From NCBI GenBank assembly GCA_937863605.1, contig CALMGN010000021.1, forward strand, positions 1 through 34,925: DNA of 34,925 nt. The letters are read 5' to 3'. The notes under the pieces are model-generated. The model was given only the letters and a program-made list of their open reading frames with translations. It was not told the DNA's origin and made no database searches. The DNA comes from an uncultured Anaerolineaceae bacterium. Its GTDB lineage: Bacteria; Chloroflexota; Anaerolineae; Anaerolineales; Anaerolineaceae. Made by a program: the position numbers and the translations under genes. Each line of letters starts with the position of its first letter. Position 1 is the first letter of the stretch. Shown piece after piece: positions 1-34,925 of the stretch.

Positions 1-98
1 ACCTCAAAGTTAGGGTGGTGTTCGAGTAATGCTTTCAAGCCTAGACGAACTACCTCGTGGTCGTCAACCAATACGATGCGCTGTTTTGCCATTGTCAT
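1..98 (-). CDS. Response regulator, NarL/FixJ type, N-terminus only (partial)
   Basis: The first 32 codons of a receiver domain read leftward off the window edge. The start reads [20 protein letters not shown], with the acidic pair DD followed by H, which is typical of NarL/FixJ (LuxR-type) response regulators. The phosphoacceptor Asp and the expected LuxR-type HTH output domain lie outside the window. A GGAG Shine-Dalgarno just upstream supports the ATG at 98; a second ATG two codons later (92) is also possible. The gene lies 76 nt downstream of exonuclease III on the same strand, so read-through is possible. The family call is firm. Its partner kinase and target genes cannot be seen. Confidence 0.85.
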
Positions 99-156
99 TG
101 TCTCCAGATGTGAGTATATCAGAGTTTCTATGGTTTAAAAGTGCTCAACCTGCATG

Positions 157-162
157 ATTATA
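157..162 (-). promoter_or_regulatory. Possible -10 box for the partial response regulator
   Basis: The minus strand carries a perfect TATAAT here, 58 nt upstream of the response regulator start at 98. No convincing -35 box sits at the usual spacing. A second weaker -10-like TATACT lies at 113-118. This is a sequence match only. Confidence 0.3.
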
Positions 163-174
163 CTACACGCAGTT

Positions 175-936
175 TTAAGGGATTTCCAGCGTTACCGGGC
201 AGTGGTCCGAACCCATTACCTGGTCTTGAATGACCACATCGCGGACACTGTCCATCAATCCGTTTGAAACCAGGTGATAATCCAGCCGCCAGCCAACGTT
301 CCTGGCGCGAGCATTGGAGATATACGTCCACCAGGTATATTGGATACGCTCCGGGTAAAAGTGCCGGTACGCATCTGTAAAACCGTTTTCCAGGAAACGG
401 GTGACCCAGGCACGTTCTTCCGGCAAGAATCCAGAAGTGGTGCTGTTCTGTTTGGGATGCGTCAAGTCGATCTCCTGGTGGGCGGTGTTGAAGTCACCGG
501 TGATGATGATTTGCTGGCCACGGTTGTGCAAATCACCGCACATTTCCAACAAACGGGCATAGAAATCCAGTTTGTACTCGACCCGTTCTTGTCCGCGCTG
601 CCCGTTGGGGAAGTAAATGTTGAAAAGTGTAAATTCCGGATAGCGCATCCAGATAACCCGCCCTTCCGAATCAAAGCGCGAATCATCCAGCCCAAACCCA
701 ATTTCGAGTGGCGGAACACGAGTAAATATTGCAACCCCGCTGTAACCCGGACGTTCCGCAGGATTCCAATAAGAAGAGTAGCCATCCCAGGAACGGTACA
801 TTTCTTCAATCTGGTCGGGACGGGCTTTAACCTCCTGAAGGCAAATGACGTCGGAATCATCCTGCCTCACCCAATCGCCAAACCCTTTTTTCAATACTGC
901 CCGGTAACCGTTGATGTTCCACGTGGTTATTTTCAT
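175..936 (-). CDS. xth: Exodeoxyribonuclease III (xth/ExoA family AP endonuclease)
   Basis: This 253-aa protein belongs to the exonuclease-endonuclease-phosphatase superfamily. ExoIII enzymes cut 5' of abasic sites and trim 3' blocked ends in base-excision repair in the cytoplasm, using Mg2+. The motifs appear in family order: WNINGYR (N7), LQEVK (metal ligand E35), YSGVAIFTR, the basic block around GQRGQERVEYK, GDFNTAH (catalytic Asp/Asn pair), RLDYHLVS and the C-terminal SDHCPV with the catalytic His. The length fits the family. The frame stays open upstream to 1011, but the conserved start MKITTWNING at 936 is the natural N-terminus and the 25 extra residues match nothing in the family. 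No strong Shine-Dalgarno is visible. It is divergent from the receiver gene at 1043. Confidence 0.95.
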   Translation of the reverse strand: MKITTWNINGYRAVLKKGFGDWVRQDDSDVICLQEVKARPDQIEEMYRSWDGYSSYWNPAERPGYSGVAIFTRVPPLEIGFGLDDSRFDSEGRVIWMRYPEFTLFNIYFPNGQRGQERVEYKLDFYARLLEMCGDLHNRGQQIIITGDFNTAHQEIDLTHPKQNSTTSGFLPEERAWVTRFLENGFTDAYRHFYPERIQYTWWTYISNARARNVGWRLDYHLVSNGLMDSVRDVVIQDQVMGSDHCPVTLEIP

Positions 937-997
937 CTTTGTAATGAAGCTTTTATCCTCTGCTGTGGTAAACTTAATTTCTAACTCGCCAGTCAAA

Positions 998-1026
998 TTG
1001 CAATGATACAACCATCGGGGTAAATT
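998..1026 (+). promoter_or_regulatory. Candidate sigma70-type promoter for the receiver gene at 1043
   Basis: TTGCAA (998-1003) and TAAATT (1021-1026) are separated by exactly 17 nt. Each matches four of six consensus bases. Transcription would start near 1033, leaving a leader of about 10 nt that holds the AGGA ribosome-binding sequence before the ATG at 1043. It sits in the divergent gap with xth. Confidence 0.4.
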
Positions 1027-1042
1027 CGATCAGGAAATAAAT

Positions 1043-1438
1043 ATGCCTCAGTCCGATCCGCGCAGCATTATTTACATCGAAGACGACCAGGAGATGATTG
1101 ATCTGGTTTCCATGATTTTAAGCCGGCGCGGGTTTGACGTAAAGGGTATCCAGGGCGGGCGCGCCGGGCTGGATGCTATCATCGAACAAAAACCTGACCT
1201 GATCCTGCTCGACCTGATGATGCCTGACGTCGATGGGTGGGATATTTTTCAGCAAATCCGTTCCCGCGAAGACACGGGTGCCATTCCTGTGATCATCATT
1301 ACCGCAAAAGCCCAGGCAATCGATAAGGTGCTTGGATTGCACATTGCCAAAGCCAACGACTATATTTGCAAACCCTTCCGCCCGCATGAGCTGCTCGACA
1401 GTATCGATAAAGTTCTTGGGCCAATTCAAGCCTCTTGA
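1043..1438 (+). CDS. Receiver-only response regulator (CheY-like)
   Basis: This 131-aa protein is a single phosphoreceiver domain with no output domain. The features needed for phosphorylation are present: acidic pair E13-D14-D15, phosphoacceptor D57 in LLDLMMP, T87 in the ITAK segment and K110-P111 in the CKPF loop. Such stand-alone receivers act as phosphotransfer intermediates or bind partner proteins; the partner here is unknown because no histidine kinase lies in the window. AGGA at 8 nt upstream supports the ATG. The DUF192 gene follows 28 nt downstream on the same strand. The family is certain, the role open. Confidence 0.9.
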   Translation: MPQSDPRSIIYIEDDQEMIDLVSMILSRRGFDVKGIQGGRAGLDAIIEQKPDLILLDLMMPDVDGWDIFQQIRSREDTGAIPVIIITAKAQAIDKVLGLHIAKANDYICKPFRPHELLDSIDKVLGPIQAS

Positions 1439-1466
1439 AGCTGACCGAGCGGATTAATACTGGCCT

Positions 1467-1838
1467 ATGACCAGAAACGTTACCGTCCAAAATCGCACCA
1501 AACCACTTGCAACTCCAATTCGGGCTCAAAATTGCGCTGATTTCTGGGGCAAATTTCGCGGCTTAATGCTGCAAAGGCCCATCCCGCTGGACGGCGGTGC
1601 CTTACTTGCGGAAAATAAAAATACCCGGATGAATGCATCCATTCACATGCTGTTCATGCGCTTTGATATCGCCGCTATTTGGATTAATTCGGACAAAATG
1701 GTGGTGGATGTGCAAATCGCCCGCCGCTGGCGGTTGGCATATCTTCCGGCAAAACCAGCCCGCTACATTCTCGAGGCTCACGTAGCTCAGGCGGAGAATT
1801 TTAAAATTGGAGACCGGGTCTCATTCCACTATGATTAA
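1467..1838 (+). CDS. DUF192 family protein
   Basis: This 123-aa protein matches the DUF192 fold: RGLMLQ near residue 33, the IHMLFMRFDIAAIWI core strand-loop, then VDVQIARRW and the PARYILEA segment near the C-terminus. DUF192 proteins are small beta-rich proteins, often secreted, with no settled biochemical role. No signal peptide or lipobox is apparent in this copy, so it may be cytoplasmic. The end overlaps the next gene by 8 nt, so the two are probably translationally coupled and the link to a cell-wall peptidase may be meaningful. No good Shine-Dalgarno precedes the ATG. Confidence 0.85.
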   Translation: MTRNVTVQNRTKPLATPIRAQNCADFWGKFRGLMLQRPIPLDGGALLAENKNTRMNASIHMLFMRFDIAAIWINSDKMVVDVQIARRWRLAYLPAKPARYILEAHVAQAENFKIGDRVSFHYD

Positions 1839-3246
1839 ACGATTGATCGCCATCCTCGTCGCTGTAATGCAGGTATCAACCTTCGTTAATCCCGTTTTTG
1901 CTCAGGCCAGCGCTGATTTACCAGTTTATATCGTTCAGCCTGGTGATTCGGTGAACTTAATTGCGGTTCGTTTTGGCATTTCGGCTAACGATCTGATTGC
2001 AGCGAACGACCTGGTTGACCCAAATGTTCTCAACGTTGGCACCGCGCTGCGCATTCCCGGACTGGAAGGCTTTTCCGGCACTCTCACCACCGATGTGGCA
2101 GGGTTAGGTGCTACATTAACCGGTTTGAGCCGCCAATATCAATTTTCAAAAGACCTCATCATCCAATTGAACCGTATCACCAGCCCGTCAGAGATTTATG
2201 TCGGATCGACACTAGTGCTCCCCCTGTTGGAGGAAACAACCGCCCTGCAGCCGGCTGCCCCAATCCACAGCGGCGAATCTCTCTTTGAGACTGCCGTAAA
2301 GAAAAATCAAAACCCGTGGGTCATACTCGAAACCAATGCTGCGACTGGATCCTCTGCACTGCTGCCGCTCGAATGGATGGTGGCTGCTGCCGCTACCGAG
2401 TCCAATGTTATTTTAGGCTCCGACCTGGTGCAATCGGTCGAAATCAGTCCATTGCCATTGCGCCAGGGAAAAACCGAAGTGATCACCGTCAAGACCACGG
2501 GTCCTGTCACCCTGAGCGGTGAACTTAATGGTAAACCACTGCATTTCTTTGCGGTTGCAGACAACGAGTACGCTGCAATCCAGGGGGTACATTCGCTGGC
2601 GCCTACCGGTCTGACCGGGATCAAAGTTCAGGCTGAGGCGCCGGATGCTGACCCCTTCACCATCGAGCAATCCATCCTGATTGAATCCGGTTACTACCAG
2701 CAGGATCCACCTTTATATGTGAACCCCGAAACGATCGATGAGGCGTTTACCAAACCGGAAGACGATAAAGTCCGCGAACTTACAGCCCCGGCGACTCCTG
2801 AACGCTATTGGACCGAAATTTTCAAGCAGCCGGTCGATGAGCCAGCGTGTATCAAGTCCTGGTACGGCAACCGCCGGTCGTACAACGGCAGTGAATTTGA
2901 TTATTTCCACTCCGGTGTAGATTACGGCGTCTGCGCCAATTTAAATATCTACGCCCCCGCACCGGGCCGGGTGGTTTTCAGCGAAGAAGTGACCGTGCGC
3001 GGGATTGCGACTATCATCGACCACGGCTGGGGCATTTACAGCGGTATGTGGCACCAATCCAAAAGCCTGGTTAAGGTCGGTGATTTTGTGGAAACCGGAC
3101 AACTTATTGGTGAAATCGGCGCAACGGGTCGCGTGACCGGTCCGCACCTGCACTGGGAGATCTTCGCCAACGGCATTCAGGTCGAGCCGTTGGACTGGCT
3201 GGACCATCTTTATCCGGAAGATTTTTTACCTGCTGCTCAAAGGTAA
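1831..3246 (+). CDS. Secreted LysM and M23 (LytM-type) peptidase
   Basis: This 471-aa exported protein is predicted to bind and cut or regulate peptidoglycan outside the membrane. It has a signal peptide (basic start, hydrophobic stretch to about residue 23, cleavage near VFAQA), a first LysM repeat (about 30-76, with IVQPGDS and the LRIPG end), a second LysM-like repeat (about 85-130), a linker with a possible third degenerate LysM, then a C-terminal M23 domain (about 340-460). The zinc and catalytic motifs are intact: HSGVD (H360, D364), the GMWHQS His and PHLHWE (H439, H441). Conservation of all ligands argues for an active endopeptidase. The ATG at 1831 lies inside the end of the DUF192 gene. 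An in-frame ATG at 1807 would put charged residues before the signal peptide, so it was not chosen. Confidence 0.92.
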   Translation: MIKRLIAILVAVMQVSTFVNPVFAQASADLPVYIVQPGDSVNLIAVRFGISANDLIAANDLVDPNVLNVGTALRIPGLEGFSGTLTTDVAGLGATLTGLSRQYQFSKDLIIQLNRITSPSEIYVGSTLVLPLLEETTALQPAAPIHSGESLFETAVKKNQNPWVILETNAATGSSALLPLEWMVAAAATESNVILGSDLVQSVEISPLPLRQGKTEVITVKTTGPVTLSGELNGKPLHFFAVADNEYAAIQGVHSLAPTGLTGIKVQAEAPDADPFTIEQSILIESGYYQQDPPLYVNPETIDEAFTKPEDDKVRELTAPATPERYWTEIFKQPVDEPACIKSWYGNRRSYNGSEFDYFHSGVDYGVCANLNIYAPAPGRVVFSEEVTVRGIATIIDHGWGIYSGMWHQSKSLVKVGDFVETGQLIGEIGATGRVTGPHLHWEIFANGIQVEPLDWLDHLYPEDFLPAAQR

Positions 3247-3254
3247 GGTATAAT
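3225..3254 (+). promoter_or_regulatory. Candidate promoter for the 3323-5348 gene pair
   Basis: A perfect TATAAT (3249-3254) follows TTTACC (3225-3230, four of six matches) with an 18-nt spacer. It overlaps the end of the M23 gene. The predicted leader is about 60 nt. An AAGGTGAG at 3303-3310 is the likely ribosome-binding site, though at a rather long 12-nt spacing from the ATG. Confidence 0.5.
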
Positions 3255-3322
3255 GGACACGTGTTTTAACAACAGCCTATTAATCCGGCTGATTCGATCA
3301 ACAAGGTGAGAACTGCATTAAG

Positions 3323-4909
3323 ATGTCGATTGCCCCATTAACTCTGGAAGCGAACTACTGGGAAAGTTTTGAACTCCAGGACGAAGACCTGGAATACCTT
3401 TACAACCATTTGCTCGAAATCGAGACCCCGCTAACCTCGCGAGAGTTGGCGGAAGTACTGGTCAACGAACGCATCCGGCTAGAAACCGAGGCGATCAAAA
3501 AGCAAATTGGCAATGGGGCAGCATATTTTCCAAAAGATCATTACAAGGTGGGGGACAAAATTCGATTTCCCGCTTTAAAGTGGGAAGAAGGAAAAATAAC
3601 TGGCGTCCGGCCAGGTATGAATCCCGAATACCCTCCCTTTGAAGTCATCGGTGTAGCGTTCAAAACCCTCGGCAATCGTGAATTTGCATCCGGCATTGAC
3701 AACCATCCGCTCAACGCCCCGATTGGTTTGAGCGCTGAAGACCCAGCTTTGAACGTGAAGAATGTATTGACCCACTATTCCAGATTGATTCAGTCCAAGC
3801 TGACCGAGAAATTCAAAACGGTACCCGACCTGGTACAGATTGCCGGTGCGTGGTTCCCGCGCTCGCTGTTGGTGGATGTCAATATTGGGCACCTCAACCT
3901 GGCTGAAGCCGTACTTGAGGTCGCCGACGGTGGTCCGCTGCCCACCCGGCCCATCCTGGAGCAAATTGAACTGCCAACCGACGTCAATCTCAAGTTGACC
4001 GAGTTTTCGATGAACCTGGCACTCCAGGAAGACCAACGCTTCGACGAGGTTGGCCCCAGCGGCGAAACCTTATGGTTCTTGCAGCGCCTTGAGCCCGAAG
4101 GGGTGCAGACACCGCCCTTCCATTTGCGCTATCAGGCTCCAGCGAACCTGCCCGCACTGGAAGATTCTGAACTGGCGAGTGATCTCAATGCTCTGGTGTT
4201 TGACGAACTCGAAACGGAAGGCGACCAGCCATCCCGCGCCAACCATATAACCGTTAGTCTGATTTACCCGCATTGGCGCAGCGGTACCATCCCGCTCTCA
4301 AGCAGCATTGCCCGCCTTCTACCCACCGCCTATGAAGCCCCTCGGGTCAACTTCACCTTCGTTGATGAGGACACCAACAAGGAATACACCGGATGGGTGG
4401 TGCGCCCGCACCGCTATGTTTACGGGCTCAAAGAATGGTATGCGGAAAAATCCTTGATCCCTGGCTCTTTGTTTGTCATAAAACAGGGTAAGCAACCCGG
4501 GCAGGTGTTGATTCAAGCGATAAAAAGACGCCCGATCAAGGATTGGATTCGCACGGTTCTGGTAGGTGCGGACGGCGGCATCGTATTCACCATGCTCAAA
4601 CAGCAGATCAGCAACGAGTTGGACGACCGAATGGCAATCATGGTCCCCGACCCTGAAGCGATTGACAAGCTGTGGGAACAGACCGGCAAGGCCCGCGGGA
4701 CCCTCGAGACGTCCATCATTAACACCATGCGCGAATTGATCAAGCTTTCACCGCAGGGGCACGTCCATGCGCAGGAACTTTATGCGGGCGTCAACATCTT
4801 GCGCCGCTGCCCGCCCGGCGTCATCCTGCAAGTTCTCTCCAATCACCCACAGGTTTCCCGTCTGGGGGATTTATATTTCAAATTGGACGAGACGGCATCC
4901 GAGGAGTAA
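3323..4909 (+). CDS. Uncharacterised 528-aa protein
   Basis: I do not recognise a named family. The protein is soluble, with no signal peptide or membrane segment. The N-terminal 60 residues are acidic and helical, with a helix-turn-helix-like segment (LTSRELAEVL). A region around 75-105 (VGDKIRFPALKWEEGKITGV) looks like a small beta-barrel. The middle is mixed alpha/beta. The C-terminus (about 470-525) contains another helical block ending RLGDLYFKLDE, which resembles the wing of a winged helix. Translation is probably coupled to the 144-aa gene that starts 4 nt after the stop. Codon use looks like that of the neighbours and the frame is intact, so it is a real gene. A DNA- or RNA-associated role is only a guess. 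Confidence 0.8.
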   Translation: MSIAPLTLEANYWESFELQDEDLEYLYNHLLEIETPLTSRELAEVLVNERIRLETEAIKKQIGNGAAYFPKDHYKVGDKIRFPALKWEEGKITGVRPGMNPEYPPFEVIGVAFKTLGNREFASGIDNHPLNAPIGLSAEDPALNVKNVLTHYSRLIQSKLTEKFKTVPDLVQIAGAWFPRSLLVDVNIGHLNLAEAVLEVADGGPLPTRPILEQIELPTDVNLKLTEFSMNLALQEDQRFDEVGPSGETLWFLQRLEPEGVQTPPFHLRYQAPANLPALEDSELASDLNALVFDELETEGDQPSRANHITVSLIYPHWRSGTIPLSSSIARLLPTAYEAPRVNFTFVDEDTNKEYTGWVVRPHRYVYGLKEWYAEKSLIPGSLFVIKQGKQPGQVLIQAIKRRPIKDWIRTVLVGADGGIVFTMLKQQISNELDDRMAIMVPDPEAIDKLWEQTGKARGTLETSIINTMRELIKLSPQGHVHAQELYAGVNILRRCPPGVILQVLSNHPQVSRLGDLYFKLDETASEE

Positions 4910-4913
4910 GTCC

Positions 4914-5348
4914 ATGATTGCTACCGGCAAATTCAGCCTGGTGAAACCCACCATTCAGACCCCCTTCAAAATCGATTTTGATTGGTGGAAGACGCATGAT
5001 CATAACTGGCGGGTTTATTTATTCAGTTTTTTGTGCGCCGAACACCAGCATGTGTTTGAGAAGGTAGAAGATCAAGCCTGGATCGATTGGATCAATCCGG
5101 AAACCGCTGAAGTAACCCAGGTGGACGGGTTGCAGCATATTTTGATGACCCACTGCGCCCTCGAGCCCGATTTTGTAACTTCCACGACTACCCTTGTCGA
5201 TGCAGTTTTTCGCGTTCTGCTCTCCAACGGCAACACACCTATAGCCCCGCTCGAGCTTTCTGAACGAATTAACAAACCAGCCGAGACCATCCTGCGCACC
5301 CTGTCAGGGCCGCGGGTTTATCAAGGTATTCGCCCGGCTCACGCGTAA
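4914..5348 (+). CDS. Uncharacterised 144-aa protein, partner of the 528-aa gene
   Basis: No family is recognised. The ATG at 4914 is preceded by GAGGAG, which forms the last codons of the upstream gene, so this start is well supported and the two genes form an operon. The frame is open further upstream (to 4767), but that part overlaps the 528-aa gene and is a shadow. The first half is rich in aromatic and acidic residues (FDWWKTHDHNW, WIDWINPE). The last 35 residues (PLELSERINKPAETILRTL, then RVYQGIRP) read like a helix-turn-helix with a short wing. The protein is soluble and probably cytoplasmic. The shared wing-like C-terminal pattern with its partner hints at a common nucleic-acid or protein-binding function. 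Confidence 0.78.
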   Translation: MIATGKFSLVKPTIQTPFKIDFDWWKTHDHNWRVYLFSFLCAEHQHVFEKVEDQAWIDWINPETAEVTQVDGLQHILMTHCALEPDFVTSTTTLVDAVFRVLLSNGNTPIAPLELSERINKPAETILRTLSGPRVYQGIRPAHA

Positions 5349-5393
5349 TAATTGTTGATTTACTTTCGATCCAGGGGGGTTGTGGCGACCAAA

Positions 5394-5420
5394 TTAACGG
5401 TCGGGTACATGTGCTATAAT
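5394..5420 (+). promoter_or_regulatory. Candidate promoter for tRNA-Arg and perhaps tpx
   Basis: A perfect TATAAT (5415-5420) lies 30 nt upstream of the tRNA 5' end. The best -35 candidate is TTAACG (5394-5399), with a short 15-nt spacer. Transcription would start near 5427, leaving a short 5' leader for RNase P removal. Confidence 0.5.
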
Positions 5421-5450
5421 CATTTTCAGGCGTCAAAAACCGTTTTGTAC

Positions 5451-5523
5451 GCCCCTGTAGCTCAATGGACAGAGCACCGGACTTCTAATCCGATGGTTGT
5501 GAGTTCGAGTCTCACCAGGGGCG
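5451..5523 (+). tRNA. tRNA-Arg (anticodon UCU)
   Basis: A full cloverleaf can be drawn by hand. The acceptor stem is GCCCCTG (5451-5457) paired with CAGGGGC (5516-5522), with discriminator G at 5523. The D stem is GCTC/GAGC, the anticodon stem begins CCGGA (5477-5481), the loop CTTCTAA carries TCT at 5484-5486, and the T arm is GTGAG-TTCGAGT-CTCAC (5499-5515). The outermost anticodon-stem pair is a C-A mismatch. No CCA is encoded. It reads AGA/AGG codons. It lies 28 nt upstream of tpx with no terminator between them. Confidence 0.95.
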
Positions 5524-5551
5524 CTGCATCCAGCCTTCGAAGGAGACATCC

Positions 5552-6070
5552 ATGATTGAAAGAAAAGGTGTTTATACCTTTCGTAACCGTGACTTAACCG
5601 TTATTGGCGAAGATGTGAAACCAGGCAACCTGGCTGCTGAGTTTGAAGTTTTGAACCAGGATTTTGAAGTGGTAAAAGGACTGGAAAGCACTGCAGGTAA
5701 AGTTCGGATTATTGCCGCAATTCCGTCCCTGGAGACCTCGGTTTGTGACCGCGAAACGCGCCGGTTTAATCAGGAAGCCGCCAATTTGAGCAAAGATATC
5801 GCCATCCTAGTCGTCAGTGCCGATTTACCATATACCCAAAAACGGTGGTGTGGGGCAGCAGGAATTGATTCGGTCACCGTTGTCTCAGACGCGTTAAACA
5901 AAGATTTTGGCGCCCGTTACGGGGTGCTGCTGAAAGAAATTGGCGTTTTTCGCCGGGCCATTTTTGTCGTGGACAAAAAAGATACCATCACCTACGCGGC
6001 TTATATGCCGGTTATGGGTGATGAACCCAATTATGAAGAAGTGTTAGCCGCTGCCCGAAAACTGGTCTAG
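5552..6070 (+). CDS. tpx: Thiol peroxidase (Tpx, atypical 2-Cys peroxiredoxin)
   Basis: This 172-aa protein reduces hydrogen peroxide and alkyl hydroperoxides, with thioredoxin as the usual electron donor. The peroxidatic cysteine is C65 in PSLETSVCDRETRRFN, including the Thr and Arg (TxxVC, R) that shape the Tpx active site. The resolving cysteine is C100 in ADLPYTQKRWCGAAGI, giving the intramolecular disulfide of this subfamily. Length and motif spacing are standard. A strong AAGGAG at 6 nt before the ATG fixes the start. It is followed 33 nt later by hsp20, so it likely opens or belongs to the stress-related gene run tpx-hsp20-lon. It is cytoplasmic. Confidence 0.95.
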   Translation: MIERKGVYTFRNRDLTVIGEDVKPGNLAAEFEVLNQDFEVVKGLESTAGKVRIIAAIPSLETSVCDRETRRFNQEAANLSKDIAILVVSADLPYTQKRWCGAAGIDSVTVVSDALNKDFGARYGVLLKEIGVFRRAIFVVDKKDTITYAAYMPVMGDEPNYEEVLAAARKLV

Positions 6071-6103
6071 ACCCGGTTTTTTCGGGATATTAGTGGAGGT
6101 CAG

Positions 6104-6535
6104 ATGATCACTGTAATATTTAAGCCCAGACAGGTTCGTTCTGGGTATTCGATTGCTGAAGATCCATTAGTCAATTTCGCCGGGAACCGCAACTACCGGC
6201 CCAACTTCCAAAGCCGCGCCTGGCGCCCCGCCACCGACATCTACGAAACAGAAGAGAATGTTATCGTCCTGGTCGAAATTGCCGGAATGAACGAGGATGA
6301 TTTCTCAATCACCATGGACAAGAATGTGCTTAACATTCAAGGACTGCGGAATTCCCACGTGGAAGAGCGACGGGCAGTCCACCAGATGGAAATCCCATTC
6401 GGTGAATTTTCAGTCGAAATCGTTTTCCCGATGGAAGTGGATTTGAACAAGGTTACTGCAACCTATAACAACGGATTCCTGAATATTGTCCTGCCTAAAG
6501 AAACGCCAAAACACATCGACCTAAAGAGAGAATAA
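6104..6535 (+). CDS. Small heat-shock protein (Hsp20/alpha-crystallin)
   Basis: This 143-aa ATP-independent holdase keeps unfolding proteins soluble. The alpha-crystallin domain spans about residues 38-132: it opens with WRPATDIYETEENVIVLVEI, contains AGMNEDDFSITM, and ends in the signature NGFLNIVLPK. A short tail with IDL may serve as the I-x-I/L anchor used in oligomer assembly. GGAGG upstream supports the ATG. It is followed after 9 nt by lon, so a chaperone-protease pair is probably co-transcribed. No CIRCE-type operator is visible upstream. Confidence 0.93.
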   Translation: MITVIFKPRQVRSGYSIAEDPLVNFAGNRNYRPNFQSRAWRPATDIYETEENVIVLVEIAGMNEDDFSITMDKNVLNIQGLRNSHVEERRAVHQMEIPFGEFSVEIVFPMEVDLNKVTATYNNGFLNIVLPKETPKHIDLKRE

Positions 6536-6544
6536 CGAGCAACC

Positions 6545-9127
6545 ATGCCAGCATCCAGATGGAATGTCGATCTGAACCATATGTTATATGAAACCGAGAC
6601 AGACGAGGGAAATTTCGAAGAAATCTATTTTGGCTCTACTGATTCTCAATTTGAAGGGCTTGTCGAAGAGCCAACCGGTCCTGAACCGGAATTTGTCGAA
6701 GAAACTACGGTAAAACTGCCGGACGTCTTGCCAATCCTGCCCCTGCGCGGATTGGTGGTTTATCCGCAGACTGGCGTCCCCCTTACCATCGGTCAACCAC
6801 GCTCCATCCGCCTGGTGGATGATGTGGTGGTCGGCGACCGCATGATCGGTCTGATTGCCTCTAAAGACTCTGAGCTTGAAAACCCCGGCCCCGAGAATCT
6901 CTACCAGATCGGCACCGCAGCTTTGATTCACAGGCTGTTCCGGGCTCCAGACGGGACGATTCGGCTGTTGGTGCAGGGAATTTCCCGCTTCAAGGTAACC
7001 GAATACACTTCGCTCGAGCCCTACTTGCAAGCCAAAGTGGAAGCCTACCCCGAGACACAGGAAGAAGGGCTCGAGGTCGATGCCCTGGCGCGCAATGTGC
7101 GCGACCAGTTCGGCCACATCGCCGAAATGATCCCCTCCATGCCGCGCGAATTGGTGGCTTCCATCGCCAGCCTGTCCGATCCGCTGGCTACCGTGTACTC
7201 CATCGCCAATTTGCAGCGGATGGAAATTGGAGACGCCCAGGAGATCCTGGAAGTCGATTCGATCAGCGCAAAACTACACAAACTGGTCACTTTGTTGACC
7301 CGGGAGAGCGAGGTTCTCGAGCTTAGCCAAAAAATCCAAAAAGAAGCACGTTCCGAAATTGACAAAGTTCAACGCGAATACTTTTTACGCGAACAGCTCA
7401 AAGCCATTCAGCGCGAACTCGGCGAGGTGGACGAGCAGGCTGCTGACGTCGAAGAATTCCGCAAGAAAATCGAAGCCGTTACCATGCCGGAAGAAGCCGG
7501 TACGCTCGCCCGGCGCGAACTGGAGCGCCTCTCGCGCCTGCCTACCGCTGCCGCTGAATACGGTGTCATTCGAACCTATCTGGACTGGCTGGTTTCGATC
7601 CCCTGGTCAACCATTACCCCGGATAACCTCGATATCTCCCACGCACGCGAGGTGCTGGACGCCGATCACTACGGGCTGGAAGACATCAAAGAACGCATCC
7701 TGGAATACCTGGCTATCCGCAAGCTGCGCCAGGAACGCCGTGAGGAATTTGCCGGTCAAACCAGCGAAGATAAAATCCGCAAGGAACGCGAAGGTGTCAT
7801 CCTGTGCTTTATCGGCCCGCCAGGTGTTGGTAAAACCAGCCTTGGCATGTCCATCAGCCGTGCGATGGGACGTAAATTTATCCGTCTTTCGCTCGGAGGC
7901 GTGCGAGACGAAGCTGAAATTCGCGGCCACCGCCGGACTTACATCGGCGCCATGCCCGGTCGGATCATTCAGGCACTGCGCCGGGTTGAAACCCGTAACC
8001 CGGTTTTTATGCTGGATGAAATCGATAAGTTGAGTTTTGACTTCCGCGGCGATCCAGCCTCCGCGCTGCTTGAAGTCCTCGATCCGGAACAGAACGTCGA
8101 ATTCCGGGATAATTACATCGAGGTGGCCTTCGATCTTTCACAGGTGATGTTTATCACCACCGCCAACCAACTGGAGACTATCCCCGGTCCGCTGCTTGAC
8201 CGAATGGAAATCATCCAGCTCTCCGGGTATACCGAAAATGAGAAACTGCAAATTGCCAAGCAATATCTCATTCCACGGCAGCTTCGTGAAAACAGCCTGC
8301 GTCAAGGTGAAATTGAATTTAGCGAGAAAGCAATTGCCGCCATTATCCGCAGCTACACCCGCGAGTCGGGTGTGCGCAGCCTGGAGCGTGAAATTGGTGG
8401 TATTTGTCGCAAGATTGTCACCCGCATCACTGAAGGCAAGACTGAAAAAGTGGTAATCGATGCAGAGATGGTACGCGAACTCCTTGGCCGGCCGAAATTC
8501 TTTGCGACTGAGGAAATTCAACGCCGGCTGGAGGTTCCTGGCGTTGCAACCGGATTAGCCTGGACACCAGTTGGCGGCGACATTCTATTCATCGAGGCTA
8601 CGCGCATGCCAGGCAGCAAAGGTTTTTTGACCACCGGCTCGGTCGGCAAGGTCATGCAGGAATCGGCGCAAGCAGCCCTCTCGTATGTCCGTTCACGGAC
8701 GTCTAGTTTAGGCATCGACGATGCAGTATTTGAACGGTCCGATCTTCACCTGCACATTCCAGCCGGCGCCCAGCCAAAGGACGGCCCCTCCGCGGGTGTC
8801 ACCATGGCCACAGCACTCGTTTCTCTTATGACCGGCAAACTGGTGCGGTCGGATGTCGGAATGACCGGGGAGATCACCTTGCGCGGACAGGTATTGCCGG
8901 TTGGCGGAATCAAAGAGAAGATTCTGGCGGCTCACCGGGCTGGTCTCAAAACGATTATTCTCCCGCGCGACAATGAACCTGACCTGGAAGAACTACCTGA
9001 GGAAGTTCACCAGGCGATAAATTTTATTTTGGTCGACACTATGGATGAGGTACTCAGCCAGGCATTAGAACCCATCCCCCAGCCGGCCCCAATTGAATCC
9101 TCAGACGTATCCCTTTCAAGCGAATAA
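6545..9127 (+). CDS. lon: ATP-dependent protease La (Lon)
   Basis: This 860-aa LonA-type cytoplasmic AAA+ protease degrades misfolded and regulatory proteins. After an acidic N-terminal extension of about 65 residues comes the substrate-binding LON domain (from [13 protein letters not shown]), the coiled helical region ([19 protein letters not shown]), the AAA+ module with Walker A GPPGVGKT (424-431) and Walker B MLDEIDKL, and the protease domain with catalytic S749 in KDGPSAG and K792 in GGIKEK, 43 residues apart as in the E. coli enzyme. All catalytic parts are intact. The extension makes it longer than the usual 780-820 aa. The ATG at 6545 lacks a strong Shine-Dalgarno; an internal Met (codon 13) is an alternative start. 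A receiver gene follows after 5 nt. Confidence 0.97.
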
Positions 9128-9132
9128 TCCTT

Positions 9133-9510
9133 ATGACCCATGTTGTTTTAATTGAAGACGACCCGTCCATGCGGCATTTGCTCAAAATATTTTTAGAGAT
9201 GGAGCAATTTAAAACCACTCTCATTGACCATTTCGAGCCAAACGCAGTCATCGCCGAATTGAAATCCAGCCAGCCGGACTTTTTATTAATGGACGTCCAT
9301 CTGAACGGCGCAAATGGCCTTGATTTATTGACGGTTGTCCGCGAACAGCAAGGGTTAAAAAACCTCAAGATTTTGATGATTTCTGGCGAGGATTGCGAAG
9401 ACGCCTGCCTGACGGCAGGTGCCAACGGATTCCTCCTCAAGCCCTATGCGCCTACAGATTTACTCAACTGGCTGCGGTCAAAGGATTTATCGCTCTCCAA
9501 TTTAAGTTGA
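9133..9510 (+). CDS. Receiver-only response regulator
   Basis: This 125-aa single receiver domain has acidic residues E8-D9-D10, phosphoacceptor D54 in LLMDVHL, S84 at the Thr/Ser switch position and K103-P104. It has no output domain, so signalling must go through protein partners. It starts 5 nt after the lon stop with no Shine-Dalgarno of its own, and 11 nt separate its stop from the PHP-AlbA_2 gene, so all three are probably one transcript. Its placement suggests it may modulate one of these neighbours, but nothing in the sequence shows this. No kinase lies nearby. It differs clearly from the receiver at 1043. Confidence 0.9.
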   Translation: MTHVVLIEDDPSMRHLLKIFLEMEQFKTTLIDHFEPNAVIAELKSSQPDFLLMDVHLNGANGLDLLTVVREQQGLKNLKILMISGEDCEDACLTAGANGFLLKPYAPTDLLNWLRSKDLSLSNLS

Positions 9511-9521
9511 GGAGCTTAATT

Positions 9522-11268
9522 ATGCCAAGAACCCCATCGCAAGCTGCCAGTCAATGGTATACCGTTGACTTGCACCTGCATACACCCGCATCGACTGATT
9601 TTCAACAACCGGATGCATCCTACATTGATATTTTAGAAAAAGCTGAATCCCGCGGTCTGGATATGATCGCCTTCACCGACCATAATACGGTGGCAGGCTA
9701 TCGCAAACTCAGTGACGAGATTCAGCAGTTGGAATTGCTTGAAAAATTAGGCCGGCTGCTGCCTGAAGAACGCTCCCGCCTTGACCAATACCGGCGGCTG
9801 ATGACCAAAATCATGGTGCTGCCGGGTTTCGAATTCACAGCCACTTTTGGATTTCACATTCTGTGCATATTTCCGCCGGAAAAGCCTGTCCGTGAACTCG
9901 AACACTTGTTGCTGACGCTGAATATTCCCCCGGAACACATTGATGAGGGCTCTCAGACCGTAGGTGCAACCTCGGATGCGCTTACTGTGTACCGGGTGGT
10001 CAACCAGCATGGCGGCCTGGTGATCGCTGCCCATGCCAATTCGAGCAACGGCGTGGCTATGCGCGGATTCAATTTTGGCGGCCAAACCAAGATCGCCTTT
10101 ACACAGGACAGTAATCTGCATGCCTTAGAGGTTACCGACCTGGAACTGAAAAGCCCAAGGAGCACAGCGGCATTCTTCAACGGCACCAAACCGGAATACC
10201 CGCGCCGAATGCATTGCATCCAGGGATCCGACGCTCATCGGGTAACGGCAGATTCCTTGCGCAAGAAGAATCTCAGTATTGGCGACCGGGCAACTGACGT
10301 GCTCATGGCCGAATGTACCTTTGAGGCGCTCAAGGAAGTGTTCCTTGGTAACGACTTTTCACGCACCCGGCCGCACAGCCACACTGAAGAACACGCCTAC
10401 GACTTCATCCAATCTGCGGTAGAAGAAGGCGCGAACATTATCACAGAGTTCCATGACTCCATTACGATTCGCGGTGGAAAACTGTATGATATTTTGGCGG
10501 ATGTATGTGCTTTTGCCAATACCAACGGCGGCACGCTATACCTGGGGGTCAGCGACGATGTCAAAATACCTCCGGTCGGCATCCCGGATCCGGAGCAGGC
10601 TATCCGGCAAATCGAAAAAGAGATCAACAACCGTATCAGCCCTCCACTTCATTGTCAGATGGATATTCACGACTACCGCGGCAAGAAATTGGTGCGTGTT
10701 CTGGTACCGCGCGGAGACGAACCTCCGTACGCAGTGGACGATAACAAGATTTATCTGCGCGATGAAGCCGAAACTGGGCTGGCAGTGCGTGACGAAATCG
10801 TCAGCCTGGTACTGCGCAACAAACGCGAACCGCACGCGGTACCTCAGGAGCCGGTCAGTCCGGTTGAACCGGTTGTCCGCGAACAGGCGCCGGTCAAAGA
10901 AGAAGTCGATATGGACGATGCGCCGCGTACCGGCGTGGAAGTGCTGAATCCTGAAGCACGCCAGGGGAAACAATACTTTACCATGCGTGATTTGCGCAAC
11001 GGCAATATGGTCAAAAATGTTACCCGCGTTTCAGCCCGCAAGTTGTGGCACTACGCCATCAATCGCTATAACGAACTGGTGCCGGATTTGGATAAAGCGC
11101 ACATCACCTGGCAAGGCGACCTGGGTTTTGTAGGCCAGTACAAACAGGGCAGTACAGTGCGCTATGACTTGATTCAACGTACCCCAGGCGGCTACCGCTT
11201 CTATTTTGGCGTCACCGCAGACGGCATTCACGGTGGTTGGAAGCATTTGATTGGCGAGGATGAAAGCT
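9522..11268 (+). CDS. PHP-domain phosphoesterase fused to a Schlafen-type AlbA_2 domain
   Basis: This 582-aa protein has at least three parts. Residues about 12-290 form a PHP metal-dependent phosphoesterase domain with the expected ligands: HLHT (H18, H20), FTDHN (D53, H54), PGFEF, AAHANS and GSDAHR. Residues about 305-435 match the AlbA_2 (Schlafen-like, DNA/RNA-binding) domain: [28 protein letters not shown], and [11 protein letters not shown] charged, Pro-rich linker leads to a C-terminal module (about 481-576) of unknown type, rich in aromatic residues ([28 protein letters not shown]). GAGGAG before the ATG supports the start at 9522; the open frame upstream overlaps the receiver gene and is a shadow. 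It is cytoplasmic. A nuclease or nucleotide phosphoesterase guided by nucleic-acid binding is a reasonable inference. The final base of the stop codon (11270) is shared with the mogA start. Confidence 0.88.
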
Positions 11269-11269
11269 A

Positions 11270-11779
11270 ATGGCCATTCGGTTTAGCGTTCTCACCGTGT
11301 CCGACCGGTCAGCCCGGGGCGAGCGGGAAGATTTGGCTGGACCAGCTCTGGTTAAACAAATTGAGGCTGCCGGGCATACACTCGTCCACACATCGGTTGT
11401 TGCCGATGAAGCCTCCGATATCAGCCGAATGCTGATCCTCTGGTGCGATGCCGGAGAAACCGATATCATTCTGACTACAGGCGGGACGGGTTTCGCCCCG
11501 CGGGACATCACACCTGAAGCGACCATGGCAATCATTCAGCGCCCCGCCCTGGGTATTGCCGAAGCTGCCCGGGCGTTTAGCCTGCAGCTTACCCCGCATG
11601 CCATGCTGAGCCGCAATACTGCCGGTATCCGCGGGAGAACTCTAATCATTAATCTTCCGGGCAGCCCAAAAGCTGCCCGCGAGATCCTGGAATACCTGCT
11701 GCCTGTCCTACCGCACGCGGTTGAGTTGCTGGAAGATAATCCCCAGGCCGAACAAGGCCACGGGAAGGTGAGCGCCTAA
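11270..11779 (+). CDS. mogA: Molybdopterin adenylyltransferase-like protein (MogA/MoaB family)
   Basis: This 169-aa protein of the MoCF_biosynth fold activates molybdopterin by adenylylation before molybdenum insertion. Family motifs are LTVSDRSARGEREDLAG at the start, the nucleotide-binding ILTTGGTGFAPRDITPEAT and the late NLPGSPKAARE. The length is standard. The ATG overlaps the upstream stop (TAATG), so translation is coupled to the PHP-AlbA_2 gene. No other molybdenum-cofactor gene is in the window. MogA and MoaB cannot be told apart with certainty by eye. The stop codon overlaps the stop of the convergent DUF58 gene. Confidence 0.92.
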   Translation: MAIRFSVLTVSDRSARGEREDLAGPALVKQIEAAGHTLVHTSVVADEASDISRMLILWCDAGETDIILTTGGTGFAPRDITPEATMAIIQRPALGIAEAARAFSLQLTPHAMLSRNTAGIRGRTLIINLPGSPKAAREILEYLLPVLPHAVELLEDNPQAEQGHGKVSA

Positions 11780-13104
11780 ATTTTTTTCCCGCTTTCCGCA
11801 GGATCTAACCCAAAAGCCGGGTTCAATTTTCCAATCGCCAGAGCAGCCTGAAGCGGGTCATTCCGCCGGATCAGGCTGACCGGTACGTTGTATTGCCGAA
11901 TTTGCTCCGCAATTTCATCGGAACTGGTTGCCGAACCAAAACCGCGCGGGTCAATCAGCACCACCACCGGCTGCAAATCGCGGCGCAGCAATATGTCAAC
12001 GGCCAGGATCATATTATCCGTATTGGAAGCAGTGACCAGCACGACCGTGCTGCCACGGACGATCTGATTGGCCTGTCCTTCGATTAAACCCAACAGAGGA
12101 AGCTTGCCCTCTGGTTTCAGGAAGGCGCACACCTCTAGAATTTTTCCCAACTGCCGCTCGCCGCGCTCTGCCGGGATTAGATTGAGGTGCGTGCCTGCAC
12201 TGGCAAACCCAACCGACCGGCCTTCTGATATGTAGTAATTGACAATAGAAGCCGCAGCAGATACAGCATATTCAAAGGTATCCGGCGGCAGCGGGACATC
12301 AACCTTTTCCGGCAGCACCCAGAACTGTTCCCGCTGTAGCTGGTCGTACAGCGTGTATGGCAATGCCAGGTGAACACCATGTAACGCGTCCAACAAGACC
12401 CAGACATCAGCCTGGGGGTCCTGCTCAAACTCCTTGACCATTAACCGGTCTGTACGGGCGGTTGTCCGCCAGTGAATGCGGCTGAGAGGGTCGCCGGGGG
12501 CATATTCGCGCACGCCTGCCGCGTAAGGGGTGACTTCCAGACTCTTTCGGCGCAGCGCCCTCCCACCTGGCAATCGGCCGGTGGGTCCTGGGAAGTTATC
12601 CAGAGCCACCATATACGGCAGCACCACCAGTTTATTGTCGGATTCGAACAATTTTTCGCGGCCGAATAGGCCGAAAGGGTCGCCAGAGGAAATCATCGTC
12701 GGTCCGAGCAGAAAAGACCCGCGCTGGGTCAGTAGCGTACGAGAGAAATAGGAGCGGTATTGGTGCCGGCCAATATTGGCAACCACTTTGGATCCGCGTT
12801 TACCTGGCATATCAGTCAGATCGCGAACTTCAAGCCAGAGACGCCCTAAACCCGATTGGTTGATGATTTCAAAACGTTCTTCGAAGATTTGACCCACCTG
12901 CTGACGGAGTACCCGGGAAGTGCGGCGTACTTCCAGACCGCGCAGCGATGCCGCCGTCCAGATGAGGGATACCAACCCCACCAGAATCAGAAGATAACCG
13001 ATGCGGTAATAGACATAGGAATTCTGCGGCTCTGACAGGAAGGCAGCCACATACACGCCCCCCAGCAGAACCAGATAGGCTAAAAAAGCGCGCCTGATAA
13101 TCAT
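11776..13104 (-). CDS. DUF58 domain membrane protein (MoxR partner)
   Basis: This 442-aa protein begins with two closely spaced membrane helices (about 5-24 and 31-50), followed by a beta-rich region and the DUF58 signature around residues 195-235: REYAPGDPLSRIHWRTTAR then LMVKEFEQD, and a vWA-like segment beginning VWVLLDAL. DUF58 proteins are encoded next to MoxR AAA+ ATPases and are thought to be their membrane-anchored partners in assembly or remodelling of envelope proteins or enzymes. Here the start overlaps the moxR stop by 4 nt (ATGA), a classic coupled pair. Length and motif are normal. Confidence 0.93.
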   Translation of the reverse strand: MIIRRAFLAYLVLLGGVYVAAFLSEPQNSYVYYRIGYLLILVGLVSLIWTAASLRGLEVRRTSRVLRQQVGQIFEERFEIINQSGLGRLWLEVRDLTDMPGKRGSKVVANIGRHQYRSYFSRTLLTQRGSFLLGPTMISSGDPFGLFGREKLFESDNKLVVLPYMVALDNFPGPTGRLPGGRALRRKSLEVTPYAAGVREYAPGDPLSRIHWRTTARTDRLMVKEFEQDPQADVWVLLDALHGVHLALPYTLYDQLQREQFWVLPEKVDVPLPPDTFEYAVSAAASIVNYYISEGRSVGFASAGTHLNLIPAERGERQLGKILEVCAFLKPEGKLPLLGLIEGQANQIVRGSTVVLVTASNTDNMILAVDILLRRDLQPVVVLIDPRGFGSATSSDEIAEQIRQYNVPVSLIRRNDPLQAALAIGKLNPAFGLDPAESGKKI

Positions 13105-14078
13105 TCAGCTTCGGTTTTGGCGCTCAGGTCTCCCCCTGGTACAGGCAGATTCGCCATCACTTCATGCACGATCTGGTCGGCTGAAAGATTGCGCAGGCGG
13201 GCTGCGGGTTGTACCACCATGCGGTGCGCCAGAACATATTCCGCCAGGAATTTGATGTCATCAGGCAGTACGTAATCCCGTCCCTGCATGCCTGCAACTG
13301 CCTGACCAGCCCGGAAGAGCCCCAGGCTGCCGCGCGGGCTTGACCCCAGGTAAACTTCCGAGTTGTCGCGGGTGGCGCGCACGATCTCCACAATATAGCG
13401 TTTGACTGGAGGGGAAACAAAAATCGTCTTTACCAACTCCTGGATCTCCAGAAGCTCGGCCACTTCAGCCACCGATGTAAGGTCGAGAATGGGGTGCCGG
13501 AGCTGTTGCAGCTCCAATATGCGGATTTCATCCATTAGTGCCGGATAACCCATGCGCACCCGCATAAAAAACCGGTCCAACTGGGCTTCGGGCAGCGGAA
13601 AGGTACCCTCGTATTCGATCGGGTTTTGGGTGCCAAGCACCATAAATGGTTTTGGCAGCAGGTAAGTGATGCCGTCCACCGTAACCTGGCGTTCTTCCAT
13701 GGCCTCTAGCATAGCCGATTGGGTCTTCGGTGTGGCGCGGTTGATTTCGTCCGCCAGGATAATTTGCGCCATAATGGGTCCCGGGCGGTATTCAAATTCA
13801 CGGGTGACCTGGTTAAAAATGGCAACGCCGGTCACATCGCTTGGAAGCATGTCCGGGGTAAATTGAATGCGGCTGAATTCACATCCCAGGGATTTGGCCA
13901 AACTGCGTGCAAGCATTGTTTTGCCAACACCTGGGACATCATCAATCAATAAATGCCCCTGGCATAAAAGCCCAACCACAACTAATTCGAGCGTCTGGTT
14001 TTTCCCGACTATGACCTTTTCGAGGTTTTTAATGATCCGTTTTGAAAAGCCCTGGATCTTTGTCGCGGGGTTATCCAT
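13101..14078 (-). CDS. MoxR family AAA+ ATPase
   Basis: This 325-aa chaperone-like ATPase has Walker A DVPGVGKT (47-54), Walker B LADEIN (108-113) with the family-typical RATPKTQ following, sensor-1 region GTQNPIEYEG, arginine-rich LPEAQLDRFFMR, and a C-terminal lid with SPRGSLGL. MoxR proteins remodel partner proteins, often with vWA-domain proteins such as DUF58. A strong AAGGAG sits about 7 nt upstream of the ATG. The upstream membrane-protein gene stops 40 nt before, and no terminator lies between, so it may be co-transcribed with the membrane-protein cluster. The family assignment is certain, the substrate unknown. Confidence 0.95.
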   Translation of the reverse strand: MDNPATKIQGFSKRIIKNLEKVIVGKNQTLELVVVGLLCQGHLLIDDVPGVGKTMLARSLAKSLGCEFSRIQFTPDMLPSDVTGVAIFNQVTREFEYRPGPIMAQIILADEINRATPKTQSAMLEAMEERQVTVDGITYLLPKPFMVLGTQNPIEYEGTFPLPEAQLDRFFMRVRMGYPALMDEIRILELQQLRHPILDLTSVAEVAELLEIQELVKTIFVSPPVKRYIVEIVRATRDNSEVYLGSSPRGSLGLFRAGQAVAGMQGRDYVLPDDIKFLAEYVLAHRMVVQPAARLRNLSADQIVHEVMANLPVPGGDLSAKTEAE

Positions 14079-14118
14079 TCATAACTCCTTGATTGTGCTG
14101 GTTGATTCACTTTGATGA

Positions 14119-16437
14119 TTATTTTGATTTTTGTCGAAGTCTGAGCCAGGCTAGTCCTATGAAAACCCATGATACCAGACTAACCCATAAACCTGTAGCA
14201 AAACTGTCAGGATTATATTCTAATTCAATCAGGTGCATTCCAGCAGGCACTTTGACCGCTTTGAACAAATAATCCGCCCGCAAAACCGGCGTTGGATGAC
14301 CATCGACAGCGGCTTTCCATCCTGGATACCAGGTGTCACGGACCACGACCCAACCGTCAGCCGAGCTGTCCACAGAAAGCACTATCCGGTTGGGTGAATC
14401 CAAAAGCTGCGTAATGTTTCCTTGCCCTCTGTCGATATCGATCGAGTCTTTAAGGGCATTTCCTTCCAATATGACGCATGCAGGAGCATAACTCCACATG
14501 AAGCTCTTGTTTACGAGATCAAAAGCCTCGTCTGCTGATCTTGCCAATTCTGCACAATCCGTCCAACCAAATCGCGGACCGGTATTCATGGGCACAATAC
14601 TTGTTTTTTGCATACTCGCAGGATCTAACGTAATTTCTGCCCCTGCGTTCATCAAATATAACCATAAATGCACATAATCTGCGGAGCTACCCTCCATCCG
14701 ATCCAGCCAGGCTGCGTAGCGTTCAGGCACCAGCGGGTCGAAATTATTGACCATCGGGAATCCATCCAATAAATTGAGGTTCGGCACAAGCACGTCCCGC
14801 AACCCGCTCCAGTCATCTCTCCCCCTGAAATCTTTGAAATTAAACCACTGGTTGAACTCAAGTTCGTATTCAGTCTCGGGGTCGATCCAAATGCGCCTGC
14901 CATCAGACACATTAATAATTTGTTCTATTTTACTATGCGAAACAGTAAAGGTTCTGGCCGGGATGGTCGGGTTGACAGCCGCCTGAGCGACCAGCAAATC
15001 GACCAGAATCCACGCACCGGCAATATATCCCCACACCCCCAATCGTCCCTCCGTGGGCATCCGCCGGGCGATAAAGGCGCTGCCCGCCGCCACGAGGCCG
15101 AATAAGATCAAACCGCGCACCAAGCCGTTCTCCACTTGCGGCAAGCCTGGCGAAACCAGGGCTGTGGCTGCGGCCAGTATCAGTCCACCAAAAGAAATGA
15201 GGTTGAGTGCCACTCGGCCCTTCTGCCCTGGCTGCGACCAGCGGTCAGCGGCAAAGCCGGCGAGTAGCGCCAGCGAAAAGATTGGCCAAACCATCCAGCG
15301 TGCTGGCGCCTGGAACATCTCGAAAGTTGGAATGTTGCGGTACAACCAGGGATAAATGGGGGTATTCGACCCCAGCGCGAGCATAATCCCACTGATGGTG
15401 GTCAACCATAAGAACCAGGTCAACCCGCGGAATCCGTCCGATTGGACTTTTTTCCAAAATAGTAAGGGGATTGTGGTTAACGCCAAGATGAACGGGATTA
15501 ACCCGATATAAACCGCGTCCTCCCAGTAGGTGGCGTAACCATAAAAATCACCATAGCCGGGGTTGCCAAACAAGTCCGGGATCAAAAATCCGAGCAACCG
15601 CAATGGTGAAAATGAATAAACCATGGCGGTTGCGTAGTCATACGCCAAGGCTCGTTGCGACTGGATCAGGTATTCAAAGGTAGGAATCAATTGTGCGGCG
15701 GTCAGCAGCACCGCGAACCCACTACAAATAGCAAAGATGACAGCCGCCGAGAGTGATATTTTCCAGCGACCTCGCTGCCATCCCCTGACCAGTGCCCATA
15801 AACCGGCAAAAAGCAGTGCATACCAGGCGACTTGAGCATGCCCTGCGAGCAACAGCATGGCGATATGCAGCGCTAACCGCAGCCCTGCCCGCATGCCCTC
15901 GACTTTTGATTTTGAAGTCAGCAATCTTTCGATGCCGGTCAGGATCCACGGCAGCCAGACCGCGGCCCAGATCATGGGGTAAAAGCTGCCGCGTGCCACC
16001 AAATAGCCTCCCATACCGAAGGCTAACCCGGACACAATTTGACCACGCTGCCGCACACCTAACTGACGCATTAATCGCACCACACCGAGCGCTCCCCAGG
16101 CCAAATGCAACGGGACCAGCAGTGTAAAACCCCAGGCTAGTCCAGCAGGACCCCAGAGTTCATCCAGGAGGAATAATGGCAGCGATGGCGGGTAAAACAA
16201 AGCCAGCTGATAGTTGGCCAGCAGCGGAGCGCCGAGTCCATTGAGCGGATTCCAGAGGGGAAAAATCCCTTCGCGCAGCATGGTCCAGGCGTAATGCCGC
16301 CAGGGAATAAATTGCAGGGTTGGCAGCCCCCAGAAGATTACCCTTCCACGCAATAAAGGCAACAAAAACAGTAGGATGGGTGCGGCACTCACCCACAAAG
16401 CCGGTGTGAGCTGAATTCGGTACCTGGTGCTAGCCAT
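14119..16437 (-). CDS. YfhO-like multi-pass membrane protein
   Basis: This 772-aa protein has a dozen or so hydrophobic helices in the first 480 residues and a large exported C-terminal domain, then a final helix before the basic end. The N-terminal part carries the YfhO pattern (ALFYPPSLPLFLL; PLWNPLNGLGAPLLANYQ). The C-terminal domain ends with the characteristic block VVRDTWYPGWKAAVDGHPTP followed by FKAVKVPAGMHLIEL. YfhO proteins are GT-C-like membrane enzymes; Gram-positive members decorate lipoteichoic acid with sugars. The substrate in this organism is unknown. The start overlaps the end of the upstream gene (8 nt). It is a distant paralogue of that 714-aa neighbour. Confidence 0.85.
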   Translation of the reverse strand: MASTRYRIQLTPALWVSAAPILLFLLPLLRGRVIFWGLPTLQFIPWRHYAWTMLREGIFPLWNPLNGLGAPLLANYQLALFYPPSLPLFLLDELWGPAGLAWGFTLLVPLHLAWGALGVVRLMRQLGVRQRGQIVSGLAFGMGGYLVARGSFYPMIWAAVWLPWILTGIERLLTSKSKVEGMRAGLRLALHIAMLLLAGHAQVAWYALLFAGLWALVRGWQRGRWKISLSAAVIFAICSGFAVLLTAAQLIPTFEYLIQSQRALAYDYATAMVYSFSPLRLLGFLIPDLFGNPGYGDFYGYATYWEDAVYIGLIPFILALTTIPLLFWKKVQSDGFRGLTWFLWLTTISGIMLALGSNTPIYPWLYRNIPTFEMFQAPARWMVWPIFSLALLAGFAADRWSQPGQKGRVALNLISFGGLILAAATALVSPGLPQVENGLVRGLILFGLVAAGSAFIARRMPTEGRLGVWGYIAGAWILVDLLVAQAAVNPTIPARTFTVSHSKIEQIINVSDGRRIWIDPETEYELEFNQWFNFKDFRGRDDWSGLRDVLVPNLNLLDGFPMVNNFDPLVPERYAAWLDRMEGSSADYVHLWLYLMNAGAEITLDPASMQKTSIVPMNTGPRFGWTDCAELARSADEAFDLVNKSFMWSYAPACVILEGNALKDSIDIDRGQGNITQLLDSPNRIVLSVDSSADGWVVVRDTWYPGWKAAVDGHPTPVLRADYLFKAVKVPAGMHLIELEYNPDSFATGLWVSLVSWVFIGLAWLRLRQKSK

Positions 16438-18574
16438 TCTGGCTCCCCTGCCGCTTTTTCAAGAACGCAAAGATGCCTAGGCCCAACACAATTACCCAGA
16501 CGAGGGTAGAAATCGCCTGACCAAGGGTCAGCAGCGGGGATTTGAAGGTCAAATTGACCACATGCAATCCAGCACCTACTTCGGTTCCGATGAGAATATT
16601 GGCTATACGCAATTTATTGGAAGTTTTTCCATCCACCGTCAGGATCCAACCGGGGTAATCGATCATAGATAAAACCACCAATCCTGGCCCTTGCACTTCG
16701 GCCCGCAACTGGTTTGGCGTTAGTAAAATGATCCGGCCTTCCGATAGGACCTCCTCCCCTGGCGCTGCACCAACCGGCTGCACCCACACTCTCGGTTTGG
16801 CATCCAGATTTTCATAAATGCGGGTATTGTCTGTTTGCCATACTTCGGTCAAACGAGAGTCGCTGAGTTTAAATTCGGAAACCACGTATTTAACATTAAG
16901 CAGCCCCAAAAGCTGGGTATCTGGCATTGCGCTGGCATTATCGACCTTTGGATCACCGCTGGCAAATGCCGGGACGGTGACAGAATAACCGGTGGATGGC
17001 ACACCGCTGGCCTTTGCCATGAATTCAGCCATTCCTGTAAGCTGCAGTGGGTTCACCCCATCCGCCAATTCCAGTCCCAACTCGGCAGCGGTCTGCTGTG
17101 GGATGGAATAGGACGGCGAGTAAATCCGAAAGATTCCCTCCTGGTTGGCCATATAAAGCGCCGCCCCTGCCCCTTCACTCATGACATCACACTTGGAACG
17201 AAATTGGACACCCGCTAAATTGACCCCACTTAAATCAGCAACAACCAGTACCACTAAACTGGCTGCCAGACCGCCTTTGGTAGTCCCGAATTTGTCGATC
17301 AGGAGAATCAGCCCCAGCCCCAGAGGAAATGCCGCTGCTGCCCAGGTAAATCCGACCGTCAGCGTCCCACCTATCAGGATCAGGCCAATGGTAGTAAAGA
17401 CCGCCAATGCGGCTAGCACGACCATGATTAGCATTGCCGCCGGTTTCCGTTGCCTGGAACCCGATTCAAGCAGTTCATCGAATGCGTATGCTGCAACCAT
17501 CGCCAGAGAGAAGCCAGTCAAAAACCAGGCCCGGCTGGGAACCCGCAGCAAGTTGACCAGCGGCACCTTTGCCGCAATTTCAGCCCCAGGCCACACGGAT
17601 CCCAGCGATATAGCCATCCCTATAAATGCCAGGACCAGCCAAAATCCCGCGCGCCGGCGCACCGTTTTGACGGCGATTGTGTAAACGGTGAGCAGGACTA
17701 CCGCAGCACCCGGGTAAACCACCCACTCCGCATACCCGCCAATATTCGGGAATATGAGCGCCGCCAGTTGGGCGGGCGGTAAAGAAAAATTCAAAATATC
17801 GGCCGGCGTCAGGCTTGACCGGGTGGAAAGCTGCGAAAATTGCGCCATGGGCAGCCATAAAACGGCACTCGCCCCCAGTGCAACGAGCACCTGCAAAAAA
17901 CCGCCGGGAACCCAATTTAAAAGATGTCTCAATGAATTTGCCCGGACCGCCTGCCACAATCCCCATAAGACCCAGGCACCAGCAGCGTATATCACCCAGC
18001 GCGGATCTGCCAGGAAAATCAAGCCCATCACCAGACCAGGAAGGACCGTTGCCAGGGCTGACCTGTCTTTGCACTGCTGCCGGTAGAGCTCGGCTAGAAT
18101 CAACCACGGTGTCCAGCTGACCGCATAAACCAGCGTGACATGACCTGCCGCGGCATGCGCAAACAATTTTGGCATCAACTCAAATGCAAGGCCGCCTATC
18201 AACACAGCTTCCCGACGCAGCCCAAGCCGGTTGAGTAGCAAGACCATTCCCAGCCCCCCCCACAGAACGTGCAATAGCAAGGTGAGGTTAAATCCAACCG
18301 GTTGTGGCAATCCATAGGCCAGCCACCCGGGTAAATACCACAAACCTGCCAGCGGGTCAGCGGCAAACGGCGCGCCGCTGAGGATTTGGTTTGACCACAG
18401 TGGAAACTCACCGCTTTGATGCAGCGCGTTGGTCAGATAAATGGCATTCGGGAGGTGGCTGACGGGTAAATCAGAAAACTCGGAGTGGATGCCGTAATAA
18501 AAGGTCCCCGACTGGACGATCCACGGGAGAAGCGGCAGCAGCAAGATAATAACGACCAACAACTTTCGTTTCAC
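16430..18574 (-). CDS. YfhO-like multi-pass membrane protein, second copy
   Basis: This 714-aa membrane protein has the same plan as its downstream neighbour: a dozen or so helices, a loop reading FPLWSNQILSGAPFAADPLAGLWY near residue 60 (compare PLWNPLNGLGAP in the neighbour), then an exported domain ending in MIDYPGWILTVDGK and GAGLHVVNLTF, and a last helix. It starts with GTG at 18574, whose GTGA overlaps the stop of the upstream gene by 4 nt, so it is translationally coupled. A membrane glycosyltransferase role is inferred from the family. Sequence divergence from the neighbour is large, so the two probably act on different substrates or form a heteromer. Confidence 0.82.
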   Translation of the reverse strand: MKRKLLVVIILLLPLLPWIVQSGTFYYGIHSEFSDLPVSHLPNAIYLTNALHQSGEFPLWSNQILSGAPFAADPLAGLWYLPGWLAYGLPQPVGFNLTLLLHVLWGGLGMVLLLNRLGLRREAVLIGGLAFELMPKLFAHAAAGHVTLVYAVSWTPWLILAELYRQQCKDRSALATVLPGLVMGLIFLADPRWVIYAAGAWVLWGLWQAVRANSLRHLLNWVPGGFLQVLVALGASAVLWLPMAQFSQLSTRSSLTPADILNFSLPPAQLAALIFPNIGGYAEWVVYPGAAVVLLTVYTIAVKTVRRRAGFWLVLAFIGMAISLGSVWPGAEIAAKVPLVNLLRVPSRAWFLTGFSLAMVAAYAFDELLESGSRQRKPAAMLIMVVLAALAVFTTIGLILIGGTLTVGFTWAAAAFPLGLGLILLIDKFGTTKGGLAASLVVLVVADLSGVNLAGVQFRSKCDVMSEGAGAALYMANQEGIFRIYSPSYSIPQQTAAELGLELADGVNPLQLTGMAEFMAKASGVPSTGYSVTVPAFASGDPKVDNASAMPDTQLLGLLNVKYVVSEFKLSDSRLTEVWQTDNTRIYENLDAKPRVWVQPVGAAPGEEVLSEGRIILLTPNQLRAEVQGPGLVVLSMIDYPGWILTVDGKTSNKLRIANILIGTEVGAGLHVVNLTFKSPLLTLGQAISTLVWVIVLGLGIFAFLKKRQGSQNG

Positions 18575-20097
18575 GAATCCACCCCGGTTTGGTAAATGGT
18601 CACATCAGCACTTTTGTATACTACCGGAAACTGGTCTGCCCAGGTCAGGTCACTTCCGAATTCTCTTTCGAGCGGACCGATAAAAACGTAATCAACACCC
18701 ATCATCTCGATGTATTCCAAGATCTCATTTGGGCTTTTCATACCATAAAATATTTGCTCGAGGGTCAACTGGGTTAGATAAGCATTAGGGGTTTCTAATG
18801 GATGCCCGAATACCACCCGCCAGCCGGTTTCACCCGGAATGATAATACCGGTTCTAGGAGCAGACAGAACGACATTTTCCTGTGGCCGGTTCGCTAACAT
18901 CCAATCGAAAGCGGATTGCATGGACTTCGGATAGAACAAATCTGGTTGGTGTTGTTGAACCTCTTTGATCGCAAAACCGATGACCACCAGATTCGTCATA
19001 AAGGACACAGCAATAACCAACATTGCTCCCGTCCGCAAGAATCTTCTGCCCTGGTCAATTGCCCAATCAATCGTAATGGCTGCCAGACAGGCAAGCGGAA
19101 TGTAATAACCCAATAAGAAACGACGCTGGAGTTGAAACGGGAAAAATGCCAAAAACAGCCCCGCGACCGACCACACAACCAGGAGTTTGTACTCTTTGAT
19201 CTGGCCAGATCTAACCATCTGAACAATTGCCCAAACTGCGAGGATAAGAGGGGGGGAAAAGCTGACCAAAACGTCCCAAAGCATAGGAGTAATGGCAATA
19301 TTTTGAGCATCCCACCCTGCCAGCACGGGATCGGTTTTAAGGACAACCAACTGGTAGATCAGGATTAAGCCGCCTGGAATCAAAAACCAAAGGTTCCACC
19401 AGCGGATGGGATTCTGCTTCTTAATCATGTCCCACAACTGGATGCCGCCTGCTACCACGCCAGCAACAACCACCCCAAATTGCAGGATAACACCCAACAG
19501 CATCCCCTTCAGTACCAGCCAGACAATATTCTTCCGTTTGAAAGGTTTTCGCAGTTGGACAAAAAAATCGATGACCAGCGCCAACCCCAGCGGAAAATGA
19601 GGATTGGTATACATGGATAAGAAGGGATAAGCTTCTGGGATCCAAAAATCACCAGTGAACCAGCTAAACATAGCTCCTAACCAGCCTAAACCCGAACCAA
19701 AGCAAACGAGCACAAGGGCAATTGTTTTTGCCATCAAACCGCGCCCATCTAAATAAACATCGACAAATCGATATAACATCAACCAAAGCAGAATCGCGCC
19801 TGACACACGGGCTGCATGGTAAGTAAAAACGAGAGATAATCCTAGCCAGCGGGCAACATGACCGAGGAAAATATAAAACAAATAGATATAGTTTTCTCCA
19901 GGAGCCACGCTTGAACTCAACATTGAAAATTGCCAGGACCCCAGCCAGCCCTCGCGCATTTTACCAATGTAGGAATTGCCGTCGATGATATTCAGCAAAA
20001 ACCCATTAAACACCAAATCTTCTCCACCGCCTCGGACCCCGATCACATAGGGGAGCGTGATTAGCAAGATGAGGAAGACCAGTACCTTTATTTTCAT
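18571..20097 (-). CDS. GT-C-like multi-pass membrane protein (paralogue A)
   Basis: This 508-aa protein has an N-terminal membrane helix, a first external loop (VFNGFLLNIIDGNSYIGKMREGW) placed like the acidic catalytic loop of GT-C glycosyltransferases, about ten further helices, and a soluble C-terminal domain (about 400-508) ending in a segment reading MMGVDYVFIGPLEREFG. GT-C enzymes transfer sugars from polyprenyl-phosphate donors to acceptors outside the membrane; that function is inferred, since no catalytic residue can be proved by eye. It is clearly paralogous to the next gene upstream. It overlaps that gene by 4 nt (ATGA) and the downstream gene by 4 nt. Confidence 0.78.
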   Translation of the reverse strand: MKIKVLVFLILLITLPYVIGVRGGGEDLVFNGFLLNIIDGNSYIGKMREGWLGSWQFSMLSSSVAPGENYIYLFYIFLGHVARWLGLSLVFTYHAARVSGAILLWLMLYRFVDVYLDGRGLMAKTIALVLVCFGSGLGWLGAMFSWFTGDFWIPEAYPFLSMYTNPHFPLGLALVIDFFVQLRKPFKRKNIVWLVLKGMLLGVILQFGVVVAGVVAGGIQLWDMIKKQNPIRWWNLWFLIPGGLILIYQLVVLKTDPVLAGWDAQNIAITPMLWDVLVSFSPPLILAVWAIVQMVRSGQIKEYKLLVVWSVAGLFLAFFPFQLQRRFLLGYYIPLACLAAITIDWAIDQGRRFLRTGAMLVIAVSFMTNLVVIGFAIKEVQQHQPDLFYPKSMQSAFDWMLANRPQENVVLSAPRTGIIIPGETGWRVVFGHPLETPNAYLTQLTLEQIFYGMKSPNEILEYIEMMGVDYVFIGPLEREFGSDLTWADQFPVVYKSADVTIYQTGVDS

Positions 20098-21632
20098 CGT
20101 CCCAAATTCGTTCGGTAGAGGGTCACGTCGGGGTTTTCATAGGCTACGGTGAAATCTTTCGTCCACGAAATATCACCGCCCAAAGTCCGTTCGCGCGGGC
20201 CGACAAAGACGATATCGATCCCAAATGTACCGACATATTGTTCCACAACAGCCGGGCTCATCTGACCGGAAAATATTTGTTCGACCTCCCGCTTACGTTG
20301 GTCGGAATTTGGTGTTTCATAAGGATGGCCGTAAACCACCCGCCAGCCAGTCGCTCCCGGGATGATTGCCGCCGTCCCCGGCGCAGCCAATACGACCAAG
20401 TCGTCTCTGCGATTGGCTAACATCCAGTCAAATGCCCCCTGCATGCTTTCGGAATAGTATAACTCAGGTTGATGCCGTGCCGCTGCCGACAAACCCCCAA
20501 TCATGATAAACAGGTTACTAATCATAGAGGCTGCAACCGCCATGATGGCGCCAACCCGCAATAATTTTTTACCGGAAACCACCAACCAATCGATTGCAAC
20601 CGCCGAAAGGCAGGCGATTGGAATGAATAACCCTAACAAGAAACGGCGCTGAAGTTGAAAAGGGAGGTAAGCCAGAATTAAACCAGCCGCCAACCAAACG
20701 AGCAGAAGTTTATAATCCTCGATCTTGCGCGATTTAATTAATCCGACGATTACAGCCACAGCGAGAATGAGCGCAGGGGATAAGCTGATTAAAATATCCC
20801 AAAGCGGAGGGGTGTAAGTCAAATTCTGGGCATTCCACCCGGCCAAAACCGGATCGGATTGAATCACGGCATACTGATAGATGAGGAATAAACCACCAGG
20901 AATCAAAAAACCGAGCATCCACCAGCGAACCGGGTGCGTTCTCTTAATGAGCTCCCACAATTGCACACCGCCCGCCACTAAGCCAGCCACCACCACCCCA
21001 AACGGCATCACAATTGCCAGTATGATTCCCTTTGCCACCAGCCAGGCAAGATCCCCTCGGGTGGTTGAACGTCGCAAATGAATAAAGAAATCGAGGATTA
21101 ACGCCAACCCGAGCGGAAAATGCGGGTTGGAATACATGCTCAAGAAGGGATAGGCTTCCGCAACCCAGAAATCAGCAGTGAACCCTCCAAAAAAGGCTGC
21201 CAACCACCCGAAACCCGACCCGAAACACAGCAGAGCAAAGGCAATGGTTTTCGTTCTTGGACTGTGCCATTCCAAATAGACATCCACGAAGCGATATAAC
21301 GTCAGGCAAAGCAGGAAAGCGCCCATCACCCGGACGGCATGGAATGTGATAATCAGGGGTAACCCCAGCCAGCGGGAAGCATGACCGAGGAAAATATAAA
21401 ACAAAAATAAAAAGCTTCCATGGGGAGCCTGGCTGGAATTTAGTAAAGTAAATTGCCAATGACCGAGCCAACCTTCGCGCATCTTGCTGAGGTAGGAATT
21501 TCCGTCGATGGGATTCAACAAGAAACCGTTAAATACCAGGCTGTCTCCCCCGCTTCGAGCCGCGAACAGGTAGGGGAGCGTCACCAGCACAATCGTCAAT
21601 GAAGTAAGAATGATAAAGCTGCGCTTTGACAT
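20094..21632 (-). CDS. GT-C-like multi-pass membrane protein (paralogue B)
   Basis: This 512-aa protein is the first gene of the minus-strand membrane operon. It is collinear with paralogue A over its whole length, sharing long identical or near-identical blocks such as VFNGFLLN-IDGNSY-KMREGWLG, NPHFPLGLAL, QLQRRFLLG and SMQGAFDWMLANR (compare SMQSAFDWMLANR). The C-terminal domain ends with VFVGPRERTLGGD and VTLYRTNLG. The same membrane plan and the same inferred GT-C role apply. The ATG at 21632 lies just downstream of a reasonable promoter. The tandem arrangement points to a local duplication followed by divergence. Confidence 0.78.
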   Translation of the reverse strand: MSKRSFIILTSLTIVLVTLPYLFAARSGGDSLVFNGFLLNPIDGNSYLSKMREGWLGHWQFTLLNSSQAPHGSFLFLFYIFLGHASRWLGLPLIITFHAVRVMGAFLLCLTLYRFVDVYLEWHSPRTKTIAFALLCFGSGFGWLAAFFGGFTADFWVAEAYPFLSMYSNPHFPLGLALILDFFIHLRRSTTRGDLAWLVAKGIILAIVMPFGVVVAGLVAGGVQLWELIKRTHPVRWWMLGFLIPGGLFLIYQYAVIQSDPVLAGWNAQNLTYTPPLWDILISLSPALILAVAVIVGLIKSRKIEDYKLLLVWLAAGLILAYLPFQLQRRFLLGLFIPIACLSAVAIDWLVVSGKKLLRVGAIMAVAASMISNLFIMIGGLSAAARHQPELYYSESMQGAFDWMLANRRDDLVVLAAPGTAAIIPGATGWRVVYGHPYETPNSDQRKREVEQIFSGQMSPAVVEQYVGTFGIDIVFVGPRERTLGGDISWTKDFTVAYENPDVTLYRTNLGR

Positions 21633-21648
21633 GGGAAGTATGATTTAA

Positions 21649-21677
21649 AGTATACTTGAGAAGAAATAGGTGCGCAA
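21649..21677 (-). promoter_or_regulatory. Candidate promoter for the membrane-protein operon
   Basis: On the minus strand TTGCGC (plus coordinates 21672-21677) and TATACT (21649-21654) are spaced exactly 17 nt apart. The -10 box matches five of six bases, the -35 box three. The leader to the ATG at 21632 would be about 10 nt. Confidence 0.5.
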
Positions 21678-21688
21678 CGCGTGCACCT
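21668..21688. repeat. Inverted repeat in the divergent promoter region (possible operator)
   Basis: AGGTGC (21668-21673) and GCACCT (21683-21688) form perfect 6-nt arms with a 9-nt GC-rich spacer. The element overlaps the minus-strand -35 box and lies just upstream of the plus-strand promoter, a position suited to a dimeric regulator of both divergent transcripts. Six-base arms can arise by chance. Confidence 0.35.
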
Positions 21689-21698
21689 TACATAATTG

Positions 21699-21730
21699 TT
21701 GACAAACCCATCCCATAAATAACCTATAAT
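21699..21730 (+). promoter_or_regulatory. Promoter of the zinc-ribbon gene, predicted leaderless
   Basis: A perfect TTGACA (21699-21704) and a perfect TATAAT (21725-21730) are present, although the 20-nt spacer is longer than ideal. The ATG at 21738 follows the -10 box after exactly 7 nt, where transcription normally starts. No Shine-Dalgarno lies between. The mRNA is therefore predicted to begin at or next to the start codon. Confidence 0.6.
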
Positions 21731-21737
21731 TTAAACT

Positions 21738-22439
21738 ATGAGCCACAGCTTTCACCTTTACCAGCTCCAAAAAATTGACACCCAGCTCGACCAGGGGGCG
21801 GCTCGCATCCTCGAAATAAAGACAAATATCGATGGCGATCGCCGTGTGCAGGATGCGCAAACGCTGGTAGACGAAAGTCTGGCCGGCCTGAAAGCCGCTC
21901 AAGCGCAACTTACCAAAATCGAACAGGAAACTGCCGCCAAACGGATGAAACTTGAACAGAGCGAATCATCTTTGTACGGTGGAAAGGTAAAAATTCCCAA
22001 AGAGCTGCAAGACCTGCAGCACGAAGTTTCCTCACTTAAGCGGATCATTTCAGGTCTGGAAGATCAACAGCTCGAAGCTATGATGAAAGTTGAAGAAGAC
22101 CAGGCTAAGTGTGAGTCCGCGGGAAAGCATTTGGTCCGCATCCAGGGAGAATCTGCCAGCGACCACGCAGTATTGGCGGGTGAGAACGGGATGTTGGCAG
22201 CTTTAATGGAGCGTTTGCAGATTGAACGAGCTGCAATTGTCAACCAGGTTGATTCAGTTTTCCTCGAAGAATATGCCAGACTGCGAAAGAATAAACGTGG
22301 AGTTGCTGTTGCCACCCTTTCAGAAGACACCTGTTCGGCGTGCGGCTCATTGATTACCGCTGCAGAACGTCAGATCGCTCGCTCGCCAACCCAAGTTTCT
22401 CATTGCCCTTCCTGTGGTCGATTCCTTTACGGTGGTTAG
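21738..22439 (+). CDS. Coiled-coil protein with C4 zinc ribbon (CdsZ-like)
   Basis: This 233-aa cytoplasmic protein has residues 1-180 forming a long helical, heptad-rich coiled coil. The start (LYQLQKIDTQLDQGAARILEI) matches the widespread bacterial family of coiled-coil plus zinc-ribbon proteins. The C-terminus holds a zinc ribbon with C199-x2-C202 and C223-x2-C226. Members are RNA- or ribosome-associated or act as adaptors; a specific role cannot be assigned here. The ATG follows a -10 box by 7 nt with no Shine-Dalgarno. Nine bases separate its stop from the NACHT-HEAT gene, so the two are probably co-expressed. Confidence 0.88.
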   Translation: MSHSFHLYQLQKIDTQLDQGAARILEIKTNIDGDRRVQDAQTLVDESLAGLKAAQAQLTKIEQETAAKRMKLEQSESSLYGGKVKIPKELQDLQHEVSSLKRIISGLEDQQLEAMMKVEEDQAKCESAGKHLVRIQGESASDHAVLAGENGMLAALMERLQIERAAIVNQVDSVFLEEYARLRKNKRGVAVATLSEDTCSACGSLITAAERQIARSPTQVSHCPSCGRFLYGG

Positions 22440-22448
22440 GTCACGCTA

Positions 22449-24959
22449 ATGTTCCAAAACTTTGACAAAGTTTCCTTTTGGCTTGGTTTTTTAGCCGCCA
22501 GTTTATTCTGGTGGATCGCCGTACGACTTTGGCGGCATTTTCCACAGGCTAAGACCCTGCTGAAAAATCGTTTTACCAACCTGCGCGCCCAGCAAATTGC
22601 CGGGATTGATGGGACTTTACGCCGTGAAGTGTTAAAACGCGCCCAGCGCAATCATCTGGCTGGGATGCTATTTTCACTGGAGGAAATCCTGGTTGTTCCA
22701 CGGCTGCAAGCCCCGCCCCCGCAGGTTGACCCCGATAACCCTGACCCGTTTGGCAGTTTCCGGCCGCCCATCATCCCAAACCTTCCTTACGTTCCTCAGT
22801 TTTCCTCCCAGTACGGCGGTGAAAGCTTATCGTTGGTTCGGACAGTCCGTTCTGGATTGGATCTTGCGATCATTGGCCATCCGGGAGCCGGAAAAACAGC
22901 CGCATTAGCATACCTGGCCTCGCTTTTTGCCCGGAAAGATATTTCGCTCGGCTCAATGGCACAGTATTTCCCCATCTACCTTCATGTCAACGATATCGAG
23001 GACCTGGCGGATACAAATCAGGAACCAGCGGATATCCTCATCAAGGCGCTGTCATGGAACACGCCCGCCACCAGCCGTCCTCAGTTGCCAGGGTTTATTC
23101 ATAAAACGATAGCTGGCAAAAAAAACATATTAATCCTGGATGGATTGGATGAAATTCCGTTTGATTCATACCAACAAGCAGTAGGTTTCCTCTCACGCCT
23201 GGTTAAAGCCCAACCGAAACTGCGCATTGTCACCACTGCCGCCCTCGATCGTGCGAACGGATTATTCGAGTTAGGCATCGAGCCAATGCCCCTTGCCGGA
23301 TGGACTCGCGGAGAAATCACCAGTTTCGCCAAAAGATGGGGAAGCTTGTGGAACACCCACATTGTTCCACAGAAAGGTACGGACAATGGCAGTTCAATTG
23401 ATGATCTGCTCATCAATACCTGGCAGGCTGCGGACGGTGATTTTTACACACCCATCGAGTTAACCTGCCGGCTGTGGGGGGCATACTCGGGTGATCTACC
23501 CGGCGCTCGCGGCGTGGATGCCGTATCGGCGTTTTTTAGCCGGCTCGAGAGCCAGGGGGTTAGTCTGCAATCCCTGGCCAGCCTGGCTGACCAGTTAATC
23601 ACAATGAAGCAGGGCTTTACGACTTACATCGATGCCGAAAAAGAATTCACGACTTCGGGGTCATCCTACAGTAATTTGATTGACGAGCGTCCCCGCCAAA
23701 CGGTTACACAAAACCCGGTGATTCAAATTCCGTTGGAAAACCTGCGGCTGGACAAAAAGCTGCGGAGTGCTACCAGCGAGGAAAAAAGCGTTGATAAATT
23801 GATCGAAATGGGAGTACTGCGTGAGCACCCCCACGAACGGCTTTCTTTTTCGAGTCCGGTCTTGTGGGGATATGTCGCAGCCCTCTCCAATTACACCTAT
23901 GATTTGTCGTCCAAATCGCCAGATGACGATCCGTGGAGCGCCGAGTCAGAATTTTTCCATTATTTGATATCCAGTACGCCAGCAGAGTGGTTAAAAGCAT
24001 ATCTTGCCGAGGATACAGCTCCGTTCTATTTGCGGACAACCCTGGTTGCACTATGGATGCGGGATCTCACGCCCGGCAGCGCAAACCGTTCATTCATCAT
24101 GCGCCATTTGTTAGCGCTTACCCAACTGGAAACTCTGCCTTATCCCACCCGGTTGGGGTTGTTGGGTGCGGCAGCCATGTCCAATGACCCGGCGCAGATT
24201 TTACTAATGAAGCAACTGGCAAGTTCTGCCTCGGTGCCATTAAAACAAATAGCCGCCTTATGCTCAGGGATTCTGCGCGATCCAAAATCCATCGCTGAGC
24301 TCACCACTGCTGGGACCGATGAACAAGAATTGGTTCGCTTTGCCGCTTGTTTCGCAATTGCTGCCCTGGAAACCCCTGAAGCCCAGGCGACCATCGAAAG
24401 CACCATCAATCAAGGTGACGAACACATGCGGTTAGCTGTAGCGGAAGCGGCCGCTTCCCGGCCTCCGTGGGGGCACAAGCTGCTCCGGGATGCTGCGTCC
24501 TCCGCAGATATTCTCACCCGGCGGGCAGCCATATTCGGACTGATGCAAGTCAAATCCCCCTGGGTCGCCGAGTTGTTTGAAAAAATCGCCACAGAGGACG
24601 GTCAATTTGTCGTGCGAAATTTAGCTGGCAGCGCCATGGAAACCTTGCAGCGTGATCGGAACAATCAGCGTGTTGTCCAGGGTTCGCCCATTGACACGCC
24701 CTGGCTGATTACTTACGCCGCCAAGAGTGGGCGCGGAATTCCCCGCAATGAATCACCGGTCCCCCTGCTGCTCAAGGTCGCCAGTTCAGGCAATCCTGAC
24801 CAGCAAATTGCCGCTGTCCAGCTGCTGGCACGCTGCCAGGATGAGTCGGCCGTCGAAGGTATCCGCACAGCACTCGGTGCCGCCGATCTTGACCTGCGGG
24901 TCGCTGCTCACTATGCACTCTGGTTCGCCAACCTCACCCACACGAATTCGGCATCATAA
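22449..24959 (+). CDS. Membrane-anchored NACHT-type STAND ATPase with HEAT repeats
   Basis: This 836-aa protein has one membrane helix near the N-terminus (about 9-27), a basic linker, then a STAND NTPase of the NACHT class: Walker A GHPGAGKT (143-150) and Walker B ILILDGLDEIP (D231, D234, E235), whose doubled acidic pattern is the NACHT hallmark. A helical middle region (about 300-540) probably includes a winged helix. The C-terminal third (about 560-830) is alpha-helical, HEAT/armadillo-like (AACFAIAAL, LAVAEAAASR, TRRAAIFGLM, VAAHYALWF). STAND proteins act as ligand-triggered switches that oligomerise; HEAT repeats would sense the ligand. The usual effector domain is absent, replaced by the membrane anchor. 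No Shine-Dalgarno is obvious; coupling to the zinc-ribbon gene is likely. Confidence 0.87.
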   Translation: MFQNFDKVSFWLGFLAASLFWWIAVRLWRHFPQAKTLLKNRFTNLRAQQIAGIDGTLRREVLKRAQRNHLAGMLFSLEEILVVPRLQAPPPQVDPDNPDPFGSFRPPIIPNLPYVPQFSSQYGGESLSLVRTVRSGLDLAIIGHPGAGKTAALAYLASLFARKDISLGSMAQYFPIYLHVNDIEDLADTNQEPADILIKALSWNTPATSRPQLPGFIHKTIAGKKNILILDGLDEIPFDSYQQAVGFLSRLVKAQPKLRIVTTAALDRANGLFELGIEPMPLAGWTRGEITSFAKRWGSLWNTHIVPQKGTDNGSSIDDLLINTWQAADGDFYTPIELTCRLWGAYSGDLPGARGVDAVSAFFSRLESQGVSLQSLASLADQLITMKQGFTTYIDAEKEFTTSGSSYSNLIDERPRQTVTQNPVIQIPLENLRLDKKLRSATSEEKSVDKLIEMGVLREHPHERLSFSSPVLWGYVAALSNYTYDLSSKSPDDDPWSAESEFFHYLISSTPAEWLKAYLAEDTAPFYLRTTLVALWMRDLTPGSANRSFIMRHLLALTQLETLPYPTRLGLLGAAAMSNDPAQILLMKQLASSASVPLKQIAALCSGILRDPKSIAELTTAGTDEQELVRFAACFAIAALETPEAQATIESTINQGDEHMRLAVAEAAASRPPWGHKLLRDAASSADILTRRAAIFGLMQVKSPWVAELFEKIATEDGQFVVRNLAGSAMETLQRDRNNQRVVQGSPIDTPWLITYAAKSGRGIPRNESPVPLLLKVASSGNPDQQIAAVQLLARCQDESAVEGIRTALGAADLDLRVAAHYALWFANLTHTNSAS

Positions 24960-24985
24960 ATCTGCGAACTCTATATATTTAATTT

Positions 24986-25303
24986 CTAGCCTAATGCGGT
25001 AATAATTTTCCGCTGAAGCTCTTCGGCGGATAAACCGGTTATGGTCACCAGGCGTTCATTCGAAGGGAAACTGCCAAGCAATTCCACCTGGTGCGGTTTT
25101 ACGCCTAACAATGCAGTCATAAAGGCAAGTAAACCAGCATCGATTTCTGACTTGGTTTTCGTCGTGAGTTGGATATAGACCTTCCCTTCACGACTAATTC
25201 GCAAAACCCGATTCTGAACAGCGTTAACTTTGACGTTGACCGCAATGGCAGCGCCGGTCCGTCCGTCACGAAATTGGGGGTTGGAGAGCAGACTCGATTT
25301 CAT
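24986..25303 (-). CDS. yggU: DUF167 (YggU) family protein
   Basis: This 105-aa protein is of the small alpha/beta DUF167 family. The core motifs are AVNVKVNAVQNRV, a segment beginning GKVYIQLTTKTKSEIDAG, a conserved small helix, and VELLGSFPSNERLVTITGLSAEEL (the family usually has a GxxSRxK pattern here, partly replaced). Function is unknown in all bacteria; it is often linked to yggT and yggS. The ATG at 25303 overlaps the yggT stop (ATGA). The frame extends upstream to 25336, but that part lies inside yggT, so the internal Met was chosen. It is the last gene of the minus-strand run and converges with the NACHT-HEAT gene 26 nt away. Confidence 0.88.
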   Translation of the reverse strand: MKSSLLSNPQFRDGRTGAAIAVNVKVNAVQNRVLRISREGKVYIQLTTKTKSEIDAGLLAFMTALLGVKPHQVELLGSFPSNERLVTITGLSAEELQRKIITALG

Positions 25304-25566
25304 CGCAGCGTGGAAAGAACAGATACCAGCACCCACTCGACTACCTGGATCATAATAATCAGGACGATCGGGCTGAAATCGATCATGCCAAGGGGTGGTA
25401 CCACCCGCCGAATAGGCATCAAAAGCGGGTTAACGATACGGTCGAGGAACACGCGGATATTGTTATAGGGCGGGAGAAAATAAGAAAGCAAGACTGAGGC
25501 GAGTACGACCAGAAGTAAAATCGTACCCAGGGTCTGAATGATAATAATTAATACAGAGATCAGCAT
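25300..25566 (-). CDS. yggT: YggT family membrane protein
   Basis: This 88-aa integral membrane protein has two hydrophobic helices (about 4-28 and 63-82) flanking a short loop with the family signature FLDRIVNPLLMPIRRVVPP and then the MIDFSPIVLII start of the second helix. YggT proteins are found throughout bacteria and in plastids (CCB3/YlmG), with roles in osmotic shock tolerance, cell division or cytochrome assembly suggested. A GGCAGG-like sequence precedes the ATG. It lies 12 nt after yggS and overlaps DUF167 by 4 nt, the common conserved order. Confidence 0.93.
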   Translation of the reverse strand: MLISVLIIIIQTLGTILLLVVLASVLLSYFLPPYNNIRVFLDRIVNPLLMPIRRVVPPLGMIDFSPIVLIIMIQVVEWVLVSVLSTLR

Positions 25567-25578
25567 GTATACCTGCCT

Positions 25579-26316
25579 TTATGTTGTTGGTTTTGATGGG
25601 TTTTTGGCTGGTCTGGGTCCAAGGATGGATGTACCAATCCGAACAAAAGTAGCGCCTTCTTCGACAGCGGCCTCGTAATCCGAGCTGGTACCCATCGACA
25701 TCTCATTCCAATCTGACTGTGGAAAGTGCGTTCTCAAAGATCTTTGCAACTCGGCCAGTTTTTTGAAATGAATCCGGGCTTCCTCCCGGCTGGCAGTCAA
25801 TGGCGGCATGGTCATCAAACCACGCACCTGGAGATGGGGCAATTCCAGAATTTTTTGGATATCAGAGAAGAATTGGTGCCAGCTACTGGATTCGCCCGCC
25901 AACCACCCCGATTTGCTCTCTTCGCCGCCGACATTAAACTCAAGCAGAACAGGCAAAATCCGGTTTTGTTCTGCGAGCAAGCGCTCCATTTTCTCTGCCA
26001 GGTGCAGGCTGTCCAGCGAATGCATCCAGTCAAAATGTTCGCAGACCAATTTCGCCTTGCGGCTTTGCAGATGGCCAATCATATGCCATCTGACATCCGA
26101 CACCGCCTGGATTTTTGAGATGGTTTCTTCGGGGTAATTTTCACCGAAGTCTTGTACCCCCGCGGCGATCGCTGCCCGGATCACCTCAATCGGCTGACCC
26201 TTGGAAACGACCACCAGTTTGACCTCATCCGGATTACGCCCGGCGCGCAAGGCAGCCGAGATAATTTTATGATTGACCTGTTCTAAATTTTGTTTAATTT
26301 CAAGAAGTTTGTGCAT
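25579..26316 (-). CDS. yggS: PLP homeostasis protein (YggS/YlmE/PROSC family)
   Basis: This 245-aa protein has the single-domain TIM-barrel fold of the family, which binds pyridoxal 5'-phosphate and balances the vitamin B6 and amino-acid pools. K39 in LVVVSKGQP is the Schiff-base lysine. Other landmarks are DFGENYPEE, WHMIGHLQSRKAK, HSLDSLHLAEK, FNVGGEESKSG, RGLMTMPP and the phosphate-binding end MSMGTSSDYEAAVEEGATFV ending with RIGTSILGPR. The start MHKLLEIKQN at 26316 is chosen; the open frame reaches 26430, but that part overlaps pgeF. It lies 10 nt after pgeF in the common pgeF-yggS-yggT order. Confidence 0.95.
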   Translation of the reverse strand: MHKLLEIKQNLEQVNHKIISAALRAGRNPDEVKLVVVSKGQPIEVIRAAIAAGVQDFGENYPEETISKIQAVSDVRWHMIGHLQSRKAKLVCEHFDWMHSLDSLHLAEKMERLLAEQNRILPVLLEFNVGGEESKSGWLAGESSSWHQFFSDIQKILELPHLQVRGLMTMPPLTASREEARIHFKKLAELQRSLRTHFPQSDWNEMSMGTSSDYEAAVEEGATFVRIGTSILGPRPAKNPSKPTT

Positions 26317-26326
26317 AATGCGGCTT

Positions 26327-27112
26327 TTACGTTGCAAGAGCGATGAATGCGCCAAAACGGCCGGTTTTGCCGTGCTCGGCGCGGTGAGAGTACCAACGGC
26401 CAAGATCGCAGGCGGTGCAAATACCCGCAATTTCGACCGACTTGACTCCCGCTTCCTCCAACAGGACGGCGTTCGAGGTCCATAAATCTAAATGCGTTTT
26501 GCCATTCGTATCAGACAGAACTTCAGCCGCCCGCCCGTCAAAGCCGGCGCGAACCTGCTCGATCACATCCGCTCCGACCGGATAGTGGTCTGTGCCGATG
26601 GAAGGCCCAATCCCAGCAAAAATGTCGCCAGGGAAGGAACCGTATTGCTCAGCCATTTTTTCCACTGCCCGCTTGACCACCTTTTTAACCGTTCCCAGCC
26701 AGCCGGCGTGAACGACGCCAATGACCCCGCGGACCGGATCATGCAGCAGAATGGGAACGCAGTCGGCGAAACGCATAAACAGGGTAATATCAGGGTTATC
26801 CGTCAGGATGGCATCGCCTTTTTCGTGGGCAGAGTCCAATGGCCGGGGAGTGTTGGTGCATATCACATCGTCACTGTGTACCTGCCAGACATCAAAGATG
26901 GATTCAACCCTGCGATCCATTACTTCATAGATGCGCCGGCGGTTTTCGACCACATTGGGGCGCTCATCCCCTACGGTGCCTCCCAGGTTGAGCGATGCCC
27001 ACGGCTGAGGGCTGACGCCGCCTTTGCGGGTAAATATTCCGTGTTCAATCCTGGAGCGGTCGAAGCTTTCAAACTGGAAATATTCCAACTCGTTGTTCAT
27101 GATATACGGCAT
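26327..27112 (-). CDS. pgeF: Polyphenol oxidase/laccase-domain purine nucleoside phosphorylase (PgeF, YfiH)
   Basis: This 261-aa cytoplasmic protein is of the YfiH/LACC1 family, whose members act on purine nucleosides and in E. coli edit peptidoglycan precursors. The zinc and catalytic motifs are present: QVHSDDV (H79), FADCVPILL (C118), VVHAGWLG (H135), GIGPSIG and CTACDLGRWYSHR near the end. The frame stays open to 27463 in a different reading of the upstream gene, and that N-terminal part is a shadow. Start 27112 (MPYIMNN) leaves a 5-nt gap to the upstream stop; MNNELEYF at 27100 is the alternative. Neither has a clear Shine-Dalgarno, consistent with coupled translation. Confidence 0.93.
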   Translation of the reverse strand: MPYIMNNELEYFQFESFDRSRIEHGIFTRKGGVSPQPWASLNLGGTVGDERPNVVENRRRIYEVMDRRVESIFDVWQVHSDDVICTNTPRPLDSAHEKGDAILTDNPDITLFMRFADCVPILLHDPVRGVIGVVHAGWLGTVKKVVKRAVEKMAEQYGSFPGDIFAGIGPSIGTDHYPVGADVIEQVRAGFDGRAAEVLSDTNGKTHLDLWTSNAVLLEEAGVKSVEIAGICTACDLGRWYSHRAEHGKTGRFGAFIALAT

Positions 27113-27117
27113 GCGGG

Positions 27118-28134
27118 TTAGCCAGCTTGCCGAATTTGAGATACTATGGCGAACTTGCCAGCCAGCATCTTGCGTGTCTCGCGCATACTCTCTTCGATCA
27201 TGGGAAACAGATACCATGAAGTCATAATGCCGAAAAGCGTCCCGGTAACGGTCCGTAATACCGGTGTGCTCTCGCGAATGATCATCCAATCCGGCAGTTG
27301 AGCGATCAAGCTGGGCAACTGGGAAAAGCCGTCGATGCCGATCGGGATTAATCCGAATAATAGCCATAAGTACCAGCGCAGCGGTTTGATCTTGCGGCCG
27401 GAGGCGATAAAGATCAATGCGAACAGAGCCATCGATCCGTAAATTGCCACATCCCGCTGGCACAGAGCTACCTTGTAGCCAAATGACCCGGCGCCAAACC
27501 CTGGTTCTTCGCTGCCGGTGAACTTTCGTTCCTCGGTCAGGTTCAAGACCTGCGAGCCGGTGATTTCTTCGTAGGATGCAACACCAGGGATTCCCGCCAA
27601 CTCTCGCGGGTAAAAGGCCTGCGAGCCGTACAAAAACCAGGAGCGGAAGGGCAGCTGATGGCAGAGTGGGCTGTAAACCTTATAAATCACATTAGCAGCG
27701 CCGGTTGCACCAGCACGGGAAAGTACCGGCGCCAAAAATGGTAGCCCGACATATAAAATCAACACAAATGCGATCACCACCATATACCAGCGGCTGAGCC
27801 ACCAGGAAAACCGGTCCGCACCCGAGATGTTTCGACCGCGTTCGACCCGGTTGGCGTGCTTTTCGTCCCCAACACGATTCAAATGGTCGTTGCGGTCGCG
27901 GGCTGCACCGAGAGCAACTTGCAGCTCCTGGCGGGAAAACGGAGCCTGCAACCGGTATGGTCCGATCTGGGCTACTGGTACTTGCGCTAAGAATGCCACG
28001 CTGAGCTCCGGGGCTGCTTCCACATCCACGACTGCCAGTTGGTGTGGATAACTGGTTTCGAGTGATTTCAAATCCTGCTCGGCTTGCTTGCTGGCAGCAT
28101 GATTCTTTTTGACATATAGCGTAACAATAATCAC
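27118..28134 (-). CDS. DUF2085 membrane protein with a cysteine-less glutaredoxin-like N-terminus
   Basis: This 338-aa protein has two parts. Residues 1-80 follow a glutaredoxin/thioredoxin-like pattern (IIVTLYVKK...QAEQDLKSL, VVDVEAAPEL, cis-Pro-like QVPV), but the site that normally reads CxxC is NHAA, so it has no redox cysteines. After a charged linker, residues about 110-330 form the DUF2085 membrane part with five or so helices and the signature SPLCHQLPFRSWFLYG, followed by FGYKVALCQRDVAIYGS and RTVTGTLFG near the end. Function is unknown. It sits between tlpA (upstream, 4-nt overlap) and pgeF. The start is GTG at 28134. Confidence 0.85.
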   Translation of the reverse strand: MIIVTLYVKKNHAASKQAEQDLKSLETSYPHQLAVVDVEAAPELSVAFLAQVPVAQIGPYRLQAPFSRQELQVALGAARDRNDHLNRVGDEKHANRVERGRNISGADRFSWWLSRWYMVVIAFVLILYVGLPFLAPVLSRAGATGAANVIYKVYSPLCHQLPFRSWFLYGSQAFYPRELAGIPGVASYEEITGSQVLNLTEERKFTGSEEPGFGAGSFGYKVALCQRDVAIYGSMALFALIFIASGRKIKPLRWYLWLLFGLIPIGIDGFSQLPSLIAQLPDWMIIRESTPVLRTVTGTLFGIMTSWYLFPMIEESMRETRKMLAGKFAIVSQIRQAG

Positions 28135-28676
28135 GGTTCAATCCCTAACTGCGACAGATATGCATTCATCAAATCGGGAGTGAGTTGTCCAAGATGGACC
28201 GCCTGGATAATGCCATCAGCGTCAATGAAGTAGGTCGTTGGCAAGCCAATGATTTTCAACCGGTCAGTAATCATGCTTCCAGTATCGAGCCAGACAGGGA
28301 ATGTTATATCATACTTGACCAGGAACGGCCGGATGACCTCTTCCGTCTCGCCGGAATTGATGCCAATGACTGCAACTTGCGGATATTTTTCAGCTACAGC
28401 CTGCAGCAGCGGCATTTCGATTTCACAAGGCTTGCACCAGGTTGCCCAGAAATTAATCACTGCAGGTTTGCCAGTCAAACTGGCTGGCGAGTGGGGCTCG
28501 CCGGTGAGATCGGTCAGAAAGAATTCCGGTAACGTGCTGCCTGCGTTTACAGCTGGTTGATTGGCTGCCGCCAATTCCTCGGAAGGTTTTACCAAGAAAA
28601 AAGACCCTCCCAACACCAGGCTGACCAGCAGCCCGGCAGTGCCTAACAGGACCAGTTTTCCTTTCAAGGTCAGCAC
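28131..28676 (-). CDS. TlpA-type membrane-anchored thiol-disulfide oxidoreductase
   Basis: This 181-aa protein has an N-terminal signal anchor (about residues 8-28) followed by a thioredoxin-fold domain facing outward. The active site is W80-C-K-P-C (C81, C84), with the cis-Pro in IGLPTTYFID. TlpA/ResA proteins use electrons from CcdA to reduce disulfides outside the membrane, for example in apocytochrome c maturation or protein repair. The immediately upstream gene is ccdA, 3 nt away, which fits this relay. The start codon is GTG at 28676; its placement inside AAAGGGTG leaves no normal Shine-Dalgarno spacing. It overlaps the DUF2085 gene by 4 nt. Confidence 0.93.
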   Translation of the reverse strand: MLTLKGKLVLLGTAGLLVSLVLGGSFFLVKPSEELAAANQPAVNAGSTLPEFFLTDLTGEPHSPASLTGKPAVINFWATWCKPCEIEMPLLQAVAEKYPQVAVIGINSGETEEVIRPFLVKYDITFPVWLDTGSMITDRLKIIGLPTTYFIDADGIIQAVHLGQLTPDLMNAYLSQLGIEP

Positions 28677-28679
28677 CCT

Positions 28680-29399
28680 TTATAGGCCAAAATCGACGAA
28701 GAAGCCGAATTGGCTGAGGGTATTAAACACCCCGAAAAATAACAGGACGCCAACGATCACTAAAACGACGCCCATGCCTATTTCAATGTAATGCATGACT
28801 TTGCTATATTTCTTGAGAATGGTTGTTACCCAACCAATCCCGACTGCTGCGACCAGGAAAGGGATAGCCAGACCGGCCGAGTAAAATGCCAGCAGCATCA
28901 CGCCTCTTGACACCGACCCGCCGTTGATTGCCAGGGTCAGGATCATGCCAAGGATGGGGCCGATGCACGGCGACCACCCGGCTGAAAATGTGATTCCCAG
29001 CAGCGCGGACGAAAAATACCCGCGTCGGCGGTCTATTTGAGTCTGCGGACGCAGGTCGTATTCCAGGAATGGGATGCGCAGGAGGCCTGTCATGTGCAGT
29101 CCCAGGATCACCACAATCACCCCGCCAATTTTAGCCAGCCAGAAACGCACCTCATACAGCACGCCGCCCAGGGCTGACATCGTCAATCCCAGGGTCATGA
29201 AAATCAGACTGAAGCCGGCCACAAAAGCCAGCCCATGGAGAAAAGATTCTAATTTGGAGGGGGTGCTATCAACCTGATTGGCAGCAATCGACCGGCCGCT
29301 CAGGTAGCCCACATACGCTGGCACAAGCGAGAACACGCACGGAGAAAGAAAGGATGCCAGCCCGGCCAGGAATGCCAGCCCGATCGTGATGTCTACCAT
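28680..29399 (-). CDS. ccdA: Cytochrome c biogenesis protein CcdA (DsbD membrane-domain family)
   Basis: This 239-aa membrane protein has six helices and carries reducing equivalents from cytoplasmic thioredoxin across the membrane. The two redox cysteines lie in LSPCVFSLVPAYV (C21) and GWSPCIGPIL (C145), the positions typical of the family, each next to prolines in helix breaks. TlpA follows within 3 nt as the expected acceptor. A GGAG about 6 nt upstream of the ATG supports the start. The gene starts 22 nt after the L,D-transpeptidase stop, so it is likely driven by the same promoter. Confidence 0.95.
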   Translation of the reverse strand: MVDITIGLAFLAGLASFLSPCVFSLVPAYVGYLSGRSIAANQVDSTPSKLESFLHGLAFVAGFSLIFMTLGLTMSALGGVLYEVRFWLAKIGGVIVVILGLHMTGLLRIPFLEYDLRPQTQIDRRRGYFSSALLGITFSAGWSPCIGPILGMILTLAINGGSVSRGVMLLAFYSAGLAIPFLVAAVGIGWVTTILKKYSKVMHYIEIGMGVVLVIVGVLLFFGVFNTLSQFGFFVDFGL

Positions 29400-29420
29400 T
29401 GAGGCTCCAATAATGAAATT

Positions 29421-30533
29421 TTATGCTTCCTGAACATCTATTCGGGTTCCCCCCGGCATTGCAATGGTCATATCTCCCGGGTCGTATGGGATTACCGGCA
29501 ATGTCCAGCGGAACACATATTTGGCATCATCCGGCGCGCAATTGATACAGCCGTGCGACCGCGGCGTGCCAAAGTCATTATGCCAAAAAGTCGAATGCAC
29601 AGCCACGCCTTCCCCGGTGAACAGGGTCGTCCAGGCAACGCCTGGCAGGTCATAGCCGGTACCGGTTTGACCGCCGGTCATATGGGTAGAAACCATTTTC
29701 CGCCAAATCCGGTGGTTCGCCCCGATGGGAGTGCCCCATTCTTCCACGATCGCCCCTTCAGCGTTCCACTTGGCGCCTGAAGAAATCTGGCAGGCATAGA
29801 CTTCCGAATTGCCTTCGTATAACGACAAAATCTGCCGGGTGGGGGTTACATCCACCACTACCTTCTTATTTTCGACCTCTGGCGAGATGGGCGCGATTTC
29901 TTCGGCTGTCAACGGGCGGAAAGCTTCAGCCGCTGCCCAAAACAGGTCGCCCGGACCATATCGTTCATTGACGCGGTACAGCACTTGCCCCTGCGAGCTG
30001 GTACGAATGTCATCCACCCAGATCACTTGACTGTAGTACAGCCGCGGGATCAGGCCGTAATCCAGCGCATATTGCAGCCAGGCCGAGGACGCAGTATCGC
30101 GTTCAAGGAATATTTGCGTCTGCGGGACGCTGACCTCTACCCACATTCCCTTGCCAAGACTGGTTTGCGGCATTTCAGTAACAGGTACATTGGGCTGGTT
30201 ACCTACCGGTTGAACACTTGGCGCGTAAACGTAGCCTTCCGGGGTCTCGACCCAACGGCGGCTCTGGCGGCCCATCGGCGCTTCGCCTACCACCTCTCGC
30301 AGCCAGATGATGATGGCATCCTCGTACAATTTGCCGACCGATTCGGCATTGACAGACGGTCGAGCGCGAACATCGACAACTCCGACGCAAATCCGGCCTA
30401 GCCGTTCAGCGTCGGGAAATTCTTCCAGCAACTGGCTCCAATTTTTCCAGGGACGCAGCGCCAGCGCCCCCATGCTCAAAGCCCCTAATTTTAAGAAATT
30501 ACGTCGAGAATACGAGGTATCAATCCACTTCAT
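29421..30533 (-). CDS. Tat-exported L,D-transpeptidase with bacterial SH3 domain
   Basis: This 370-aa protein starts with the Tat signal SRRNFLKLGALSMGALAL (residues 9-26), a perfect S-R-R-x-F-L-K match, so it is exported folded. Next comes an SH3-like domain (about 48-112: VVDVRARPSVNAESVG ... GYVYAPSVQPV), a middle domain, and a C-terminal YkuD domain with VVDVTPTRQILSLYEG, a catalytic-loop His in AVHSTFWHNDFG and SHGCINC (H327, G328, C329). The enzyme forms 3-3 peptidoglycan cross-links or attaches proteins. The ATG at 30533 is chosen; a TTG further upstream at 30569 is part of the -35 box. It is the first gene of a likely operon continuing into ccdA. Confidence 0.95.
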   Translation of the reverse strand: MKWIDTSYSRRNFLKLGALSMGALALRPWKNWSQLLEEFPDAERLGRICVGVVDVRARPSVNAESVGKLYEDAIIIWLREVVGEAPMGRQSRRWVETPEGYVYAPSVQPVGNQPNVPVTEMPQTSLGKGMWVEVSVPQTQIFLERDTASSAWLQYALDYGLIPRLYYSQVIWVDDIRTSSQGQVLYRVNERYGPGDLFWAAAEAFRPLTAEEIAPISPEVENKKVVVDVTPTRQILSLYEGNSEVYACQISSGAKWNAEGAIVEEWGTPIGANHRIWRKMVSTHMTGGQTGTGYDLPGVAWTTLFTGEGVAVHSTFWHNDFGTPRSHGCINCAPDDAKYVFRWTLPVIPYDPGDMTIAMPGGTRIDVQEA

Positions 30534-30540
30534 GCCGGTT

Positions 30541-30569
30541 AGGATAATATCAATAAAGGGTTTTGTCAA
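30541..30569 (-). promoter_or_regulatory. Promoter of the L,D-transpeptidase gene, predicted leaderless
   Basis: On the minus strand TTGACA (30564-30569, perfect) and TATCCT (30541-30546) are separated by exactly 17 nt. The ATG at 30533 follows the -10 box after 7 nt (30534-30540), with no Shine-Dalgarno. The mRNA should start at or next to the ATG. It probably drives the operon L,D-transpeptidase to DUF167. Confidence 0.7.
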
Positions 30570-30590
30570 TCAAACCTGGATTAAGCCAGA

Positions 30591-32117
30591 TTAAGAAAAT
30601 GCATCAGCTTTGATCAGAGCTGCTACAGTCTCGATTTCCGGGCCCCATAGGGCATCGCCGGCCTGGTAGGGAACTGCTGCTCGCAGGATGTCATACGCTC
30701 TGCGAGTCCCAACCCCTAGCTGCGCCTCGGGTTGCTGCCTCAAACGCAGATCCAACGCCCGGGCCGCGGTATACAGTTCAATCGCCAGCACATGGCGCGT
30801 ATTGTCTAAAATCTGGCGGGCATGCCGGGCTGCTGTCATTGCGTTGGCGTTGTGATCTTCCTGCTCGCCGGAAGTTGGCAGGGAGTGAACGCTGTCCGGG
30901 TGAGCCAGGGTCTGGTTTTCGAGCACCAGGGAGGCGGCAGTGTATTGCGGCATCATCAGGCCCGAGTTCAAGCCAGCGGCTTGGGGATGATCCACCAGCA
31001 TAGGCGGTAAGCCGCTATTCAAATTCCCGTCCGTCATCCGGAAAACCCGCCGTTCAGAAATAGCTGCCAGTTCTGAGAGCGCAATCCCCAGGTAGTCCAT
31101 CACCAACCCGACTGGCTCGCCGTGGAAATTGCCGCCGGACAGGATGTCCTCTGTTGAGAACAGCAGCGGGTTATCCGTGGCAGCGTTGATCTCGCGCTCA
31201 ACGATCTGAGCGCAAAAATCAATCGTGTCCCTCACTGCGCCTTGAACTTGCGGTGCGCAGCGCAGCGAGTAAGCGTCCTGTACCCGGCCAGCCCCATCCA
31301 TCAGCGTGGATCCACGGGTATGCTGGCAAACTGCTTTGGCTACACGCAGCTGACCGGTCTGTTCACGGACGGTATGCAGGCGCAAATCAAAGGCTGCGCT
31401 GGTCCCCATCAAGGCTTCAAGGCTCATGCTGAGCGCCAGTTCAGCGACATGCGCCAGATTGCGGGCATCATGGACGGTCAATGCGCCTATGGCGGCCGAA
31501 AAAGTCGCGCCGTTGTTGAGCGCCAGACCCTCTTTAGGCCCGAGCACCAGTCGCGGCAACCGGGCTGCTGACATAGCATCCTTGCCGCGCATGATTTTCC
31601 CCTGGTAAGCAGCCCACCCTGAATCCTCCGTCCGATCCAACGCATCGGTCGTCATTACCAGCACCAGATGGGAAAGCGGTCCAAGGTCGCCGGACGAACC
31701 TAATGACCCTTGCGATGGCACTACTGGTGTGACGCCGGCCGTGAGCATATCCAACAGCGTCTGAACGATCTCTTTGCGAACGCCAGAGTAGCCTTTTGCC
31801 AGGGTATTGGCGCGCACCAGCATGGCGCTGCGCACGATTTCTTCATCCAGGGCGGGTCCAGTGCCTACCGCATGACTGAGAATTAAATTGCGGCTAAGCT
31901 GATTGCTGTCCTTCAATGAGATGCGCCGGTCAGCGAAGATGCCAAAGCCGGTGTTGATACCATAAACCGGCCGGTCGGTAGCCAGTACGCTTTCGAGCCA
32001 TCCGCGGGCGCGCTCGATATTCTTTTGCCCATCCGCTGAGATTTCAACCGCCCCGTTATTCCGGGCGACTGCGACGACATCTTCAATGCCAAGGTGGTGA
32101 CCATCGATCGAGATCAT
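30591..32117 (-). CDS. hutH: Histidine/aromatic amino-acid ammonia-lyase family (HutH-like), SSG variant
   Basis: This 508-aa protein of the MIO-dependent lyase family removes ammonia from histidine (or Phe/Tyr in relatives), giving urocanate or cinnamates. The landmarks are VYGINTGFG (Y52), ILSHAVG (H82), the MIO loop GSLGSSGDLGPLSH (residues 141-143 are Ser-Ser-Gly rather than the usual Ala-Ser-Gly), LALNNGAT, VQDAYSLRCAPQ, NFHGEPVG and SGEQEDHNAN. The EDH in the last motif and His82 point to histidine as the most likely substrate. ATG 32117 with GAGGA at 5 nt is chosen; TTG at 32120 is in frame but lacks spacing. No hutU or hutI is nearby, so membership of a histidine-degradation pathway is not shown. 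Confidence 0.88.
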   Translation of the reverse strand: MISIDGHHLGIEDVVAVARNNGAVEISADGQKNIERARGWLESVLATDRPVYGINTGFGIFADRRISLKDSNQLSRNLILSHAVGTGPALDEEIVRSAMLVRANTLAKGYSGVRKEIVQTLLDMLTAGVTPVVPSQGSLGSSGDLGPLSHLVLVMTTDALDRTEDSGWAAYQGKIMRGKDAMSAARLPRLVLGPKEGLALNNGATFSAAIGALTVHDARNLAHVAELALSMSLEALMGTSAAFDLRLHTVREQTGQLRVAKAVCQHTRGSTLMDGAGRVQDAYSLRCAPQVQGAVRDTIDFCAQIVEREINAATDNPLLFSTEDILSGGNFHGEPVGLVMDYLGIALSELAAISERRVFRMTDGNLNSGLPPMLVDHPQAAGLNSGLMMPQYTAASLVLENQTLAHPDSVHSLPTSGEQEDHNANAMTAARHARQILDNTRHVLAIELYTAARALDLRLRQQPEAQLGVGTRRAYDILRAAVPYQAGDALWGPEIETVAALIKADAFS

Positions 32118-32128
32118 CAATTTCCTCT

Positions 32129-32836
32129 CTAAAACAGAAGCAGACCCAGCGCAACCGCGGAAGCAGGGACGGTCAGGTTGTCCAGATCGCTCAGCGGTAA
32201 AGACTCAACCGCCGCGGAAACAACGGAGATCAGCAGCAGCCGGGGGACGAGTACTCCCCAACTCAAGTTAAAAACGCCAAATTGGATAAATACTGCCAGC
32301 ACCAGCAGGGAAAAGACGAAGCTCCCGACCAACACCGCCAGCGAGCCCGCCCAGGTTTTGCGCGGCGACCATGGCAGCGGTCGCGAGGATACGCGTTTGC
32401 CAATCACATCGCCAAAGCCGTCGCCGCCGCACAATACCATCAGCGCAATAATTCCAACCGGGCTGTCCAGCCAGAAAATCAAGGTTAATAAAACGAAGAC
32501 GATGCCGTAATACAGCGGACCGCGTAAAATCTCGCGCCTGTCGCCGGTACGAGCCATGGCATCCACCGCAGCTTTATCTTTGATGATCCCGGCGCCTACC
32601 AAAAAGAATTGGATGGTAATTCCCAGCGGAACGATCGCTGCCAGGAAGCGGGCCGATGGCGCCGGGGTAAACAGCAGCCAGCATAAGACAAATATTGGAC
32701 CGGTGCCGATGTGAATAATTTTTCGACTCAGTGGGGAACTGATTATCCCGCGATGAGCCAGGAAATCGTTCAATCGCAGCCAAACCAACGCGGCAGCCAG
32801 TGTGATCACCAGGGCGAGCAGGTTGCTTCCAAGCAT
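32129..32836 (-). CDS. Phytol/dolichol kinase-like (VTE5/SEC59-type) membrane protein
   Basis: This 235-aa membrane protein has seven or so helices. The signature of CTP-dependent polyprenol kinases is present: SRKIIHIGTGPIFVL near residue 38, then GDGFGDVIGKR, PLPWSPRKTWAGSLA around 150-175, and a final VESLPLSDLDNLTVP. These enzymes phosphorylate phytol, dolichol or other isoprenoid alcohols. Which alcohol is used cannot be seen; nothing in the window indicates photosynthesis. The ATG at 32836 is chosen, with AGGAA upstream, because the longer open frame (to 32920) would overlap smpB. It lies 28 nt after smpB and 11 nt before hutH, so is co-transcribed. Confidence 0.85.
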   Translation of the reverse strand: MLGSNLLALVITLAAALVWLRLNDFLAHRGIISSPLSRKIIHIGTGPIFVLCWLLFTPAPSARFLAAIVPLGITIQFFLVGAGIIKDKAAVDAMARTGDRREILRGPLYYGIVFVLLTLIFWLDSPVGIIALMVLCGGDGFGDVIGKRVSSRPLPWSPRKTWAGSLAVLVGSFVFSLLVLAVFIQFGVFNLSWGVLVPRLLLISVVSAAVESLPLSDLDNLTVPASAVALGLLLF

Positions 32837-32864
32837 AAAAGGATTCCTATCGGGAAATGAGGGG

Positions 32865-33317
32865 TCAGGAACGATCTTTTTGTTCACGTTCCAGTTCCCG
32901 CGCTTGATCGCGGCGGGCAATATCCTGGCGTTTGTCGTACAGCTTCTTGCCTTTGGCTATCGAAATCTCTACTTTTGCGCGGCCTTCTTTCAGGTAAACC
33001 TGGACCGGGACGATGGTCATACCTTTCTGGCGGACTGCGTCCCAAAGCTGGTGGATTTCACGCTTGTGCAGTAGGAGCCGGCGCGGGCGTTTGGGATCAT
33101 GGTTGAAGCGGTTGGCTTGTTCGTAAGGCGCGATATGCGCGTTCATCAGCCAGGCTTCAGTGCCGTCGGTTTGAACGAAAGCCTCAGCCAGGCTGATTTG
33201 CCCTGCGCGCACCGATTTGATCTCACTGCCAAATAACGAAATTCCTGCTTCAAATTGCTCCAGCAGGAAGAATTCAAAACGCGCTTTGCGATTGGTGGCA
33301 ACTACTTTCACGCCCAT
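32865..33317 (-). CDS. smpB: SsrA-binding protein SmpB
   Basis: This 150-aa protein binds tmRNA and delivers it to stalled ribosomes for rescue by trans-translation. The OB-fold core begins VVATNRKARFEFFLLEQFEAG and continues with FGSEIKSVRAGQISLAEAF; later motifs are NAHIAPYEQ, HDPKRPRRLLLHKREIHQL and VQVYLKEGRAKVEISIAKGKK. The basic C-terminal tail (LYDKRQDIARRDQARELERE) that enters the decoding centre is intact. The length is normal. The ATG at 33317 has no Shine-Dalgarno but follows an extended -10 box by 7 nt. No ssrA gene is seen in the window. Confidence 0.97.
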   Translation of the reverse strand: MGVKVVATNRKARFEFFLLEQFEAGISLFGSEIKSVRAGQISLAEAFVQTDGTEAWLMNAHIAPYEQANRFNHDPKRPRRLLLHKREIHQLWDAVRQKGMTIVPVQVYLKEGRAKVEISIAKGKKLYDKRQDIARRDQARELEREQKDRS

Positions 33318-33324
33318 AGGGAGA

Positions 33325-33333
33325 ATTTTAACA
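33325..33333 (-). promoter_or_regulatory. Extended -10 promoter of smpB, predicted leaderless
   Basis: The minus strand reads TGTTAAAAT: an extended -10 (TGn) joined to TAAAAT (33325-33330), five of six matches to consensus. Exactly 7 nt separate it from the ATG at 33317, and there is no Shine-Dalgarno. No -35 box is apparent, as is common for extended -10 promoters. It lies across the smpB/MFS junction. Confidence 0.5.
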
Positions 33334-33336
33334 TAA

Positions 33337-34653
33337 CTACTTCCAGCGGGCTATGATAATGCCGGTGATTAATCGGATGGCAGCAAATATGGCCAGTGCC
33401 AGGCGTATCCCGACCCAGTTGGAAACCAGCGGTCCAATCAACGCCCCGAGCAGCATCCCGGCATTGGCGAACAGCGTGAACCAGGCAAGGTACTGAGCTG
33501 GCGGATTGCGGCCGGCTTTTTCGAGCCCGTAGTTATACATCGACCCGCTTGCCAGCGCCCAGCCCGTGCCGCCAAATATATTCGCTGCCAGGTACAGCCA
33601 TTCATCCTGGGCGACTGCTAGAAAAATCGGGTAAATTGCCAGCGAGATTAAGCCTATCCCGGTCGTGCGTTGATATCCATGCCGGCCGGCGACATGTGCC
33701 ATGCGGGTGGAGGCAATAAACATAAAAAAATAAAACAATGCGTTTCCGATACTAATGATCTGATCGGACACACGTAGAACCTTGACAGAAAAGATGGGGA
33801 ACAGCGGGATTGGCAAATACTGCATCAAGTGAAAGGCGAATATGAGCAGCAGCACCTTATTGTACGGGGTCTTTACAATGTCAAACCGCAGACGGGTTTG
33901 ATAGCGCTGTGCGATCGATCTGACCAAATTATTCCGGCCTGAGTGCAAGTTCGCTCGTTGCTGAAACGCATTCCGGCTGTCCCCCGCAGAGTCCGTTGGA
34001 TCACTCAAATGAGCAGCTGGCAGTAGCAGTGGGCGCACGAAATACAACGAAACTACAGTCATTACAGCCCCGACAAAACCGATCGCAAAAACGATCTGGT
34101 AACCGGATGGAAACGGGTAGGACTTGAGGATAAAGCCGCTCGCCAGCGCGGTCAGAATGCAGACAATCGCAAAAATTGCGTTACGCGTCCCGGCGACATA
34201 CGCCCGCCACTCCTCGGGCACTGCCTCGCCAAACAGGACGGTAAAGCCTACCTGCACGCCGGTGCCGGGGATGCTCATCAAAAATGTCATCATGATGATC
34301 ACCCAGATCTGGACTGGCGCAGATAGGACGGCTGGAATCAGGATGAGCGGCAGGTAAAAGACCCGCATCAAAGCGGCATTGATTAACACCACCCGGCGGG
34401 TGGACTTGCCAACCATCCATGCGCCAAAAGAAAGCGAAAAAATTAGGCTGACGAAGGCTGGCGCCGCGTTGATTAATCCGATTTTTTCCGTACCGGCACC
34501 AAGACGGGCAGCATAAATGGTCAAAAAAGAGATCGTGCTGCCGGAAAGGACGCCAAACCAGCCGATATCGCTGAAGAGCAGCCAAAAATTTCGGCGAAAC
34601 TCCTGTGGCACCAGACGCATAGGTGAAAAGATTTTGGTAAACAACGGAATCAT
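33337..34653 (-). CDS. Major facilitator superfamily transporter
   Basis: This 438-aa membrane protein has about 12 hydrophobic helices, with a hydrophilic central loop (about 205-240, rich in Asp, Ser and Arg) between two six-helix halves, as in MFS carriers. The loop after helix 2 (FGAWMVGKSTRRVVL) resembles the conserved MFS motif A. Substrate is unknown; the closest style is the drug/sugar efflux-like group. The ATG at 34653 lacks a Shine-Dalgarno; Met12 (MRLVPQEF) is an alternative start. It precedes smpB by 19 nt on the same strand. It is divergent from the aminotransferase gene across a gap holding a long palindrome. Confidence 0.88.
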   Translation of the reverse strand: MIPLFTKIFSPMRLVPQEFRRNFWLLFSDIGWFGVLSGSTISFLTIYAARLGAGTEKIGLINAAPAFVSLIFSLSFGAWMVGKSTRRVVLINAALMRVFYLPLILIPAVLSAPVQIWVIIMMTFLMSIPGTGVQVGFTVLFGEAVPEEWRAYVAGTRNAIFAIVCILTALASGFILKSYPFPSGYQIVFAIGFVGAVMTVVSLYFVRPLLLPAAHLSDPTDSAGDSRNAFQQRANLHSGRNNLVRSIAQRYQTRLRFDIVKTPYNKVLLLIFAFHLMQYLPIPLFPIFSVKVLRVSDQIISIGNALFYFFMFIASTRMAHVAGRHGYQRTTGIGLISLAIYPIFLAVAQDEWLYLAANIFGGTGWALASGSMYNYGLEKAGRNPPAQYLAWFTLFANAGMLLGALIGPLVSNWVGIRLALAIFAAIRLITGIIIARWK

Positions 34654-34707
34654 CTTGCGGGATGCAATGTTACAATCGAGTACAGACCAGACAGAAAAAT
34701 GGAGTTA

Positions 34708-34743
34708 CGCAAAGGCGGTTTTCGGCGGAAAACCGCCTTTGCG
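34708..34743. repeat. Perfect 16-bp inverted repeat with 4-nt loop (REP-like palindrome or attenuator)
   Basis: The left arm (34708-34723) reads CGCAAAGGCGGTTTTC and the right arm (34728-34743) is its exact reverse complement, with loop GGCG between. It sits in the gap between the divergent MFS and aminotransferase genes, which have no convergent transcription to end. No T-run follows immediately on either strand, so an intrinsic terminator is unlikely. No second copy is seen in this window. Confidence 0.75.
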
Positions 34744-34800
34744 AAAACGAAACAGCAGATACGAAATTGTACTGGCCCGTGAAAGGTGCTAAGCTGATCC

Positions 34801-34925
34801 ATGAAAGACCTTTTTCTGCTCGATCGTGACATTACCTTTCTAAATCACGGCTCGTTTGGGGCTACTCCTTGGCCTGTTTTCGAGAGTTACCAGCGGTGGC
34901 AGCGTGAGCTGGAACGCCAACCGGT
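34801..34925 (+). CDS. Class V aminotransferase, isopenicillin-N epimerase-like (partial, N-terminus)
   Basis: The first 41 codons reach the right edge of the window. The protein begins MKDLFLLDRDITFLNHGSFG and continues ATPWPVFESYQRWQRELERQ. The LNHGSFGATP element is the N-terminal landmark of PLP-dependent fold-I class V aminotransferases of the isopenicillin-N epimerase/EgtE-like group. The PLP lysine and most of the active site lie beyond the edge, so the reaction (racemisation, lyase or desulfurase) cannot be told. The ATG has no close Shine-Dalgarno; TTGTAC and TAAGCT spaced 17 nt apart end 5 nt before it, which is a weak promoter match. Confidence 0.85.
   Translation, partial: MKDLFLLDRDITFLNHGSFGATPWPVFESYQRWQRELERQP

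Follow-up and report, generated by a model that had tools for sequence, protein, structure and literature searches.

We found that the hutH gene of an uncultured Anaerolineaceae bacterium encodes what is, judged from its sequence, a histidine ammonia-lyase (HutH) in which the MIO-forming triad reads Ser-Ser-Gly (SSG) instead of Ala-Ser-Gly (ASG). The reading that we favour, at a probability of roughly 0.87 for all of its parts together, is that of a working HutH whose SSG triad would cyclise as ASG does, which would serve a dispersed hut pathway and whose Ser142 would be vertically inherited and near-neutral. The gene occupies positions 30591..32120 on the minus strand of the window (the whole stretch of 34,925 nucleotides that was analyzed) and encodes 509 amino acids if read from a TTG and 508 if read from the ATG at 32117. 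This ATG (32115..32117, minus strand) is the likely true start, as a good AGAGAGGA lies shortly upstream of it. Translation through the MIO loop gives PSQGSLGSSGDLGPLSH (G-S-L-G-S-S-G-D-L), with the triad at 31689..31697 (minus strand; codons TCG TCC GGC) within the stretch G-S-S-G-D-L at 31683..31700. In plus-strand positions, the codons fall at Gly 31700-31698, Ser 31697-31695 (TCG), Ser 31694-31692 (TCC), Gly 31691-31689 (GGC), Asp 31688-31686 and Leu 31685-31683. This codon read agrees with a preliminary description of the sequence, which had reported SSG in place of ASG at 31683-31700 and had numbered the triad 141-143; these numbers hold with the ATG, codon 2, as the start and become 142-144 from the TTG. 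No gap precedes the triad in the PDB alignment, so that the TTG-based numbers equal those of the Pseudomonas putida HutH triad. The two nearest relatives, L004 (90% protein identity) and L005 (89%), both carry SSG, and the dN/dS of hutH was 0.054 and 0.057 against these two and 0.054-0.060 overall, so that a sequencing artefact or strain error was ruled out as the source of the triad.

The family assignment is carried by the profile models. The window protein passed the HutH equivalog model TIGR01225 (cut-off 539.15) by a small margin of 8 bits, scoring 547.1, and NF006871 with 576.4 bits against 524, and its match to PF00221 scored 579 bits. Its best match in the PDB was P. putida HutH (1gkm, E 3e-100), equalled among solved relatives by 7tqr (E 6.5e-100), a probable histidine ammonia-lyase of Thermoplasma acidophilum; the triad of 7tqr is given as X in the PDB record, so that its precursor is not comparable with the SSG of the window. 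Mapping of P. putida positions through the ungapped PDB alignment and the motifs showed that all nine active-site positions examined (Tyr53, His83, Asp145, Asn195, Gln277, Tyr280, Arg283, Phe329 and Glu414) are present, as are the MIO-forming Ser143 and Gly144 followed by Asp145 (SSGD at 142-145), whereas Ala142, which is usual but not required for HutH, is absent and replaced by Ser. The same nine positions are kept in 106/106 rows of the window's Anaerolineales lineage and in 22/22 SSG rows of a second phylum. The protein thus shares with P. putida HutH (TIGR01225/NF006871; 1gkm, 1b8f) a whole-length match, the examined active-site residues and an ungapped MIO-loop alignment, but differs from it in having Ser for Ala as the first MIO residue and in being encoded outside a hut operon. 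These residues bear out the earlier statement that the surrounding motifs are intact and support the view that the enzyme is probably active. The parts of PMC11432326 available to us ascribe histidine recognition to a Ser-His motif.

The surroundings of hutH are also conserved, in the order smpB, membrane protein, hutH, L,D-transpeptidase and DsbD-type protein. All of these genes lie on the minus strand, and among the loci of the best 80 of 118 relatives smpB (32865..33317, TIGR00086) was found in 64/80, the predicted membrane protein upstream (32129..32920) in 47/80, the YkuD-type L,D-transpeptidase downstream (29421..30569, PF03734) in 52/80 and the DsbD/CcdA-type membrane protein (28680..29399, PF02683) in 42/80. 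The 32129..32920 product had no NCBIfam or Pfam match; presumably it resembles a dolichol-kinase/CdsA-type protein. A record labelled Chlorobiaceae (L064, PNNN01000062.1) carries an SSG HutH with 60% identity, set among smpB, L,D-transpeptidase, DsbD-type and pgeF genes in the order typical of Anaerolineales; the genome has its own second lyase gene, and this is either a misbinned contig or a large transfer.

Within the best 80 of the 118 relatives, a contig scan gave SSG in 77/80 and ASG in 3/80, and the 30 best among the loci of 61 related genomes comprised 21 SSG (the window's own included) and 9 ASG. PF00221 was detected in 170 of 301 genomes in an even sample of Chloroflexota. A degenerate DNA pattern with Ser, Thr, Cys or Arg as the first triad residue had matches in 24/301 of these genomes, which were compared by eye with the PF00221 places; a reversed-pattern control matched 4 genomes. 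The triad of the window was itself among the matches of the degenerate pattern. Six matches were SSG within PF00221 places (five in the window's own family and one in genome G070), 11 were CSG within such places and six lay outside them; the remaining match was CSG at a contig end, on a contig with a lyase fragment as well. From these counts, SSG is a lineage marker within Chloroflexota and not a rule of the phylum. According to the available parts of PMC11432326, the majority of aromatic ammonia-lyases, though not every one, have ASG; those of PMC3903478 describe it as strictly conserved, which the present sample contradicts.

Phylogenetic analysis placed the SSG proteins of the window's lineage together. 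In a FastTree tree of 319 rows (304 distinct), built with the triad columns removed, 106 SSG rows (92 distinct) grouped with support 100 in a single Anaerolineales clade, its sister group being seven ASG rows, so that SSG does mark a clade, as the preliminary description had proposed checking. An IQ-TREE quick search on 89 rows likewise kept 18/18 sampled rows of the lineage together (SH-aLRT 99); two fragments, L246 and the triad-less L355 from a contig end, stand outside the alignment and trees. On this tree there were eight changes at the first triad residue, seven of them for the SSG label, at least six being forced by the starred branches, and these seven label changes, on a quick 89-row tree, speak against SSG having arisen only once across phyla. 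The first Ser codon was TCN, one base from the GCN of Ala, in 77/77 SSG relatives among the best 80 of 118. Ser142 does not vary within the lineage (106/106), and this could reflect constraint instead of neutrality. The SSG HutH of G070 (L134, G070:C628) falls outside the Anaerolineales SSG clade, amid ASG relatives, and is probably of separate origin.

The other phyla sampled were those of the genomes behind our own loci, G362 (a Deltaproteobacteria record) and G361 (a Chlorobiaceae record, probably Bacteroidota). The former had PF00221 in 18/118 genomes, with ASG in 19/19 alignable rows. The latter, the second phylum referred to above, had PF00221 in 111/148 genomes, and the 83 places read there held 22 SSG, 53 ASG, 7 ACG and 1 shortened loop; these places were the 30 best-scoring and 53 picked from the rest, which makes 22/83 a biased frequency. 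ASG rows were nested within SSG rows in this phylum, and the pairs L250/L267 and L276/L303 differ by Ser versus Ala at 142 at 69.8% identity. The first Ser codon was AGY in 3/22 of its SSG rows, which points to a further history there. Four of its SSG proteins (L247, L257, L276 and L252) exceeded the TIGR01225 cut-off with 653.5-703.5 bits, a margin of 114-164, and together with the SSG protein L134 and the CSG protein L184 they pass this model without Ala142. The preliminary description had named SSG being common among verified HutH enzymes as grounds for its refutation; at the level of family assignment, SSG is indeed common in HutH. Repeated change of the first MIO residue among HutH-type proteins suggests an exchange that is close to neutral rather than a switch of substrate. 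A second-copy protein in this phylum (L339) passes the flexirubin TAL model. Among 12 plasmid-borne rows, nine had ASG, one TSG and two no triad; the TSG protein, L291, is annotated as a D-beta-Phe-forming phenylalanine aminomutase.

In the accepted route to MIO, the carbonyl carbon comes from residue 142, the methylidene from residue 143 and the ring nitrogen from residue 144, and the side chain of residue 142 sits on a saturated carbon outside the ring. In the window protein, the amide nitrogen of Gly144 would attack the carbonyl of residue 142 and Ser143 would be dehydrated to the methylidene, giving a normal MIO electrophile with, as its sole difference, CH2OH where the saturated alpha-carbon of residue 142 would otherwise carry CH3. 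Because this side chain is outside the ring, Ser142 should leave the electrophile largely unchanged. Of the hydroxymethyl-bearing MIO envisaged earlier, the CH2OH follows from the accepted chemistry, but it would be borne by the saturated alpha-carbon and not by the electrophilic methylidene. The accompanying hint of an altered substrate choice finds no favour in the retention of all nine active-site positions (106/106 and 22/22) or in the interchange of Ser and Ala between close relatives. Ser142 would have been fixed once in the ancestor of the lineage, most simply through one GCN-to-TCN base change, and inherited vertically thereafter. As the substrate residues are kept and the tree shows Ser and Ala exchanging, the simplest explanation is near-neutral drift, and Ser142 is probably near-neutral for catalysis.

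Of the alternatives, adaptive tuning of the electrophile fares best but is unlikely. It supposes that the enzyme is mainly a histidase in which the Ser142 hydroxyl forms hydrogen bonds near MIO or the substrate, with effects on rate, pH optimum or the range of substrates, and it would account for the invariance of Ser142 in the lineage and for the separate origins elsewhere; however, Ser and Ala are swapped at ~70% identity in the second phylum, the change is a single base step, and in established chemistry the sole contribution of residue 142 to the ring substituent is a saturated carbon. We regard it as quite improbable that the hydroxyl is put to use in the lineage as a hydrogen-bond donor to MIO or the substrate amine, or through further dehydration extending the MIO chromophore. 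If it were, a chemically distinct MIO histidase would be found throughout the Anaerolineales lineage.

As a working HutH, the window protein would convert L-histidine to urocanate, feeding a dispersed folate-dependent hut pathway (HutH, HutU, HutI and FtcD). PF00221 is represented by one gene in the genome (2.86 Mb in 299 contigs, 92.4% complete), which also has hutI (445 bits, far above the cut-off) and ftcD (384 bits); hutH, hutI and ftcD are all on different contigs. Urocanase (hutU) was not found in this 92.4%-complete assembly. Both hutU and ftcD were present in 8/8 of the SSG relatives searched (the genomes of L004, L005, L007, L009, L012, L032, L034 and L039). A 17-kb hutU region of the close relative G353 gave 11 short scattered matches (32-341 bases) to the contigs of this genome and no hutU. 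A 299-contig assembly from which this block is missing would explain the result no less well than a specific deletion; urocanase has either fallen into an assembly gap or been lost recently. Across 61 genomes, 42 had both PF00221 and urocanase, 8 the lyase only, 3 urocanase only and 8 neither, a co-occurrence with a Fisher p of 0.0005 in which ASG lyases are counted too and kinship is uncorrected. No hutU, hutI or ftcD was seen near hutH in any of the 77 SSG loci among the best 80 of 118 relatives, with flanks of up to 6 kb per side, so that the absence of hut neighbours is the normal state of the lineage. The earlier doubt about histidine considered the neighbourhood alone and is largely removed by hutI and ftcD in the genome and hutU in the SSG relatives; with hut genes scattered in the lineage and located elsewhere in the genomes, the neighbourhood argument against histidine was rejected.

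The lack of local hut genes and of a urocanase in the assembly could still be taken to favour another substrate, such as Phe, Tyr, the substrate of an aminomutase, or ergothioneine or another betaine, but this is very unlikely. The HutH model outscored every PAL, TAL and mutase model and only its cut-off was passed; the protein failed those of TIGR01226 (271.8/519 bits), TIGR03832 (355.2/501), the TAL FlxA model NF053541 (316.4/700) and the D-beta-Phe-forming phenylalanine aminomutase model TIGR04475 (376.5/800), the latter two representing the same fold family. His83 and Glu414 are kept in 106/106 lineage rows, compared with Gln at 414 in 16 sampled ASG rows. Asn195 and Tyr280, altered in MIO-less rows, are both kept in the window protein, in which the Ser-Gly of the triad is intact. 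Ergothionase is known as an MIO-less enzyme; it (PDB 6s7j) belongs to the family by sequence (E 2e-64 against the window protein), which in contrast has a complete MIO loop. A decayed or inactive enzyme, for which only the unusual triad speaks, is scarcely credible given the dN/dS of 0.054-0.060, the absence of internal stops (0 among the best 80 of 118 relatives) and the retained catalytic residues.

Other departures from ASG were also observed. An ACG triad, in which the MIO-forming Ser is replaced by Cys, occurs in nine HutH-like proteins, two from Chloroflexota (L152 and L166) and seven from the phylum of G361 (L338, L344, L345, L347, L348, L349 and L350), with all nine active-site positions kept, including His83 and Glu414; L344 exceeds the cut-off of NF006871 and not that of TIGR01225. 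The S143C variant of P. putida HutH is reported still to mature. CSG characterizes a Chloroflexota family (L184, L185, L353, L354 and L356, as well as pattern matches in family f41), the rows of which form one clade with support 100 in the FastTree tree, and L184 exceeds the HutH equivalog cut-off. A Klebsiella plasmid encodes a lyase-family protein without the MIO triad (L210:968-2449, GSVGYLIATAHI), with Asn195, Tyr280 and Phe329 replaced, adjoining genes annotated as choline/carnitine (Opu-type) transport; it is possibly an MIO-less trimethylammonium lyase, and similar plasmid matches were found (H25, H26, H28 and H30-H32). Another triad-less homologue (GSVGQAD) lies on pSymA of Sinorhizobium meliloti (L292:995-2563), with ergothionase 6s7j as its best solved relative (E 1.7e-88). 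L352 (G556:C3), with a shortened loop (GSLGSGDL) and the same three residues (Asn195, Tyr280 and Phe329) replaced, is likely another MIO-less form.

Variation at the first triad position is not foreign to the family, the PROSITE signature of which allows Ser, Ala or Cys there. Brack and colleagues are said to have named ACG, TSG, SSG and CSG clusters. Our literature search, which did not reach Brack et al. 2024, brought up no study of Ser-Ser-Gly MIO loops; the title of that ChemBioChem article, e202400016, on variant MIO-forming residues, appears in the reference list of PMC11432326 as available to us, and the accessible parts of PMC9002059 and PMC5651878 contain nothing on the triad. The window gene probably encodes an ordinary HutH that varies in a known way and gives little sign of a new activity. 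Together, our analyses indicate that an SSG loop alone is a poor sign of new ammonia-lyase specificity, as the full histidine-binding site is kept across the changes, and the natural series of ASG, SSG, CSG, TSG, ACG and triad-less proteins offers a handle on the contribution of each MIO position.
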